A stretch of 64,000 nt of DNA from Vibrio sp. YMD68 (GTDB lineage: Bacteria > Pseudomonadota > Gammaproteobacteria > Enterobacterales > Vibrionaceae): positions 3,100,001 to 3,164,000 of the forward strand of contig NZ_CP124614.1 of the NCBI RefSeq assembly GCF_029958905.1. Direction: 5' to 3'. The notes under the pieces are model-generated. The model searched no databases. It saw nothing but the letters and a program-made list of their open reading frames with translations, and was not told where the DNA came from. Positions 1 to 64,000 of the stretch are shown here, piece by piece (the first letter of the stretch is position 1; every line of letters starts with the position of its first letter). Made by a program: the position numbers and the translations under genes.

Positions 1-2
1 AT

Positions 3-62
3 AACTTTCTGGCGTACATGGCGATGGACGCCTATGACCTTATTACGGTGGGGCCTCAATGA
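3..62 (+). CDS. C-terminal end of an unknown protein (partial)
   Basis: An open frame enters from the left edge and gives 19 residues (ending ...LITVGPQ) before TGA at 60-62. A strong intrinsic terminator follows 50 bases later, consistent with the end of a real transcription unit. The fragment is too short to assign a family. Its position ahead of small unknown genes suggests mobile-element cargo, but that is inference. Confidence 0.35.
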   Translation, partial: NFLAYMAMDAYDLITVGPQ

Positions 63-111
63 TAAAGCGTACTCACCCTAACAATAACCACTCTAATCAT
101 AGCAACACCCG

Positions 112-143
112 ATAAGGCCATCTCATTTTGAGATGGCCTTTTT
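112..143 (+). terminator. Rho-independent terminator
   Basis: The arms AAGGCCATCTC and GAGATGGCCTT enclose a short TTTT loop and are followed by a T-rich tract. It closes the upstream unit and lies just before the ribosome-binding site of the 174-419 gene. Confidence 0.8.
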
Positions 144-173
144 ACTTTCACTCAACAAAAAAAGGAGACCACC

Positions 174-419
174 ATGTCTTGGTATGTAACCGTTGGTAAA
201 GCTGTCGCAGCCACAGCCAGTGTCGCGGGCGTCATTACCGCCGCCCCTGTTTTTGGGGCCATTGGCACCATCAGTGCAGCCGGTTTTGCGGTGTCGACTG
301 CGATTGGCACATCTGCCGCACTGATAGATAAAGCGTTGGAAGAAGACAGACCAGAGTTACCTGACTGTCCAACTCATGACCATCCGCTCATCACTCACGA
401 GCGCTACAACGAGGAGTAA
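174..419 (+). CDS. Small unknown protein with a glycine/alanine-rich hydrophobic N-terminal half
   Basis: 81 aa. An AAAAGGAG ribosome-binding site lies 7 bases before ATG 174, so the start is well supported. Residues about 5-58 are rich in Ala, Gly, Val and Thr and hydrophobic, with two possible membrane-associated helices (about 8-30 and 32-52). A charged tail follows with several Asp, Glu and His. I do not recognise the family. It sits alone between two terminators (112-143 and 449-479), so it seems to be expressed as a single-gene unit or by read-through. The neighbourhood (winged-helix gene, unknown gene, type I R-M operon) suggests island DNA. A small membrane protein of phage or plasmid origin is possible; no function can be given. 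Confidence 0.6.
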   Translation: MSWYVTVGKAVAATASVAGVITAAPVFGAIGTISAAGFAVSTAIGTSAALIDKALEEDRPELPDCPTHDHPLITHERYNEE

Positions 420-448
420 GCGCCTCAATTCATTCTTAATGTTAGTTC

Positions 449-479
449 AAGCCACAGCCTAATCGGTTGTGGCTTTTTT
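449..479 (+). terminator. Rho-independent terminator
   Basis: The arms AAGCCACA and TGTGGCTT, with a TAATCG-type loop, are followed by six T. It ends the 174-419 gene. The next start codon is only about 20 bases downstream, so the winged-helix gene must use read-through or a promoter overlapping this hairpin. Confidence 0.8.
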
Positions 480-499
480 CATTCTATAGGAGCACAGCC

Positions 500-1111
500 A
501 TGCCACCATCCAATATCGAAGCGGTCTTTTTACTGCTTGCTCAGCTTCCTACTCGTTACCCCAAATCTTTAGAGAGTGTGTGTGATGTCTCAGAGGCGTT
601 AGGAATAGGAAAGTCCCCTGATACGATTCGACGATGGTTAAACATCCTCGCGGATTTAGGTTATGCAGAAAAAACGCGCCTGGAGGGCAAAGACAGTTTT
701 AAACGCACCACGCCCCTGCCTTGGGTGACTGCGCAATACGACAGCCTCATTTTAACGCTCACCACTCGCTACTTTGCTTGCCTGTTGCCTGAACGCACCA
801 AACAGCAATATCAATCCCTGTTTGAACAGAGTGAGATGGATACCCAAGAGAGTGGTACGTATCGACAGTGGCTAAGGTGCATTGAGGTGGACTTGCCTAC
901 AGAGCACATGAATTACTTCCCACACCTTGCGACCATCAAGCAAGCATTCATCCAGAAACAGACGCTGCGTTTCACCCTCGTAGGCCAGTGCCTTAACGCT
1001 ATCCCCACCAAGCTACGCCTAAGTACTCAAGGCTTGAGCTTGTTCTATCTCGATAACCAACAACTCAAACAGACACCGATGCTCGGTGTGCTGTCTGCTA
1101 CCGCTTTATAA
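500..1111 (+). CDS. Winged helix-turn-helix DNA-binding protein, unknown role
   Basis: 203 aa from ATG 500, preceded by TAGGAGCACAGCC. A longer frame opens at 467 but runs through the terminator and lacks a ribosome-binding site. Residues about 5-70 look like a winged helix: a helix with alternating Leu, then SPDTIRRWLNILADLGYAEK, which matches a recognition helix followed by the wing start. The rest is about 130 residues with no recognised domain. Such proteins in mobile elements are usually regulators or replication/partition accessories. It is followed at 20 bases by the 1131-2075 gene, so the two are probably co-transcribed. DNA binding is a fair inference; the target is unknown. Confidence 0.6.
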   Translation: MPPSNIEAVFLLLAQLPTRYPKSLESVCDVSEALGIGKSPDTIRRWLNILADLGYAEKTRLEGKDSFKRTTPLPWVTAQYDSLILTLTTRYFACLLPERTKQQYQSLFEQSEMDTQESGTYRQWLRCIEVDLPTEHMNYFPHLATIKQAFIQKQTLRFTLVGQCLNAIPTKLRLSTQGLSLFYLDNQQLKQTPMLGVLSATAL

Positions 1112-1130
1112 CGAAAAAGGAGCATCCACC

Positions 1131-2075
1131 ATGAACAGTCAAAACATTGAAACACCAGTAAGCCCACAACAGCACCAACCTCAAGATGAAAGAGCTGAGG
1201 TCTCAGCCCCTATTTTTCCCATCACCGTTTATGTTCATTGGTCAGAATCCAGAGCCTTTGATTCTGACACCGAGTATGATTTTGCAGATTTTGAAGCCAA
1301 AGCGTTAGAAGTGGCCAAGACCAATCCATTAGGCGGGTACGATAAAACCAAAGTGACGGTCACCTTTGATAATGAGCACCAACACGAATGCCGCTTAGAT
1401 TTAGGCTGTGGGGGTAATGACCAAGGATTTGCAGAGCACTGTTTAAGCACGCTCAATTACTACCATATACACAAAGAAGAAGCCGATAAGCGGTGGCTGC
1501 ATGACAAGCACCACCAGCAGCTCATCCGATTCATTAGGACGTACGCATTGGACTGTACAAACGTTGATTTGGGTCGAATGCAGATTAAGCAGATTGAAGC
1601 GCAAGCCAAAGCACAGGAGGCAGCAAAAGAAGCAGCCAAACAACAGGAGCGGGAAGAAGCATGGCGCGAGCACCAACAAGCGGAGGAGGCGTTCCAAGAG
1701 GCTCTGGAAGTACCGATATGGGCTAAAGGTGTGATTGTGGCGACACTCACCGACTATGATGCAGAAATCAGTGAGCCGTATGCGGGTGAGTTTCATACCA
1801 AAACGTTAAAGACCATCATACTGGCATGGTCGAAGCACAACAGACATCTGTTTTCGGAAATGCGTAAAGCGAGCCTCAATCATCCAGAGACGGCCTTTCT
1901 GAATGACAAAGAGAAAAGTGTGGAGCATCGAGAGCGGTTTTCAATGGGAGAAGGCTACTATCTGACCGACACTAAGTATTTACGCTATGGCTGGAAGATA
2001 AAGAAAATCAGCTTTTATCGAACAGAAAACAAGGCGCGATACGTGCCATTAGGTGAGCTGGCGATACCTGAATAA
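1131..2075 (+). CDS. Mobile-element protein with LPD25-like N-terminal region and a charged coiled-coil segment
   Basis: 314 aa from ATG 1131, behind AAAAAGGAGCATCCACC. A frame opening at 1086 overlaps the upstream gene and is less likely. Residues about 30-120 (starting around VYVHWSESRAFD) look like the large polyvalent protein-associated domain LPD25, known from big plasmid and phage proteins. Residues about 155-205 are Ala, Glu, Lys and Gln-rich and likely form a coiled coil. The C-terminal 100 residues are not recognised. LPD25 assignment is by eye and tentative. It is the last gene of its unit, with a terminator 2 bases after the stop. Likely plasmid or ICE cargo; function unknown. Confidence 0.55.
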   Translation: MNSQNIETPVSPQQHQPQDERAEVSAPIFPITVYVHWSESRAFDSDTEYDFADFEAKALEVAKTNPLGGYDKTKVTVTFDNEHQHECRLDLGCGGNDQGFAEHCLSTLNYYHIHKEEADKRWLHDKHHQQLIRFIRTYALDCTNVDLGRMQIKQIEAQAKAQEAAKEAAKQQEREEAWREHQQAEEAFQEALEVPIWAKGVIVATLTDYDAEISEPYAGEFHTKTLKTIILAWSKHNRHLFSEMRKASLNHPETAFLNDKEKSVEHRERFSMGEGYYLTDTKYLRYGWKIKKISFYRTENKARYVPLGELAIPE

Positions 2076-2076
2076 A

Positions 2077-2106
2077 AAAGAGAGGCGATCAATTCGCCTC
2101 TCTTTA
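2077..2106. terminator. Bidirectional-type intrinsic terminator
   Basis: The perfect arms AAAGAGAGGCGA and TCGCCTCTCTTT lie around a TCAAT loop, with A-rich sequence before and T-rich after. It directly follows the stop codon of the 1131-2075 gene. Confidence 0.85.
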
Positions 2107-2177
2107 GGTAGTATGATTTTTTTGCTCGCAGTTATCTACGACAGAGTCGCTTGATGCTTACCTCTAGCAGCAAGACG

Positions 2178-2208
2178 TTACCAATGATTTTTGGACAATC
2201 ATTGGTAA
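2178..2208. repeat. Inverted repeat in the gap before hsdR
   Basis: TTACCAATGAT and ATCATTGGTAA form 11-bp perfect arms around a 9-base spacer. No T-tract follows, so it is not a standard terminator. It may be a protein-binding site or a former element boundary. The rest of 2110-2300 holds no convincing gene. Confidence 0.5.
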
Positions 2209-2286
2209 GAGTACAAACTCAAATTTGTTCATTTTGGATGATTTTTTACCTCGAAGGCATGACTATTCGATTCTGTATAAAAACCA

Positions 2287-2330
2287 TTTTTGAATATATA
2301 TTCAAAAAGCAAGGGGGGGGGAGCCTTGCC
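2287..2330 (-). terminator. hsdR terminator with nine-C loop and adjacent 22-bp palindrome
   Basis: Reading the minus strand after the hsdR stop, GCAAGG and CCTTGC form a stem around a loop that holds a nine-base C run (G run on plus at 2313-2321), followed by TTTTT. Directly beyond lies a perfect 22-bp AT palindrome, 2287-2308. The terminator call is solid. The homopolymer is unusual for a Vibrio loop. Confidence 0.65.
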
Positions 2331-2337
2331 TTTCTCA

Positions 2338-5300
2338 TTATTTATACCATCCGTCTGCGAGTACCTCAGCTTGTTCAAGAACAAGCTTAATCGCCTCTTC
2401 TGCCGCATCGGGTGGATACTTCCATCGACGCAGCAGTCGACGCACAAGGTTTCGCATACGCGCTCGTACGCTTTCTCGCTTCTGCCAGTCAACTGTGGCT
2501 GACTTACGAAGTTGTTTGGTTAGTTCAATTGCCAAATTACGTAAAGCATCATCACCAAGCTCACGAACTGAAGACTCGTTTTCAACCAGAGCACGGTAGA
2601 AAGCGATTTCATCAACGGAAAGCTTTAACTTATCCAGAAGCTCTGAATCCTCTTGCATTTCCTTTGCCCACTGGATCAACTCTTCAATAACCTGAGCTGT
2701 TTCAATACTGCGGTTATGGTATTTTTGCAGCGTCGACATAATACGTTCAGAGTATTTCTTCTCCTGTACGACGTCGTTCTTCATGCGAGATTTAACCTCA
2801 TCACGAAGCAGCTTTTCAAGAAGTTCAACAGCTAAGTTCTTTTCCTTCATGCTCTTAACATCTTCTAAGAACTCTTCAGAAAGCAAACCAATGTTAGGTT
2901 TATCTAGACCAACCATTGAAAAAATATCATCAACGCCATCCGCGATGACCGCGTTATCGAGAATGTGTTTTAGAGCGGAGTTTCGCTCTTCATCTGAGCG
3001 TTTTTTGTCAACTGTCGTGTGCTTAAGAAATGCAGCTTTAATCGCCGAGTAAAATGCTATTTCATTTTTATAGCCGCGAGTCTCATCCATGGTATTACAC
3101 AACGAATAAGCTTTACCTAATGCAGCCATAACATCAAGAAAACGGCGCTTACCATCACGAACCTCTTTGCCATTGCTATCGGTATGTGACAACCCGGATA
3201 AGTGACCTGCGGCGCCTGGAAGTAATCGTAGTGCGTCTGTTTCAAAATCAGGGCGATAGTTAAAGACATAGCCATCTACCGGCGTAGCAAACATCCCTCG
3301 AATAATATCAACCTTCTCCATCAATACTGCAAATGCTTCTGCTGTATCGACTGTTGGCTGCCCCTTACCTTGACTGTTGGTATAGGTCTTTAGTGCATTT
3401 TTAAGTTCATTAGCGATACCTATATAATCGACAACCAAACCACCGGGCTTGTCTTTAAATACACGGTTAACACGAGCAATCGCCTGCATCAGGTTGTGCC
3501 CTTTCATTGGTTTATCGATGTACATGGTATGGCAACAAGGTGCATCGAATCCTGTTAGCCACATATCTCGAACGATAACGAGTTGAAGCTCATCGTCAGT
3601 ATCTTTGTAGCGCTTCTCGAATAGTTTTTTGGTTTTCTTATCGTGAATATGAGGCTGCATCTTCTCTTTGTCTGATGCAGAGCCAGTCATCACAATTTTA
3701 ATTGCACCTTTATCGGTATCTGGGTGATGCCAATCAGGCTTAATCGCCACAATAGCATTGTAGAGATCGACACAGATTTCTCGGCTCATCGCTACAATCA
3801 TGGCTTTACCGGGAAATGTCGATGTTCGAGTAGTGAAGTGCTCAACCAGATCTTTTGCAACTTGTTCAATGCGAGGCTCAGCGCCTACCAACTTTTCTAA
3901 TGTTGCCCATTCTGATTTTACTTTTTCACGATCTGCCGTTTCTTCATCTTCACCGATTTCATCTTCAACTTTATCGTTAAGCTGCTCAATTTCATCTTGG
4001 TTAATATCAAGCTTAGCGAGGCGAGATTCGTAGTAGATAGGCACCGTGGCACCATCATCAACGGCATCTTGAATATCGTAGATAGAGACGTACTCACCAA
4101 AAACACCACGGGTGTCTTTGTCATCCATTGCGATAGGCGTGCCTGTAAAGCCAATGAACGAAGCATTAGGCAATGCGTCACGCATATACTTGGAATATCC
4201 ATAGACGTACTTGTGACCCGTTACAGTGCCGTTTTTGTCCTTCACTTCAACCATCTTCGATTTATTGCCATACTGGCTACGGTGGGCTTCATCAGAAACC
4301 ACCACGATATTACTTCGCTCAGATAGTCGAGGATGCTCTGTCTCTTCATCTAATAAAGCGAACTTTTGAATCGTCGTGAATATGATGCCGCCAGATTGGC
4401 GATTGAAAAGCAGTTCACGTAATGCATCACGGTCATCCGCTTGTTGAGGTATTTGCTTTAACGTTTCTTGTGCCATCCCAAAGGTGTTGTAAAGCTGACC
4501 GTCGAGATCATTTCGGTCAGTGACCACCACGATTGTCGGATTATTCATTGAGGCTTGCTGTAACAACTTACTCGCGTAGCAAACCATAGAGATACTTTTA
4601 CCACTCCCTTGCGTATGCCAAACAACCCCTGCCTTACCACTGCCTTGCTTGATCTTTTCTAGCGCTGGAATTGTACTCTCTAGGAAGTTACCTGAGGTAT
4701 TAGCAGCACGAACCGTCGCCTCAACCGCCGCTCTCACCGCGTGGAACTGGTGATAGCCCGCAATCTTCTTGATAATTTTGTCGTTGTCGGTTTCAAACAA
4801 CACAAAATAACGAATGTAATCGAGCAATAAATCTTGCTTGAAAAAGCCACGAACCATGGTTTCTAATTGAAACTCTAACAGCGGTCTATCGTCTTCTGTG
4901 GCGACGGTTTTCCAAGGTAAGAATCGCTCCTTATTTGCCGTTAATGAACCAACGCGTGCCGTCCAACCATCGCTGACAATTAACGCTTCATTGAAAACAA
5001 ACAGATCTGAGATTTCGTCTTTGTAGGTTTGAAGCTGATTAAACGCATTCCAAATATCGGCATGTTCATCTGCTGGGTTTTTTAGCTCGATGACTGAGAT
5101 TGGTAGCCCGTTAATGAACACAACAACATCAGGTCGACGATTGCCTTTAGTACCTGTAATCGTAAACTGATTCACGATAAGGAATTCATTGTTATCAGGC
5201 GTTGTAAAATCCATTAGCTGAGCATGAGTATGCTTCGTTTTCGATTCACCATCTTCAACAGCCGTGTATTCAACAGGCACCCCTTCAATCACAAACTTGT

Positions 5301-5562
5301 GGAAGCCTCGGTTGTTTTTAATAAGAATGGGCGTGTCGGGGGAAGATACCGTATTAACCACATCATTCAGAGCTTCAATAGGCAGCTCGGGGTTAATAAT
5401 TTCTAACTGATTTAATAGGCGCTGCTTTAAAACGACTTGGTGGTAATCGTCACGCTCTGGAGAGTCACCATCAGGCGCGATGTCGTAGCCACTTTTATAG
5501 AGGTAACCTTGATCAGTAAACCAATTAATACACTGTTGCTCTAACTGGTCTTCAGTAATCAT
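2338..5562 (-). CDS. hsdR: Type I restriction enzyme, R subunit (HsdR)
   Basis: 1074 aa, normal for HsdR. The N-terminal nuclease domain shows D145 (RPDVVVF) and E159-L-K161 (VIELKN) of the PD-(D/E)XK site, with a QxxxY motif at about 177. The helicase motor follows: Walker A TQGSGKS at 317-323, DEAH at 424-427 (VVVSDEAHRSQYG), then GFTGTPI, and a C-terminal helical region that docks on the methylase core. It cuts DNA after ATP-driven translocation when the target is unmethylated. It is last in the order hsdM, hsdS, X, hsdR; its ATG overlaps the stop of X by 4 bases (ATGA), so it is translationally coupled to X. It ends at the terminator at 2287-2330. No break was seen, so restriction should be active. 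Confidence 0.95.
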   Translation of the reverse strand: MITEDQLEQQCINWFTDQGYLYKSGYDIAPDGDSPERDDYHQVVLKQRLLNQLEIINPELPIEALNDVVNTVSSPDTPILIKNNRGFHKFVIEGVPVEYTAVEDGESKTKHTHAQLMDFTTPDNNEFLIVNQFTITGTKGNRRPDVVVFINGLPISVIELKNPADEHADIWNAFNQLQTYKDEISDLFVFNEALIVSDGWTARVGSLTANKERFLPWKTVATEDDRPLLEFQLETMVRGFFKQDLLLDYIRYFVLFETDNDKIIKKIAGYHQFHAVRAAVEATVRAANTSGNFLESTIPALEKIKQGSGKAGVVWHTQGSGKSISMVCYASKLLQQASMNNPTIVVVTDRNDLDGQLYNTFGMAQETLKQIPQQADDRDALRELLFNRQSGGIIFTTIQKFALLDEETEHPRLSERSNIVVVSDEAHRSQYGNKSKMVEVKDKNGTVTGHKYVYGYSKYMRDALPNASFIGFTGTPIAMDDKDTRGVFGEYVSIYDIQDAVDDGATVPIYYESRLAKLDINQDEIEQLNDKVEDEIGEDEETADREKVKSEWATLEKLVGAEPRIEQVAKDLVEHFTTRTSTFPGKAMIVAMSREICVDLYNAIVAIKPDWHHPDTDKGAIKIVMTGSASDKEKMQPHIHDKKTKKLFEKRYKDTDDELQLVIVRDMWLTGFDAPCCHTMYIDKPMKGHNLMQAIARVNRVFKDKPGGLVVDYIGIANELKNALKTYTNSQGKGQPTVDTAEAFAVLMEKVDIIRGMFATPVDGYVFNYRPDFETDALRLLPGAAGHLSGLSHTDSNGKEVRDGKRRFLDVMAALGKAYSLCNTMDETRGYKNEIAFYSAIKAAFLKHTTVDKKRSDEERNSALKHILDNAVIADGVDDIFSMVGLDKPNIGLLSEEFLEDVKSMKEKNLAVELLEKLLRDEVKSRMKNDVVQEKKYSERIMSTLQKYHNRSIETAQVIEELIQWAKEMQEDSELLDKLKLSVDEIAFYRALVENESSVRELGDDALRNLAIELTKQLRKSATVDWQKRESVRARMRNLVRRLLRRWKYPPDAAEEAIKLVLEQAEVLADGWYK

Positions 5563-6749
5563 AAAGACTCCTCATAGATATGGTGCATCTCTTTGCAAAA
5601 AGCCACAAAAGAATTCGTGTTGATTAATGCTTTCTGAAGCTCTTTCATTTGTGTAAAAAACGTTTCGCTCTGCTGTTCAGGCGTTGATGCATGACCAATA
5701 AAATCAGAAAGGCTGCGATAAATGATGAGTGGGTGCCACGGGTTCTCGTTATTATTCTGAGTGACTCTGTCACTTAATTTCCAACCATTTGGCAAACAGA
5801 TTTCATTAACTAGCTTTTCATATAGCCCTCTAGAATTTAACTTAGAATGCAGTGGGTCATCTATATCAACTATGAGAGCTGCTAATGGTTCATTAGGCAT
5901 TATATCTTCAACACAATGATCTGCACTGTCTATTAAAAAACCACAGAATAGACCGGGAGCCCAGCCCCCTTCATCATACTCTTGAGTTACATTGTTAAAC
6001 TCTAATCCAATGCGTCCCCAAGTGTCATATTTTCCGCATCGTTCACTCACACCTACCTTGCGTTGGTAAACCTCTTTATTGTATGAAACATCGCCTTCTA
6101 ATTGTTGAATGGGCCACTTTTTATGTATGGCTCTTTTAGCTATATTATTGAGCTGTTCGTCAATTTTTTTTGCATCATTATAATATGCAATAGAAAGAGG
6201 GTTAATTGGAGTTATGTCAACTAAACGATTCACTTTTAATAAATGAATAAACTCTTCACGTATCCATAAATCTTTGTCATTACCACCCTCTACGCTTTCA
6301 ATTATTTCTGCAATTTGATACCAACATAAGGCTAAATCTGGGTTCTGCTTATGTTGGCCTACATGTCCTGTAATCAGCACGATTACAAATGCTTTCCCTA
6401 ATTTTTCTTCAGCGTATTTACGATAATTATCAAGCTGCTTATCAGAAAGTTTAGTCCAAACTTTATGTTCAAAAATAATGCTGAATGTTCTATCTGAAGA
6501 GTCCCAGCACATATCTGGAAACGTACCATTAAAATTAACTTGGGTATCAATATGCCTTGAATCGCCAACAGGCAGAATATTTAAACTTTTTTCTTCGCCT
6601 ACTTTTCTTAAGTACTTATCGATTGCTCTTCTAACTTCAGCATCGTTTCGCAATAACCAAGCAAATGCTTCTGTTATGAAATTTTCGGTAGGAGACGTTT
6701 TATCGCTCGATGCATATTTACTTACGTTGACCAGTAGGCTGTTATTCAT
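5559..6749 (-). CDS. PD-(D/E)XK nuclease-like protein inside the hsd operon
   Basis: 396 aa, not one of the three standard subunits. Residues 22-105 carry a restriction-like active-site pattern: E22 or E27 in a helix (TENFITEAFAWLL), D79 in GTFPDM, E94-H-K96 in IIFEHKV, and Q105 in SDKQLDNYRKY. This is the E-D-ExK-Q order of RecB/resolvase-type nucleases. The C-terminal 250 residues are not recognised. It sits between hsdS (27 bases upstream) and hsdR (4-base overlap), so it is built into the same transcript. Family knowledge: proteins of this type are common in defence islands. Possible roles are an extra nuclease, a second defence system riding on the hsd promoter, or a modulator of restriction. 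Which one applies cannot be told from sequence. Confidence 0.75.
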   Translation of the reverse strand: MNNSLLVNVSKYASSDKTSPTENFITEAFAWLLRNDAEVRRAIDKYLRKVGEEKSLNILPVGDSRHIDTQVNFNGTFPDMCWDSSDRTFSIIFEHKVWTKLSDKQLDNYRKYAEEKLGKAFVIVLITGHVGQHKQNPDLALCWYQIAEIIESVEGGNDKDLWIREEFIHLLKVNRLVDITPINPLSIAYYNDAKKIDEQLNNIAKRAIHKKWPIQQLEGDVSYNKEVYQRKVGVSERCGKYDTWGRIGLEFNNVTQEYDEGGWAPGLFCGFLIDSADHCVEDIMPNEPLAALIVDIDDPLHSKLNSRGLYEKLVNEICLPNGWKLSDRVTQNNNENPWHPLIIYRSLSDFIGHASTPEQQSETFFTQMKELQKALINTNSFVAFCKEMHHIYEESL

Positions 6750-6776
6750 AGCAGCAGTCCTTTGCAGTTGAGTTAA

Positions 6777-8075
6777 TTAGGTATCGTTTTGAGCTTTGTC
6801 TAAGTCGATTTCGCCGGAAAGCAATTTAGGAAGTAGCGTGTCGCGTAGCTTAGCCAGTTCTTCATTCTCAAGGCGATTTTGATGAGCTTTCTTCAACATT
6901 GAACCTGTAAGCTGCCAGAATTTTTGAGCAATATCCGTTGTAGGGATTACACATGGTGTATCGGCAACAACTACAGGCTTAATCGCAGGGTACGCACCAC
7001 CATCTGCTAGACGGGCATATTCATCAATAGTGTCATCATTGGTAGTAGCTAGGTAAACGAATGACGTCCAAAACTCTTCCTTTGGCGATAACACGGCGAA
7101 ACCTGTACTGCCTGTAAGTGGTTGCTCTGTCTCACCGATGAATGCAAAAGATCGATTTCCCGGACGCACCGTGCCAACAATGGTATCCCCAGAGTTCAAA
7201 ACTCTTCTAGCTCGTGAGGGCGCTTCATCGAAGTCAAACGTTGTGACAGTTTCAATCACACCATTTTTTGTGTTTGCTAGGTCAACGTAGTGAACTTGTT
7301 CGGGTTGGTTTTTCTTTGTCCATGATTTCGCATTGAGTTTGGCGATATCTGCAATTATTCCCTGACTCCAGCCGACAGGGATACCAGTTTCACTATCTAG
7401 CTTTTCTGGGAAGAGCGAGGCCGTGGCCGCATCCATACCCTCTGTTTGCTCTCCATTCATCTTGGCTTTTACTGGTTCGAAATCGACAAACCATGACTTG
7501 AAGATGGCTTGCGCCATATGTTCTAGGGTTTGGTTAATCTCATAGTTAAGGTGAATCTTGTCATCCAGCTCGCCTAAAACCGCAGCAATACGATTTTGCT
7601 CTTCTAGAGCAGGAATCGGAAACAACAAACGTTCAAGAGTTTGAAGGTTTATATTGTCTTGTACACTACCAGTAGCTTGTGCCTGAATGCGCTTTCTTAA
7701 TAATCGAAATACGTACTCTATGAAGTAAACATTACATTTTGATTCATCAGCAATAAAGCCAATAACACTGTCGGGGAAACATGCTGGGTAAGTTAGTATT
7801 CCGGTTTCTGCAATGTTAGCGGCTATAGTGATACACATAGTCCCCTTTGGCCACAATCGACTCTGAGCTAAACCCTCTTCGCTATACGTCTGAGAGTGCT
7901 GAGTAACGCGACCTTTAGAAGCTTTTACATCACCAGTTTGAACAAATGGGTAAGGCCCACCATACAAATGAGCCGCATCTCGTGGACGATGACGTGAACG
8001 CCCTCTATTAACCTCACCAAGATCGCTGAGTTTTACTTGAGACCACCCTTCAGGAATGTGAAGTTCAAAGCTCAT
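6777..8075 (-). CDS. hsdS: Type I restriction enzyme, specificity subunit (HsdS)
   Basis: 432 aa with two target recognition domains. TRD1 begins at IPEGWSQVKLSDLGEV (residues about 8-23) and ends at the first conserved coiled-coil region, ALEEQNRIAAVLGELDDKI (about 155-175). TRD2 begins at GIPVGWSQGIIADIAK (about 230) and is followed by the second helical region with ENEELAKLRDTLLPKLLSGEI near the C-terminus. It sets which bipartite DNA site HsdM methylates and HsdR restricts. Its ATG lies inside the end of hsdM (11-base overlap), and X follows 27 bases downstream. TRDs vary fast, so the recognised site cannot be predicted. The ATG of the frame is used; the preceding overlap supports coupling. 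Confidence 0.95.
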   Translation of the reverse strand: MSFELHIPEGWSQVKLSDLGEVNRGRSRHRPRDAAHLYGGPYPFVQTGDVKASKGRVTQHSQTYSEEGLAQSRLWPKGTMCITIAANIAETGILTYPACFPDSVIGFIADESKCNVYFIEYVFRLLRKRIQAQATGSVQDNINLQTLERLLFPIPALEEQNRIAAVLGELDDKIHLNYEINQTLEHMAQAIFKSWFVDFEPVKAKMNGEQTEGMDAATASLFPEKLDSETGIPVGWSQGIIADIAKLNAKSWTKKNQPEQVHYVDLANTKNGVIETVTTFDFDEAPSRARRVLNSGDTIVGTVRPGNRSFAFIGETEQPLTGSTGFAVLSPKEEFWTSFVYLATTNDDTIDEYARLADGGAYPAIKPVVVADTPCVIPTTDIAQKFWQLTGSMLKKAHQNRLENEELAKLRDTLLPKLLSGEIDLDKAQNDT

Positions 8076-9771
8076 AACCTAACCCCGCTAGGTTCTTCTT
8101 GATTTCAGCTTCTAGCGTTGCTGATTCTGCAAACTGCTCACTTAGCTTTGAAGTCAGCGCCACCATCTTTTCACCAAATGGAATACCATCGTCTTCTTCT
8201 TCAGCAGCACCAACATAACGACCCGGAGTCAATACGAAGTCATGTTTAATAATTTCTTCTAGCGTTGCTGATTTACAGAAACCTGCCTGATCTTCATAAG
8301 CTAAGCCATGAACTTCTTCACCTGTTTTCCAAGCATGAAATAAATCGGCTACTTTCTTAATGTCATCAAAGCTGAAATCACGTAATACACGATCTTTCAT
8401 GAAACCAAGGTTACGCGCATCGATAAACAACACTTCACCTTTACGTCCACGTAGCTTACGACCCGCTTTATCAACGCGAGGGCTCTTGTTCTTAGTTAAG
8501 AACCAGATACACGCTGGGATTTGAGTATTGGTGAACAATTGACCCGGTAGTGCCACCATACATTCAATTAAGTCATTCTCAATTAACGCCTGACGAATGG
8601 TGCCTTCGTTGTTGGTTGTTGAACTCATAGAACCGTTTGCCAATAGAAGCGCCTGAGAGCCTTCAGGTGCTAGATGGTGAAGCATGTGCTGCATCCACGC
8701 GAAGTTCGCATTACCTGATGGAGGTTGGCCGTATTTGAAGCGCGGATCGTTATCATCAACACCTGTGTTCCACTCTTTCATGTTGAATGGAGGGTTAGCC
8801 ATGATGAAGTCAGCACGAAGATCAGGGTGCTGTACGTTGGTGTAGGTACTTGCAGGCTCTTTACCGAAGTCATAATCAAGACCACGGATCGCCATGTTCA
8901 TCGCCGCTAGCTGCCACGTTGTATGGTTGTACTCTTGACCGTAAATAGAGATCTTCTGTTTCTGCGTTAGTGCGTCGACTTTCTTCTCATTCGCATGACG
9001 TTCAATGAACTTCTCTGATTGAACAAAGAAACCACCAGAACCCATTGCAGGGTCATAGACACGGCCTTCAAACGGTTCAATCATTTCAACGATCAGCGTT
9101 ACGATAGAGGCTGGCGTATAAAAAGCCCCGCCTCGCTTACCCTCAGCCAGTGCAAATTGACCAAGCATGTATTCGTATACATGACCTAGGATGTCTTTAC
9201 TGTTTAGATCAGCATGAACAAACGGGATTGTCGCAATCAGGTTGATAAGCTCATTGAGCTTAGCTTGGTCAATCTTTAATGAAGAATATGACTTATTGAG
9301 AGCACCTTTAAGTTTCTTAGGATTTTCACGTTCAATGCCTTCAAGTGCGTTATCAATTAAATGGCCAACAGAAGTGATCTTCTTAGCTTTACCATTGATA
9401 TCCAGCTCAGCACCACCAATAACCAATGGGCCGTTATCTTGCAGGAACTGCCAACGCGACTCAGTTGGTAGCCAGAACACGTTTTTCTCTGTGTAGAAGT
9501 CACGCTGTTCAAGCTCAATAGCAATCTCTGCCGCTAGCTCTTCTTCAGAGTAATCAGCAGGATCCAAATAGTATTCATGCTCAGGGTTGGCAATGTCAGC
9601 TTTGATCTCATCCTGACGCAGCTTAAACGCATCAGAGACGTATTTAACGAAGATTAAACCTAGCACTGCGTGTTTGTACTGCGCGGCGTCTAGCGTTGAG
9701 CGTAGCTTGTCTGCGGCGTTCCAAAGCTTGCCTTCAAGCTCTTTCAAATACTGTTGTTCTGTTTGATTCAT
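8065..9771 (-). CDS. hsdM: Type I DNA methyltransferase, M subunit (HsdM)
   Basis: 568 aa. N-terminal helical HsdM_N domain, then an N6-adenine methylase: GGAFYTP at about 214-220, the SAM-binding motif DPAMGSGG at 240-247, and catalytic NPPF at 326-329. It uses S-adenosylmethionine to methylate adenine in both strands of the HsdS-defined site, protecting host DNA. It is the first gene of the operon; the promoter should lie in 9772-9880. It overlaps hsdS by 11 bases. It belongs to a different subfamily from the hsdM remnant at 25563-26049, which carries EFYTP and a different N-terminus, so the two come from separate systems. Confidence 0.95.
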   Translation of the reverse strand: MNQTEQQYLKELEGKLWNAADKLRSTLDAAQYKHAVLGLIFVKYVSDAFKLRQDEIKADIANPEHEYYLDPADYSEEELAAEIAIELEQRDFYTEKNVFWLPTESRWQFLQDNGPLVIGGAELDINGKAKKITSVGHLIDNALEGIERENPKKLKGALNKSYSSLKIDQAKLNELINLIATIPFVHADLNSKDILGHVYEYMLGQFALAEGKRGGAFYTPASIVTLIVEMIEPFEGRVYDPAMGSGGFFVQSEKFIERHANEKKVDALTQKQKISIYGQEYNHTTWQLAAMNMAIRGLDYDFGKEPASTYTNVQHPDLRADFIMANPPFNMKEWNTGVDDNDPRFKYGQPPSGNANFAWMQHMLHHLAPEGSQALLLANGSMSSTTNNEGTIRQALIENDLIECMVALPGQLFTNTQIPACIWFLTKNKSPRVDKAGRKLRGRKGEVLFIDARNLGFMKDRVLRDFSFDDIKKVADLFHAWKTGEEVHGLAYEDQAGFCKSATLEEIIKHDFVLTPGRYVGAAEEEDDGIPFGEKMVALTSKLSEQFAESATLEAEIKKNLAGLGYEL

Positions 9772-9841
9772 TAGAAGTTTTCTTGTTAGAGAAATATTCC
9801 GTCAATCATACCACTGGATGCAGCATTGTCTTTGATTTATG

Positions 9842-9873
9842 CCTTACTTAAAGAGCATTTTTAAGAAGTAAGG
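9842..9873. repeat. Hairpin between hsdM and the integrase fragment
   Basis: CCTTACTT and AAGTAAGG form arms, with further A/T pairing inward, just before the ribosome-binding site of the integrase fragment and in the hsdM promoter region. The right arm contains the AAGGAG of the fragment's ribosome-binding site, so folding would hide it. It could also be an operator for hsdM. Confidence 0.45.
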
Positions 9874-9881
9874 AGCACATT

Positions 9882-10361
9882 ATGGAAGCTTGGAATAAAG
9901 GGAAGCACATCGGACAAAAGAAAGCGTTTCGGTTGGAAGACATATGGCGCATCCGTATTCGGCTTGAACTAAAAGAACGCTTGCTCGAATTGGCGTTGTT
10001 CAATTTAGCCCTCGACTGCAAGTTGAGGTCTTGTGATTTACGTAATTTGAAAGTTCAAGATGTCAGCCGCAGCGGCTGTGTAATGTCGCGAACTATCGTG
10101 AAACAGCAGAAGACTCAACAAGAAGTGCACTTCGAGATCACGCCCAAGACTCAACAAACTCTGTCACAGTGGATCATTCAAAACTCGTTGTTACCAACAG
10201 ACTATCTATTTCCAAGTCCACGCCGTGAAGGTCAACCCATTTCTTACCATTACTACACCACAATGGTTAACCGCTGGGTAACGGATATAGGACTCGATAA
10301 AACGCAATATGGTACACATTCACTACGCAGAACCAAGGCTTCTTTGAGAGTATATTTTTAG
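9882..10361 (+). pseudogene. Tyrosine recombinase (short XerC/D-like integrase family), truncated at the 3' end
   Basis: 159 aa remain. The protein starts normally (GTAAGGAGCACATT before ATG) and has the first catalytic arginine region KLRSCDLRNL (about 47-56) and the HSLRRTKAS box (about 146-154). The frame then ends in RVYF and a stop. The family normally continues for about 30-40 residues with LLGHTKLESTVRYLG, which carries the last histidine and the nucleophilic tyrosine, so this copy cannot recombine DNA. The break is at about 10345, directly against the end of the T6SS cluster, and marks the junction where that cluster, or a deletion, removed the end of the gene. It was probably once part of the same mobile unit as the hsd operon. 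Confidence 0.85.
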
Positions 10362-10382
10362 TAAGTTCGGGGAGAGGGGCTC

Positions 10383-10667
10383 CTAACCTATATTCACTGA
10401 AGAGCCACCAACAATGATGCCACCACATGAGATAGCATCACCGACACGTGCAGCAGGCTTACCATCAATTATGACTGTTTTTGAACCTTCTTTGATGGCT
10501 CTTGGGTGTTTAGGGTGCTTGGGCTTATCGTGAGGCTCTAGTGGATCGCCTTGCCTTGCCACTGCTCGGCCATCAATCTTAACCGTTGATGAGCCTGATA
10601 TAATGGGCGTAGGTGGAAACCCATCATGCCCAGAGCCAATATCTCCAACAAGTGCGCCTTTTGCCAT
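10383..10667 (-). CDS. PAAR-domain protein, T6SS spike tip
   Basis: 94 aa, nearly all PAAR repeat: GDIGSGHDGFPPTPI at the start, repeated glycine-rich VxIDGxxxAxxGD elements (about 29-42 and 66-77) and SCGG near residue 81. PAAR proteins cap the VgrG trimer and sharpen the spike, often helping to load effectors. It is last of the cluster, starting 2 bases after the stop of the immunity gene, so it is in one transcript with vgrG. It has no C-terminal toxin extension. It ends at the junction with the truncated integrase. Confidence 0.9.
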   Translation of the reverse strand: MAKGALVGDIGSGHDGFPPTPIISGSSTVKIDGRAVARQGDPLEPHDKPKHPKHPRAIKEGSKTVIIDGKPAARVGDAISCGGIIVGGSSVNIG

Positions 10668-10669
10668 GA

Positions 10670-11368
10670 TTATTTTCCTGTTTGTGAATCTAATGGAGTG
10701 CTGCGGTAATTATCACCAGCTAAAATGTCGTAATGGATCACCGTATCCTCATTGAATTGAGAGAAATCGAAGTGAACGGTATAAGCATTAAATTCCGTAG
10801 CCGTTGTGCTTTTTTTATTATCAACGTAAAAGTTACACCCTAGACCACCAGACGTAGTTTTATCTTTCCATTGATGAATAAAAGTATTGCAATCTCTCGC
10901 TTCAATTTTTGAACCTAAGTCTATCGGTTTGTTGTTGTAGTTATTGCCCGCTTGATAAATACGTAATTGCGCAAATCCCACCGTATCAAAAGCGTTATAG
11001 GCTTCAACTTTGATATCTCGTAGTTCAACTACGCAGTTTTTACTGTTGGTATAAGTAGAGTAAGGTACTTCAAATTCATAAAGCTCATTACTTTCAATAT
11101 CATTGGGAGTAAAGAATGTGGTGATTTTCCCTCCTTGGTGAGCTTTTCGTCCAAACATATCGTAAGAGTAGGACTCACAACTCTCACCATGAACCCAATA
11201 GTTGGCCCATACTTTTACTGTTGCATCGATGGGTTTTGAGCCGGAAACTCGAATGTTTTTTTGTGGATGAGCATTCTGTGTTGAGTGCAGACTCCAAACG
11301 ATAACCGCAAGACATAGACTCAGTGCGATGCTCACCCCCCAACACTTTTTTTTAGCTGATAGGGTCAT
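10670..11368 (-). CDS. tsiV1: Putative T6SS immunity protein for the lipase effector (TsiV1-like)
   Basis: 232 aa. One N-terminal membrane segment or uncleaved signal (about 9-26), then a periplasmic domain with several cysteines that could pair (for example in GESCESY, NSKNC, EARDC and LGCNF). The start ATG overlaps the lipase stop by 4 bases, the usual effector-immunity coupling. The order hcp, vgrG, DUF4123, lipase, this gene matches the V. cholerae auxiliary cluster VC1415-VC1419, where the gene in this place (tsiV1) blocks the lipase in the periplasm. Function is inferred from position and topology; sequence similarity to TsiV1 was not measured. Confidence 0.7.
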   Translation of the reverse strand: MTLSAKKKCWGVSIALSLCLAVIVWSLHSTQNAHPQKNIRVSGSKPIDATVKVWANYWVHGESCESYSYDMFGRKAHQGGKITTFFTPNDIESNELYEFEVPYSTYTNSKNCVVELRDIKVEAYNAFDTVGFAQLRIYQAGNNYNNKPIDLGSKIEARDCNTFIHQWKDKTTSGGLGCNFYVDNKKSTTATEFNAYTVHFDFSQFNEDTVIHYDILAGDNYRSTPLDSQTGK

Positions 11369-13302
11369 TTTAACTGCTCCTTGATTTCTTCAGATAAAGA
11401 TTGATTTGACAACAACAGTAAACTAAGTGGCAAGCGCTCCGGGTTGTTCATGATACTGGTCAACTCTTGTTTTACTTGGTGCTGATTGTCTAACTGCGCC
11501 TCACTGATTGATAGCTCTTGTTTGAGCCGGGTGATGTAGGCTTGGTTGACAGGGGAGTAGGGGTTGCCTAACGCTTCGGCTAAACTATTCTTTGTCTTCA
11601 AATAACCACGTTGTTGGTCGTTAATGGTGTCAGCTAAATAAGCAATAATGCCTTGGTAATGATTATATAGACTCTCTTTACTTAGATTTTGTAATTGAGC
11701 CAATAGGTTAGGGATATAAAACTCCATACCGTGATCGGCTATTGAGGCATCAGTCAAGCCGTCCACCAGTGCGACGGAATCATTTTTAGCCATTTTTGCT
11801 ATATCAAGCATCGTGATTTGAGTTTGTCTTGGTGACAGTAGAACCTGATTGGGTTTGGCGTAAGTGATCAGTTGGGATAATTGTCCATGATGTAAATAAT
11901 TGTCACCATCGTTATCGGAGATCATCTTCTTAGCCAGTGTCACACCGCTACTAAAAATATCGGACAGTTCAAATTTTTCAGTTGCGCTTGTATTTACCCA
12001 AATCATAGGGACTTGGGGAACCAAGTCATGGTTATTCACATGTCGATAGTGCAAAATATCTTGGTAACGTTGCACAAAGCTGCGCGTTCCTGTACGTGGC
12101 ATACCGTAAGTATATAAACGCAACTTTTCAAAATTAACTTTATCGTTAATGAGGCTACTTAAAATTAGTGCACCAGCTCCACCTAAGCTGTGTCCGCATA
12201 TGTGTATTCTTTTATTTTCAAAATCGTTTACATTTAGCTGTATTTTTTCCCATAAAGCCATCGCATATTGATAGAACCCTCGATGGACATAAGCTCCACC
12301 AAACTCAGGCGGTGCAATTTGAGCTGCATCTAGATTTGTTTTCACGAAGTCTTGCATGCCTGGAGATTGGATTATGTTTCCTAGTTTATCTACTACTAGA
12401 GCTTGTATTCCAGAAGCGGCTTTTACAATTTTTAGTAACTGAGTGTCTTTTGTGCTGTTTCTGTCTTCAAAGTAAGGCTCTGAGCCTCGCACGCCAATTA
12501 TAGCAATATCATCATTGAACAGAATATACCCTTCGGCACCCACAGTGTCATCAGCATAATAACTGTACTTTAGCGCTTGACTGTATGGGATTTCTTTCAC
12601 GACCCATTTTGCTGCTAAATTGCTGCAATAGGCAGGCGTTTTTCGCTCTCTTAATTGTGTTGTCACAGTATCAATAGCGCCGTTAGTATTTGTTGATTCT
12701 CCATCATCAACACTGAGTTTATCTGTCGCATAAGCCAGCTTTGACAACAAAGCAAAAGTATAACTATTGATGAGGTTAAACTCATCGGTATCCACAATCA
12801 TCGGCATGTAGCTGCGTAGTGCCTTTATCTCTAGTACAACGGTCGCGTTGTGCCACCCTCGAACCCCATTCAGCTCTGCACGCACATTACTCATGATTGC
12901 GCTGTGATGCTCCGTCAGAAAGGTGTCTTCGGGGGGCGTCTCCCATAAATCCCCGACACTAACCAAATGGTATTTTTTGTCATTTTTATGAGCCGCGCCG
13001 AGTTCCTTTTCTGCTCTTGCTTTTACAGGGGATGGCTCTCCCTCCTTGCGACTTTTGTATTGTTCAACCGTGGTTAGGAGGTTTTCGGTTTCGACACTGA
13101 TTACCCATTCTCCAGCGGCAATATGACCAAACACACAATATCCCTGATAAGCGGTCATCGTGTGGGTTTGCAGCGTGCTTGGGTTAGTAATAGTCACGAT
13201 TAAGTTGTTAATTGGCTCATCGTTTTCACTGCGAAACTCCACTTCTAACCAGTTAACCTCTGGATTACACAAGACGCAGTGGTTGTACATTTCAATCGCC
13301 AT
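11365..13302 (-). CDS. tseL: T6SS phospholipase effector, TseL/Tle2-like
   Basis: 645 aa, close to V. cholerae TseL (about 640). A class 3 lipase fold is shown by the nucleophile elbow G-H-S372-L-G-G (HICGHSLGGAG), a likely acid D426 in HVNNHDLVPQV and a likely catalytic histidine at 471 or 472 in NYLHHGQ. The first 150 residues are a non-catalytic beta-rich region that probably binds the delivery adaptor. It would hydrolyse membrane phospholipids in attacked cells. Its start overlaps the adaptor stop by one base (TAATG), and the immunity gene overlaps its end, so all are made together. No T6SS sheath, baseplate or ATPase genes are in the window; delivery needs a core cluster elsewhere. Confidence 0.85.
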   Translation of the reverse strand: MAIEMYNHCVLCNPEVNWLEVEFRSENDEPINNLIVTITNPSTLQTHTMTAYQGYCVFGHIAAGEWVISVETENLLTTVEQYKSRKEGEPSPVKARAEKELGAAHKNDKKYHLVSVGDLWETPPEDTFLTEHHSAIMSNVRAELNGVRGWHNATVVLEIKALRSYMPMIVDTDEFNLINSYTFALLSKLAYATDKLSVDDGESTNTNGAIDTVTTQLRERKTPAYCSNLAAKWVVKEIPYSQALKYSYYADDTVGAEGYILFNDDIAIIGVRGSEPYFEDRNSTKDTQLLKIVKAASGIQALVVDKLGNIIQSPGMQDFVKTNLDAAQIAPPEFGGAYVHRGFYQYAMALWEKIQLNVNDFENKRIHICGHSLGGAGALILSSLINDKVNFEKLRLYTYGMPRTGTRSFVQRYQDILHYRHVNNHDLVPQVPMIWVNTSATEKFELSDIFSSGVTLAKKMISDNDGDNYLHHGQLSQLITYAKPNQVLLSPRQTQITMLDIAKMAKNDSVALVDGLTDASIADHGMEFYIPNLLAQLQNLSKESLYNHYQGIIAYLADTINDQQRGYLKTKNSLAEALGNPYSPVNQAYITRLKQELSISEAQLDNQHQVKQELTSIMNNPERLPLSLLLLSNQSLSEEIKEQLK

Positions 13303-14183
13303 TAGGCTTTTCCTTGTAATTGACTGAATAGATTTGTTAGACCAAATAACAACTCGTCATCTTTAAGTTTGGCAATGTCGTCTTGAATCGAAGGTTGTAT
13401 TAGTGTGGCTTGTCCATAGAGAGTCAGCACGCTGGCCGTCAACGTTTTTTCTTGCACAGTAAGCGCTTGAGCCTGAGTGTTTGGTATGGATTCTAATGCA
13501 GTGAAATGGGTTTGGAAGAGCGCATTAAAATCAGGTAAACCTTGCTCTATTCTTGATTGCATTAAGTGAGATTGATGTTGCCACAGCCAGGTTTCAACGT
13601 TACGGCTCAATAGCGGAAGGTTAGGTGCGCCATCCAAATGATGCGTTTTGATTACCCACCAAGGTTCATTTTGTATTTGGCTCTTCGATTGATTTTGATT
13701 ACTTGGGCGCTTAGATTGCCAATGTAGCCATTGCTCATCGTGTCGAATTAATACGCGATGGTTTTTAAGAAGAAGAGTGACCTCTTCGGGATCTAAACGC
13801 GGCAACATAGTTGCAAGGTCATCCGGTTTATAAAAAGGGAAGAAGACTTTTTCACCTTGGATGATGGCCTGAAATAAACCAGCGAAGTATTCACGCAGCG
13901 CTTTATAGCTGGAATCGGTAGCAATGAGAATGCCACTATTAGCGTGTTCACTCTGTTGCCACCAATCTAAAAACCGCGCATTAACAGTAACAGGTAATAA
14001 CCACGGCCCATCCTCTGGATTGGTCAAAGCCTCTGGACTCATCAATGGTCCGCCATCTATCCCGTCACATTGGTAAAAAACGACATGAGGTTGATGTGCT
14101 GACTTAGGGTCAACGATAATGTACAGGTTTTTATCTGACTCTTTTTGTTCATTGAGCCATTGAGTAACGTTCACTGACATCAT
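13302..14183 (-). CDS. tap-1: DUF4123 effector-loading adaptor (Tap-1/TEC type)
   Basis: 293 aa from ATG 14183, which shares one base with the vgrG stop (TAATG) and has AAAGG 7 bases upstream; a longer frame opens at 14204 with TTG and is not needed. The N-terminal half looks like DUF4123 (NLYIIVDPKSA, then GPWLLPV at about 65 and the helix REYFAGLFQAII). DUF4123 proteins hold an effector and place it on its VgrG. Gene order, vgrG then adaptor then lipase, supports its role as the loader for the TseL-like protein. The C-terminal half has no recognised motif. Confidence 0.85.
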   Translation of the reverse strand: MMSVNVTQWLNEQKESDKNLYIIVDPKSAHQPHVVFYQCDGIDGGPLMSPEALTNPEDGPWLLPVTVNARFLDWWQQSEHANSGILIATDSSYKALREYFAGLFQAIIQGEKVFFPFYKPDDLATMLPRLDPEEVTLLLKNHRVLIRHDEQWLHWQSKRPSNQNQSKSQIQNEPWWVIKTHHLDGAPNLPLLSRNVETWLWQHQSHLMQSRIEQGLPDFNALFQTHFTALESIPNTQAQALTVQEKTLTASVLTLYGQATLIQPSIQDDIAKLKDDELLFGLTNLFSQLQGKA

Positions 14184-16252
14184 TATGTTGCCTTTTGTTC
14201 GCAAGGTTTGAGGAGTGCGTTTGGTGGTGTTGTGGGCGTGCGTGCAGGTAACGTCACTGGCTCTGATTGTGCTATTGCTTTTTCTGGTGATGGGGCCTTG
14301 CTGGTTTCTGTGGTCTTGATGCTTTTAGGCCGCTCTGCCATTTTCCCTGCAAACCCACTGCCGCTGCCCGCGCTGCCTCCCGAGTTCAGGTTAATCCCCG
14401 CCCCGACAAGGCTCACGCCAGATGCGTCCACTTTCACAAAACTGCCGCCCGCTTTTAACGTCAGCTCTGCGCCCGCTTCTATCACCACTTTTGTCCCTGC
14501 TTTAAGGTGAATCTCATTGGCCGATTCAATCACGTAAATATCGCCCACTTTCTGATGCAGGCTTCCTTTTATAATCTCCGTGGCGTCTTTTTGGGTAAGA
14601 GAGCGGCGCTCACCTTCAACCGTCAGATGATGGTTATTCTTGATTTGGGAGAAATGGTCATTGTCGACCGTCGTGTGTTGGTCATGCTTAATGTGCTGCG
14701 TCATGTCGTTTAACACTTGAGCATCAAAGTCTTTTTGAGCATGGAGATAGATTTGCTCTTTCTCCGCTTGGTCTTCAAAGCTTAATTCGTTAAACCCTTC
14801 CCCTTGATGAGTTTGACTGCGAAGCACGGTTTTGGTTTTATTCTCTGGCAGAGCATAGGGGGGCGTGTTCGTCGCGTGGTAAGTGCGACCAGTGATGATG
14901 GGTTGGTCTGGGTCGCCATTTAAAAACGAGACAATGACTTCATGTCCTATACGAGGGAGAGCCATCGCGCCGTATTGCCCGCCCGCCCAACTTTGTGAGA
15001 CTCTCACCCAGCAAGAGCGCTGCTCATCGTCAATCTCATCTCTATCCCAATGAAAACGAATTTTAACTCGTCCGTATTCGTCGCAGAAAATCTCTTCACC
15101 TTCAGGGCCAACGACCGTGGCTATCATCGGGCCATCGACGGTCGGTCTTACTTGGGGAGCAGCTTGCCAGTTGAGGTGGGCAGGGATAGCCTCCCATTGA
15201 TTATTGTAGGTGGTGGCCCCATGCCCAGCCTCTTCTTCCAGCGCTTGAGGTTGCTCGCCTTGGCGATTGATTGTTACCAGCACCCAATCTCGATTGAAGA
15301 CGTTATCGAGATGCCCATCCATATTAAATCGATACCCAGCGCGTAATAAAGGCTCGTTACTTTTACCCGTCGCGACTTGCGCTTTGCGTCTTAAAGACTC
15401 AAGACGAGCTTGAGTGAATTTAGCGCCATTATCGTCTTTTTTATAACGGCCTGGCGCATCAAAATGCACGTAGTCCGGTTGTTGGTATTCGATGTCCGCC
15501 GCTTGAGCGGTTTGGCTAAACGAGTAGGCGGGCTTTTTGAAGCTGGTGTCTTTTAGCTCAACCTGACTGATGTGAGACTCAGACTGATAGTGAAAACTTT
15601 GGATGTAAGGTGTATCACTCACGCTACCGCCGAGAGCGTTGTAAGGTATTGGCGGCTCTATTTGGGTCAGCAGTGCGCTGGAGTCACTGAAGATTAAGGT
15701 GTGCATGCCCGCTTCGTGAGCAAAGCTGTAGACGATGCCTTCTTCTGCGGCGAGGCGGTGCAGAAAATCCAAATCACTTTCTCGGTACTGAACACAGAAC
15801 TCACGCTCAAGCGAGGCTTGCGTGAGTGAAAACGTGTAGTCGTCAATCCCCATTTCCTGTAACAAAGTAGCGATGATATCAGGAGCCGTTTGGTGTTGAA
15901 AAATACGACTATTATGGCGCAGGGATAAACGCTCAAGCGCCGGCACCAAGGTCAGCGCATAGAAGGTGTGGTGATGCCCCGTCTCTTTTTGAGTAAAAGC
16001 ACGCGCAATACCGTGAACGCGTTGAACCAATTGCTGGTTGCGGTACATCTTTAATTCAACACGTCGGTCAACGACATCGTCCGCAGTGAGGGTGGAGAGG
16101 CGACTGGCGAGGTTGATGTCATAACAAAAGCCATAGCAAGGCCGGTCGTTAAACTGGCTGGCCGATAAAGACTCTTGCCCGCTAAATTGAGTGACCTTAA
16201 AGGCGTCATCGCTCAGTCCCTCTACGGTTATCGTGTACGCCAATGTGGCCAT
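14183..16252 (-). CDS. vgrG: VgrG, T6SS spike protein
   Basis: 689 aa. The N-terminal gp27-like part (to about 370) is followed by the gp5-like OB fold with the family signature around RVKIRFHWDRD and CWVRVSQSWAGGQYG, then by the repetitive beta-helix needle (about 520-620, with KAGTKVVIEAGAELTLKAGG). The last 60 residues are Pro, Ser, Thr-rich with no enzyme domain, so this is a carrier and not an evolved VgrG. It sits 122 bases downstream of hcp, separated by a strong hairpin, and is coupled by a one-base overlap to the DUF4123 adaptor. The end of VgrG probably binds the adaptor-lipase complex. Confidence 0.95.
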   Translation of the reverse strand: MATLAYTITVEGLSDDAFKVTQFSGQESLSASQFNDRPCYGFCYDINLASRLSTLTADDVVDRRVELKMYRNQQLVQRVHGIARAFTQKETGHHHTFYALTLVPALERLSLRHNSRIFQHQTAPDIIATLLQEMGIDDYTFSLTQASLEREFCVQYRESDLDFLHRLAAEEGIVYSFAHEAGMHTLIFSDSSALLTQIEPPIPYNALGGSVSDTPYIQSFHYQSESHISQVELKDTSFKKPAYSFSQTAQAADIEYQQPDYVHFDAPGRYKKDDNGAKFTQARLESLRRKAQVATGKSNEPLLRAGYRFNMDGHLDNVFNRDWVLVTINRQGEQPQALEEEAGHGATTYNNQWEAIPAHLNWQAAPQVRPTVDGPMIATVVGPEGEEIFCDEYGRVKIRFHWDRDEIDDEQRSCWVRVSQSWAGGQYGAMALPRIGHEVIVSFLNGDPDQPIITGRTYHATNTPPYALPENKTKTVLRSQTHQGEGFNELSFEDQAEKEQIYLHAQKDFDAQVLNDMTQHIKHDQHTTVDNDHFSQIKNNHHLTVEGERRSLTQKDATEIIKGSLHQKVGDIYVIESANEIHLKAGTKVVIEAGAELTLKAGGSFVKVDASGVSLVGAGINLNSGGSAGSGSGFAGKMAERPKSIKTTETSKAPSPEKAIAQSEPVTLPARTPTTPPNALLKPCEQKAT

Positions 16253-16275
16253 ATGGCCTCCTTGTCTTCTTGAAA

Positions 16276-16325
16276 AATAAAAACCTTAGCCTTACATGAC
16301 TGAGCGTTCAGTCATGTAAGGCTAA
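16276..16325 (-). terminator. Strong hairpin with U-tract between hcp and vgrG (partial terminator)
   Basis: The 18-bp perfect arms at 16286-16303 and 16308-16325 surround a GCGT loop. On the minus strand the hairpin is followed by GGTTTTTATTTTT. This is an intrinsic terminator lying inside the operon. It would let hcp be made in excess over vgrG and the effector genes, which fits Hcp being the bulk tube protein. Confidence 0.75.
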
Positions 16326-16374
16326 CAGTCTCAGATGCTCACCGAAGAGGTGGCACCTGAGGGAGAGGCCTAAA

Positions 16375-16893
16375 TTAGGCTTCGATAGGTTTACGCCAAT
16401 CATCAGAGCCTGATGTGCCTGCGTTAATGTGGTCCCACGTGATTTTGCGGTAAGACATTGACACGGTCAGGTTCTGAGTGAAATCGGACATGGATGGGTC
16501 TTGGCAGTGTGGCATTTCACATTCGATGTCGACAATAGAGGCGTTTTCAAGCTTGGTGGTAAAGAAGTTCTCTTGTTTACCTTCAATGGATGTGCGATAC
16601 CATTTTAGCTCGACCTCTTTCATTTTCTCGCCTGAAGAGAGGGCATTGTAAAGCAGTGGCACCGATTTGTTTAAAGACACGGTGAATTTAAACGGCTTAT
16701 GCACACGCTGACCAGAAGGTTGACCAGATTGTGGGTCCGTTGGAACCGAAATGACATGCTCGAACTTTTGAACCAGCATTTCGTCTTCGTGCCCTTCAAC
16801 GTAAGAGTCGCCGATAGAATCAGAGGTGCACGCCCCTGATGTGATGAGTCCCTGAATTTCACCTTGAATAGAGATATAACATGGCGTTGGCAT
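16375..16893 (-). CDS. hcp: Hcp, T6SS tube protein
   Basis: 172 aa, the standard length. It matches the V. cholerae Hcp pattern throughout, including MPTPCYISI, YVEGHEDEMLVQ, DPQSGQPSGQRVHKPFKF, LKWYRTSIEGKQE, MPHCQDP and GTSGSDDWR. Hcp hexamers stack into the tube pushed out by sheath contraction and can carry small effectors. It is first in the auxiliary cluster; the promoter should lie in 16894-17060, which also holds three 21-bp-spaced repeats. No clear sigma-54 site was found by eye. No toxin extension. Confidence 0.95.
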   Translation of the reverse strand: MPTPCYISIQGEIQGLITSGACTSDSIGDSYVEGHEDEMLVQKFEHVISVPTDPQSGQPSGQRVHKPFKFTVSLNKSVPLLYNALSSGEKMKEVELKWYRTSIEGKQENFFTTKLENASIVDIECEMPHCQDPSMSDFTQNLTVSMSYRKITWDHINAGTSGSDDWRKPIEA

Positions 16894-17514
16894 AGTGTAT
16901 TTCCTTTATTTATTTACTGAGTTGACGACGTGTTAATGCATAACGTATGCCAAAATTAGATTTCAATATAATCAACAACTTACAGGAGGGCTTGGTTTGC
17001 TGGGCAACTTCTTGCTCGATTCGGGCAACTTCTTGCTCAGGCTGGGCAACTTCTTGCTCGCAAGGCTCGTCGCTCACTATGTGATATGAGTGTGGATGTC
17101 TATCTTGTATCATCGCGGCCTCTGATGCTCATTGCGCTGAGTGGTTGTATGGCGACGTTCAACTCAGTCATAAAGCCCACTTGATTATCTCGGACAAGAT
17201 CATGGTGCTCTTGAGGAAATGCAGTTAATGTTTCACGTTCCGATAACGTAAAGAGGGTTTTGCGTGGCAATCTTATTTCCTCTGGTAGTGACGTTAAAAA
17301 GGGCACACACTTAGCTAACCAGATAAATGATTCAAATAAAACAGGTGCTGACAAACCAGTTTCCGAGGTGTGAAGTGCGACAGAATTGCTTACATCAATG
17401 TAATGTGAGGGTTGAAGGAGTGTTGCGCAAATTTACCGAAAAGTTCATTCTCTCGTCTAAGGGGAGCATTTCAGCGAAACGTCTAAAGTGGGCTCTCCAC
17501 CCTTACTCGGAAAA
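16894..17514. other. Upstream region of hcp with decayed coding remnants
   Basis: This 620-base stretch has no convincing intact gene. It holds two overlapping weak frames on the minus strand (16910-17113, 17100-17354) and, on plus, a frame ending at about 17374 whose last 35 residues (ending DKPVSEV) look coding-like but have no start. It also holds a segment at 17458-17505 related to one at 32986-33034. It is best read as hcp regulatory DNA plus broken sequence. Confidence 0.4.
17002..17059. repeat. Three direct repeats, 21-bp period, upstream of hcp
   Basis: GGGCAACTTCTTGCTC occurs exactly at 17002-17017, 17023-17038 and 17044-17059. The 21-base period equals two helical turns and also encodes a seven-residue repeat (EQEVAQx) on the minus strand. 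The repeats lie 109-166 bases before the hcp start. They may be stacked regulator sites or a coding remnant. Confidence 0.7.
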
Positions 17515-17658
17515 TTAAACTCCTAGAGCTTTTAGTGGTAATACCGATCTCGAGGGGATGGGCGTAACCGAAGGGGCGTTACACAATGAAAGAGCAAACT
17601 CACCTGTATCCGCTACCACTGTCGTAAATTTGCGTAGTTGTTCTAGTTTGTTGGTCAT
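17515..17658 (-). pseudogene. talB: Transaldolase 5' stub (talB remnant), fused to unrelated sequence
   Basis: From ATG 17658 the first 20 residues, MTNKLEQLRKFTTVVADTGE, match the start of transaldolase B. After Glu20 the frame goes into unrelated sequence and stops 27 codons later. Transaldolase is normally about 316 aa, so only 6 percent remains and it cannot work. The break is at about 17598. The stub lies downstream of the ascorbate-type PTS operon terminator with a hairpin (TTTGAGC/GCTCAAA, about 17682-17704) before it. A talB gene near PTS and transketolase genes would make sense for pentose metabolism; this copy was cut when the DNA on its left was exchanged. Confidence 0.8.
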
Positions 17659-17753
17659 CGTTCGCTTCACTTATTCTTGTTATTTGAGCTTCATGGAGGC
17701 TCAAATTATTTAGATTTGGGTTCAATATTTAGCCAAATGTTGAAATTTAGGGC

Positions 17754-17780
17754 TAAAAAAAGCCCTCGGAGCCGAGGGCT
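17754..17780 (-). terminator. Terminator of the PTS operon
   Basis: AGCCCTCGG and CCGAGGGCT form 9-bp perfect arms around AG. On the minus strand they are followed by seven T. It lies 29 bases after the EIIA stop. Confidence 0.9.
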
Positions 17781-17808
17781 TTGCTACCTACGGGGGAAGT
17801 AGCTTGGG

Positions 17809-18246
17809 CTAGTATTTTTCGAGGATTGCTCGAATATCCGATTCAGTTTCTGCTGCGATGATTGCATCAATGTCGTCATCGTTTTGGAACAGTTCAGACA
17901 AGGCAACAATCGTTTGAATGTGGCTATCTGAGTCCATTGCTGCCAGCGTTACTGAGAAGAATACGTCACCGTTGTCTTCTGACTCTAAATCAACACCGTT
18001 CTTGAACACTGTGATTTGCAGAGCCGCTTCGTTAACCCCATCTTCTGGGCGAGCATGTGGCATTGCGATTTTTGGTGCTAGCACGTAGTAAGCGCCAATT
18101 TCGTTATGCTTTGCTTTAATAGCGTCTAAGTAAGACGTTTCAACTTTACCTTGTTCAATCAGCTTAGAGCATGTGATGTCTAGAGCATCGTTTACTGAAA
18201 GATTTTTGTCATTTGCGATAACGATGTTATCGCCAATTAGATTCAT
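17809..18246 (-). CDS. PTS EIIA component, fructose/mannitol-type domain (ascorbate-like system)
   Basis: 145 aa from ATG 18246, 5 bases after the EIIC stop; a TTG-initiated longer frame opens at 18267 inside EIIC and is less likely. The phospho-accepting histidine is H64 in the family motif MPHARPEDG. EIIA takes phosphate from HPr and passes it to the EIIB cysteine. Last gene of the EIIB-EIIC-EIIA operon; followed by a strong terminator. Paralogous to the EIIA at 33489 (MPHARPEAG), but the partner EIIC genes are of different families. Substrate uncertain: ascorbate-type systems also carry other sugar acids or sugars. Confidence 0.9.
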   Translation of the reverse strand: MNLIGDNIVIANDKNLSVNDALDITCSKLIEQGKVETSYLDAIKAKHNEIGAYYVLAPKIAMPHARPEDGVNEAALQITVFKNGVDLESEDNGDVFFSVTLAAMDSDSHIQTIVALSELFQNDDDIDAIIAAETESDIRAILEKY

Positions 18247-18251
18247 AATAC

Positions 18252-19508
18252 TCACGATACAATCCAACCTAGAATTAGACCAACAACACCGAAGTCAAAG
18301 TCAGCAAACGTTGTTGCTTCAAGACCAAGACCACCTAGTACAGGAAGAAGAAGCATTGGTAGGAACGAGATACACAGACCTTGTACGAAAGCACCAAGTA
18401 CTGCACCACGTAGACCACCCATTGCGTTACCGTATACGCCTGCCGCACCACCTACGAAGAAGTGAGGAACTACGCCAGCTACGATGATTGTCCAATCGAA
18501 CATACCTTGAATACCCATTGCAACTAGACCTGCTGCGAATGAAGAAAGGAAACCGATTAGAACTGCGTTTGGTGCCACAGGGAATACCATTGGACAGTCA
18601 AGAGCAGGACGTGCACCTGGTACTAGCTTGTCAGAAATCCCCTTAAATGCTGGTACGATTTCAGCGATAAGCATCTTCACACCTTGTAGGACGATGTATA
18701 CACCACCTGCAAACGTTAGCGACTGCATGAATGTGAATACTACCCAGTTTTGACCGCCTGATACTGTTTCTACAAAGTCACCACCAGCGATGATAGAAGC
18801 CATCATAAAGAACAGTGCCATTGTGGTTGCTACTGCTACTGGTGTGTCACGCAGGAACATTAGGCTCTTAGGAACATTGATGTCTTCTGTCGATTTAGAT
18901 TTGTCACCGAATTTTTCACCGATGAAACCTGCAACTAGGTAAGAGAATGTTGAGAAGTGACCCATTGCTAGTTGGTCTGTGCCCATTACTTTCTCAGTGT
19001 ACTTCTGAGAGATAGCCGGCATGATAACCATTAGTGAACCAACGATCACTGAGCCAATTGCTACAAGTGCAGTACCAGTGATGTTGGCTGTCGACAGGAT
19101 GACCGCCACTAGCATAGACATGAACATAGTGTGGTGGCCCGTTAAGAAAATGAACTTAAGCGGAGTAATACGAGCCAGTACGATGTTCACAACGAATGAG
19201 AAGAACATGATCAGTGCCATTTCGTAACCGAATACTTCTTGTGCTAGTGCAACAATTGCTTCGTTGTTAGGAATAACACCGCTTACGCCAAACGCTTCGG
19301 TAAACACAACAGAGAAGTGGTTAAGTGCGCCAACCAGTGCACCTGCACCAAAACCTAGGATTAGGAAACCCATTACGGTTTTAATGGTGCCTTTAAGGAT
19401 GGTAGAAATATCTGCTTTTTGTGCAACAAGGCCGATAAATGCAATTAAGCCTACCATGATCGCTGGCTCTTTTAATAAGCCAAGCATAAATTCAAAGAAG
19501 TTAGTCAT
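18252..19508 (-). CDS. PTS EIIC component, UlaA/SgaT ascorbate-type permease
   Basis: 418 aa from ATG 19508 (GGA 8 bases upstream); the frame can be read from TTG 19520. About ten hydrophobic membrane segments, with UlaA-like features: LLKEPAIMVGLIAFIG at the start, FLTGHHTMFMSM near 130, and GARPALDCPMVFPVAPNAVLIGF near 310. It moves the substrate across the inner membrane while EIIB phosphorylates it. It lies between EIIB (112 bases upstream) and EIIA (5 bases downstream). L-ascorbate is the best-known substrate of the family, but the ula catabolic genes (UlaD, E, F, G) are absent here, so the true substrate is open. Confidence 0.9.
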   Translation of the reverse strand: MTNFFEFMLGLLKEPAIMVGLIAFIGLVAQKADISTILKGTIKTVMGFLILGFGAGALVGALNHFSVVFTEAFGVSGVIPNNEAIVALAQEVFGYEMALIMFFSFVVNIVLARITPLKFIFLTGHHTMFMSMLVAVILSTANITGTALVAIGSVIVGSLMVIMPAISQKYTEKVMGTDQLAMGHFSTFSYLVAGFIGEKFGDKSKSTEDINVPKSLMFLRDTPVAVATTMALFFMMASIIAGGDFVETVSGGQNWVVFTFMQSLTFAGGVYIVLQGVKMLIAEIVPAFKGISDKLVPGARPALDCPMVFPVAPNAVLIGFLSSFAAGLVAMGIQGMFDWTIIVAGVVPHFFVGGAAGVYGNAMGGLRGAVLGAFVQGLCISFLPMLLLPVLGGLGLEATTFADFDFGVVGLILGWIVS

Positions 19509-19620
19509 TATTTTTTCCAACTTTATAAATGGATCAGTAAATATAGATTGTAAGAATCTAGTACCATTAAACTATTTTAATGGCATTGGTTTTAATAATT
19601 ATTAAATTAAGAGCTTTCTA

Positions 19621-19890
19621 TTAAGAAAGTTTTTTAAGTTGCTCTTCGATTGAGTTTTTATCGAAGATATTTGCAAGGCTAACGATGTTTTCTTTACCAG
19701 CTTCAGCCAGGTGGTTCGCTACGTCTGTTGCTGCAACCCAGATGTCCGCAGAGCTTGATGCCGCTGACGATAGATCTTCATGATCTACTTCTGCTTCAAG
19801 GCCAATCTTAGCGGCAACTTCTTTAACCGCCATCTCCATCATTAGTGAAGTACCAAGACCGTTACCACATACAACCATAATTTTTTTCAT
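19621..19890 (-). CDS. PTS EIIB component, lactose/ascorbate type
   Basis: 89 aa. Rossmann-like EIIB with the active-site cysteine C8 in VVCGNGLGTSLM, the normal position. It receives phosphate from EIIA and gives it to the sugar held by EIIC. First gene of the operon, preceded by a perfect CRP site at about 120 bases, so the operon should be activated by cAMP-CRP when glucose is absent. The 112-base gap to EIIC contains no clear terminator. Confidence 0.9.
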   Translation of the reverse strand: MKKIMVVCGNGLGTSLMMEMAVKEVAAKIGLEAEVDHEDLSSAASSSADIWVAATDVANHLAEAGKENIVSLANIFDKNSIEEQLKKLS

Positions 19891-20006
19891 AATCTACTTC
19901 TCGCTAGGGTTATTTATTGAGATGCTTTATCTCCGTTGTTGATGAGGGCAATAATAACGAAGAATACAAAAATCAATAGAGACTAATCTCACAAAAGCAC
20001 TTTTAC

Positions 20007-20026
20007 CTTGTGAGCGCTATCACATT
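20007..20026. promoter_or_regulatory. CRP-cAMP binding site upstream of the PTS operon
   Basis: TGTGA-GCGCTA-TCACA at 20009-20024 matches the E. coli-type CRP consensus exactly and is a near-perfect palindrome. Its centre is about 126 bases before the EIIB start. With a class I or II layout the start of transcription would be near 19955-19975, leaving a leader of about 70-85 bases. Confidence 0.85.
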
Positions 20027-20140
20027 AATTTAAGCGAAAAATAAAACTTTGACGCTGATCACGCAAGAATTATTAATTATTTGGAGAGTTATTTAGGAAA
20101 TAAAGAGGAGGGCGAATATATTAAATAGAAAAGGGAGTAT

Positions 20141-20632
20141 TTACTCCCCATAATTTTTAAGTATATTGTTGAGTATTTTATTTACATCTTTTGTTTTCTT
20201 GCTTCTTTTCACCAGGGAATCGAGTGACTTTGGCTTATTTTCAGAATCATCCGATGCTTCATTATGCAATTGTGCGTATGTTTCTTGGAATTTCTTTACT
20301 TTCGCCATCAGCATTCTTATTTCTTCGCCATCTTCACTCTGAAGCACAACAATATTACTTGCTTCAACCTTGATGATGGTTAATTCGCCATGGCTAGATG
20401 ACATGATTTTGCTGCCAACCATTGAAGATTGTGCAGGTACATTGCGGTCAACAACATCACCTCTGCGAAGTTTTGCAGCGGTCGTTGCTCTGATATTGCC
20501 AGTATTCTCAAATGCAACAACTACAGTATGGGTATTGTAATAGTCAATTACTGTTACAAGTCCGTGCTTAGTTGTATCGAAGTTCATCCCCACTTGCATA
20601 TCACGGGGAGCATCCTGTTTTTTAGGTAACAT
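20141..20632 (-). CDS. Unknown protein with two KOW/SH3-like beta segments
   Basis: 163 aa. Residues about 14-63 (VGMNFDTTKHGLVTVIDY ... LRRGDVVDR) have the pattern G-x-VTVxxYxNxxxVxVxFxxTGxxxxxxAxxLRxGxVxD seen in short nucleic-acid-associated segments of phage and HNH/AP2 proteins. Residues about 70-115 (GSKIMSSSHGELTIIKV ... RMLMAKVKKF) may be a second copy. The last 45 residues are Lys, Ser, Asp-rich and probably disordered or DNA-binding (pI-shifting KRSKKTKD). No strong ribosome-binding site is seen before ATG 20632. It lies alone, 250 bases upstream of the PTS unit. Nucleic-acid binding is a guess; the family is not recognised. Confidence 0.55.
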   Translation of the reverse strand: MLPKKQDAPRDMQVGMNFDTTKHGLVTVIDYYNTHTVVVAFENTGNIRATTAAKLRRGDVVDRNVPAQSSMVGSKIMSSSHGELTIIKVEASNIVVLQSEDGEEIRMLMAKVKKFQETYAQLHNEASDDSENKPKSLDSLVKRSKKTKDVNKILNNILKNYGE

Positions 20633-21050
20633 TTTACTACAGTGTTTGCCTTAAATTGAGTAACTACCGCAATTATACACAGTAGGTTGTAACATAGAAA
20701 TCTTTGTCAGAAATGAACTCAGTCGTTGTAATCGAGAGATTGTAGCACCCTACAATTTAGCCTAATGCAAGCTTCCGTATTTGTAAAAATTTTTTGTAGG
20801 GATAAACGTGTGTCTGTAAAGCTTTTAGGCAATTATAAGGCGTTATTGATACTTTTAACTAAAACGTTTTGGGGCATTTTCGATTTAGAAAATGCCAACT
20901 GTAACGTTTTGGACAAAACAGTGTTACAAGTGTTCATAATACGAAAAAAATCGGATAATCTCAGCTAATACAAATTCATTGGTTAACTTGCATACAGTGA
21001 GACGAATTCACTAACCTCATATCGCTAAAAAAGGTTGTAGACGCGTGTTG
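20633..21050. other. Structured non-coding gap
   Basis: No believable gene. It holds ATTGTAG/CTACAAT arms at about 20739-20757, a perfect hairpin GGCATTTTC/GAAAATGCC at 20873-20896 flanked on both sides by AACGTTTTGG, and TGTAAC/GTTACA arms at about 20900-20930. The clustering of foldable elements suggests a regulatory RNA or an old element end; see findings. Confidence 0.4.
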
Positions 21051-21180
21051 GGGCTTTGTTGCTTAATTCAGTGAGAAGGCATTATAGCCCCATGTTAGTC
21101 AATTCTTAAACAACACACTGAGTTTCAGGCATACCAAGCCCTGTAAGTTTGTTCAGTGCTTTGATCATGGCGTAAGTCTC
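21051..21180 (-). mobile_element. IS5-family insertion sequence, 3' remnant
   Basis: On the minus strand, 21180-21106 encodes 24 residues plus stop, E-T-Y-A-M-I-K-A-L-N-K-L-T-G-L-G-M-P-E-T and QCVV, which I recognise as the end of a transposase widespread in Vibrio (IS5 family, IS903-like). Beyond it, at 21051, GGGCTTTGTTGC looks like the IS terminal inverted repeat (IS903-type ends begin GGCTTTGTTG). The rest of the IS is gone; it joins kdgK directly at about 21179. Confidence 0.8.
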
Positions 21181-21496
21181 GCCAATACAAGAAGGTTCTT
21201 TCACCATGCACGTCGAGCTGAATCATGTACAGACCCGGTGAACGCTTGGTATCGATAAGAACTAAGCTGGTATCAACGCCCTCTTGCTTCCAGCGAGCCG
21301 CCATTTCTTGGCTAAGAGCTTCACTTCCCATAGCCGTGACATACTTCACCGACAGTTCAGAGGTTGAGTGTCGCTGACTTCAGCATAGATAAATCGCGGC
21401 GTTTAAGGTGTCTCCACCGAACGTCTGCTGCATCTCCCCAAACGGTTTTCCGTTCAGTTCAATCATGCATTCCCCAATGATGGCAATTGTCCTCAT
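21178..21496 (-). pseudogene. kdgK: 2-dehydro-3-deoxygluconokinase remnant (kdgK)
   Basis: From ATG 21496 (MRTIAIIGECMIELNG ... GGDTLNAAIYL) the sequence follows the PfkB-family KDG kinase start. A TGA then interrupts at about 21382, within a stretch of shifted frame, and homology resumes with SVKYVTAMGSEALSQ through GLYMIQLDVHGERTFLYW. At the tryptophan-arginine after that, the gene breaks into the IS5 remnant. About a third of the normal 310 aa is left, and the ATP-binding C-terminal part is missing. It follows EIIBC at 70 bases in the same direction, so it was probably the second gene of that operon. KDG phosphorylation from this locus is lost. Confidence 0.85.
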
Positions 21497-21565
21497 CGCA
21501 CTATTTCTTTAAGCAAGTCATGCCTGCCAACCTAAGCTGAACAGGCCTGATGTTTTATTGAAGGA

Positions 21566-22996
21566 TTATTTGTTGTCTAAGCGAACAAACATCATGGTCA
21601 GGATAAATGACAGAGTAAACACACCAATCACACCCATCACAGCTTGAACAAAGTTCTGTGTACCGCTCGCTAAGTACGCAGGAAGACTGAATACTGACGA
21701 TAGAATGTAACTTGTTAGGTGCGTATCGATAGTTACTGAGATAGCGCCCATAATACCGGTAGCCAAGCTCGCCATGAACAGCGCTTTGGTGTATTTAGTC
21801 AGCGTACCGAACAGTGCTGGCTCAGTAATACCTAGAATCGCTGTCACGCCAGAACCTACCGTCATTGAAGACTGCTCTTTAGACACACTGTTACGCTGCT
21901 TGTACCAAATCGCCATCGTTGCACCTGCAATTGCTAGGTTACCCAGACACATGATTGGCATTAACAGGTCTTTTCCGTAAAGCGCAAAGTTATTTAGGCT
22001 GATTGGCGTCATGCTGTGGTGAATACCAAACACAATCGTAATTGGACGAGTTAAGCCGAACACAAAACCAGTCAAAGTTGGTGAGATTTCTAGTAGAGAG
22101 CTAACCACCCAGCCAGCACCATTACTTACCCACATGCCAGCAGGCGCAACCAGTGAAAGGACAACAGTTGATGTGACGGTAAAGGCTAGCAGTGGCGTAA
22201 ATACCGGTTTAGCTGAGCTCGGAACCAGCTTATCCACCATCGGAGTGATCTTAGATAGCACCCAGACCGCAAGGATCGCTGGCACAATCGCTCCACCGTA
22301 GTTCATTAGCTCAATCGGCACCACTCCAAACACGTTAAGCTCGGGTTTGCTGCCTGCATCAGACAGTAAGGCAGCCTTTTCTACTAGCTTTGGAGACATC
22401 ATTGCCGCTGCAACCGCCAATGCAATGTACTCATTCACTTTGAACACTTTGGCTGCTGAGAACGAAACCAGCATAGGCAAAAAGAAGAACACAGCCACAG
22501 AGATAGAGCGATAGAAGAACACGGTATCGGAAGATTCCGAAATCACATTGGTCGCAATAAGCCCTGATAATAGGCCCATCAACATACCTGCACCGGCAAT
22601 GGCAGGAACGACCGGACCAAAGATGCCCGCGACGATACGCATTGCGTTTTGGAACAGTTTACCTTTTTCTTGTTCAATCTCTGCGTCTTCTGGCGCTGCA
22701 CTTGCACCGGATAGCGCTAGGTACCATTTCTCGACTTCAACGCCGATGATCACCTGAGTTTGACCTTGTGCGAGAACCACACCTTTCACGCCTTGAATGG
22801 CTTCGAGTTTTTCTTTATTCGCTTTTGACTCATCGACCAATTTAAAACGCAGTCGAGTCATACAGTGAATGATGTTTGCGATGTTTTCGTTACCGCCAAG
22901 GGCTGCAACCAATTCTTGTAATTTCATGCTAAAGCTGTCTGCTTTCCCTGGCGCATTATCGCCTATAGCCATGTTAGTTTCTGTCAATTGCATCAT
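21566..22996 (-). CDS. PTS EIIBC component, glucoside/sucrose family
   Basis: 476 aa with the EIIB domain first (about 24-105; active cysteine C45 in IIHCMTRLRF) and then an EIIC domain of about ten membrane segments (115-470; motif GITEPALFG at about 400). ATG 22996 has AGGA 5 bases upstream. No EIIA domain is fused; EIIA-Glc could serve. It is divergent from the ManD-like gene and upstream of the kdgK remnant, which suggests uptake of a sugar or glycoside leading to a sugar acid and 2-keto-3-deoxygluconate. That substrate link is inference from neighbours. Confidence 0.9.
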   Translation of the reverse strand: MMQLTETNMAIGDNAPGKADSFSMKLQELVAALGGNENIANIIHCMTRLRFKLVDESKANKEKLEAIQGVKGVVLAQGQTQVIIGVEVEKWYLALSGASAAPEDAEIEQEKGKLFQNAMRIVAGIFGPVVPAIAGAGMLMGLLSGLIATNVISESSDTVFFYRSISVAVFFFLPMLVSFSAAKVFKVNEYIALAVAAAMMSPKLVEKAALLSDAGSKPELNVFGVVPIELMNYGGAIVPAILAVWVLSKITPMVDKLVPSSAKPVFTPLLAFTVTSTVVLSLVAPAGMWVSNGAGWVVSSLLEISPTLTGFVFGLTRPITIVFGIHHSMTPISLNNFALYGKDLLMPIMCLGNLAIAGATMAIWYKQRNSVSKEQSSMTVGSGVTAILGITEPALFGTLTKYTKALFMASLATGIMGAISVTIDTHLTSYILSSVFSLPAYLASGTQNFVQAVMGVIGVFTLSFILTMMFVRLDNK

Positions 22997-23130
22997 ACAT
23001 TCCTATGTGTTGGTCTGCTCATTTATTGCGATAATCTTAGCGATTGAGCGTTTTTATCCAATCGACAAAACAGTGATAAAACTCACATTAAAACAGCTAA
23101 AAAATTAATTTTGGCCGTTTTTTAGCAATT

Positions 23131-23169
23131 GGTTCGTTTTTTTATCCTAATTCGAAACAGGATCGAACC
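23131..23169. promoter_or_regulatory. Nested inverted repeat in the divergent promoter region
   Basis: GGTTCG...CGAACC (23131-23136, 23164-23169) encloses ATCCT...AGGAT (23144-23148, 23159-23163). A TATAAT at 23183-23188 lies 70 bases before the ManD-like start. This could be the operator of the GntR regulator at 24494. The spacing is wider than usual for GntR sites, so this is tentative. Confidence 0.4.
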
Positions 23170-23257
23170 ACTTAATTTTTAGTATAATTTACCACTTGAA
23201 ATCTGCATTTTTTCACGCTTATATAAAATAAATCCTGTTGACCGAGCTAGTTTTAAA

Positions 23258-24457
23258 GTGAATAAAAATATCATTTCAAATATTGAGTGTGTGATAACCA
23301 AACCTGACCGACACAACCTGATTACCGTTATTGTGGAAACGGAATCAGGGATGAAAGGTTTTGGTTGTGCGACTTTCCAGCAACGACCATTGGCGGTAAA
23401 AGCAATGGTTGATGAATATCTCAAACCGTTATTAATTGGTAAAGACGCTAATAATATTGAAGACCTATGGCAAATGATGATGGTTAACGCTTATTGGCGT
23501 AATGGACCAGTAATCAATAATGCTATTTCAGGCGTTGATATGGCGCTGTGGGATATTAAAGCGAAATTAGCCAACATGCCGCTGCATCAATTATTTGGTG
23601 GTAAAGCTCGTGATGCTATTCAGGTCTATACCCATGCAACAAGCGATACAATGGAAGGGCTGTATGAGCAGGTTGAAAAATACCTAGCGCAGGGCTACAA
23701 ACATATTCGCTGCCAGTTAGGTTTTTATGGTGGTGTGCTAGAAAATATCCACACGGCAAATAACCCAACCGAAGGGTCTTACTACGACCAAGACCAGTAT
23801 ATGGAAAACACGGTTGAGATGTTCAAATGCTTGCGTGAAAAGTATGGAAATCAATTCCACATTCTTCACGATGTCCATGAACGCCTGTTCCCAAATCAAG
23901 CAATTCAATTTGCCAAACGAGTAGAACAGTACACGCCATATTTTATTGAAGATATATTGCCACCAAACCAAACTGAGTGGCTGGATAATCTTCGCAGTCA
24001 AACCAGTGTTTCGCTAGCGTTAGGGGAGTTATTTAACAACCCTGAAGAGTGGAAACAACTGATCATTAATCGCCGTATCGACTTCATTCGATGCCATGTA
24101 TCTCAGATTGGGGGGATTACTCCGGCATTGAAACTGGGTCACCTATGCCAAAGCTTTGGAGTGCGCATTGCATGGCACTGCCCACCAGATATGACACCAA
24201 TTGGCGCAGCAGTGAATACTCACTTAAACGTGCACCTGCATAACGCTGCGATTCAAGAGCACGTTGAATATAATGCTAATACACAAGCGGTATTCCCTAA
24301 TGCTGCCGAGCCTATTAATGGTTATTTGTACGCATCAGAGCTGCCGGGGAACGGGGTTGAAATGAACCAAGAGGCTGCACAAGACTTCCCTGTCACTTAT
24401 CGCCCACATGAGTGGACTCAGAGCCGACTGCCTGATGGTACTATTCATACGCCATAA
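23258..24457 (+). CDS. Enolase-superfamily sugar-acid dehydratase, D-mannonate dehydratase/RspA-like
   Basis: 399 aa, starting at GTG 23258; no ATG lies upstream in frame and the N-terminus lines up with the family. Metal ligands are visible as D205 and H207 (HDVHE), E231 (FIED) and E257 (LGELF). R278 (FIRCH) and H307 (AWHCPPD) fit the mannonate/gluconate dehydratase group. The capping domain has [16 protein letters not shown]. The expected reaction is loss of water from D-mannonate or D-gluconate to give 2-keto-3-deoxygluconate, next to a dead KDG kinase gene. Many RspA-type members have weak activity. Divergent from EIIBC and convergent with gntR. Confidence 0.85.
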
Positions 24458-24483
24458 CGATCGACCCACTCTACCTAAATAGA

Positions 24484-24510
24484 AAAACGACCGCTAATCG
24501 CGGTCGTTTT
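24484..24510. terminator. Bidirectional terminator between convergent genes
   Basis: AAAACGACCGC and GCGGTCGTTTT are 11-bp perfect arms around a TAAT-type loop with A/T tracts on both sides. The minus-strand arm also encodes the last residues (QNDRD) and stop of the GntR gene, so the terminator overlaps coding sequence. Confidence 0.9.
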
Positions 24511-25210
24511 GATCTCGGTAATTCAAACTCTCAGGATTAAACTTGGTGTGGTAGGTACACTGGTAGTTGATATCAATAATGTCACTGACGACAAACACTT
24601 CACCAGAAGTGAGGAAACCACGGTTGGTGATGTTCATTGCTGAACTCGAACGCTTGCATCCCAACAAGTCTGCGTCGTCCTTTGAAACACTGATCGCTTG
24701 GTAGGTCGTGAGGTAGCTATCGATTTCCAACCCTAATGAAAGTGCATGCTTCTGAAGAGAGCTTTCGATAATAGTATCGTTCACCACTGGGAATAATTTC
24801 ACGGGTAGCCTCGCCTCTTCAATCTGGGTGACTTTGCCTTGAATTAACCTTAAGCGTTTCACATTCCAAATATATTCATCTTCTTCAATCGAGAATGCTT
24901 GCATTTCATGTATGGTCGGTAATCTCTTATTCAATTTTATTTTCTTATAAGAAATTTCACCAAATTTATTCTCAGTTACTGAGTTGTATATTAATGGTGA
25001 ATCTACACTCGACGTATTTACATAATACCCCGAGCCTGCTTTTGATTTAACCATACCAATTGCTTCAAGTTTAGACATTGCCTTTCTCACCGAGAAGCGG
25101 GAAATATCGTACTTTTCAGCTAATTCTCTTTCTGAGGGTAATTTTACATCAATAATATTTTGGCAAATCTTACTGATTATATCTTGAACAAGTTCTTGGT
25201 ACTTTTTCAT
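24494..25210 (-). CDS. GntR-family transcriptional regulator (UTRA/HutC type)
   Basis: 238 aa from ATG 25210 (MKKYQELVQDIISK). A TTG-initiated extension to 25282 adds 24 residues that do not look like the family. N-terminal winged helix: LPSERELAEKYDISRFSVRKAMSKLEAIGMV (split: LPSERELAEKYDIS then RFSVRKAMSKLEAIG) at about 21-52. C-terminal ligand-binding UTRA domain (about 75-235), with LPTIHEMQAFSIEED and QIEEARLPVKLFP. Likely represses the adjacent sugar-acid genes (EIIBC-kdgK and the dehydratase) until a phosphorylated sugar binds. It ends within the terminator shared with the dehydratase gene. Confidence 0.85.
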   Translation of the reverse strand: MKKYQELVQDIISKICQNIIDVKLPSERELAEKYDISRFSVRKAMSKLEAIGMVKSKAGSGYYVNTSSVDSPLIYNSVTENKFGEISYKKIKLNKRLPTIHEMQAFSIEEDEYIWNVKRLRLIQGKVTQIEEARLPVKLFPVVNDTIIESSLQKHALSLGLEIDSYLTTYQAISVSKDDADLLGCKRSSSAMNITNRGFLTSGEVFVVSDIIDINYQCTYHTKFNPESLNYRDQNDRD

Positions 25211-25300
25211 GGAGCGCTTAGTGTTTGGCGATTCATTATAATCTAACGTATATCTACCACTTTCTCCATGAACCAAGCCCAAAATAGAGGCTTAGATCAG

Positions 25301-25327
25301 ATGGGCAACCCATGATGAGCTGCCCAT
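25301..25327. repeat. Inverted repeat upstream of gntR
   Basis: ATGGGCA and TGCCCAT form 7-bp arms around 13 bases, about 90 bases before the gntR ATG. A T-rich run follows on plus, so it could terminate plus-strand transcription or be an autoregulatory site. From 25328 to 25562 I see no gene apart from a weak frame of 68 codons. Confidence 0.4.
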
Positions 25328-25562
25328 TTATTTGATGGTTTGCTTGGACTCCTGCTAGTGAATCGCTGGCATAACTAAGAGCGTAACCACTACAGTGGAT
25401 AAGGAAACTTGGCTAGTTGCACGTAGGCTGGCCGCATACTTGCAATACTTGAAGTAATCCGAAAAGTTAGAGTGCCCCAAAAGTCTTAACTCAAAAATGT
25501 CCAAAAGTGACTTACAGGTGTGATCACCAAGCGATTCTGTCATATATACTAGTGGCTCCACG

Positions 25563-26049
25563 TCATAGCTTGTCTAAGATTTTTATGACAGGCTTCTCAA
25601 TGGTGTCTTTATTTTTGAGTTCATGAGCAATGATGTGCGACATGAGAACCGAGACCTCATGAGGCGTATAAAACTCTCCGGCTTTTTTACCCGCATTAGC
25701 CGCAAACTTTTCAATCAGGTACTCGTAGATGTAACCCAGAACGTCATAGCCTTGCTGACCGTTCATAGGGATACGTTTGATCAACCCACGTTGAAAACAG
25801 ATTGTCGTAAGCAATAAAATAGCCAAGGTTATCTTGAATGTATTTGACTGTTTCAGCGTCTTCTTCTGTTAGCACTTTGATTTCATCAGACGTCATCCCT
25901 TCTTTGGTGACAAACTGCACCTGTTGATCGCTGAGGTACTTATAAAAGATGAAACCTAAGATGTAGTCTTTGTATTCGTTTGCTTTGATCTTTGAACGCA
26001 TCTGGTTCGCTGATTCCCAGATTTTTGCCGCTAATTGTTGCTTATTCAT
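25563..26049 (-). pseudogene. hsdM: Second hsdM, remnant of another type I system
   Basis: Starting at ATG 26049, the first about 86 residues (MNKQQLAAKIWESANQMRSK ... AYDNLFSTW) match the N-terminal domain of EcoR124-type HsdM. A deletion and frame change at about 25795 then joins to residues from much further on (KRIPMNGQQGYDVLGYIYEY ... KKAGEFYTPHEVSVLM). The frame ends in unrelated sequence before the SAM motif. Roughly 150 of about 515 residues remain, so no methylase activity is possible. It is of a different subfamily from the intact hsdM at 8065. It marks a lost type I R-M system next to the T6SS effector locus. Confidence 0.9.
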
Positions 26050-26070
26050 ATTCTGCTCAATTCATTTCAA

Positions 26071-26382
26071 CTATTGACCGACATCGAGAAAAAAGTCGGC
26101 ACATGTAAGTAATATTGTGTTTAGAGACTCAGTTAAACCTGAGCTTCTTGCTCTGGTATCAGGCTTCAAGAGCTTCACTCTTAAACACCAAAATCCACCG
26201 ACTTTGAAACTAGGAAGTCTTTCTTCGCTCGCCAATTCTACTGATGGTTTTAGTGGTGAGAGAATATGGGAAAATTGTCTGGTAGACAATGATGCTTGTG
26301 AAGGTTGTCTCTGTCAGTCGATGATTTTATCAAATTGATCAATCTGAAACGGAGGAGACGACCCACTATCTAGACTGCGTGG
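26071..26382. other. Gap with a possible multicopy Vibrio sequence
   Basis: Open frames exist on both strands (26117-26338 plus, 26071-26289 minus), but neither has a ribosome-binding site. The plus frame phrase TLKHQNPPTLKLGSLSS resembles short hypothetical proteins I associate with repeated non-coding DNA in vibrios. I therefore read it as a repeat and not a gene, at low confidence. Confidence 0.3.
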
Positions 26383-26508
26383 CTAAACAGATGTTCGGGA
26401 TATGTCGAAGCAAGACCGTAATTCATGGTTCAAATCAGCTCCGAATGCTCTAACTGTGTAGTTCCAAATGCCTACTAAATCATGCTCAGTAGCATAAGAG
26501 TCATTCAT
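26383..26508 (-). CDS. Small unknown ORF overlapping the preceding gene
   Basis: 41 aa (MNDSYATEHDLVGIWN ... ISRTSV). The ATG overlaps the stop of the 26501-26794 gene by 8 bases, with AAGG just upstream, which favours translational coupling. The end may be cut off, since the last residues show no pattern and the region beyond looks decayed. Possibly the N-terminus of a lost downstream partner. Not recognised. Confidence 0.35.
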   Translation of the reverse strand: MNDSYATEHDLVGIWNYTVRAFGADLNHELRSCFDISRTSV

Positions 26509-26794
26509 CCTTGAGAGCACAACCAGTAATCGCAGAAACAGAGGTAACAAAAGCAATGAGGATCTGTTCATCAGAAAGAGAGCTAAAAATAGGAAAATCC
26601 GTAGCATTGCCTGCTGGGCCTGCACCTAATTCAGCAATACGAACCACATTTAAGTAACGCCCTTTTGGCGTGTTGGCCCAATCTCTATCCGGCTCTCTGT
26701 GCTGAACCCAAGCACGCTTATAGCCACCAGCGGCTTGTTGCCATTCTATATACAATTGACCTTTACCGTCTTTTTTGATTTGCATGAAATACAT
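26501..26794 (-). CDS. Small unknown protein downstream of a toxin-immunity pair
   Basis: 97 aa; a second ATG at 26785 (MQIKKDGKG) is an equally good start. The sequence is compact and non-repetitive: a beta-like first half with YIEWQQAAGGYKRAWVQHRE, then GRYLNVVRIAELGAGPAGNATDFPI and a C-terminal helix with Leu, Ile and Val. It has no signal peptide or membrane segment. It lies 20 bases after the Im7/Im9-like gene in the same direction, so it shares the effector transcript. It could be a second immunity protein or a leftover partner of another toxin. I do not recognise a characterised family. Confidence 0.55.
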   Translation of the reverse strand: MYFMQIKKDGKGQLYIEWQQAAGGYKRAWVQHREPDRDWANTPKGRYLNVVRIAELGAGPAGNATDFPIFSSLSDEQILIAFVTSVSAITGCALKDE

Positions 26795-26814
26795 CTATCG
26801 TTTGTTACTGCTAA

Positions 26815-27075
26815 TTAAGAGTCCTTAAAACAAGGAAGCCCTTGTGCTAACCGCCACTCTTTAACTATTTTTACGATATTCTCTGGAGTGTCATCTCCAA
26901 GGTTTTTGGGGTAGTAAATTAAGTCAGTTCCATCAGGGTGCTCTGTTATTTCTTCAAATAGCTCTAACCGTTCATCAAGAATATCATCAGAATCTGAAGC
27001 ATTTGATTTGAAAATATCTTCAACAAAATTTAGGAATTCTGTCTCACTATAGTCTGTTATCATCTTTTTTTTCAC
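26815..27075 (-). CDS. Colicin/pyocin DNase immunity protein, Im7/Im9 family
   Basis: 86 aa, typical length. The family core is clear: DYSETEFLNFVEDI (about 8-21), then FEEITEHPDGTDLIYYP (about 44-60), where helix III carries the EHPxGxDLIYYP signature that contacts the DNase, and VKEWRLAQGLPCFK at the end. It binds and blocks the HNH DNase of the upstream effector in the producing cell. Its ATG overlaps the effector stop by 4 bases. It binds the exosite and not the active site in known members. High confidence for the family; specificity for the neighbour follows from coupling. Confidence 0.95.
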   Translation of the reverse strand: MKKKMITDYSETEFLNFVEDIFKSNASDSDDILDERLELFEEITEHPDGTDLIYYPKNLGDDTPENIVKIVKEWRLAQGLPCFKDS

Positions 27076-29699
27076 TTTATACCTTTATGGATTGCAATGT
27101 GATTTTTAGGGGTAGTCACTTTTAAGTTGTTTAAATCGTAGACTTTACCACCATTTTGAATTTCATCTAGATGATGCAATTCAAATGACTTTCTCTTGCC
27201 TACTTTATCTTTGCTTCTTGTTTTGGGGGCATACCCTAGACCAATTCGCACTTGGTTTTGTGAGTTAAATTGGATACTTAGAATAGTATCCTTAGAAACT
27301 TCTATCCAGAAAGCTTTCCTGAATGCGTCAAAGTTACTGAACTCTCGCCCTCTTAGCTTATCGGCAACCTGAGATGGAATCGGTGAGCCTAGCCCTTCGC
27401 TCGCTTTTTCCAGCCATATCCCGTCAATATCTTCACCATGTCCTGTGACTGTTCCCGGTTTGTCTCTTGGGCTCTCTTTATAAACTACATAAAGTGGTGT
27501 AATCCCAGAACTCTCAGGAAACACCAAAATCGCATCACGCCAATCTTTCTCTTCTGGCATTGGAGTGACGGTGACTGGCGTTTCATCAGAATGAATCGGC
27601 GTGACTCGTATATCTTCCAGTTCAAAACCATCATCTTGACTGGGTGTGCTCTGCCAATTTGGGTCGCCACTGTCTGCTGGCGTCCAATAAATAATGGGTC
27701 CCTCGTTTTCTAGCTGAACGGAGAGCTGATTATTATCATCTTGCGCGACGTACTTCACTGGAATGCGCGTATCATCAACATGGTAGGCTTTCACATTCGG
27801 GTAGTATTCATCTTTATTCGGCTCTGTAATGTGAACACGAAGTCGACTTTGCACCGTGCTGAGCTGCCTTAATTCCTTATCACTATACTGCGTACCATCC
27901 CCTAACAAAGACTGCTGCATAGCAAATAACGCACTGATCCCATCGACTTTCCAGCGGTAGCTCTCCACCAGCTTATCTTTCAAAGTGCCCGCCAGCTTTT
28001 CGAGTTCAGTGGCTGTAGAGTCTGATGCACTCGTTTTAGGTTGTCCTGCCATAGAGGCGGTCGCCCCCATCGCCATTTGAGCCTGTGTGGCCTGAATAGC
28101 AGGGATAGCCAATGGATGAGCTTGCGCTTGTCCAAAAAAGAATGACCAAGGCCCAAAGTTTTGAATGGGCTCTTCTATAACGCCTGCGTCAATACAACCT
28201 TGCGGTAGTTGGCAAGATTTCGCAAACACCTTACTCGGTGTCACTTCTTTCAAGTTGACGATTGGGATGTCTTTTTCAATCAAGTGTTCATGGTTAATCG
28301 CTTTAACGTGCGTGTCAGCAAGGTAAGATTCCGTGAATTCATAATACGCATTTGATGGCTGATTCACTTTTTCTGGTTTTGCTGGTGGACTAGCGAAAAA
28401 CGAGGGTTTTGCTTTCGGGTCTTCCGTATTGTGAGTGACGTTGAGTGAATGACCAACGGCCAATGACATGGGGTCAGCATCATACTGTGGATTGAGTGTC
28501 AGTAGCGTCTTAGGCATTAATGCATACTTTTGTGCAATGCTCATCCACGTTTCACGCTGCCCTGTTTCTGGGTCTGTTTGAACAATGTGGTGAGGGAGAG
28601 GCTGGGTTTCTTCTTTCGTTGCCATAAAGTCATTGCGTGTCTGGATAGGCTTTTTCGTCGCAGTAAGTAACTCAGGGATGTCTAATAGAATACCATGCTC
28701 ATCAAGCCATTCATCATTTAAACTATCAAGCTCATCCCGAGTGATTTGCCTATCGAGATAAATCAGGTGTTGATTCTCAATCACTTTCCCCTTGAGCTTC
28801 CAAAAGACCAAGATAGCGGTTTGGTCAATGTTATAGCCTCTCTCGGAGTCAAGACGATGGTGCATAGAGCGAGTGGCATAAAAACTCCACTTTTTATCCC
28901 CAAGGATTCGGTACTCTTGAATCAGTTTGCCGTCATGAATGTGATAATAAAAACCTTCTGTTGGGTAACCTAAACGCTCGCCCAATTGCACGGCGGGTGT
29001 GACAGGAATAAAGCCCTCTAAGGCGACACCGCTTCCTATCGTTCTCATTTTTACGGGTTGGTTAGGAGAAATACCCATTGAGATTGAAGCGACTTGTCCC
29101 ACCAGCTTTTTAGGCTCATCAAATGCCGTCAGCAAAGTGTAACGAGTCCCTTCCTCTATTTTGCTTTCATTCCAGCGACCGAGCATGGCTTCTTTTTTTG
29201 TTTTAGCCAGAGCAAAGGAGCAGCCAACATTGCGATGAAAGGCATCGTGAGAGCAAGCGATATCAATATTGTATTCGTATTTTAGCGAAGGCGGCTCGTC
29301 TGAATAATCTGGGCGAGGCCGCTCAGGGATGTAAGTGGGCATCGGTAAAGGAGGATGAAGGCTTTTGCTTTGAGTGCCACTTGACGTGCCACCACTCATT
29401 TGTGTACGTGCCAGTAACGCTTTTTGAGCGGCTGGTTCAATGTTATTACTGACATGGGGATTAAACCCCCAAGTCGCGCTGCCTAATGCGTTATTATCCT
29501 TCATTAGCAACGGAGCCTGTGGAGAGTCATTAAGAAGCAGCAGGTGACCTTGTTTTAATTGCTCGATGAATGGGCGATAGCCCATCGCAGAGGGGATGAC
29601 ACCTTTTAACTCACGCTCAGATAAGGATTCAAAGTCACCTTCGACTTGTTGAAATTCGTGTGTCATCAAGTGAATGAGTTCAACCGTTTTGTAGCCCAA
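27072..29699 (-). CDS. T6SS MIX effector with LysM and C-terminal S-type pyocin HNH DNase
   Basis: 875 aa. Around residues 225-275 a MIX-type delivery motif is visible (RLGYPTEGFYYHIHDGKLIQ followed by EYRILGDKKWSFY). A LysM-like segment follows at about 370-422 (HIVQTDPETGQRETWMSIAQ, then YDADPMSLAVGHSLNV), then a Pyocin_S-like domain (about 640-775). The colicin DNase end has the HNH motif: H842-H843 in FELHH, N857/N858, H867 and H871 (TTPKNHIAIHKG). It would cut DNA in rival cells. The layout resembles V. parahaemolyticus VPA1263 (MIX V class). TTG 29699 has AGGA 6 bases upstream; ATG 29666 is the alternative start. Coupled to its immunity gene. No vgrG or hcp is adjacent, so it must use a spike encoded elsewhere. 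Confidence 0.9.
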   Translation of the reverse strand: MGYKTVELIHLMTHEFQQVEGDFESLSERELKGVIPSAMGYRPFIEQLKQGHLLLLNDSPQAPLLMKDNNALGSATWGFNPHVSNNIEPAAQKALLARTQMSGGTSSGTQSKSLHPPLPMPTYIPERPRPDYSDEPPSLKYEYNIDIACSHDAFHRNVGCSFALAKTKKEAMLGRWNESKIEEGTRYTLLTAFDEPKKLVGQVASISMGISPNQPVKMRTIGSGVALEGFIPVTPAVQLGERLGYPTEGFYYHIHDGKLIQEYRILGDKKWSFYATRSMHHRLDSERGYNIDQTAILVFWKLKGKVIENQHLIYLDRQITRDELDSLNDEWLDEHGILLDIPELLTATKKPIQTRNDFMATKEETQPLPHHIVQTDPETGQRETWMSIAQKYALMPKTLLTLNPQYDADPMSLAVGHSLNVTHNTEDPKAKPSFFASPPAKPEKVNQPSNAYYEFTESYLADTHVKAINHEHLIEKDIPIVNLKEVTPSKVFAKSCQLPQGCIDAGVIEEPIQNFGPWSFFFGQAQAHPLAIPAIQATQAQMAMGATASMAGQPKTSASDSTATELEKLAGTLKDKLVESYRWKVDGISALFAMQQSLLGDGTQYSDKELRQLSTVQSRLRVHITEPNKDEYYPNVKAYHVDDTRIPVKYVAQDDNNQLSVQLENEGPIIYWTPADSGDPNWQSTPSQDDGFELEDIRVTPIHSDETPVTVTPMPEEKDWRDAILVFPESSGITPLYVVYKESPRDKPGTVTGHGEDIDGIWLEKASEGLGSPIPSQVADKLRGREFSNFDAFRKAFWIEVSKDTILSIQFNSQNQVRIGLGYAPKTRSKDKVGKRKSFELHHLDEIQNGGKVYDLNNLKVTTPKNHIAIHKGIK

Positions 29700-29847
29700 A
29701 GTCCGTCCTGGCTGAGAAATAAGGTAATGAGAGTAATATTATCCCATATCTTGTCGGCTCATCCATGGTTGATATATTAAATTGATTGAATAGACATCAC
29801 ATTTACCATTGCTCACTCCCATTAGCTAACGGTTTAAGATGAACTAA

Positions 29848-29863
29848 GTGACAGAGCTGTCAC
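29848..29863. promoter_or_regulatory. 16-bp perfect palindrome upstream of the effector gene
   Basis: GTGACAGAGCTGTCAC is a perfect palindrome about 150 bases before the effector start and 100 before the DUF805 gene, with a further half-site CTGTCAC about 13 bases on. It is likely an operator in this divergent intergenic region. The regulator is unknown. Confidence 0.5.
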
Positions 29864-29961
29864 AGCCAGTCGCCCTGTCACTTTAATCAATGCAACATGA
29901 TGCCATGGTGCTATTCTATCTAAAGCAAGTTGATTTTTATGGGAATTTTTAAGAGGGGAAG

Positions 29962-30315
29962 GTGGTGGAGTATCTAAAAGTACTAAGACACAGTTTTCGG
30001 CTTAATGGACGATTAACTCGTCGAAGCTTCTGGTACTTTCTCATCATTCATGTGCTCATCACTTTATTCTTGGCTTATGGCGTGGTTTCCTATTGGTTCA
30101 GCGAAGCGGCTCTTTTAGGTTATGTCGTAATGACTTATCCAGCTCTCATCACCTCTTCTTGTCGACGCCTTCATGATTCTGAGTATTCTTTTAGGTGGCT
30201 ATTCATGGGGCTGGTTCCGGTACTTGGAACGTTATTCTTGCTTTATGGTCTTTTAAAGAAAGGGGAGCCTTATCACAACCGCTTTGGGCCGAACCCTAGA
30301 GTGTGGAAACATTAA
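29962..30315 (+). CDS. DUF805 inner-membrane protein
   Basis: 117 aa, starting at GTG 29962 or the adjacent GTG 29965, behind AGAGGGGAAG. Matches DUF805: an N-terminal FRLNGRLTRRSFWYF, three membrane helices (about 24-45, 50-65, 78-98), the conserved SCRRLHDSEYSFRW, and a short tail ending GEPYHNRFGPNP. Function of DUF805 (YhaH/YhaI type) is not established. Divergent from the T6SS effector gene; followed by two small genes in the same direction. Confidence 0.85.
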   Translation: MVEYLKVLRHSFRLNGRLTRRSFWYFLIIHVLITLFLAYGVVSYWFSEAALLGYVVMTYPALITSSCRRLHDSEYSFRWLFMGLVPVLGTLFLLYGLLKKGEPYHNRFGPNPRVWKH

Positions 30316-30342
30316 TGCCGTTTGTTGGCGGAGGGAAATGTC

Positions 30343-30489
30343 ATGACAAAGAAAACTAAGATTAAGAAAGACGTAGAGAGCGTACCAAAGCTAAAGCGTG
30401 TAAAGAGTGATGTCACAGCCCATGAGACACGTAAGAAAATTGAACAGTGGCAAGAGCAACAAGAATTTGATAAACAGTTCGAGCTTTAA
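30343..30489 (+). CDS. Small highly charged protein
   Basis: 48 aa (MTKKTKIKKDVESVPKL ... QQEFDKQFEL) from ATG 30343, with GGAGGG 6 bases upstream. It is rich in Lys, Glu and Gln and likely helical or disordered, with no membrane segment. It lies between DUF805 (27 bases) and the HU gene (28 bases), same strand. The good ribosome-binding site makes it a likely true gene; function unknown. Confidence 0.6.
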   Translation: MTKKTKIKKDVESVPKLKRVKSDVTAHETRKKIEQWQEQQEFDKQFEL

Positions 30490-30517
30490 ACGATTAAAAC
30501 AACCATAGGACATTCAA

Positions 30518-30793
30518 ATGAATAAAACCCAACTTATCGATGTTATCTCAGAGCAAGCCGACATCACCAAAAAGCAAGCGCACGATGCACTGGATGCTAT
30601 TACCAGTGGGATTGAACAGTCTCTAGCGCAAGGTGAAGAGGTGGCGCTTCTTGGTTTTGGTTCCTTTAAAATTACAGAGCGTGCAGCTCGTACTGGGCGC
30701 AATCCAAGAACGGGTGAGCCAATTCAAATTTCAGCCAGTAAGTCACCCACCTTTAAAGCGGGTAAAGCCCTGAAAGATGCACTGAATCCATAA
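30518..30793 (+). CDS. HU-family DNA-binding protein
   Basis: 91 aa, complete. The HU fold is clear: [20 protein letters not shown], then helix 2, the beta arm with [26 protein letters not shown] (the GRNPRTG tip and the intercalating Pro), and [15 protein letters not shown]. It bends and wraps DNA. It is less like HupA/HupB than those are to each other in its arm flanks, and it sits in island DNA, so it is an accessory copy. In an island it may help compact foreign DNA or support integration; that is inference. Confidence 0.95.
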
Positions 30794-31004
30794 TCTCAAA
30801 TTTGTCATGTGGACGGTGTTTGACTTCTGCATGGCAAATCACTTGTGAGCGTAAGACTGTGGGCGATGCTTATTGATAGATGTTCTTGCCAGCGATATGT
30901 GCTGTTAATGCATGATTCGTCTGGTATGAAAGGGTTGGTGCATTGATAACTAAAAAGCTAAGCTGATAACTTTTATTCATCTTCACGATATTTTCAAAGA
31001 GACC

Positions 31005-31205
31005 ATGTCAAAACCTAGCCTCGTGAACGCCAACTTCAAAAAATTCATGCGTAAGCCTGAATTGCGTATAGAGAAAGCTCAATCCCTTTATGATTTATTG
31101 GGCCACACAAGCTTTGGAGTCCGTTGCCATATAGGAAAGCTTTCGATTAAGGTTGAAGAGGGCTACTTAGTGGCACATCGATATACCCAAGGTAAAAAAG
31201 AGTAA
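31005..31205 (+). CDS. Small basic unknown protein
   Basis: 66 aa (MSKPSLVNANFKKFMRK ... HRYTQGKKE), predicted pI high, no signal peptide. No clear ribosome-binding site beyond GAGACC. The sequence has ordinary amino-acid use and a possible beta hairpin (VRCHIGKLSIKVEEGYLVAHR). It is convergent with the 31226 gene. Not recognised. The 210 bases before it hold no gene. Confidence 0.45.
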   Translation: MSKPSLVNANFKKFMRKPELRIEKAQSLYDLLGHTSFGVRCHIGKLSIKVEEGYLVAHRYTQGKKE

Positions 31206-31225
31206 CCGTCTGACGCTTAATGAAT

Positions 31226-31822
31226 TCAGTCTCTACCATTCATTTCTTTTCTATACAGTAAAAGGTGAGTGGCTCCATCTTCATCCATACCGTTAATGTC
31301 AACACGATAAATGCCATTGGCTTGCAGTGCTTCGGTTAACACTTCCAATCGATGGGTTTTTACGGTCATCGCTAATGGCTTAATTTGATTGTTATCGTCA
31401 TCAAAGCCTTGCTCTACGTTTTTTTCTTTCAGGTAAATAGTGTCCTGTTCTAATTCTTTTTCTGGTGCTTCCAACATCGATGGGAATTGATGTCGCTCAA
31501 ATAATCCCGTTAACATGATATAGAGCTCATCAGCTTGTGAGAATTTGGATTGATACTCAAGATTGAGTCGATTCACATCCCACAGTTTATGTTCAAGGTT
31601 ACCAGTTGGACTACGACCAATGCTGAGCATCGTTTTGAGTTCATTTTTACAGGTTGAGAACTGAGGTTGTTTTACTTTGGGTTTGATGAATTTCACTAAC
31701 TGTTCATTTCTTCTTTTTACTGTCCAAAATCCGCCTTGTTGACTCATGGTGCAATACAGCGCGAGGAGTGCATTGGTTACAAGCTCATCAAGGGCTTGGT
31801 AGTGTTTAAGGTTTGTATTCAT
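31226..31822 (-). CDS. Unknown protein, possibly DUF2913-like
   Basis: 198 aa. The first helix (HYQALDELVTNALLALY) and the pattern ...KFIKPKVKQPQFSTCKNELKTMLSIGRSP (split at residues 44 and 60) recall DUF2913, a Vibrio/enterobacterial family with no known function, but only loosely. No membrane segment. The second half has Glu-rich helices and a beta-rich end (ATHLLLYRKEM). It stands alone, convergent with the 31005 gene. Confidence 0.5.
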   Translation of the reverse strand: MNTNLKHYQALDELVTNALLALYCTMSQQGGFWTVKRRNEQLVKFIKPKVKQPQFSTCKNELKTMLSIGRSPTGNLEHKLWDVNRLNLEYQSKFSQADELYIMLTGLFERHQFPSMLEAPEKELEQDTIYLKEKNVEQGFDDDNNQIKPLAMTVKTHRLEVLTEALQANGIYRVDINGMDEDGATHLLLYRKEMNGRD

Positions 31823-32193
31823 TTTATCTATTCAACGAGGCCTGAATTATTAAAGAGGGTATCCTTCGCAGGGTGGAAAAGTGTGGAGATATAACTCAAT
31901 GCTTTAATTCGATAGCGCTCAATTAGCGCCATGATAATTCGAAATTCTACCTTGATAGTTAATTGCTCCACACAAACTATTAAATGGTAGTTGTTATATC
32001 CCAACGAAGAACCATCGCAATATGGTAACTCTCTTTCTCTACACAAAAAACAAATTAGAATCAATCATCATTACGTCAAGGCAAGTCAATTTGATACATT
32101 TAGCCCAGCCCTTGGAAGCGTAGTCGATCTTGTTTGCATTGCGTTATGGCTTTTAGATAATAAGCATTCAATTAAATAACTAAAGGTTACCGT
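31823..32193. other. Gap without a convincing gene
   Basis: Weak frames on both strands (31828-32064 minus, 31991-32179 plus) lack ribosome-binding sites and family likeness. The last 80 bases should hold the promoter of the lipoprotein gene. TAAAGG lies 7 bases before its ATG. Confidence 0.4.
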
Positions 32194-32580
32194 ATGAACT
32201 TAAAGTCTATCGCTTTATCAATGACAACGTTATCAGCACTTGCCATGAGTGGTTGTGCGTCTAATGATGAACTAATCGCAGCACAAGAAAAACAACAGCA
32301 ACAAATTACTCAACTTGAATCTCAAATCGAAAGAGTTGAGCAAAAGACGCAAAAGCAAGAGCGCGCTATTCAAATGGCGAACCAGCAAACCAATAAACTC
32401 CTGACTGACCAAGCAAAAGAGAAAGAGCAGAAGAGTAAGCGTTACGTCATAAAAGAAAACGATACGTTATATAGCATTGCGAAAGAGTACCAAATGACAA
32501 TCGATGCTTTAACACAACTTAACCCGCAGATATCGAACCCTAAGCGATTGCTTATTGGGAGCACGATAAACGTTAAGTAA
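32194..32580 (+). CDS. Lipoprotein with coiled coil and C-terminal LysM
   Basis: 128 aa. Signal peptide with lipobox L-A-M-S-G-C21, so it is lipid-anchored after residue 20. Asn22-Asp after the Cys leaves sorting open (an Asp at +2 would mean the inner membrane; here +2 is Ala). Residues about 25-80 are a Gln/Glu/Lys coiled coil with heptads. LysM at about 82-127 (YVIKENDTLYSIAKEYQMTI, then LNPQISNPKRLLIGSTINVK) binds peptidoglycan. The fold order resembles cell-wall tethering lipoproteins. Its stop codon lies inside the 17-bp direct repeat copied at 42344. Confidence 0.85.
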   Translation: MNLKSIALSMTTLSALAMSGCASNDELIAAQEKQQQQITQLESQIERVEQKTQKQERAIQMANQQTNKLLTDQAKEKEQKSKRYVIKENDTLYSIAKEYQMTIDALTQLNPQISNPKRLLIGSTINVK

Positions 32581-32585
32581 TGCTT
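32569..32585. repeat. Direct repeat copy 1 (17 bp, at the lipoprotein stop codon)
   Basis: AACGTTAAGTAATGCTT is identical to 42344-42360. The next ten bases also share about seven (TTTAGCAAGG against CTTAATAAAG). The pair brackets the 9.8-kb segment with the cmt-like operon. The copy here encodes the last NVK and stop of the LysM lipoprotein. Confidence 0.7.
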
Positions 32586-32597
32586 TTTAGCAAGGTT

Positions 32598-33488
32598 CCT
32601 ATTACAACATCAATGCTGTAATAGGCACCAATTGGATACCCTTGAGAGTGCTTTGACAAATTTTAGATGAATCAAGGTAAATAAGTTTATCTTTAGCCAT
32701 GAACAATAAACAATTGACGCTGTTTTAGCTGACGCTATGCCTTTATTCGTAATGGTTTGAATTTCAATGATATCCCCAACTTGATGCTGGCACATAGCGC
32801 TCTGTCGACGCTGTCTGGAAACGAAAATGGAGCAAAGCATTCGTCACCGTCAAGCATTGGTAGTATTTGTAATGGCATCTACATTGTCTTGGTGGTGTGT
32901 GTATGGCGGCCTTCCCTGTCCTTTTCAAGGTAGGCTCACACAATGTAACGAGCTATTAATCAAACGGCACAGGCGAGGATTCCCTTTTAGGGGGGGGCAT
33001 TTCCGCGAAAAGTCCAATGTGAGTCGTCAGCCCTTTATTTATATTCTCTGAAAAATGATGAAAAGTGGATGGTTTATAGATTTATTGGCAGCGAATTCTG
33101 AAACTCACTTACAAAATAGCATTGTGCAAGTTACACACAAGATCGATATCACTTATTTCGTCGAAAAACTCACTGATTGAATGCGAAATCAATGACACTT
33201 TTATCACACTGGTGATTAATTCAATATCAATAACATGCCCTTCATCACATTAATGGCATTTCAATATATTATTCATAATGAGACCAACTTCAAGTAATGG
33301 CTATTGACTTGTCATTAAAATATATTTTGTAATTTTATTTCAGGTTAAATGCGTGAACTTTGCACATTAAAACCACTTGACTAGGGATAACTAGCGATCC
33401 GCATCACACTTCCTGGCTACTTTCTTAACTAAATATTTCCATTGATAATAATCCTAATAACCACGAACACGAATAACTGGGATTTATT
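32598..33488. other. Long gap upstream of the cmt-like operon
   Basis: 890 bases with no convincing gene. It holds an inverted repeat CCTATTACA/TGTAATAGG at 32598-32625, an eight-G run at 32990-32997, and a 48-base stretch at 32986-33034 related to 17458-17505. TTATCAC-ACTG-GTGATTAA at 33201-33218 is a near-palindrome that may be an operator. The operon promoter must lie here; no exact CRP site was found. Confidence 0.45.
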
Positions 33489-33932
33489 ATGCTTTATGAC
33501 CTTATTGACCATGACTTAATTGACGTTATTAACCACTCAGAATATCAGTGGGAAGACGCAGTTAAAGAAACGACGCGTTATTTGCAGGATAAAGGATATG
33601 TAACCGATAATTATGCGGATGCGATCATTCAGTCAACGCATGATAATGGACCTTATTACGTGCTTTGTCCAGGTATTGCAATGCCTCATGCTCGTCCAGA
33701 GGCTGGGGTCCTAAAAACAGGTCTTGGTATCCATGTGTTCTCTAGCCCAGTCGACTTCGGTTCAGATATGGGACCTGCTCATGTATTACTGACCCTAGCA
33801 GCACAAGATTCAGATACTCACATTGAAGTGATTCAAGCATTAAGCGAAATGCTTTGTGATGAGGAAAATATTGCCAAACTGGCCGCTTCTTCATCAAAAC
33901 AAGACGTACTTGAAATAATCAAGAGTTACTAA
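33489..33932 (+). CDS. cmtB: PTS EIIA component, CmtB/mannitol-type
   Basis: 147 aa. Phospho-histidine H67 in CPGIAMPHARPEAG. The preceding Tyr-Tyr and the later LLTLAAQDSDTHIEVIQALS are family features. No ribosome-binding site closer than ACTGGGATTTATT is obvious. It phosphorylates the EIIB domain of the next gene, 26 bases on. It heads an eight-gene operon whose content matches the E. coli tktA-cmtB-cmtA-yggP-yggF-yggD-yggC-epd-pgk-fbaA region, so the E. coli name is used. Substrate unproven in E. coli as well. Confidence 0.85.
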   Translation: MLYDLIDHDLIDVINHSEYQWEDAVKETTRYLQDKGYVTDNYADAIIQSTHDNGPYYVLCPGIAMPHARPEAGVLKTGLGIHVFSSPVDFGSDMGPAHVLLTLAAQDSDTHIEVIQALSEMLCDEENIAKLAASSSKQDVLEIIKSY

Positions 33933-33958
33933 TAATAACCTAGTATAAGGAATATAAC

Positions 33959-35362
33959 GTGTCTACAAATTTACGAGCTAGAATACAAGCCTTCGGTGGT
34001 CATCTGACCGCGATGGTTTTGCCAAATATCGGAGCCTTCATTGCGTGGGGCTTTATTACTGCATTATTTATTCCAACGGGTTGGATGCCTAACGAATATT
34101 TCGGTGAGTTAGTCGGCCCAATGATAACTTACTTACTGCCACTACTTATCGGTTACACCGGTGGTCAAATTGTAGGTGATAAGCGTGGGGCGGTAGCGGG
34201 TGCTATCGGTACCATGGGGGTTATCGCTGGCGCCGAGATTCCAATGTTTGTAGGTGCGATGATTATGGGCCCATTGAGTGGCTGGGTAATCGTTCAAATC
34301 GATAAACGTCTACAAGACAAGATCCCTTCAGGCTTCGAGATGGTGGTAAATAATTTCTCGCTAGGTATCTTCGGCATGTTGATGTGTCTGTTTGCTTACG
34401 CGATTGTTGGCCCTGCTGTGACTGCAGCGAACCTATTCGTTAAATCGGGTATAGAAGCGCTTGTGGAAACTGGTTTTCTACCGTTACTTGCGATTATTAA
34501 CGAGCCAGCAAAAGTTCTGTTCCTGAACAACGCTATTGATCAAGGTATCTACTATCCATTAGGCCTGCAAGCTGCGGCGGAAACGGGCAAATCTATCTTC
34601 TTTATGGTGGCGTCTAACCCTGGTCCTGGTCTAGGTATGCTTCTGGCTTACGCTAAGTTCGGTCAAGGTTTAAGTAAGAAGTCAGCACCAAGTGCAATCA
34701 TCATTCACTTCTTTGGTGGTATCCATGAGTTGTACTTCCCATACGTTTTAATGAAGCCAATCATGATTCTCGCGATGATTGCGGGTGCAGCGACAGGCAT
34801 CGCAACATTCAACCTGCTTGATGGTGGTCTGGTTGCTGGCCCGAGCCCTGGCTCAATCTTCTCTTACTTAGCTCTAACACCAAAAGGCAGCTTCTTCGCA
34901 ACCATCGTGGGTGTAGCAACAGCAACGATAGTGTCTTTCCTAGTGGCAAGTGCAATCCTAAAAGTGAGCAAGAAGGAAGAGACTGAAGATGAGTTCGAAC
35001 AATCGATGACTGACATGAAAGACATGAAAGCAGAAGGTTCAGTGGCTAAAACTCCTGTTTCAGCAGCGAAAACTGAAGCGAAAGATATCAAATTTGTAGC
35101 TTTTGCATGCGATGCAGGGATGGGTTCAAGTGCCATGGGCGCTTCAACGTTCAAACGCAAGCTCGAAAAAGCAGGCTACGAAGTTGAAGTGAAAAACTAC
35201 GCGATTGAGAAAGTGCCGAGTCATGCCGATGTGGTGGTTACTCACGAAAGTCTAGAGAGTCGTGCAATCAAAGCTACAGGGCTACCAGTAGTAACAATTA
35301 AGAACTTCCTTCACGATCCAGCGTTAGACACGCTAATGGATACAATCGGTCAACAAGCTTAA
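33959..35362 (+). CDS. cmtA: PTS EIICB component, mannitol-family permease (CmtA-like)
   Basis: 467 aa, starting at GTG 33959 with AAGGAA 8 bases upstream. EIIC of about eight membrane segments first, with PNIGAFIAWGFITALFIPTG, NEPAKVLFLNNAIDQG and the sugar-site motif GGIHELYFPYVLMKP. A Lys/Glu linker (about 340-375) follows, then the EIIB domain with active cysteine C384 in FACDAGMGSSAMG. EIIA is separate (cmtB), unlike MtlA. Imports a hexitol or related polyol as a 1-phosphate by family. The cargo downstream (dehydrogenase, kinase, transketolase, aldolase) argues for something other than plain mannitol. Confidence 0.9.
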   Translation: MSTNLRARIQAFGGHLTAMVLPNIGAFIAWGFITALFIPTGWMPNEYFGELVGPMITYLLPLLIGYTGGQIVGDKRGAVAGAIGTMGVIAGAEIPMFVGAMIMGPLSGWVIVQIDKRLQDKIPSGFEMVVNNFSLGIFGMLMCLFAYAIVGPAVTAANLFVKSGIEALVETGFLPLLAIINEPAKVLFLNNAIDQGIYYPLGLQAAAETGKSIFFMVASNPGPGLGMLLAYAKFGQGLSKKSAPSAIIIHFFGGIHELYFPYVLMKPIMILAMIAGAATGIATFNLLDGGLVAGPSPGSIFSYLALTPKGSFFATIVGVATATIVSFLVASAILKVSKKEETEDEFEQSMTDMKDMKAEGSVAKTPVSAAKTEAKDIKFVAFACDAGMGSSAMGASTFKRKLEKAGYEVEVKNYAIEKVPSHADVVVTHESLESRAIKATGLPVVTIKNFLHDPALDTLMDTIGQQA

Positions 35363-35412
35363 ATTTTAAATTTTGGGGCCAGGTCATGGCCCCACCTTTC
35401 GGAGATAAAATC

Positions 35413-36684
35413 ATGGTTCAAACAACTGCAGCAGTTATTTGTGGTGAGAAAGACGTTCAACTTAGAACCTTTGAACTACCAAAGATTTCGGATGATGAAC
35501 TGCTAGTAAAAAATATTTCTAATAGTATTTGCCTCTCAACTTACAAAGCAGCACTGCTAGGTAGCAATCATAAGCGAGTTCCTGACAACATCTCTGAAGT
35601 GCCAGTGATGACAGGCCACGAATATGCGGGTGTGATTGTTGAAGTTGGCGCTAATCTAAAAGATCGCTTCAAGCCGGGCGAACCATTTGTACTGCAACCT
35701 GCAATGGGTCTACCAACTGGCTACTCAGCAGGCTATAGCTACGAAACCTTTGGCGGGAATGCGACTTACTCGATTATCCCGAAAGTGGCGATTGACCTTG
35801 ATTGTGTCCTCCCATACAAAAGCCCATATTACGCAAATGCATCGTTAGCAGAGCCAATGTCTTGCATTATTGGTGCATTCCATGCGAGCTACCATACAAC
35901 GCAATATGTCTATGAGCATCAAATGGGTATTAAAGAAGGTGGTTCACTCGCTTTACTTGCGTGTGCTGGCCCTATGGGCATCGGCGCGATTGATTATGCG
36001 ATTAATGGACCTGTGAAACCAAGCTTGATTGTAGTGACTGACATTGATGAAGCACGTCTAGCGCGCGCTGAAAGCCTTATTCCAGTATCAAAAGCTGCGG
36101 AAAACAGTATTGAATTACATTATGTGAATACTGCTAAAGTTGATGACCCGGTTACCTACCTAAAAAGTTTGAATAAAGATAAAGGCTATGACGATGTCAT
36201 GGTATACGCTGCAGTTGCACAGGTGCTAGAGCAAGCCGATGAGCTACTTGGTAATGATGGCTGTTTAAACTTCTTTGCTGGTCCTACGGATAAACAATTC
36301 AAAGTACCGTTTAATTTCTACAACGTTCACTACGAATCAACGCATATCGTCGGTACCTCTGGTGGTTCAACAGGTGATTTGATTGAGTCAGTAGAGCTGT
36401 CAGAAGCAGGCAAGATCAACCCATCGTTCATGTTAACGCACATCGGTGGCCTTGAAGCCGCGCCACATACCATTTTGAATCAGCTGGATCTTCCAGGTGG
36501 CAAGAAATTGATTTACCCTCATATAGATATGCCACTAACAGCGATAGATGAGTTCCATACCTTAGCGGATGTTGATCCGTTTTTTAACGAACTTGACGCT
36601 ATTGTTAAAGTTAACAATTACGTATGGAATGAACAGGCAGAAAAAGCCCTGCTTGAGTTCTACGACGTGAATTTAACGGCTTAA
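35413..36684 (+). CDS. yggP: Zinc-type polyol-phosphate/sorbose-1-phosphate dehydrogenase (YggP-like)
   Basis: 423 aa from ATG 35413 (GGAG 8 bases upstream); an ATG at 35386 overlaps the gap and lacks a site. Medium-chain dehydrogenase fold: catalytic part with GHEYAGVIVEVGA (GHE zinc/catalytic region) and then a Rossmann part with LLACAGPMGIGAIDYA at about 180-200 and D after VVTDIDEAR. It is longer than common alcohol dehydrogenases (about 350) and resembles L-sorbose-1-phosphate reductase and YggP. It probably oxidises the imported alditol phosphate to a ketose phosphate with NAD. The exact substrate is unknown. Confidence 0.8.
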   Translation: MVQTTAAVICGEKDVQLRTFELPKISDDELLVKNISNSICLSTYKAALLGSNHKRVPDNISEVPVMTGHEYAGVIVEVGANLKDRFKPGEPFVLQPAMGLPTGYSAGYSYETFGGNATYSIIPKVAIDLDCVLPYKSPYYANASLAEPMSCIIGAFHASYHTTQYVYEHQMGIKEGGSLALLACAGPMGIGAIDYAINGPVKPSLIVVTDIDEARLARAESLIPVSKAAENSIELHYVNTAKVDDPVTYLKSLNKDKGYDDVMVYAAVAQVLEQADELLGNDGCLNFFAGPTDKQFKVPFNFYNVHYESTHIVGTSGGSTGDLIESVELSEAGKINPSFMLTHIGGLEAAPHTILNQLDLPGGKKLIYPHIDMPLTAIDEFHTLADVDPFFNELDAIVKVNNYVWNEQAEKALLEFYDVNLTA

Positions 36685-36697
36685 TCGACAATTGATA

Positions 36698-36723
36698 TTG
36701 TGGTAGCTAGCCTGCTACCACAA
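36698..36723 (+). repeat. Perfect hairpin inside the operon
   Basis: TTGTGGTAGC and GCTACCACAA form 10-bp perfect arms around TAGCCT. No T-tract follows, so it is not a terminator. It spans the GTG start candidate of the next gene, and it may stabilise the upstream mRNA or control translation of the MtlR-like protein. Confidence 0.6.
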
Positions 36724-36726
36724 TGC

Positions 36727-37260
36727 ATGAGGAAGTTAGATATTACAGTCCAAGAAGAATTATTAGATACTCTAGAAGAGTGCGCCAATGCGACTTGTTC
36801 CATTAAAGCATCTCATAAACTGATCAACTCAAAGCTAAAGCAACTGCTCCCAAGGGTGTTTGTGCAAGATCCGTTGGTTATAGAGTATGCGGTGACGCCT
36901 CTCCTTAAAGAAAATGGCCCTTTGGTCGAGATTGATGTGGTGTCAAAATTGATGTTCGCCATGGGAAAAATATCGTTGGAAACTTATGCCGATATTGGAT
37001 TGTTCGAACAAATGCATGGGTTTGTTACCAAGCAACCTCACGCGATTCAATTTGATGATGACATGATTTACGACTTTATTTGTAATCAGTCAATATTCTC
37101 CAAAGCTGAAAACAACATCTATTTAGACTCTATTAATCAATTGAAATTTTCGTCATTCGATGCATTTTCTAAAGCTCGCTACGAGTCGCTTATCAAGACG
37201 GTTCTCAAACTATCTTGTGAAAGCCTGTTAGAAACTGTTGAGAAAGAAATACTAAATTAA
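36727..37260 (+). CDS. yggD: MtlR/YggD-family protein
   Basis: 177 aa from ATG 36727; GTG 36700 in the same frame would add nine residues but lies within a hairpin. The MtlR family pattern is seen in LLPRVFVQDPLVIEYAVTPL (about 46-65), NGPLVEIDVVSKLMFAMGKI and ETYADIGLFEQM. MtlR represses the mannitol operon in E. coli without a DNA-binding domain of its own; YggD has been described as a fumarase-type protein (FumE) in E. coli. Here it sits inside the operon, so an operon-specific regulatory role is likely but unproven. No ribosome-binding site is obvious, suggesting weak or coupled translation. Confidence 0.75.
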   Translation: MRKLDITVQEELLDTLEECANATCSIKASHKLINSKLKQLLPRVFVQDPLVIEYAVTPLLKENGPLVEIDVVSKLMFAMGKISLETYADIGLFEQMHGFVTKQPHAIQFDDDMIYDFICNQSIFSKAENNIYLDSINQLKFSSFDAFSKARYESLIKTVLKLSCESLLETVEKEILN

Positions 37261-37270
37261 GGTTGTTAGC

Positions 37271-38005
37271 ATGCAAGTGTCATTAAACGTCAGTGGCTTT
37301 GAAACAGAAGCAGTTTTTCCCGATCGCGACATTGAGCTTATTCATAAACCGCTGGTTGAAAAATTTACCTCGCTCTACACACAGAAAAAAGATCGAACGG
37401 TCATCTTCTTAGCTGCGCCTCCTGGTAGTGGCAAATCGACGTTAGCCGCGTTTTGGGAGCATTTGTCACAGACAGAAGCGAATTGTCAGCCACTTCAAGT
37501 TTTGCCATTTGATGGCTTTCATTATCCCAACGAAATATTGGATTCAAACTATATCGTTCGAGGAGATGAAAAAATTAAACTTCGCACCATTAAAGGGGCT
37601 TACGAAACCTTTAATTTAACGTCACTGATTGAAAAACTTAAACAGCTTAAGATCAAAGACCCAATGTGGCCATATTATGACCGCAACCTTCATGACCCAG
37701 TAGATAATGCGATAGCCGTCAATGAAGAGATCGTGGTGATTGAGGGCAATTGGTTGTTGCTAGATGAGCCTGTTTGGAATGGGTTACATGAGTTGGCGGA
37801 TTTCACTATCTTTATCGATACCGATCCCAAGTTTCTGGAAGAGCGCCTTGTTAACCGAAAAATTCGTGGCGGCTCAACTCCGGAAGCGGCACAAGATTTT
37901 TACGAAAAGTCGGATTCCAAGAACGTGGCTAAAGTATTAAACCATTCGATTAAGGCTGATCTGACTCTGTATATGAACCAAGACGGTTCGTTTGAAATTA
38001 ATTAA
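37271..38005 (+). CDS. yggC: P-loop kinase, YggC/uridine kinase-like
   Basis: 244 aa; ATG 37271 with AAGG upstream. Walker A APPGSGKST at about 50-58, a DGFHYPN motif near 85 typical of the pantothenate/uridine/fructose kinase-like group (PFDGFHYPNEIL), and VIEGNWLLLDEPVW (Walker B-like EGN) at about 158-171. RKIRGGSTPEAA is a lid region. It probably phosphorylates a sugar or sugar phosphate in the pathway opened by CmtAB and YggP. Family name follows E. coli YggC, whose substrate is not established. Confidence 0.8.
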   Translation: MQVSLNVSGFETEAVFPDRDIELIHKPLVEKFTSLYTQKKDRTVIFLAAPPGSGKSTLAAFWEHLSQTEANCQPLQVLPFDGFHYPNEILDSNYIVRGDEKIKLRTIKGAYETFNLTSLIEKLKQLKIKDPMWPYYDRNLHDPVDNAIAVNEEIVVIEGNWLLLDEPVWNGLHELADFTIFIDTDPKFLEERLVNRKIRGGSTPEAAQDFYEKSDSKNVAKVLNHSIKADLTLYMNQDGSFEIN

Positions 38006-38023
38006 ACAAGTTAGGAGGTCATG

Positions 38024-38770
38024 ATGGAGATTGTTGTCGACAGCCATACCCATACATTGGCAAGTGGCCATGCCTATAGCACCATTATTGAGAATGCTCT
38101 AGCATCAAAAAATAAGGGGCTAAAACTCCTTTGTACAACGGATCATGCTCCTGAAATGCCGGGAGCCCCCCACTACTGGTTTTTCAACAACCAAAGGATT
38201 TTGCCCCGCTTTCTTCATGATGTTGGTATTTTGCGCGGTGTGGAAGCTAACACGCTTAACATTGCAGGTGAGTTGGATCTTGCTCCATCTTCTTACCAAC
38301 ATTTAGACTGGGTTATTGCAAGCTTACATGAACCAGTATTCAAGCCCTCGACGGAACAAGAACACACACAGGCGTTAATGAATGTTATTAAGAGCGGCAA
38401 AGTTGATGTGTTGGGGCACTTAGGGAACCCAAACTATCAGTTTGATATGGAAGCGGTTCTGCTGTGTGCAAAGGATCACAATGTCGCGATTGAAGTGAAC
38501 AACACATCACTGACAGGTAAGAGCCGAAAAGGAAGTGATGTGCGATGCTCAAAAATTGTCGAGCTTGGTAAGCGAATTGGCGTTTACTTTTCTACAGGTT
38601 CTGATGCGCATTTCTGTGAAGAGATCGCTCGCCTCGATCTAGCGAAAGCACTTCTAGAAAAACACGAGGTTGGCGAAGAAAAGATCATAACCACATCAAC
38701 TTCTCGATTCCTTAATTTTTTATTGCTTCGTGGCAAAAGCCGTATTGAAGAATTTTCTGAATTATATTGA
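38024..38770 (+). CDS. PHP-domain phosphatase, YcdX-like
   Basis: 248 aa from ATG 38024; AGGAGG lies 5 bases upstream, while ATG 38021 would be only 2 bases from it. PHP metal motifs: D-S-H-T-H near the start ([17 protein letters not shown]), TDHAPEMPG at about 40-48, GVEAN (about 75), LGHLGNP (about 127) and STGSDAH (about 195). It probably removes phosphate from a sugar phosphate, like YcdX. In E. coli the same operon has yggF (a fructose-1,6-bisphosphatase) in place of this gene, so a bisphosphatase role is a reasonable guess. Confidence 0.8.
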
Positions 38771-38780
38771 AGGTAACATA

Positions 38781-40793
38781 ATGACAAGCCAAGAAAACCA
38801 ATCGAAGAATCAACTAGCAAATGCCATCCGTGCACTGAGCATGGATGGTGTTCAACAAGCTAACTCTGGTCACCCAGGTGCACCTATGGGTATGGCTGAT
38901 ATCGCCGAAGTACTTTGGCGTGGTCATCTAAACCACAACCCACAAAACCCAGAGTGGGCTGACCGAGACCGTTTCATTCTATCAAACGGCCACGGCTCAA
39001 TGCTTATTTACTCTCTGCTTCACCTAAGCGGTTACGAGCTATCCATTGACGACCTTAAAAACTTCCGTCAGCTTCACTCTAAAACGCCAGGTCACCCAGA
39101 GTACGGCTACGCTCCAGGCATCGAGACGACGACGGGTCCTCTCGGTCAAGGTATTACTAACGCGGTTGGTATGGCAATGGCTGAGAAAGCACTTGCTTCT
39201 CAGTTTAACAAAGAAGGCCACGACATCGTTGATCACTTCACTTATGTATTCATGGGTGATGGCTGTCTAATGGAAGGTATTTCGCACGAGGCATGCTCTC
39301 TTGCTGGTACACTAGGCCTAGGTAAGCTAATCGCATTCTGGGATGACAACGGCATCTCTATCGATGGTGAAGTTGAAGGTTGGTTCTCAGACGATACGCC
39401 TAAGCGCTTTGAAGCTTACGGCTGGCATGTAATTCCTACGGTAAACGGTCACGATGTAGAAGCTATCAACGCAGCAATCGAGGCAGCGAAAGCAGATCCT
39501 CGCCCTACACTAATTTGCACTAAAACGATCATTGGTTTTGGTTCTCCAAACAAATCGGGCTCTCACGACTGTCACGGCGCACCACTAGGCTTTGATGAAA
39601 TCGCGGCAACCAAAGAAGCACTCGGTTGGGCGCACGGTCCATTCGAAGTTCCTGCTGACATCTACGCACAGTGGGATGCTAAGGAAGCAGGCGCAACGAA
39701 AGAAGCTGCTTGGAACGAGAAGTTTGAAGCATACGCGGCAGCTTACCCAACCGATGCGGCAGAGCTTAAGCGTCGTATCAACGGCGATCTTCCAGCAGAG
39801 TGGGAAGCGAAAGCATCTCAAATCATTGCAAACCTGCAAGCTAAACCAGCAAACATCGCATCACGTAAAGCATCTCAAAATGCACTAGAAGCGTTTGGTG
39901 CAATCCTACCTGAATTCATGGGCGGCTCTGCTGACCTTGCGCCTTCTAACCTAACCATGTGGTCTGGTTCTAAGTCTCTTGAAGCATGCGACTTCTCTGG
40001 CAACTACATCCACTACGGTGTGCGTGAGTTCGGTATGACGGCGATCATGAATGGTATCGCGCTGCACGGCGGTTTCGTTCCTTACGGCGCAACATTCCTA
40101 ATGTTCATGGAGTACGCACGTAACGCAATGCGTATGGCGGCTCTGATGAAAGTTCAGAACATCCAAGTTTACACGCACGACTCTATCGGCTTAGGGGAAG
40201 ATGGTCCAACGCACCAACCTGTTGAGCAAATGGCTTCGCTACGTCTAACGCCGAACATGAGCACGTGGCGTCCATGTGACCAGGTTGAATCAGCAGTAGC
40301 TTGGAAACTGGCTATCGAGCGTAAAGACGCGCCTACAGCACTAATCTTCTCTCGTCAAAACCTTGCTCAGCAAGAGCGTAACGCAGAGCAGGTTGCCAAC
40401 ATCGCTAAAGGTGGTTACATCCTGAAAGATAGTGAAGGCAAGCCAGAGCTAATCTTTATTGCAACGGGTTCTGAGGTTGAGCTAGCAGTAGAAGCTGCGG
40501 CACAACTAACAGCAGAAGGTAAGAGAGTACGCGTTGTTTCTATGCCATCGACAGATGCATTCGACAAGCAAGATGCTGCTTACCGTGAAGGGGTTCTACC
40601 GTCAGACGTAACGGCTCGTATCGCTATCGAAGCCGGTATTGCGGACTTCTGGTACAAGTACGTTGGCTTCAACGGAAAAATTATCGGTATGACAACATTC
40701 GGTGAATCCGCACCAGCAGGTGAACTATTCAGGATGTTTGGTTTCACACTAGACAACGTATTAACCACTGCACACTCTGTACTAAAAGCATAA
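38781..40793 (+). CDS. tkt: Transketolase
   Basis: 670 aa from ATG 38781 (AAGGTAACATA upstream); a longer frame to 38730 lies within the PHP gene. ThDP-binding parts are clear: [14 protein letters not shown], the [13 protein letters not shown] motif near 160, and DDNGISIDG. The pyrimidine domain has [14 protein letters not shown] and [14 protein letters not shown]. It moves two-carbon units between ketose and aldose phosphates in the pentose phosphate pathway. Codon use is markedly biased to common codons, as in highly expressed genes. Located in the operon between the PHP gene and fba; it may be an extra copy beside a housekeeping tkt. Confidence 0.95.
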
Positions 40794-40805
40794 GTAGGAA
40801 GTAAC

Positions 40806-41900
40806 ATGACCACGTTAGAAACAACAGCAAAACAATGGCAAGATCTAGGCATTAAACCAGGTGTGATTTTTGGCGAAGACGTACAAAAAATTTACAAACT
40901 GGCTAAGCAGCACAAATATGCACTTCCTGCTATCAACTGTGTGAACACCGACTCAATCAACGCGGTACTAGAAGCGGCATCGGGAATTGGTTCACCTGTA
41001 ATTATTCAACTGTCTAACGGCGGAGCAAGTTTTTTTGCAGGTAAAGGCCTGAAACTACCAGAGCACACAGCACAAATTTTAGGCGCAACCATTGCTGCTA
41101 AGTACGTACACGATGTGGCAGCCGCTTACGGCATTCCAGTGATCCTACACACTGACCATGCTTCAAAAGTATTATTACCGTGGATTGATGGTCTGCTTGA
41201 TGCAGGTGAAGCGTTCTTTGCTCAAACGGGCAAACCACTATTCTCTTCACACATGATTGATTTGTCTGAAGAATCGCTAGAAGAAAACATCGAAATCTCA
41301 GCGAAATACTTAGCGCGTATGAACAAGATTGAGATGTCACTAGAAATTGAACTTGGCTGCACTGGCGGTGAGGAGGACGGCATTGATAACTCTCATCTAG
41401 ATCAATCCATGCTGTACACCTCGCCTGAAGACGTGGCTTACGCATACGAAACGCTGAGCGCAATTAGCCCGCGTTTCACGATTGCGGCATCATTTGGCAA
41501 CGTACATGGCGTGTATAAGCCAGGTAACGTAGTTCTAACCCCGACAATCCTTCGTGACTCTCAAGAGTATGTTTGTGAGAAGTTCGGTCTTGAAGCGAAC
41601 ACATTGGATTTCGTATTCCACGGTGGTAGCGGCTCAACTGAGGCGGAAATTAAAGAAGCGATTGAGTACGGCGTGATTAAAATGAACGTTGACACGGATA
41701 CTCAGTGGGCAACGTGGGACGGCGCTCGTCAGTACATTGCAGAGAACTTTGACTACCTACAAGGTCAGATAGGTAACCCTGAAGGTGAAAATAAGCCGAA
41801 CAAAAAGTATTATGACCCTAGAGTCATTCTGCGTGCAGCACAAGCCTCGCACATCAAGTTGGTCAAAGAATTATTTGCCATTTTGGGCAATCGATCATAA
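40806..41900 (+). CDS. fbaA: Class II fructose-bisphosphate aldolase
   Basis: 364 aa. Class IIA signature: VILHTDHASKVLLPWIDG (H115, D117, H118, zinc and catalytic), then LEIELGCTGGEEDGIDN, a long-form insert typical of E. coli FbaA, and GGSGSTEAEI. GNVHGVYKPGNV carries the second zinc histidine. Splits fructose 1,6-bisphosphate into triose phosphates; with the transketolase it can also process sedoheptulose bisphosphate. Last gene of the operon; starts 12 bases after tkt. Probably a duplicate of the chromosomal fbaA. Confidence 0.95.
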   Translation: MTTLETTAKQWQDLGIKPGVIFGEDVQKIYKLAKQHKYALPAINCVNTDSINAVLEAASGIGSPVIIQLSNGGASFFAGKGLKLPEHTAQILGATIAAKYVHDVAAAYGIPVILHTDHASKVLLPWIDGLLDAGEAFFAQTGKPLFSSHMIDLSEESLEENIEISAKYLARMNKIEMSLEIELGCTGGEEDGIDNSHLDQSMLYTSPEDVAYAYETLSAISPRFTIAASFGNVHGVYKPGNVVLTPTILRDSQEYVCEKFGLEANTLDFVFHGGSGSTEAEIKEAIEYGVIKMNVDTDTQWATWDGARQYIAENFDYLQGQIGNPEGENKPNKKYYDPRVILRAAQASHIKLVKELFAILGNRS

Positions 41901-41920
41901 TTAAGAACTAGGGTTCAATT

Positions 41921-41952
41921 GCCTCAAGTTAACCTGTTAATTTGGGGCTTTT
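41921..41952 (+). terminator. Terminator of the cmt-like operon
   Basis: GCCTCAAGTTAAC and GTTAATTTGGGGC pair over 13 positions, with two G-T wobbles, around a two-base loop, followed by TTTT. It lies 20 bases after the fba stop. Confidence 0.75.
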
Positions 41953-42097
41953 CACTATGACAAATGGCAAAATTCTTTATGTCCAGAGGCGATTCTATCC
42001 GTATCAAATGCACTTTTCCCGCATAAATATCATTGTCGTCATGTAAGCTGTATCTATACCCGAGAGCATTGTTTTCGATGAAATCAGGATCATGCTT

Positions 42098-42345
42098 AAC
42101 CACAAAACGGTTCAAAGGCTTAGCTTATGGCTCAGCTTAATTTTAAATCGACGGTCAGGGTTAAAAAGTATCGTTCATACCGAGGAGAATCAGGAAAACC
42201 TGCTCCCAACGTGCTTGAAAGAGATTTTAGTGCGACTCAACCCGATGAAAAATTGGTAACTGATGTTAAGGAGTTCAAAGTCAAAGAGCAGAAAGTATAC
42301 TTGTCTCCCGTTGTCGACTTGTTTACTAAGGAAGTGGTGGATTAA
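42098..42345 (+). mobile_element. IS3-family transposase fragment (IS150-like orfB)
   Basis: NHKTVQRL at 42098 and, after a one-frame shift near 42125, STVRVKKYRSYRGESGKPA, NVLERDFSATQPDEKLVTDV and YLSPVVDLFTKEVVD match the middle of the IS3-group DDE transposase (start of the catalytic core). Both ends are missing, and the end abuts the 17-bp repeat exactly. It is not active. Confidence 0.9.
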
Positions 42346-42360
42346 CGTTAAGTAATGCTT
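42344..42360. repeat. Direct repeat copy 2 (17 bp)
   Basis: AACGTTAAGTAATGCTT is identical to 32569-32585. It lies directly after the IS3 fragment and just before the terminator of the satellite. It looks like the last few codons and downstream bases of a LysM lipoprotein gene copied to the far side of the inserted segment. Confidence 0.7.
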
Positions 42361-42373
42361 CTTAATAAAGATG

Positions 42374-42404
42374 GGGCTCTGCTGTTCAATGAGCAGAACC
42401 CTAT
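42374..42404 (-). terminator. Terminator at the left end of the satellite
   Basis: GGGCTCTGCTG and GAGCAGAACCC pair (one mismatch) around TTCAAT. On the minus strand the hairpin is followed by ATCTTTATT. It would stop transcription from the DUF2787 gene and the 38-aa ORF. Confidence 0.65.
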
Positions 42405-42433
42405 CTCTAGATCTAAGTAATTTATTTATCGTA

Positions 42434-42550
42434 CTATTGCCCTAATAGAGTAGCTACGGCACTTTGCTGCTCATTCGATTGTGGTTGATAGTCTTTACCA
42501 GCATATGGGCAGATATCTTCGCACATGCTCATAGGTTGCTTATGGAGCAT
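42434..42550 (-). CDS. Small cysteine-containing ORF
   Basis: 38 aa (MLHKQPMSMCEDICPY ... VATLLGQ) from ATG 42550, with AAGG 8 bases upstream. It has a C-x(3)-C pair followed by Pro. It lies 40 bases after the DUF2787 gene and before the terminator at 42374-42404, same direction. Not recognised; a real but small gene is plausible. Confidence 0.4.
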   Translation of the reverse strand: MLHKQPMSMCEDICPYAGKDYQPQSNEQQSAVATLLGQ

Positions 42551-42590
42551 AATGTACCTTTTTATCAAAAAAGGCTTTGGTAAAACCTCA

Positions 42591-43034
42591 TCAGTGATGA
42601 ACGACTATAACTTGATCGAACACTTCCATTTCAACGTTGCTAAAAAAGCATTCTTCCCAATTATCAAACGTGGCATGGCAATTGAATTCCATGCCGTTCA
42701 CCCAAAATCCATCTTTTAAAAACTCGTACATTATTGGTACAAAACCGCCTTCAAATATATATTTATAATGCCAAGGTCCACCACTTTCTCTTTCGATACT
42801 AATTTCAATTGGACTCCATCCCCCAAATTCACGGCTGTAATCGGAATCTTTAAAGAATAATAGAATATTATCATTCTGGTTTAATGCATCGACTAAGGCG
42901 TCATTGTCCTCTATATGAGAGGCGACTATCGAGACGAGGTACTCCGTTAGCTTACTCGAAGTAGGTAAGGGCGCCGTGTTAATGTTATCGGGTTGAAAAT
43001 TAAGTTTAGTAAGTGCGTCTAATTTTGTTGACAT
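42591..43034 (-). CDS. DUF2787-like protein
   Basis: 147 aa; ATG 43034 with AGGAG 8 bases upstream. The central LLFFKDSDYSREFGGWSPIE matches the family pattern of DUF2787 (a small protein common on Vibrio islands and plasmids): FKDxxYSxxxGGxxPxEI, then a beta-rich WHYKYIFEGG segment. The C-terminal half (WVNGMEFNCHATFDNWEECF) is less typical. Function unknown. Part of the satellite's left arm. Confidence 0.6.
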   Translation of the reverse strand: MSTKLDALTKLNFQPDNINTAPLPTSSKLTEYLVSIVASHIEDNDALVDALNQNDNILLFFKDSDYSREFGGWSPIEISIERESGGPWHYKYIFEGGFVPIMYEFLKDGFWVNGMEFNCHATFDNWEECFFSNVEMEVFDQVIVVHH

Positions 43035-43198
43035 TGTAGAACTCCTATATTGTCTACGTAATGTTTATGAACGGCTGTGCTTAAAGGAAATACAATTTCT
43101 CTTTCACTGAGCGCTATTGCTGACAGTCTTGAATAAACACACTCGACCGAAATAAAAATGTGTACGTGATACGCAGTTGTTAAAAATAATCCCCCTTA

Positions 43199-43861
43199 TT
43201 AATTACTACTTGTTCCAAAACAACGATATCCTTCGCCATAGTGCTTCGTGTATAGCTTGGCTAAGTAGGTTGCCCTCCCATAGGCATCGAATAACTTGTC
43301 TTGCCAACCACACTGATTACGTCTGATCACATATCCCGCTTTATCTGGAAACTCCACCAGCGTCATGTAATTTTCCACGTCATCTGACAATGGCAATAGA
43401 AATAACCGCCTCTCCATGTTCTGCATGGCTCTGGCCCAAGCCGTGTAGACTTTACCGCTCAAATGCTCAGGATTAAGCCTCGTATAATCGCCCACGCCAC
43501 TGTAGTACTCATTACTGACCAATATCATTACGTGATAATGATCTTTATCAGCACTCTTACGCTCTCTTGCCCAAATGTAACGCACTGGACATGCGTGTAC
43601 CTTTTGACCGAAACGTTGCTTACGTTTACGTTCAGCTTCAATTTGACTGCGTAATGACTCTATAAATAGCGTCATCGGATTCAAATCATATAAACCATAA
43701 CCATCAATAGAGCAGGTTGACGGTAAGCGTAAATCAACTCGAAACACTAAAACACGTGCACTGTTATTGGCTATTGCTTTATTAAATACTCTTTGTATTG
43801 ATAATAAGTAAGCCCTGTTATGTGTGTATTGAGTAAATATAGGGTAGTCAATGTTATTCAT
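43199..43861 (-). CDS. Inovirus Gp2/YagK-YfjJ-like replication-associated protein
   Basis: 220 aa from ATG 43861, which has GGAGGGGG 4 bases upstream; the frame extends with GTG 43924 or ATG 43873 but those lack such a site. The family is seen from ARVLVFRVDLRLP, the HVMILVSNEYY and KDHYHVM region (a His-x-His like that of HUH-type replication initiators), and TLVEFPDKAGYVIRRN (about 170). Family members occur in inoviruses and P4-like satellites. Likely starts replication at the AT-rich region just upstream (43925-44160). Confidence 0.75.
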   Translation of the reverse strand: MNNIDYPIFTQYTHNRAYLLSIQRVFNKAIANNSARVLVFRVDLRLPSTCSIDGYGLYDLNPMTLFIESLRSQIEAERKRKQRFGQKVHACPVRYIWARERKSADKDHYHVMILVSNEYYSGVGDYTRLNPEHLSGKVYTAWARAMQNMERRLFLLPLSDDVENYMTLVEFPDKAGYVIRRNQCGWQDKLFDAYGRATYLAKLYTKHYGEGYRCFGTSSN

Positions 43862-43924
43862 ATCCCCCTCCATTAATATTATTCCCCTTAATATATTGTT
43901 GATGTATTCTTGTTCATTAGTCAC

Positions 43925-44160
43925 GACTACGTATTATCACACTCTATTGAAGGTTATAAGTATTACAGTTATTACTACTACTATTAATTGTTATAATATT
44001 ATTACTAAGTATTGGTAATGTATTACTGTTAAGCGTTATTTATATATTACCAATAACCGAACCAATATATAGTCAATAAATTAAAGTTAATCTTTATTAT
44101 TCCTATAAAATATCTTCAAATGCAGTAATACAAACCACTCCGAAGTTAATTAATATGAAT
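43925..44160. other. AT-rich repeat region, possible satellite origin of replication
   Basis: 236 bases made almost entirely of A and T, with many TATTAC/GTAATA steps. TATTGGTAAT at 44010-44019 and ATTACCAATA at 44046-44055 are exact inverse copies, 26 bases apart. It sits directly upstream of the Gp2/YfjJ-like gene. These are the usual signs of a small replicon origin. Confidence 0.5.
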
Positions 44161-44184
44161 CATTTAACCTAAATAGGAACAATC

Positions 44185-44295
44185 ATGAAAACACTAAAAG
44201 TTTTATACTTTATTGCTTTGTCTATTTTACTAACCGTAGGCTTCTTTAGCCTTGCTGGGTTCCCCATAATACAGCTTCCAATAATTACTGGATAA
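44185..44295 (+). CDS. Small single-pass membrane protein
   Basis: 36 aa (MKTLKVLYFIALSILL ... QLPIITG), with AGGA 6 bases before ATG 44185. Almost all of residues 5-33 is hydrophobic, giving one membrane helix. It is on the opposite strand from the rest of the satellite, between Gp2 and the DUF3987 gene. Small membrane proteins of this type are often toxins or phage-host interaction factors; no function is shown here. Confidence 0.5.
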   Translation: MKTLKVLYFIALSILLTVGFFSLAGFPIIQLPIITG

Positions 44296-44330
44296 ACCTG
44301 AGATACTGAGTTTTTATCCAACCTAAGAAT

Positions 44331-45854
44331 TTAGTATTGTGGTGTAGGTGGCAGCTCGACCGTTGATAAATCAAGCTGCTGCTTAGCTAAATCTTGTGCA
44401 TATGTAGGATATAGATCGATGACCTTCGTTTTGCCGATTAACAGCTGTGAAAACCGAGGATCAGGCCCCAAATAGTCTAATGCTGCCTTTAGAGCTTTAC
44501 TCTTTCGTAAACAATTAGGACCATACTGGAGTATGTAGTTGTTTTTGATATACCGAGTTCCTGCATTTGACCTTTGGACTAACCAATTGGCTAATACCTC
44601 CGCATCAAGCACATGCTGCGGAGGGGTTGGTGGTGGACAAAACAGCCCCATAAACTCAGAAGAATAATAGGCCACAATGTTGATGGCATTCCAGAGCGTT
44701 GAGAGCGGTATCTCTGAGAGAGCTTCATCCTCTGAGTAGTTTTCAAAACAATGCAATATAGCAGCGACACGAACTGTGTTTTCAACCAATTTGGATGCGT
44801 GATCTTTAGCAAACTCAAAACGTCCACCTGGCTTCATCCCGGTTTCAATTTCATTTGATATCTCTGTGAGCACTTTTTTCGAGTCATAACAGAAGGAAAC
44901 AACTCTTCGTTCGCGCTCGTCGATTTCTAGTGGCAATAGCTGAAGTAATGAGTAGACTCGTTCATTGAATTCATCTATTGCTTCCGTTGGAATCTTTATG
45001 CCGTACGATTGACGGTTGCCACAGTTTGAAGGCGGATAGCAGAGTAAGAAACGAGCGAAGAAGCCATTATCCCGAACGTCATCTGTAGATTTTGTGATAA
45101 ACTTTTTCACGGTACTTACTTGAGTCATGATCGCTACGGTCAAGCGAGCATCTTCAATGGTAATATCATCACTTGATTTTCGGCTCACTCTAGTATCTTC
45201 ACCAGACCAAATGTCGTTCAAGAAGCTAGTGTTCCTCATTAATAAAGAATTTAGGATTTTTGCTCCTTCACTTGAAATAAGTAACGCATTAGCTCCCATA
45301 CCTTGCAGTTCAGCTTGTAAGGACTGTGGTGTGACGTCTTCAAACCGGATAATTCTCGGCTTAGGCGCTTGCGGCTCGTTCAATTGATGATCGACAAGCC
45401 TTTCAATGGCAACGTCTTTCTCTTCATTAGAAGCATCAAGCATTTCTTGCATTAAATACTTCTCTACCTCTCGATATTCACTTATGATTAGGGCATGCTT
45501 AACTAAGGCTCGCTTTAAGCGCTTAGTATCATCAAGCATGAACCTCTTGAGTCCTTTAATTACTTTCGATTCAAGACTCGATTTTCGCTCGCCAGAACCC
45601 GCAACAGTCAATATGTTCAAAGAAATTGGACCTGCTTTGCCTGTTAATGGATTCTCCACATCCACTAGTCCCTGAAGGGAGGTTGAGGCCGCGGATAGAG
45701 CTGCTGACAAATTCATTGCCTTTGGGGTTTGAGTCAACTGTTCTAGGTTGTCTAAAGCTCTATAGAAAGTAGAATCGTTTCTGAAGTAAGGCGGCACGGA
45801 TTGGTAAGGAAACCAAGCTGTACCATGAAGGCCTATAGGAAGCACATTGCTCAT
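44331..45854 (-). CDS. DUF3987 (YfjI-like) protein, likely replication/primase-associated
   Basis: 507 aa. DUF3987 signs: PYQSVPPYFRNDSTFYRALD at the start, an ATPase-like early region with LTVAGSGERKS in place of a standard P-loop (GSGERKS lacks the last G-K-S/T pattern and may be degenerate), NALLISSEGAKIL, TVAIMTQVSTV and a later DNGFFARFLLCYP. YfjI-type proteins sit in P4-like satellites and phage islands. Coupled to alpA by a 4-base overlap (ATGA). Role in satellite replication is inferred from family and place. Confidence 0.75.
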   Translation of the reverse strand: MSNVLPIGLHGTAWFPYQSVPPYFRNDSTFYRALDNLEQLTQTPKAMNLSAALSAASTSLQGLVDVENPLTGKAGPISLNILTVAGSGERKSSLESKVIKGLKRFMLDDTKRLKRALVKHALIISEYREVEKYLMQEMLDASNEEKDVAIERLVDHQLNEPQAPKPRIIRFEDVTPQSLQAELQGMGANALLISSEGAKILNSLLMRNTSFLNDIWSGEDTRVSRKSSDDITIEDARLTVAIMTQVSTVKKFITKSTDDVRDNGFFARFLLCYPPSNCGNRQSYGIKIPTEAIDEFNERVYSLLQLLPLEIDERERRVVSFCYDSKKVLTEISNEIETGMKPGGRFEFAKDHASKLVENTVRVAAILHCFENYSEDEALSEIPLSTLWNAINIVAYYSSEFMGLFCPPPTPPQHVLDAEVLANWLVQRSNAGTRYIKNNYILQYGPNCLRKSKALKAALDYLGPDPRFSQLLIGKTKVIDLYPTYAQDLAKQQLDLSTVELPPTPQY

Positions 45855-46102
45855 TGAATGACCCCCTCATCATCAGACTGACTCGCTCTAGTTCTAGAGT
45901 CTATCCACGCATAAACTTCGGATGATAACCATCCAACTGCTCTAGGACCAAGCGGTATCGATTTAGGGAACATAGGATCATAGCGGGGGGACTGTTGGCT
46001 TAATTTGTCATAGATAGACGATCTAGAAAGTCCCGTGATCTGAGTCAGGTCATTAATACGATAGATCTGATTTTGGTTTTGTTGAGATAGCGGTAATGCC
46101 AT
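45851..46102 (-). CDS. alpA: AlpA-family excisionase/regulator
   Basis: 83 aa. MerR-like small helix-turn-helix: IYRINDLTQITGLSRSSIYD at about 13-32, then PKSIPLGPRAVGWLSSEVYA (the winged AlpA signature GxRAVGWxxxEVxxW). AlpA turns on excision genes in P4/CP4-type elements. It precedes the DUF3987 gene with a 4-base overlap. Upstream (46103-46254) is a promoter-like AT-rich gap with no other gene. Confidence 0.9.
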   Translation of the reverse strand: MALPLSQQNQNQIYRINDLTQITGLSRSSIYDKLSQQSPRYDPMFPKSIPLGPRAVGWLSSEVYAWIDSRTRASQSDDEGVIQ

Positions 46103-46254
46103 ATTTTCAAGCTCCGTTTTAGTTCAAAATTCACGGACAAAGCTATCGTTATTCTCGGCATTAAAATAGGGGGAGTGAATGCCCCGCCTTTCTCCCCATT
46201 AATCCACTTTCAATTAAAACCTTATAAAACAAAGACTTTAAAAACCTTAAAAAA

Positions 46255-47295
46255 TTAAAATTTATTTTTCATGAGAGCTAATGCAAAAGCTTCCATATCC
46301 TCACTATGCTCCAAACTTTGGACTTGAGACTTTACAGCGCTGTAACTGTCCCTTTTTTCTAAGGGAGGAAAGAGGTGTTGTATCTGAGGGTTAACCCTTT
46401 GATTTTCGGGTTTGCTTTTACCACGACCTTTACCGAACTCTGCATTGATAAAAGCATATCCAGATTCAGCGTTTTTACTTGGCTTCTTAGGCGATTTTGG
46501 AGGGGTGTTTTTTCGTCTGAACAACCCATATTCCTCTAACAAAAATCCACCGTCACGTACTGTTGGAGGCTTTGGTATCGTCTTTACCTCAAAAATACCA
46601 AAACCAATTCTTGCTAGTTTACAAAGTGAGTTATAACTTCGATAATAATCTGGTATATAGTAAGGGCTGTTTTCAGGAATTTCTGAAAGTTGTGGTATTT
46701 GGTGAAGGCTTGAAACTTTACTTATATCTTCATTTAAGACCAGAATATTATTGAATTCAAATTCAATTATTTCAGGCTCAAAATTCTCACATTTATTTTT
46801 TAAACTTATCTTTTTAAAATAAAAATATTCTATCGGATGGTTTTTATTTTGATAATCTTCTTCTTTAGGTAGTCTTTTGCTTTTTATCAACCCAGGGGTG
46901 TTTAAATACTCTCGAATATCCTCAGCCCTCATCCATTTATTAAACGCTGACTCTTTCGGTAATACTTCAAAATCTCTTCCTGTTAAAATAGCAACTTTAG
47001 AGCAATGAATGAAAGCAGCACTTTCCCAGGTTAATATATTAGCGATATCGTCTTTTTTTAATTTTATTATATACTTAGCTTGTTCGCTAACACCTTTTTC
47101 AATAGTTAGATTATGTCCACCACTTTTCCCCTTAATATCCTCTTGACTCCAGCTGATAAATTGCCATAGGTGATAGCCAGTTGGTAATATGTAATAAAGT
47201 GGTATCTCATGCTTTTCACATACTGATAAACTCTTAATGAACTCTTCTTTACAATCGTTGTTTTTCTTTATATTTACAAGTCTAAAAAATTCCAT
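46255..47295 (-). CDS. Unknown satellite protein
   Basis: 346 aa; ATG 47295 with GGAG about 10 bases upstream. The first 120 residues include hydrophobic beta segments and CEKHEIPLYYILPTGYHLWQ; a Lys/Arg/Pro-rich tract lies at about 255-300 (RKNTPPKSPKKPSKN, then GRGKSKPENQRVNPQ), which could bind nucleic acid. The last 40 residues form a helix. No recognised domain. The gene is more AT-rich than its neighbours. It lies between int and alpA in the satellite, in the place where satellites keep host- or helper-interaction genes. Confidence 0.6.
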   Translation of the reverse strand: MEFFRLVNIKKNNDCKEEFIKSLSVCEKHEIPLYYILPTGYHLWQFISWSQEDIKGKSGGHNLTIEKGVSEQAKYIIKLKKDDIANILTWESAAFIHCSKVAILTGRDFEVLPKESAFNKWMRAEDIREYLNTPGLIKSKRLPKEEDYQNKNHPIEYFYFKKISLKNKCENFEPEIIEFEFNNILVLNEDISKVSSLHQIPQLSEIPENSPYYIPDYYRSYNSLCKLARIGFGIFEVKTIPKPPTVRDGGFLLEEYGLFRRKNTPPKSPKKPSKNAESGYAFINAEFGKGRGKSKPENQRVNPQIQHLFPPLEKRDSYSAVKSQVQSLEHSEDMEAFALALMKNKF

Positions 47296-47311
47296 CGATA
47301 GCTTCTCCGTA

Positions 47312-47351
47312 AAACTGCTATTTTTGCTATTCGTAGCAAAAATAGCAGTTT
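47312..47351 (-). terminator. Integrase terminator, 18-bp perfect hairpin
   Basis: The arms at 47312-47329 and 47334-47351 are exact inverse copies around a TTCG loop. The hairpin overlaps the last bases of the int stop codon. On the minus strand TTTTACGG follows. It cuts int expression from the downstream satellite genes. Confidence 0.75.
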
Positions 47352-48633
47352 AAAGACCAAAGTGTCGACGTAAAAAAGCTGCTTTTGTCGGCGATATCGT
47401 CTCTTTCTTCTTAGGGGCAAGAGCTTGTAACTTTCTTCCCCACGCCTGCATTACAAGCAATTGCTCATCAAAGTAGTCGTAGTGATTGTAGACTCGTAAC
47501 ATACCAGGTAACTGATGCCCGACAGCTTTTTCGACTGCGACTATATCAAGCTTCATTTCATTGCATCGGCTAATAAAGGTTCGACGTAAGTCATGAGGTG
47601 AGAATGGTTCTATTCCATCTGGGAGGTTTCTTTTAATAATAATTCTAATAGCTGATGATTCTTGTACTTTATCTGAGTTTAATTGAGGCCAAACTAACTT
47701 CCTACTATTAGCAATTTCTTTTCGCTGCTCTTTAAGCAATTCAATCAAATAGTCACTCAATGGAACTTTTCGACTTTCTGGACTCTTACTATGCCTATCT
47801 TTTGAACTTGCAGGAAGAATCCAAGTTCTATTTTTCAAATCTACTTCTTCCCATCTCATTTCTAAAACAGCTCGTATTCTCTGACCACAACCAAGTAAAA
47901 ATCTAATTAGCCGAATATTAGAGGTGTTAGTCTTCCACGATTCTAAACTCGACTGTAGTAATTCTAATTCATTAAAACTCAAATTTCTTTTAGTTATTTT
48001 TGAACCGCCTCCTACATCTTTTGCTTTTAGTTGTGGGGCTGGGTGCACCTCAAGCATATTGAGAGCTAACGCATGATTTATGATTTGGTTCATCACTTTA
48101 TGACATGCGCCTATAGCTCCGGCCATACGCTGCCCAGACTGATCAGTTTTAGCGTCAAATACTCTATTTAGATCCATAATATTAAGATCATCTAATTTGA
48201 CGTCACCAATAAACGGTTTCACATCTCGTAAGTAAATCGTCCTAGCCTGCTCTCCTCGTAACTGTTTCGATAAGTGTATAGCGTCAAAACTAACAAATGC
48301 ATCATGGAAAGTTTTTGCTGCCTCTTGTTCTCGCTTTTCTCTAACTAGCTCAAGTTTAGGATTTTTGTTATTTTCTAACCAACTACGATAACGACCCGCT
48401 TCTTCTCTAGCTTGCTCTAAAGTCATACCCGTTTGAGGCTTCGACTTTATGTATCGACCCATTGAAATCTTTTCGTGTTTTTTACCTATTTGAAAGCGAA
48501 AGGTCCAGGTCATTGTTCCCGTGGGACGAACACGGATATTTAATCCTTCAACTTTTTTATCAGGGATCATGTACTCTTTATCTTGAGGCTTCAACGCTTG
48601 CAATGTGGCATTGCTGCTAATTCTCTTTGTCAT
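47350..48633 (-). CDS. int: Tyrosine-type integrase (P4-like)
   Basis: 427 aa. N-terminal arm-binding region with DKKVEGLNIRVRPTGTMTWT (DUF4102-like), core-binding part, then the catalytic domain: R in LLGCGQRIRAVLEMRWEEVD (about 250), H-x-x-R in HDLRRTFISR (about 348-357), GHQLPGMLRVYNHYDYFDEQ with the last His and the nucleophile Tyr (Y in YNHYDYFDE). All catalytic parts are present. It lies directly by the trmA 3' remnant (48795) and so probably recombines at that site. It reads toward the element body, the usual layout. Confidence 0.95.
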   Translation of the reverse strand: MTKRISSNATLQALKPQDKEYMIPDKKVEGLNIRVRPTGTMTWTFRFQIGKKHEKISMGRYIKSKPQTGMTLEQAREEAGRYRSWLENNKNPKLELVREKREQEAAKTFHDAFVSFDAIHLSKQLRGEQARTIYLRDVKPFIGDVKLDDLNIMDLNRVFDAKTDQSGQRMAGAIGACHKVMNQIINHALALNMLEVHPAPQLKAKDVGGGSKITKRNLSFNELELLQSSLESWKTNTSNIRLIRFLLGCGQRIRAVLEMRWEEVDLKNRTWILPASSKDRHSKSPESRKVPLSDYLIELLKEQRKEIANSRKLVWPQLNSDKVQESSAIRIIIKRNLPDGIEPFSPHDLRRTFISRCNEMKLDIVAVEKAVGHQLPGMLRVYNHYDYFDEQLLVMQAWGRKLQALAPKKKETISPTKAAFLRRHFGL

Positions 48634-48794
48634 TATATTAAACCTATGCTTCTGGGTACGGCTCAGGGTACGGGAACAGGTGAGTTCCTATTGTATTATC
48701 TAGAACTCCACTGGACAACCAAATAGAGAGAACCCCTTAGTAACAGTAACTTAAGTGAAAAACATGGACTGTAATAAATCTTATTGGACACAAA
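48634..48794. other. Int-proximal attachment region
   Basis: Sequence between the integrase start and the trmA remnant. It holds direct repeats GGGTACGG (about 48656, 48667) that may be integrase arm sites. From TTATTGGACACAAACTTCC onward the sequence begins to resemble the trmA end, so the crossover point is probably between 48780 and 48798. Confidence 0.45.
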
Positions 48795-48848
48795 CTTCCA
48801 TACACCCACCACATGGAAGCGGGCGTGTTACTGGAACGCAAAGCATAG
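48795..48848 (+). pseudogene. trmA: 3' end of trmA (tRNA uracil-5-methyltransferase), att site
   Basis: In frame it encodes L-P-Y-T-H-H-M-E-A-G-V-L-L-E-R-K-A and stop TAG at 48846-48848; E. coli TrmA ends QFPYTHHMECGVLL. The position, convergent with yijD, is the normal place of trmA. Only 17 codons are here and the rest is not in the window, so this is the part left at the integrated element's edge. It probably contains the core att site. Confidence 0.85.
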
Positions 48849-48884
48849 ATTCAGTCCATAGACCCAGCGGGTTTCAGCCTGATA

Positions 48885-48913
48885 TAAAAAACGAGCCGTT
48901 TGGCTCGTTTTTT
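48885..48913. terminator. Bidirectional terminator between trmA and yijD
   Basis: AAAAAACGAGCC and GGCTCGTTTTTT pair around GTTT with A/T tracts on both sides. It serves the converging trmA end and yijD. Confidence 0.9.
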
Positions 48914-48954
48914 ATAACTCTCAAGTATCAGTCTACACATCTCTGTATACCAAC

Positions 48955-49344
48955 TTATGTTGGCTTACCAATAAAGCCCAGTTTTTTACCTATCCAAAGC
49001 ATGAGTAACATCACCACGACAATGGCAAACAAGTTAGATCCTGCATCTGGGTGCTGTGCTTTCACAAAGGCAGAGTGACCAAACCCACCCACAAAGAAAC
49101 AGGCTAAACCGACCAATGGGATATCTTCTGAAACCGGGTGACGCAGATACTCTTGGTATAGTGCCTGTACCGATAATACGAGCGCAATGATCGGAAAAAT
49201 AGAAAAGCTCACTTCACTCATCGTCATCCAAGACAGTAATGCATCACCGCACATACCTGCAACCAACGCCAATACTAACGTTTTTCGTTCTGAGCCGCGG
49301 TCTAAGTGAACACCCGGCTCCATTCCATTTTCTGAATTTGACAT
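48955..49344 (-). CDS. yijD: YijD, DUF1422 inner-membrane protein
   Basis: 129 aa. Four hydrophobic helices; family phrases LVLALVAGMCGDALLSW, SIFPIIALVLSVQALYQ, DIPLVGLACFFVGGFGHSAF and VVMLLMLWIGKKLGFIG. Its ATG overlaps the fabR stop by one base (TAATG) with GGAGG inside fabR, the same fabR-yijD operon as in E. coli. Function unknown. Confidence 0.9.
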   Translation of the reverse strand: MSNSENGMEPGVHLDRGSERKTLVLALVAGMCGDALLSWMTMSEVSFSIFPIIALVLSVQALYQEYLRHPVSEDIPLVGLACFFVGGFGHSAFVKAQHPDAGSNLFAIVVVMLLMLWIGKKLGFIGKPT

Positions 49345-49985
49345 TAATCCTCCCTGCTTTTTGTTCGCTTTCTCTCTCGCTCTTTGCGATACCAGAATGC
49401 CCCTTTTGCAATCATTCTTAGCTGCATAATCAAACGTTCAGCAAGCTCATCTCGTTCACGAGCCGACAAATCAAGCACTTCAGCTCCGGAGCTAAAAACC
49501 AAGGTCACCGATGCTTGCGCTTGAGTCTGTGCTTCTTCTTTGCTCATTCCGGTACTGGTTAAATATTCGGTTAACTCTGCCGCAAAATGTTCAATTTCTC
49601 TGGCGACGGCAGTACGAAAATCAAAAGACGTTCCCGAACGCTCTCTTAATAATAAACGAAAAACATTAGGGCTACTTTCAATAAATTCCATAAATGTTTC
49701 AACCGAAGTACGAATCACGCTTCCTTCGGTTGCAATCCGCTGACGAGCCTGCCGCATCAACTGACGTAGCAATAAACCGCCTTCATCGACCATGGTTAAG
49801 CCTAATTCATCCATATCTTTAAAATGACGATAAAAAGACGTGGGCGCGATCCCGGCTTCTCGAGCGACTTCTCTTAAACTTAAATTAGAAAAACTTCTAT
49901 CAGCACTCAACTGACTGAATGCCGCGTCAATCAGTGATCGGCGAGTTTTCTCTTTTTGCTGTGCGCGAATTCCTAGCGATTTCAT
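49344..49985 (-). CDS. fabR: FabR, repressor of unsaturated fatty-acid genes
   Basis: 213 aa, TetR family. The helix-turn-helix is nearly identical to E. coli Fab[21 protein letters not shown] and [19 protein letters not shown], with the regulatory part [20 protein letters not shown]. It represses fabA/fabB according to membrane unsaturation. Operon with yijD; divergent from sthA, as in E. coli. Confidence 0.95.
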
Positions 49986-50294
49986 GATTGGACTACTTTG
50001 GTCATTATCTTATCCACCCTACTATAACGCGAAGCGACGTTACTCATAAACCCAATATTCAACTAAAATCTTACGTCGACAGGAAAGGTATCCTTACTCA
50101 TAAACCTCTGAGTATCAATAACCTCGTCGGGCATCTTATAAAATAAAGTGTATAAGCGACGCCATTCTCATGCTGTTTTTAGATCTACGTCCGTGATCTC
50201 TTCGACCCTCTCGTCTCGAATATATTTACCTATCTGTAATATGCGTTAAAATCTCGCTACAGCAATGTAAAAGAATATAACAAGGAAGAGATCT
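49986..50294. promoter_or_regulatory. Divergent promoter region of fabR and sthA
   Basis: 309 bases without a gene. AAGGAAG lies 7 bases before the sthA ATG. No clear FabR operator could be seen by eye. Confidence 0.5.
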
Positions 50295-51695
50295 ATGACG
50301 CAGAGCAACCACTTTGATGTAATTGTTATCGGTAGTGGCCCTGGTGGTGAAGGTGCAGCTATGGGATTAACTAAAGCGGGGCTCAATGTCGCTATCATAG
50401 AAAAAGAGAGCAGTGTCGGTGGCGGTTGTACACACTGGGGAACCATTCCATCGAAAGCCCTTCGACATGCCGTAAGTCGTATTATTGAGTTCAATAGTAA
50501 CCCACTATTTTGCCACAACAACAGCAGCATTCATTCGACTTTCTCTAACATTTTAAACCATGCTAAGTCCGTGATCGATAAGCAAACTCGGCTTAGGCAA
50601 GGCTTCTACGACAGAAATGATTGTACCTTGATTTTTGGCACGGCAGAGTTCTCAGGTGAGCATTCCATCAATGTGACTCAAGCTGATGGTACCGTTGAAA
50701 CATACACCGCCGATAAATTTGTCATCGCGACTGGCTCGCGCCCATACCAACCGAGTGATGTCGACTTTACCCATCAACGTATTTATGACAGCGATTCAAT
50801 TTTAAGCCTAGAGCACGACCCTCGTCATATCATCATTTACGGTGCTGGCGTTATTGGTTGTGAATATGCCTCGATATTTAGAGGGCTTGGCGTCAAAACC
50901 GATCTAATAAATACTCGTGACCGCTTATTGTCTTTTCTGGACAACGAAACGTCTGATGCCCTCTCATATCACTTCTGGAATAGCGGTGTTGTGATCCGAA
51001 ATGACGAGACATTCGAAAAAATTGAGCCTACCGACGATGGTGTCATTGTTCATCTTGAGTCTGGAAAGAAAATGCGCGCCGATTGTTTACTGTATGCCAA
51101 TGGCCGAACGGGTAACACGGATAAACTGAACCTAGACGCCGTTGGCTTAGCGGCGGATTCTCGTGGTCAAGTTTCGGTGAACAGTAATTACCAAACCAGC
51201 ATTAACCATGTCTATGCGGTCGGGGATGTTATTGGCTATCCAAGCCTAGCGAGTGCGGCTTATGATCAGGGCCGATTTGTGGCTCAAGCGATTACTCAAG
51301 GGCAAGCCTCTGGATATTTAATTGAAGATATTCCAACAGGTATCTATACCATTCCAGAAATCAGCTCAGTAGGTAAAACCGAACAAGAACTCACCGCAGC
51401 GAAAGTACCGTATGAAGTGGGTAGAGCCTCGTTCAAGCACCTCGCTCGAGCTCAAATAGCAGGAAAAGATATCGGTAGCTTAAAAATACTCTTCCACCGA
51501 GAGACAAAAGCCATTCTGGGTATTCATTGTTTTGGTGAACGTGCTGCTGAAATTATCCACATTGGACAAGCAATTATGGAACAGAAAGGGCCTGCCAATA
51601 CCATTGAATACTTCGTCAATACGACATTCAATTATCCGACTATGGCTGAAGCATACCGTGTGGCTGCGCTTAACGGGTTGAATCGATTATTTTAG
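50295..51695 (+). CDS. sthA: Soluble pyridine nucleotide transhydrogenase
   Basis: 466 aa. FAD-binding [12 protein letters not shown] at 13-24, and the SthA form of the disulfide loop, [17 protein letters not shown], in which only C45 remains and Thr replaces the second Cys, separating it from lipoamide dehydrogenase. NAD-binding [17 protein letters not shown]. The C-terminal dimer interface holds [17 protein letters not shown]. It balances NADPH with NADH. The fabR-sthA pair is as in E. coli. Confidence 0.95.
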
Positions 51696-51795
51696 CCTTA
51701 CGTCTTAACCTCGCAAAACATGTCACGTCACTAAAGCAAGTGACGGTTGCGAATAGCAGAAACTAAAAACAGAAACAAAAAACAGAAACAAAGCG

Positions 51796-51824
51796 AAACC
51801 GCAGATCCTACTCTGCGGTTTTTT
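51796..51824. terminator. Terminator after sthA, overlapping the end of the MATE gene
   Basis: AAACCGCAG and CTGCGGTTT pair around ATCCTACT-type loop sequence, with TTTTTT after. It serves sthA on plus and partly the MATE gene on minus; the stop of the latter (51808-51810) lies in the hairpin. Confidence 0.8.
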
Positions 51825-53193
51825 GATTTAAGAACACGCCATGACGCCATTGAACGATCAATACCATCCCTAAACCCAATCCCCTCATCGCCATAAAACT
51901 CAACATAGCTAACCACAACGCATGGTTACCCAGCTCACTGGTTAAATAAAACACAGCAAAGAAAAAACACGTCGCAACGAACATGCTGTTACGCATTTCC
52001 TTCCCTTTTGTCGCACCAATAAAGATGCCATCAAACAAGAAGCACCACATAGAAGTGAGTGGCATCGCAATTAACCAGGGTAAGTAGATATGAGCGTTAT
52101 CTTTGACGCTTGGGATATCGGTGATCAAACTGATCAGAGCCGATCCAAAAAGAGAGAAAACAAGGGTCAAAGCTATGCAAATGATCAAGCTCCAAAAAAA
52201 AGTCCCGATCAGTGACTGATTCAGTTCTTTTTTATTTTTGGCACCAATCGCTTTCCCCACCATGGCTTCCATGGCGTAAGCAAAGCCATCCATCCCGTAA
52301 GAGATCATCATCAAGAAACTCATGAGCACCGCATTCGCAGCAATAACGTCATCACCAAAACTTGCGCCTTGAAAAGTCATAAAACTGAATGTCGCTTGAA
52401 GACACAGCGAACGTAGAAAAATATCTCTGTTTAACTTAACAAAGCGTCCAATGTTATTGCCACTCTTGGGCAGGATCGATCGAGGAGACGGTAAATGACG
52501 AGCACACCAAGTGCGATAAACACACCATAGACCGAAAGCCAGCCCCATGTAGTCCGCAATAACAGAAGCGAGAGCCGCGCCTTCGACTTTCCAATCAAAG
52601 CCTATGACAAATAAGACATCGAGTAAGATATTCGTGACGTTAGCAATGATCACCATCCACATTGGCGCTTTGGCATTTTGAGTGCCCAGTAGCCAACCTA
52701 AAATCACAAAATTAGCTAAAGCGGCCGGAGCACTCCAAGCGCGAATAGAAAAATACTGCTGACCATAATGTTTCACCTCGTCACTAGCACTGCTTAATGA
52801 AAAAATTAAGTCCGCCAAACTGCCGTGCACGAGTAAAAAGACGGCGGAAAACCCAAAGGCCATCATAACGCCTTGAATAAACACCAACGCCAGTTGCTGC
52901 TTATCATCCGCGCCATAAGATTGCGCGGTAAGCCCAGTGGTGGACATTCGTAAAAAACCGAGCAGCCAAAACGTCACACTGATCATGGTGCCGCCCAATG
53001 CCACACCACCTAGATACCAAGCCTGTTCTAAGTGGCCAATAACGGCGGCATCGACTAACCCAAGAAGAGGAACGGTAATATTAGAAAGCACCATAGGAAT
53101 GGCGAGTAACAACACTCTCTTGTGAAGAGACAGGTTATTTAGGCTTTTATAGAGCGTACTTAACGTTTGAATCGATTGGGAAATCACAGTCAC
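51808..53193 (-). CDS. dinF: MATE-family transporter, DinF-like
   Basis: 461 aa with about 12 membrane segments; typical MATE phrases: PMVLSNITVPLLGLVDAAVI, LLGFLRMSTTGLTAQSYGAD and DGFAYAMEAMVGKAIGAKN. DinF is linked to SOS and to export of toxic compounds in E. coli, where it lies next to lexA. Here a methyltransferase gene separates it from lexA, and no LexA box was seen upstream, so its SOS control may be lost or depend on read-through from lexA. Confidence 0.85.
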   Translation of the reverse strand: MTVISQSIQTLSTLYKSLNNLSLHKRVLLLAIPMVLSNITVPLLGLVDAAVIGHLEQAWYLGGVALGGTMISVTFWLLGFLRMSTTGLTAQSYGADDKQQLALVFIQGVMMAFGFSAVFLLVHGSLADLIFSLSSASDEVKHYGQQYFSIRAWSAPAALANFVILGWLLGTQNAKAPMWMVIIANVTNILLDVLFVIGFDWKVEGAALASVIADYMGLAFGLWCVYRTWCARHLPSPRSILPKSGNNIGRFVKLNRDIFLRSLCLQATFSFMTFQGASFGDDVIAANAVLMSFLMMISYGMDGFAYAMEAMVGKAIGAKNKKELNQSLIGTFFWSLIICIALTLVFSLFGSALISLITDIPSVKDNAHIYLPWLIAMPLTSMWCFLFDGIFIGATKGKEMRNSMFVATCFFFAVFYLTSELGNHALWLAMLSFMAMRGLGLGMVLIVQWRHGVFLNQKTAE

Positions 53194-53223
53194 CTCACTT
53201 GTAGAGAGTGAAGTGTAACTGGA

Positions 53224-54036
53224 TCACCAACGAAGCTGAACTACTACTGGGGTTAATCTCTGCTTGAGTGATGGGAGCTTCGTGATCCAGCGCTGCCAAA
53301 ACTTCCAGCGGCTGCAGTTTTTGTCTAATGGCGACAAGATGTTTACCGACTGTGCCCACGGTAAATAATTCAGTATCGATTTACCTGGGTGATCATACCC
53401 ATGCGCATACGTACCAGACCCGAGCTTTTTTCCTAAATGCGTCGACGTCTTATCCCCTGCAATTACAAAGCATGCGGTTGCGCTATCAAAATGACGCCCT
53501 AACGCTTGAACAAACTTGGCAACATGGGAATGGCTAAGATCAAGTAATGCGTGCTCACAGACAATCATCACATTAGCGTGGTTAGGAATCGGCAGTTGAT
53601 CAAGCCACTGCAAATCGTCGACACTGCCACAATGATGCAAATAGCGTTCGCTCTTGTGAAAAAGCTTCTCTCTCCACAGCAAGTTCTCGGTAATATCGAG
53701 CTCAACCCAATGACAAAGCCCATCATCAACGCGATAAAATCGAGTATCTAAGCCTGCTCCAACATTAATGATCCAAGCATCAGGGCTACGCTTAATAAAG
53801 GCATTGACTTGTAGGTCACATAGTTGAGTGAGAGTTGCATGAAGCAGCTGCTTTTGATCAATATCACCAGATAAACACTCAGGAGATAATTGGCAGTAGC
53901 GACAAGCATTAGCCGCAATGGGGTCATAAATAAGGCCATCATCAACAAAGCTTTCACGGCTACGCAGCCATAATGGTTGGAACAAATCGGTGGGGATTTG
54001 ATGGCGTCGTTTTGAAGAGGGGGATGTAAGAGGCAT
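53224..54036 (-). CDS. LCM/TcmP-like SAM-dependent O-methyltransferase
   Basis: 270 aa from ATG 54036 (AAGGA 9 bases upstream; ATG 54042 is an alternative). Leucine carboxyl methyltransferase family: LWLRSRESFVDDGLIYDPIA at the start, SAM site INVGAGLDTRFYRVDD (about 90), VELDI (Asp/Glu for ribose) and MIVCEHALLDL. It methylates a carboxyl or hydroxyl group of an unknown small molecule. Between lexA and dinF; in one direction with both. Seen in many vibrios. Confidence 0.75.
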   Translation of the reverse strand: MPLTSPSSKRRHQIPTDLFQPLWLRSRESFVDDGLIYDPIAANACRYCQLSPECLSGDIDQKQLLHATLTQLCDLQVNAFIKRSPDAWIINVGAGLDTRFYRVDDGLCHWVELDITENLLWREKLFHKSERYLHHCGSVDDLQWLDQLPIPNHANVMIVCEHALLDLSHSHVAKFVQALGRHFDSATACFVIAGDKTSTHLGKKLGSGTYAHGYDHPGKSILNYLPWAQSVNILSPLDKNCSRWKFWQRWITKLPSLKQRLTPVVVQLRW

Positions 54037-54157
54037 TATCATCTTCCTTATGAACCCAGAAAGAAGATGATAATGAATATCATTTAAACTTACAAGCTAT
54101 TGAGAGTATCGCCAGGCCATTTCTCAAATCGGATACGGGGATCCGCTCCGTGAGAGG

Positions 54158-54775
54158 TTACATCCAGTCGGTATTTCGAATGATTCCGACGGCAATACCC
54201 TCAATGGCTAAGTGCTGCACGGTCAAATCCACTTCAATCGGAGAAAATTCTTCATTTTCAGCATGAAGCAGAACCGTTGCGCCTTTGCGCTCTAAACGTT
54301 TAACCGTGACATCATCATCCACTCGTGCCACGACAACTTGGCCATCTCGCACATCTTGAGTTTTGTGCACTGCCAATAAATCACCATCCATGATACCAAT
54401 ATCTTTCATACTTTCGCCATTAACTCGAAGCAGAAAATCAGCTTGTGGTTTAAACATGCTGGCATCGACTTTATAGTGTGTTTCGACATGTTCCTGAGCC
54501 AGAATCGGTTCGCCAGCCGCTACCTGTCCGATAAGTGGCAAACCTTCTTCCTCATTCGCAGCTTCTAATAAAATGCGTATACCACGCGACGCTCCGGGGA
54601 TAATTTCTATCGCTTGCTTACGAGCGAGCGCTTTTAAATGTTCTTCTGCGGCATTAGCAGAACGGAACCCCAATTCACGCGCAATTTCAGCGCGAGTCGG
54701 TGGCATTCCATGATCATCAATTTTACGTTTGATGAGATCAAATACTTCTTGTTGGCGTGCAGTCAACGGCTTCAT
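54158..54775 (-). CDS. lexA: LexA, SOS repressor
   Basis: 205 aa. N-terminal winged helix with [20 protein letters not shown]; self-cleavage site A87-G88 in QVAAGEP; catalytic S122 (VNGESM) and K159 (VTVKRL). RecA filaments trigger its cleavage. Two LexA boxes lie in front of it, so it is self-regulated. Downstream on the same strand are the methyltransferase and dinF. Confidence 0.97.
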
Positions 54776-54782
54776 AAGTCAC

Positions 54783-54818
54783 CTGTCTTTTTATACAGTT
54801 AACTGTGAGTATATCCAG
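54783..54818. promoter_or_regulatory. Two tandem LexA (SOS) boxes
   Basis: CTG-N10-CAG occurs at 54783-54798 and at 54803-54818, with a 4-base gap (read on plus). The first starts 8 bases before the lexA ATG, so binding would block both transcription and the start region. Double boxes are as in E. coli lexA. Confidence 0.9.
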
Positions 54819-55112
54819 TAAGTCATAAAATGAAAAGATAATTGACTGTTTTTTAAATATTTCGTGTTTTCGTCTCAATCCATAGCGGCTTTATCTTGTG
54901 CTTCTGTTCACTTTTGAAAGCATTCATCCATCAAAATTTCGCAATAATATGACCACGCGACCTACAATATAATTAAAAGGTTAGACCAGTTTCTGTTATC
55001 CTTGCCGCTCTTTTAAGTAACCTGCTTAGGCGACTTTCCACTTCGCGTTACAATAACAAATCACTGGAAATTCGCTTATGCTTATTTGAAACACAAGAGG
55101 CTATGAACCTTT

Positions 55113-57539
55113 ATGTCTTCAGGACAATCGCTAGCACGAACATTACTTAAGTTACCTTTATCTATTTTGGTAAAAGGGACGGCAATTCCTTCAAGCCCTA
55201 TTGACGATCATAATATTGATATCGACAAGCCTATTGTTTATGCGCTGCCATTTCGCTCCAGTGTCGATCTCCTGACCTTGCAAAAACACGCTCTAGAGCT
55301 TGGGCTACCCGACCCACTAAGCCCTGTTATGATTAATGGTCAATCATTCCCTCGCTATGTTTTTACCTCGTCACGCCCAACATTAGTTCAACGTAATCAA
55401 GACGTACCCAACACGTCGATCTCATTGTTTTCGTCACTGCTTGAGCTCCACCGATTTGACAGTAATCTCGATGTTCAAATTATTCCTACAACCGTATTGT
55501 GGGGCAGAAAACCGGGGAAAGAAGAGCACACAAAACCGTATCTTCAAGCGTTAAATGGCCCAGAAAAAGCAGCGGCTGTTATTCTTTCTGGCCGGGACTG
55601 TCTGGTCCGTTTCAGCCCTGTCGTGTCGCTTCGTTACATGGCCGATTCTCACGGTACAGACGCATCCATTGCTCATAAACTCGCGCGAGTGGCGCGTATT
55701 CACTTCTCTCGCCAAAAACTGGCAGCCTCAGGGCCCGATCTACCTAACCGTCAGGCACTGTTTCAACGTTTGCTCAACTCTCAAGCGATTGAAAAAGCGA
55801 TTGAAGAAGAAGCCAAAGCCAAAAATATTCCAATCGAAAAAGCACGCAAAGAAGCGCATGCGATTATGGAAGAAGTCGCGGCGAATTTTTCTTACTCTCT
55901 GATCAAGTTAGGTCAACGCACTCTGCGCTGGCTGTGGAATCGTATTTACCAGGGGCTCAATATTTCCAATGCCTCGACGATAAGAAAACTGGCACAAGAC
56001 GGCCATGAGATTGTTTACGTCCCGTGCCACCGTAGCCATATGGATTACTTACTGCTTTCTTATGTGCTGTATAATGAAGGCATGGTGCCACCTCATATTG
56101 CTGCGGGTATTAACCTCAATTTCTTCCCTGCTGGGCCAATTTTCAGACGCGGTGGTGCTTTCTTTATTCGCCGTAGTTTTAAAGGCAATAAACTGTACTC
56201 TACCGTTTTCCGAGAGTATCTCGCAGAGCTGTTTAGTAAAGGCTATTCCGTTGAGTACTTCAGTGAAGGTGGGCGTTCACGCACTGGTCGTTTGCTGCAA
56301 GCGAAAACCGGTATGCTTGCGATGACGATTCAAGCGATGCTTCGTGGCTTAAACCGCCCAGTAACGCTAGTGCCTGTTTACATCGGTTATGAACACGTTA
56401 TGGAAGTCAGCACTTACGCTAAAGAGCTTCGAGGCAAAGACAAAGAGAAAGAAAACGCAGGCCAAGTGCTGCGCACTATTCGTAAGTTGCGAAATTTTGG
56501 TAAAGGCTACGTTAACTTTGGTGAGCCGATACCTCTGAATCAATACCTTAACGAACATGCCCCTGAGTGGACACAAGATATTGATCCACTCGGTGGAAGT
56601 AAGCCCCAGTGGATAAACCCAGTGGTGGGTAAGCTTGCAAATAAGATGATGACGAACATCAATGACGCTGCGGCAGCGAATGCGCTCACGCTTTGCGCGA
56701 CTGCATTGTTGGCATCGCGTCAAAGAGCATTATCTCGAGACAGTTTGATCAACCAAATAGACAGTTACCTATCTCTTTTAAAGAACGTTCCTTATTCTTC
56801 AACGTTCACAATGCCTTCAGAAAGCGCAGAAGAGTTAGTGAGCCATGCGGAATCGTTGGATAAGTTTGTCATTGATAGCGACAGCATGGGCAGTATCGTG
56901 TCACTCGATCGCCATCAGTCGGTGTTAATGACTTACTACCGTAACAATATCATTCACCTATTTGCGATTCCGTCACTGATTGCACAGCTACTGGTCCGTA
57001 ATCAGCAGCTGTCTGTCGCAAGCATTCAAAGCAAAGTCGCGCAAATCTACCCATTCTTAAAACAAGAACTCTTTTTGAGCATTGAAGATGACAATCTGGC
57101 GGATGTGGTGAATAACTACATTGAAGAGTTATCGCGTCAAGGTCACATTTGCATTGAGGGAGATAACGTTGCCATCAACCAAGCAAACACTCAAGTACTG
57201 GTGCTGCTTGGTCAAACAATTGCCGAAACCTTACAACGTTATGCCATTGCCTTAAACTTGCTCTCGGAAGATCCTGAACTGGGTAAAGCCGATCTAGAAA
57301 AGAAAAGCCAAGACATCGCCCAACGACTGGGACGATTACACGGTATTAATGCCCCTGAGTTTTTTGATAAAGGGGTGTTTGCAAGCATGTTTAACACACT
57401 TAAACAGCAAGCTTACCTAGATAAAAATGGCGAATGTGACCAAGAAAAAAGCAAAGAGTTGGCCCAACTGCTCTACACCATGCTTTATCCTGAGGTTGAA
57501 TTGACCATTAAAGAGAGCGTCTACCAAGCCAACCATTAA
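55113..57539 (+). CDS. plsB: Glycerol-3-phosphate acyltransferase (PlsB)
   Basis: 808 aa, full length. Acyltransferase motif I H306-R-S-H-M-D311 (HX4D), motif II with [16 protein letters not shown], motif [17 protein letters not shown] and motif [16 protein letters not shown]. Adds the first acyl chain to glycerol 3-phosphate at the inner membrane. Divergent from lexA, as in E. coli order. The 294-base gap before it contains the lexA boxes and its own promoter. Terminator at 57581. Confidence 0.97.
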
Positions 57540-57580
57540 AGGCCAGGCCTACCTTGGGTCAGTTTGTTTAGCTCAGACTA

Positions 57581-57606
57581 AAAAGGCATCCGATTGGATG
57601 CCTTTT
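57581..57606 (+). terminator. Terminator after plsB
   Basis: AAAAGGCATCC and GGATGCCTTTT pair around GATT, 42 bases after the plsB stop. Confidence 0.9.
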
Positions 57607-57699
57607 CTGTTTGCTGAACAAGACAGTCTATATAAACGCAATGTATTAATCGATGTGGTCTGAATGATGACGGGATTGGGCACTTACTTAATTAGGTAC

Positions 57700-58566
57700 T
57701 TACTTGATTAAAAATCCGAGTAATAGCCCAATGGTGATGACCATACCAACGTAATTATTATTCAGGAATGCTTTAAAGCAATGCGGCCTTGAGCGATGGC
57801 GAATCAAGTGCTGCTGAAAGACAAACAACGCACCAACAATGAGCAAGCTCCAGTAAAAACCACTACTCAGCGCATATTTATCACCCAATAGCATCAACAT
57901 AATGAGCGTACACAATTGCAAAGCACCAATGATCATTTTATCAAAGCGGTCAAAGAGGATAGCGGTCGACTTAATACCAATGTTTACATCATCATCTCGG
58001 TCAACCATTGCATATTGAGTGTCATAGGCAATAGTCCAAACCGCGTTAATCGTAAATAGATACCAAACCATCAGCGGTAATTCATTGGTTTGCGCTGCCC
58101 ACGCCATAGGTATGGCCCAGCTAAAGGCGAGCCCAAGAAACAATTGAGGAAGGTGAGTATAACGCTTCATAAATGGATAAATGAAAGCGAGAAGAATGCC
58201 GACAAAGGACAGTTTCACAGTAAGAGGATTCATGGTTAGCACCAGAAGAAAAGAGACTACCGCCAAAACAACGAATAGCCCAATCGCCTCTTTGCTCGAC
58301 ACATCACCCGCCGGTAATGGACGATATTGAGTACGCTCCACATGGCCATCAACATGGCGATCGGCAAAGTCATTGATCACACATCCCGCAGAACGCATGA
58401 GCACCACACCTAAAGTAAACACCACAGCCACATCCCAGCGAGGGAGGCCTTCAGCCGCAACAATCAAAGACCATAGCGTTGGCCAAAGCAACAGCAATGA
58501 ACCTATCGGTCGGTCCATTCGCATTAGCTGCCAATACGATTTTACTTTAATATTTACCGAACTCAT
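57700..58566 (-). CDS. ubiA: 4-hydroxybenzoate polyprenyltransferase (UbiA)
   Basis: 288 aa, about eight membrane helices. The two Asp-rich diphosphate-Mg motifs are present: [11 protein letters not shown] (about 68-78) and [13 protein letters not shown] (about 186-198). Attaches the isoprenoid tail to 4-hydroxybenzoate in ubiquinone synthesis. Start overlaps the ubiC stop by 4 bases; order ubiC-ubiA, as in E. coli. Confidence 0.95.
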
Positions 58567-59105
58567 TTGTTGTTCTCTTCAAAATAAACCGGAGAAGCGG
58601 GTAAAAATAACTCCGCCACCAACATCGGTTTATTGTTCATCCATAATCGAGAGCGCCTAGCTAGAAAACGTCCCTGTTCAGTATCGGCCCAGCCTACTTG
58701 TAAAGCGTCTCGTTTTACATCATGAGTACTGAATACGGTCAACCCAAGCGGTATTTCACCTTGCTCGGTTAAGTCATATTGTTGCTTAGCAATCGAAGTA
58801 CTCGGTACCAAGGTTCGGCCAAGAACCCAAGGTACGCCATCCCCTTTTAGGACCACCTTACGCAATAAACACGGATCTTGAGATAAAAGATCGATTTCTT
58901 GCTGATTTAATCGCTCTGCTTTCACTATACGGTTGTGCAATAAGTCTACACTTAAGTCGTCACAATGGCGTTCAAGCAGGCGAGACAATGACCCGAGTTC
59001 CAGCAGCCAATCTTGAGACTGTTGAGACGGAAAGTCAAAACCTGTGGGATCCTGCCAATTTACTTCAAGTAAAGCAGATAGATAGAGCGAAGTTGATAGA
59101 TTCAT
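58563..59105 (-). CDS. ubiC: Chorismate pyruvate-lyase (UbiC)
   Basis: 180 aa from ATG 59105; a TTG-initiated frame from 59117 is unlikely. Family features: [37 protein letters not shown] (the Arg and Glu/Asp that hold the product) and [21 protein letters not shown]. Makes 4-hydroxybenzoate and pyruvate from chorismate, the first committed ubiquinone step; UbiA uses the product. Confidence 0.95.
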
Positions 59106-59267
59106 ACTAGTATTCAATTATTAGCTTTAACATCGTAGAATAAAGCGGCAAAGATTGGTAAAACCAACCGAGAAATGCAAAATGCATTTCATTACATATA
59201 GATACTCTATTGTAACAAGACTCTGTTGTTACGAGTATCATCATTATAAGAAAGAAAAGTCATTAAT

Positions 59268-59675
59268 ATGCTTAAACGTTACCTAGCCCAAATATTTACT
59301 ATTTTTACTCTTCTCATTTCGTTACCAAGTTATGCAGAAGAAGAAAAAGCACCGCAGCTGGCTTATTTCACACTCGAGCCGGATCTCACCACTAATTTTT
59401 ATACCAAAGGTAAAAACCTTGGCTATATCCAAGTTCGTATCGATATTATGGTCGCCAGTGCCGCAGATCTACCGATCGTAGAGCTACACCAACCTTTGAT
59501 CCGCGACGCAGTTATCGAGCTGCTCGGGCAGCAATCTGAAGATACAGTAAAATCGTTAGCCGGAAGAGAAGATTTAAGAAAAGTACTGGTAGAGAAGCTG
59601 AATGCGATTTTACTTCCGGAGACAGGGCGAACCATCATTGCTGATCTCTTATTCACCAAATACCTGTATCAATAG
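59268..59675 (+). CDS. FliL-family periplasmic protein
   Basis: 135 aa with a Sec signal (about 1-23, cleavage after SYA). The rest matches the FliL domain: LAYFTLEPDLTTNFYTKG, VRIDIMVAS, a long helix LIRDAVIELLGQQSEDTVKS and the end ILLPETGRTIIADLLFTKYL. FliL itself is membrane-tethered and stabilises the flagellar motor; this shorter periplasmic version next to ubiC is conserved in vibrios with unclear role. Divergent from ubiCA. Confidence 0.85.
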   Translation: MLKRYLAQIFTIFTLLISLPSYAEEEKAPQLAYFTLEPDLTTNFYTKGKNLGYIQVRIDIMVASAADLPIVELHQPLIRDAVIELLGQQSEDTVKSLAGREDLRKVLVEKLNAILLPETGRTIIADLLFTKYLYQ

Positions 59676-59724
59676 AGGCGGTATCAACAAAAGCCGTATC
59701 AATAAAAACCATCCCAACAAAATA

Positions 59725-59756
59725 AAAGGCTTACGCGCATAGCGAAAGCCTTTTTT
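59725..59756. terminator. Terminator between the FliL-family gene and glpG
   Basis: AAGGCTT and AAGCCTT pair around a 12-base loop, followed by TTTTTT on plus and preceded by A-rich sequence, so it can act on both converging genes. Confidence 0.75.
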
Positions 59757-59773
59757 CCAACCAAACCAAAACT

Positions 59774-60616
59774 TTACTGCATATTGCGGAACTTCTTATT
59801 ACTGGCATCAAGTAACCCAATAAGCACACCGGACAGTAAACCCACTAAGTGCGCCGTGTTGGCAATCGCCATATAAGGCTGAACAAACCCGAGCACAAGC
59901 CAAACCAGCATAAAGCCGATCAGCGGCTTAGGCATACCTAACCCAAGCTGAGGGATTTTTGTCCCGACCACCCATAAATACCCGACGAGAGCATAAACCA
60001 CACCAGACAGACCGCCAAAGTTCGCTCCCTCAACAAAGTACTGCCCTGCGCCAGAAAGCGCGGCCGAAATAGCAAAGATCTGCAATAACTTGCCAGATCC
60101 TAACCGTTTTTCAATATCCCCACCGAGTTGCCACCACCACAAAACATTAAACACAATGTGCATGGCTGAAAAATGAAGAATGGCATGAGTGAACCAACGC
60201 CAGACCTGGACCTGTTGACTCGCTTCAGCAGGGAAATGCAATAAAGAAAAAAGACGATTTTGTAATCCAAACTGAAGTAGGATAAACACCACAATGCAGG
60301 CACTCATCCCAATTAAGGTCACAGGACCCGCTTTGGCCTTAATCATGCCAATAAAACTGGGCGTATTGTAAGAGAATACACTGGTGCGAGTTTCTGCCAT
60401 CGTCCAAGATGCGGCCTGATACTTTTTATCGGTTGGATCACTCAAGAAGTGCTGAAGCTCAGCTTCGACTTCCACCTGATGCTGCTCATCAAGCAACCAC
60501 AATGCGAATTGACCTTCCCCTTCCGGCATCATGCGAACTTCTATTTGCCTTGAAGCCAAATAGTCAATAAAAGCTTGAGCCGCTCTTGGATTACTTATTG
60601 TCAATAATCGGACCAT
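59774..60616 (-). CDS. glpG: Rhomboid intramembrane protease GlpG
   Basis: 280 aa. Cytosolic N-domain (1-90) followed by six membrane helices. Oxyanion-side H150-x3-N154 in HFSAMHIVFNVLWWWQLG, nucleophile Ser in GGLSGVVYALVGYLW (about 202) and catalytic His in IANTAHLVGLLSGVL (about 257). Cleaves unstable membrane helices. Follows glpE by 142 bases, same strand, as in the glpEG order of E. coli. Confidence 0.95.
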   Translation of the reverse strand: MVRLLTISNPRAAQAFIDYLASRQIEVRMMPEGEGQFALWLLDEQHQVEVEAELQHFLSDPTDKKYQAASWTMAETRTSVFSYNTPSFIGMIKAKAGPVTLIGMSACIVVFILLQFGLQNRLFSLLHFPAEASQQVQVWRWFTHAILHFSAMHIVFNVLWWWQLGGDIEKRLGSGKLLQIFAISAALSGAGQYFVEGANFGGLSGVVYALVGYLWVVGTKIPQLGLGMPKPLIGFMLVWLVLGFVQPYMAIANTAHLVGLLSGVLIGLLDASNKKFRNMQ

Positions 60617-60758
60617 GCACTACCTACCACTTGCTAAAAAATGAATAATCTAACCCTTTCACGTACCGATGACTTTGCACTCACACAAGGTTGCCACTAA
60701 TAATATGACCATTAATTCATATTGGTGTTGATTCATACCCTGTTGTCTGGTGCGAGTT

Positions 60759-61076
60759 CTATTGAGTTGTCGGTAAACCGGCTCTACGCCACGCTTCTAT
60801 TCCACCATCAATGCTATACACATCCGTAAAGCCTTGGTTAATCAAGTACTGAGCAACACCCTGGCTGCTAATGCCGTGGTAACACATCACCATGATCGGT
60901 TGCTCAAACTCAACCTCATTCATAAATTCAACAATCGTATCGTTACTTAAAGAGAATGCTCCAGCTACATGACCTTGAGCAAATGACTGGCTGTCGCGAG
61001 TATCAACAAGAATGGCACTTGATTGCTCTAAATACGCTTGTGCTTGTTCGATATTAATCGTTTGAAATACGTCCAA
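60759..61076 (-). CDS. glpE: Thiosulfate sulfurtransferase GlpE (rhodanese)
   Basis: 105 aa, single rhodanese domain. Active cysteine C65 in [28 protein letters not shown] near 25-40 is the family CH2A region. Moves sulfur from thiosulfate to cyanide or thioredoxin. First gene of a glpE-glpG unit; its promoter lies in the 412-base gap up to rpoH. Confidence 0.95.
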
Positions 61077-61157
61077 CTTGATACCCTTTTTATCTTAGTT
61101 TCATGAAGGGTAATTGTAACCTATCCATAGCCTGATAAGTACCAACAAGCTGTATGG

Positions 61158-61374
61158 TTATCCACTCGGTACGAATAGGTTCAAGATTGTGCATAAGTCT
61201 GTGGATTGCGTTGATAACGTGGTTTTGGATCTTTCGATCCACTATATATAGTGTTGATCTTTATTTATATGTGAATAAATAGAAAAGTATCCCCATCATA
61301 TTTTTACTCATGAAGCCTTTGTTTACCCCGCTTTCTGACAGGTGTTAAATAATCTTTGCACAGAGTTACCCACA
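61158..61374. promoter_or_regulatory. Cluster of four DnaA-box-like sites in the glpE-rpoH gap
   Basis: TTATCCACT (61158), TGTGCATAA (61188), TGTGGATTG (61200) and TTACCCACA (61366) each differ from the DnaA box TTATCCACA, in one or other direction, by one to two bases. Two GGATC/GATCC steps and a third GATC, an AT-rich GATCTTTATTTAT and the palindrome CACTATATATAGTG (61230-61243) lie between them. Resembles a DnaA-responsive control region; see findings. Confidence 0.4.
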
Positions 61375-61415
61375 GGCAATGCTTTGCGTGAAGCTCATTT
61401 AGGGATCATAGACAC

Positions 61416-61450
61416 AAAAAAGCCGAGATCGTTTGATCTCGGCTTTTTTT
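61416..61450 (-). terminator. rpoH terminator
   Basis: AAAAAAGCCGAGATC and GATCTCGGCTTTTTT are perfect arms around GTTT, 40 bases after the rpoH stop. Confidence 0.9.
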
Positions 61451-61489
61451 AATTCAATCGTCTAACTGGCTGTTCGTTTTATCTAGAGA

Positions 61490-62347
61490 TTAAAACTCAC
61501 CCACTGCAGCTTTCAGCTTTTTCATCGCATTCTTTTCTAGCTGACGAATTCGCTCCGCAGAAACGCTATACACTTCCGCCAATTCTTGCAATGTGGTTTT
61601 GTTGTCGTCTAACCAACGGGAACGAACAATATGCTGACTACGCTCATCTAAAGTCGCTAATGCTAAACCTAGTCGATTATTAGTATGAGCTTCCCAATTG
61701 TCGGCTTCAACATTATCCGCTAGGTCTGAGGACTGGTCTTCTAAATAGAGAACAGGCGCAGTATAAGAGTGGCCACTTTCATCATCATCATTTGGCATTT
61801 CAAACGTTGAATCTTGTGCAGCCAGGCGGGATTCCATCTCTCGTACTTCTGAAGGCTCAACACCTAACTCACGAGCAACCGTTTCGACTTCACCGTTATT
61901 AAACCAACCTAAACGCTTTTTCGATTTACGCAAATTGAAAAACAATTTACGTTGCGCTTTGGTCGTTGCAATCTTAACAATACGCCAGTTACGCAGTACG
62001 TACTCATGAATCTCAGCTTTAATCCAATGCACGGCAAAAGATACCAGACGAACACCCACTTCAGGATTAAAACGTTTTACGGCTTTCATCAAGCCAATAT
62101 TGCCTTCTTGAACAAGATCGGCCATTGGCAAGCCATAACCGGAGTATCCACGAGCAACGTGAACAACAAATCTCAGGTGCGACAATATAAGACCTTTTGC
62201 GGCCTCAAGTTCACCTTTGTAGTGTAATCTTTCAGCGAGTTCGCGCTCTTCTTCCGCAGTCAGCATTGGGTAGCTGTGTGCTGAACGAATATAACTGTCT
62301 AAGCTATCTTGCGATACGACTGCCATCGAATACGTTTTAGTTGTCAT
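61490..62347 (-). CDS. rpoH: Heat-shock sigma factor RpoH (sigma 32)
   Basis: 285 aa. Region 2 with [20 protein letters not shown] and [20 protein letters not shown]; the RpoH box [20 protein letters not shown] (about 127-146), unique to this sigma group; region 4.2 [20 protein letters not shown]. Directs RNA polymerase to heat-shock promoters. Follows ftsX in the conserved ftsYEX-rpoH order. Confidence 0.97.
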
Positions 62348-62514
62348 TCAATTCCTCATCAATCTCTGATCTGGATTATGGTTTTACCCCAACTGACTTG
62401 AACCGAAGATGAACAGCTTTCAAGCAGGGGATAATTATTATGCACAAACGAATAAGTGTTACAAGCCAAAATAGCACACACTTTCATTTCTACCTAGGTT
62501 ACGACACTTGCCGC

Positions 62515-63483
62515 CTAAACTGGTTCAATTTCTTTTAAATGACGCTGTGCCGATACTTTTGCTGCAGCGCAACCCAGAATGAGACCAAGTATAATGAGCA
62601 ATAGAGATTCGTCCCAGCTAAGTCCGATTAATCTAAAGTGGCTATCATACAGCATGGCCAAATCTTCAACGGTACCATTAAGTAAAATGGTAATGAGCGC
62701 TGTGAGAATCCACGCGCATAACGCCCCTAATAAGCCAAACCACATCCCCGAATACACATACGGACGTAAAATAAAGCGGTTGGTTGCACCAATTAACTTC
62801 ATCGTTTGAATTTCATCTTTATTAGCCAACACATTGAAACGCAATGTATTGCCAACAATAAGAAAAACCGAAGAAAGCATAAGTAATGACAACGCTATCA
62901 CAATAACACTGATGAGCGCCTGAATCGCATCCAAACGAACCAACCAGTCTTCATCTAGTCGAATATCCGTTATTTCTTGTTGGGCTTTAAGGCTACCAAC
63001 AAGAGCTTTAATGAGATCGTTATCATCCTCACTCGGGGTAATAATCAACACACTTGGTAGCGAATAGTCATCCAATAGGCTTATCGCTTGTTCAAACCCA
63101 GCGTACTGGCTGAGATCATCAAGCCCCTGCTGAGAAGAGATGTAATCGACCTTCGCCACATTATCACGACTTTCTATTTCATCTTTTAGCACCATAATCC
63201 GAGCTTCAGGGGTCTGCTCAGCAAGGTATGCGCTTATCTGGGAAGGGCTTACCGCCGTATCCGCTACAGCAGCTATGTTTTTGCCTAACAGATACAAACA
63301 CGAAGGCATCGCCAGTGCCATTGAAATGACCGCCAAGGTGAGGAAATTCCCAAGAGGGCGTACCCACAACTCAGCAAATGAGCGCTTGGCTTGATTTAAA
63401 TGAGACTGGAAAAAGCCGATGGTTTTAAAAGGGCTTTGGACTCGTTTTTTTGCCGATTTTTTATTGCGAACATTACCGCCCAT
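62515..63483 (-). CDS. ftsX: Cell-division permease FtsX
   Basis: 322 aa from ATG 63483 (GAGG 9 bases upstream); a GTG-initiated frame from 63498 adds five residues. Lys/Arg-rich start, then four membrane helices (about 53-73, 190-215, 245-265, 290-312) with the large periplasmic loop between the first two (residues about 75-185), as needed for contact with amidase activators. Works with FtsE to trigger septal wall splitting. Overlaps ftsE by 11 bases. Confidence 0.95.
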   Translation of the reverse strand: MGGNVRNKKSAKKRVQSPFKTIGFFQSHLNQAKRSFAELWVRPLGNFLTLAVISMALAMPSCLYLLGKNIAAVADTAVSPSQISAYLAEQTPEARIMVLKDEIESRDNVAKVDYISSQQGLDDLSQYAGFEQAISLLDDYSLPSVLIITPSEDDNDLIKALVGSLKAQQEITDIRLDEDWLVRLDAIQALISVIVIALSLLMLSSVFLIVGNTLRFNVLANKDEIQTMKLIGATNRFILRPYVYSGMWFGLLGALCAWILTALITILLNGTVEDLAMLYDSHFRLIGLSWDESLLLIILGLILGCAAAKVSAQRHLKEIEPV

Positions 63484-64000
63484 AGTCTGAGACCTCACTT
63501 AAAAAGCCTTGATTCAGCTCTAAATGCCGATATTGAGGGCGAGTATTCACTAAGCCAATATCATGAGTCGCCAGTAATATCGTCACACCCGCTCGGTTAA
63601 ACTCTTCCAATAATCTCAATACACGATTCGATAATTCAGGATCGAGGTTACCGGTGGGCTCATCGGCCAATAATAAAGTAGGACGATTCACAACAGCACG
63701 CGCAATGCCAACACGCTGCTGCTCACCACCAGATAGCTGACTTGGTAAGCAACGGGCTTTATCTAGAAGGTCTGTTTTATCTAATGCTGCACTTACTCGA
63801 CGTTTAATGTCATGCTCTGAGATCGATTCAATGCGCATAGGAAGTGCTACGTTATCAAACACACTTCTGTCCATGAGTAGCCGGTGATCTTGGAAAACGA
63901 TGCCAATATTACGGCGTAAAAAAGGAATATCCTTATTTGGGATACGAGTGATATCGTGACCATTGAAACTGACTTTTCCATCTGTCGGTCGTTCAATCGC
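63473..64000 (-). CDS. ftsE: Cell-division ATPase FtsE (partial, runs off the right edge)
   Basis: The last 175 residues are in the window. Q-loop in [20 protein letters not shown] signature [16 protein letters not shown] and Walker [13 protein letters not shown] are visible, followed by the switch His in [10 protein letters not shown]. The start and Walker A lie beyond 64000. Pairs with FtsX as an ABC-type complex at the division ring. Its stop overlaps ftsX by 11 bases. Confidence 0.97.

Follow-up and report, generated by a model that had tools for sequence, protein, structure and literature searches.

A predicted PD-(D/E)XK nuclease in the hsdS-hsdR cargo slot of a Vibrio type I restriction-modification operon

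The gene between hsdS and hsdR in a type I restriction-modification operon of Vibrio sp. YMD68, here called X, encodes what is most likely a self-contained nuclease serving as an anti-phage effector in an exchangeable cargo slot, a reading to which we assign a probability of about 0.6. By computation, X and its relatives keep a catalytic core, the swap slot has sharp borders, and some relatives are free of hsd neighbors. All coordinates refer to the window, the whole 64,000-nucleotide stretch of DNA that was analyzed, unless a locus is named. X is predicted with high confidence to be an active PD-(D/E)XK nuclease, and very probably represents exchangeable cargo rather than an obligatory subunit of the restriction-modification enzyme. 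Its putative role is likely to be directed against phages or plasmids. New defense systems are known to have come from genes embedded in type I operons.

Locus and predicted fold of X

The genes hsdM, hsdS, X and hsdR are arranged in this order in an operon-like array (Table 1), and Pfam domain matches identify the neighbors of X as genuine Hsd proteins. The reading frame of X starts with ATG, ends with TGA and contains no internal stops. An 11-nt overlap joins hsdM to hsdS, and a 27-nt gap separates hsdS from X; from gene spacing only, we infer a single transcript for the four genes. Promoter-like sites (8 observed, 16.0 expected) and terminator-like sites (8 observed, 6.5 expected) in 2200-10000 are at chance level. 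A GAGGAG inside X, located just ahead of the ATGA overlap, may represent the hsdR ribosome-binding site, which the end of X would then carry, and the slot would provide X with the expression of the operon. With a GC content of 36.7% and a GC3 of 30.2%, X is richer in A+T than hsdM, hsdS and hsdR (GC of 44.6, 44.5 and 43.7% and GC3 of 42.2, 37.0 and 41.6%, respectively), which argues for a cargo gene.

Table 1. Positions of the features of the X locus in the window
Feature	Position	Strand	Evidence
Gene X (slot gene), 396-aa PD-(D/E)XK nuclease-like protein	5559..6749	-	ORF, relatives, model and structure rows
X residues 1-172, PD-(D/E)XK-type core	6234..6749	-	structure rows span model residues 1-172; invariant residues
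Codons D79 to K96 of X (D...E-x-K)	6462..6515	-	invariant in 67/67
X residues 173-396, C-terminal alpha/beta domain	5562..6233	-	weakly like B. subtilis 2a8e (structure rows)
ATGA overlap of X stop and hsdR start, 4 nt	5559..5562	-	sequence; 4-nt overlaps also with other tenants
hsdR	2338..5562	-	HSDR_N 6.9e-47, SWI2_SNF2 3.9e-76, T1RH-like_C 4.3e-115
Cargo slot versus second operon copy	5563..6804	-	blastn: matching DNA stops at 6805, restarts at 5569
hsdS	6777..8075	-	Methylase_S 6e-25
hsdM	8065..9771	-	N6_Mtase 1.2e-106, HsdM_N 1.5e-20
Divergent tyrosine-recombinase gene, 159 aa, adjoining hsdM	9882..10361	+	Phage_integrase 4.8e-11

The predicted model of X is confident (pLDDT 90.6) and contains an alpha-beta-beta-beta-alpha-beta core. 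In an alignment of 67 relatives, selected from the 81 proteins of a first search, E22, D79, E94, K96, Q105 and Y109 are kept in every sequence and E27 in 65. D79, E94 and K96 match the D...(D/E)-x-K catalytic pattern of the PD-(D/E)XK nuclease superfamily, and Q105 and Y109 form the Q-x-x-x-Y motif behind E-x-K (named in an excerpt of PMC4625639), a feature common to X and the RecB/Cas4-like nucleases of this superfamily. The fold and its invariant residues, together with literature precedents in TgvAB, DarTG2 and other PD-(D/E)XK systems, argue for a defense nuclease; 13 of 31 further validated defense systems have PD-(D/E)XK domains (PMC13092281, excerpt). Foldseek searches against the PDB gave no matches at E ≤ 0.001 with either model of X, and the X profile matched no PDB chains at E ≤ 1. 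Three matches at E ≤ 0.001 were found among viral predicted structures, the best being a PD-(D/E)XK nuclease superfamily protein by name. The two computable window pairs gave dN/dS values of 0.065 and 0.077 at a saturated dS of >3 (for most pairs, dS either was saturated or could not be computed), and these values give no more than a rough indication of purifying selection. Together with the 81 relatives, they indicate that X is more than a chance ORF. The preliminary description of this DNA had reported a nuclease-like 396-residue protein with E22/E27, D79, E94-x-K96 and Q105 in order, located between hsdS and hsdR and overlapping the latter by 4 bases. Our analysis agrees on each point: the residues are found at these places in an intact frame, ATGA is common to the TGA of X and the ATG of hsdR, five other distinct operons also have X between hsdS and hsdR (L002, L003, L004, L005 and L048), and the structure prediction proposed there as a check yields a restriction-endonuclease-type core.

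The first search returned 81 relatives at E ≤ 1e-3 among 1545 candidates, and a profile search found 188 among 4000 candidates scored from a database of 5.8 billion. By these searches, the family is small, and it is reached by none of the curated models searched at threshold. Pfam PF14281 (PDDEXK_4) is alike over the core stretch 79-132, but scores 17.3 bits, under its cut-off of 22.3; five of the 81 relatives carry PDDEXK_4 in a precomputed domain column. There were no relevant NCBIfam matches, no PHROGs matches, and no DUF262 or DUF1524 in Pfam at E ≤ 1. The sole PADLOC match is PDC-S26 (E 2.3e-4), a PDDEXK_4-like embedded phage-defense candidate whose models (about 350-450 positions) resemble X in length. 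The match is confined to the nuclease core (residues 79-152), with the remainder of X unmatched, and it recurs, likewise partial, in eight of nine relatives tested. X appears to be distantly related to PDC-S26, which argues for anti-phage cargo, and PDC families are themselves called putative and without experimental validation (PMC10855318, excerpt). Phage records contain no X matches, two plasmid records hold relatives, and one weak relative from viral contigs (L041) was left out of the counts. At E ≤ 0.001, the family profile matched 10/369 class, 12/394 order and 9/227 genus genomes; the weaker of these matches are short, fall mostly on the core and were left out of the X counts, one of them in the genus survey (L042) being a short, stop-containing piece. 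Matches that were both strong and near full-length came up once in the class sample, four times in the order sample and once in the genus, where the match is the window's own. Under stricter limits, the profile matches 2/129 genomes in the genus of G618 (1e-20) and 1/299 in the phylum (1e-15). No papers on the family were noticed in a literature search, whose reach did not extend to one cited preprint on embedded defenses.

The interval between hsdS and hsdR

We compared the operon with others encoding related HsdR proteins. At E ≤ 1e-150, such proteins are found in 38 of 394 order genomes at 39 places, 20 of which, hand-picked largely from the highest-ranking entries and including a second copy in the window's genome, were fetched in full. 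Same-strand ORFs of at least 100 aa are present between hsdS and hsdR in 17 of these 20 operons, the slot is empty in two (L096, L110), and one contains an opposite-strand ORF only (L107). A type I subunit would be present in every operon; X is absent from all 20, and occurs in 3 of 23 when the window, G458 and G618 are added. Like other embedded genes, it is a foreign gene in the hsdS-hsdR interval that is exchanged between operons. A domain scan, which left out the tenants of L097, L098, L104 and L106, identified DUF4268/PDC-S11 proteins in L093 and L105 and, through a database protein, L094, an ankyrin/PDC-M72A protein in L095, Fic proteins in L099 and L101, SIR2 proteins in L100, L102 and L103, and Shedu in L111; those of L092, L108 and L109 gave no Pfam or PADLOC matches. 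That the tenants are many and that several belong to known or candidate defense families supports the notion that X is cargo, as do the empty slots and the broken or cut copies of X described below. Tenants unrelated to X likewise share 4 nt with hsdR (L093, L094, L099, L102), and this overlap is therefore not special to X. The DUF4268/PDC-S11 tenant shares the slot and a similar size (382-391 aa) with X, has a subthreshold PDDEXK_4 match and shows the 4-nt overlap in L093 and L094. We considered sequence kinship between the two and rejected it (profile-profile probability 0.4, E 0.15); the aligned piece pairs their D and E-x-K regions. In L102, where SIR2 fills the slot of an operon with the same kind of HsdR, a full PDC-S26/PDDEXK_4 protein (4603-5835) lies directly before hsdM and overlaps its start.

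Genes embedded in this interval have already been described, in families other than that of X. The GmrSD-like pair TgvAB lies between hsdS and hsdR in V. cholerae and works without HsdR activity (PMC11411939, excerpt; its position is also given in an excerpt of PMC12409362), the toxin-antitoxin system DarTG2 is embedded likewise, with the remark that the site may be a hotspot (excerpt of PMC12255303), and the DUF262 protein RloF occupies the same place (PMC4619093, excerpt).

The window's own genome allows for a direct comparison. Two inverted, closely similar defense-bearing blocks are found there, one at about 3066-3078 kb of contig C2 (L092, L113) and one at window positions 1-9813 (with L114), and the hsdR genes of the two lie about 29 kb apart. 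From within hsdR onward, the copies are 96.4% identical over 7 kb; in blastn comparisons, homology breaks near the end of hsdS and restarts at the start of hsdR. The second slot holds a different gene of 312 aa (L092 9520-10458), which again argues for cargo. One genome with two closely similar inverted type I operons that differ in specificity and slot gene amounts to a natural experiment, in which the question of a partner of the restriction enzyme versus independent cargo can be asked in one background. By eye, the 312-aa protein starts with a winged-helix-like part and contains an HPD...E-V-K stretch. It belongs to a family of 309-317-aa proteins found also beside X in L005 (9056-9985) and, in L007 (11011-11964), adjacent to a stand-alone relative of X; members are 39-40% identical, and those scanned have no Pfam or PADLOC matches. 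A phage-type integrase-like ORF, again by eye, adjoins one operon copy (L113 4882-6108).

Relatives of X with and without hsd neighbors

The genomic context of X is visible at 23 distinct loci (the window, L002-L020, L048, L049 and L052). The order hsdM-hsdS-X-hsdR is found at six of them, namely the window and the five operons named above, with L005 holding four genes in the slot, X included. At three further loci, X follows hsdM-hsdS without a visible hsdR: it is truncated to 143 aa in L011, broken with an interrupted frame in L020 and cut by the contig end in L019. A copy in two pieces is present in L016. The remaining 14 loci have no HsdM, HsdS or HsdR matches in flanks of up to 10 kb per side, which are shorter than 10 kb for L006, L009, L010, L012, L013, L014, L017 and L052; the relative in L049 matches X from residue 105 onward only. 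In 12 genomes searched behind stand-alone loci, Methylase_S is absent from five and present in seven, and the L049 plasmid has no Methylase_S matches. The absence in five genomes is weak evidence, since all five are MAGs; together with the 14 loci and the plasmid, it argues that X is an independent unit. The preliminary description had proposed a survey of how often homologues lie between hsdS and hsdR, and had held that its proposal would be contradicted if homologues were found largely outside hsd operons and had known roles of another kind. The survey bears out the association at six loci and departs from it at fourteen; most relatives do lie outside hsd operons, and another known role was not found. 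In a quick tree, six embedded and twelve stand-alone rows require one state change (support 93, not starred). L019 and L020, both from Verrucomicrobia, have X starts that by eye resemble the stand-alone type, and these loci suggest a second, independent hsd association. Neighboring genes also recur: a protein annotated as FtsZ in the vicinity of X in L049 (12236-13324) resembles the ORF directly before X in L017 (591-1307; 25% over 140 aa, E 2.9e-10), and an unnamed 122-130-aa neighbor lies upstream of stand-alone X in L008 (9431-9823) and L052 (8451-8819; 41% over 116 aa), the L008 protein having no Pfam matches.

Within the six operons, X and HsdR differ in their closest counterparts. The HsdR closest to that of the window (L048, 93%) is paired with an X of 53% identity, and the closest X (L002, 67%) with an HsdR of 78%. 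For tree groups chosen after these identities had been seen, X data reject a window+L048 grouping (p-AU 6.7e-6) and HsdR data reject window+L002+L003 (p-AU 9.6e-5). The window+L048 grouping is likewise rejected by HsdM (1.2e-5), which is a true subunit; because HsdM too conflicts with HsdR, modules appear to recombine in general, and the conflict is weakened as an argument against a subunit. As judged from these trees, it shows exchange, not independence.

Proposed role and alternatives

We envision that X would add a further layer alongside the type I enzyme without being one of its subunits. The invariant Q-x-x-x-Y behind E-x-K would place it in the RecB/Cas4-like branch acting on DNA ends, and we tentatively put forward such an end-degrading mode, which is putative. 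The C-terminal domain may restrain the nuclease and detect a partner or a signal of infection. X could instead be a modification-dependent (type IV-like) nuclease cutting modified phage DNA that escapes the type I enzyme, sharing position and complementary logic with TgvAB in V. cholerae (excerpt of PMC11411939), and its separate second domain might in principle read DNA. However, neither GmrSD (DUF262/DUF1524) nor a known base-reading domain is matched in X in Pfam, PADLOC, NCBIfam or PHROGs, and the best structural rows of the C-terminal domain, all weak, carry titles that do not denote DNA readers; we consider this reading unlikely. A passenger without a defense role, be it a nuclease for repair or an insert decaying on a mobile block, would agree with the rarity of X across genome surveys and with its truncated, split or interrupted relatives. 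Against this, the copy in the window is intact and keeps the invariant catalytic residues, there are signs of purifying selection and several other tenants match defense families; we regard this reading as very improbable.

The preliminary description had favored a fourth type I component with its dose tied to HsdR. Such a protein would bind HsdR or HsdMS and add to or regulate cutting, in line with the tight packing, the 4-nt overlap, the six intact operons and the grouping of the embedded clade on the tree. The comparison does not support this proposal: unrelated tenants share place and overlap, related operons lack X or have an empty slot, 14 of 23 loci have no hsd genes in their flanks, and the closest HsdR goes with a rather distant X. 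We regard it as quite improbable. A related possibility, which we judge improbable, is that the embedded clade now works together with the type I enzyme, as a RecB/Cas4-like end-degrading nuclease taking over DNA broken by HsdR, its stand-alone relatives acting likewise behind other cutters. If so, phages that block the host exonuclease would still be destroyed, and the slot would be a site for finishing effectors, more than a parking place. Under the cargo reading that we prefer, the embedded clade may since have adapted to its operon.

Short tyrosine-recombinase genes divergent from hsdM, as in the window, are also seen at L003, L011, L048, L093 and L095 (similar by the starting letters of the ORFs; by annotation for L048), as if this gene were co-travelling with the block. 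Beside the block, the ORFs at 10383-14204 presumably encode PAAR and lipase-like proteins along with a type VI secretion cluster adaptor.
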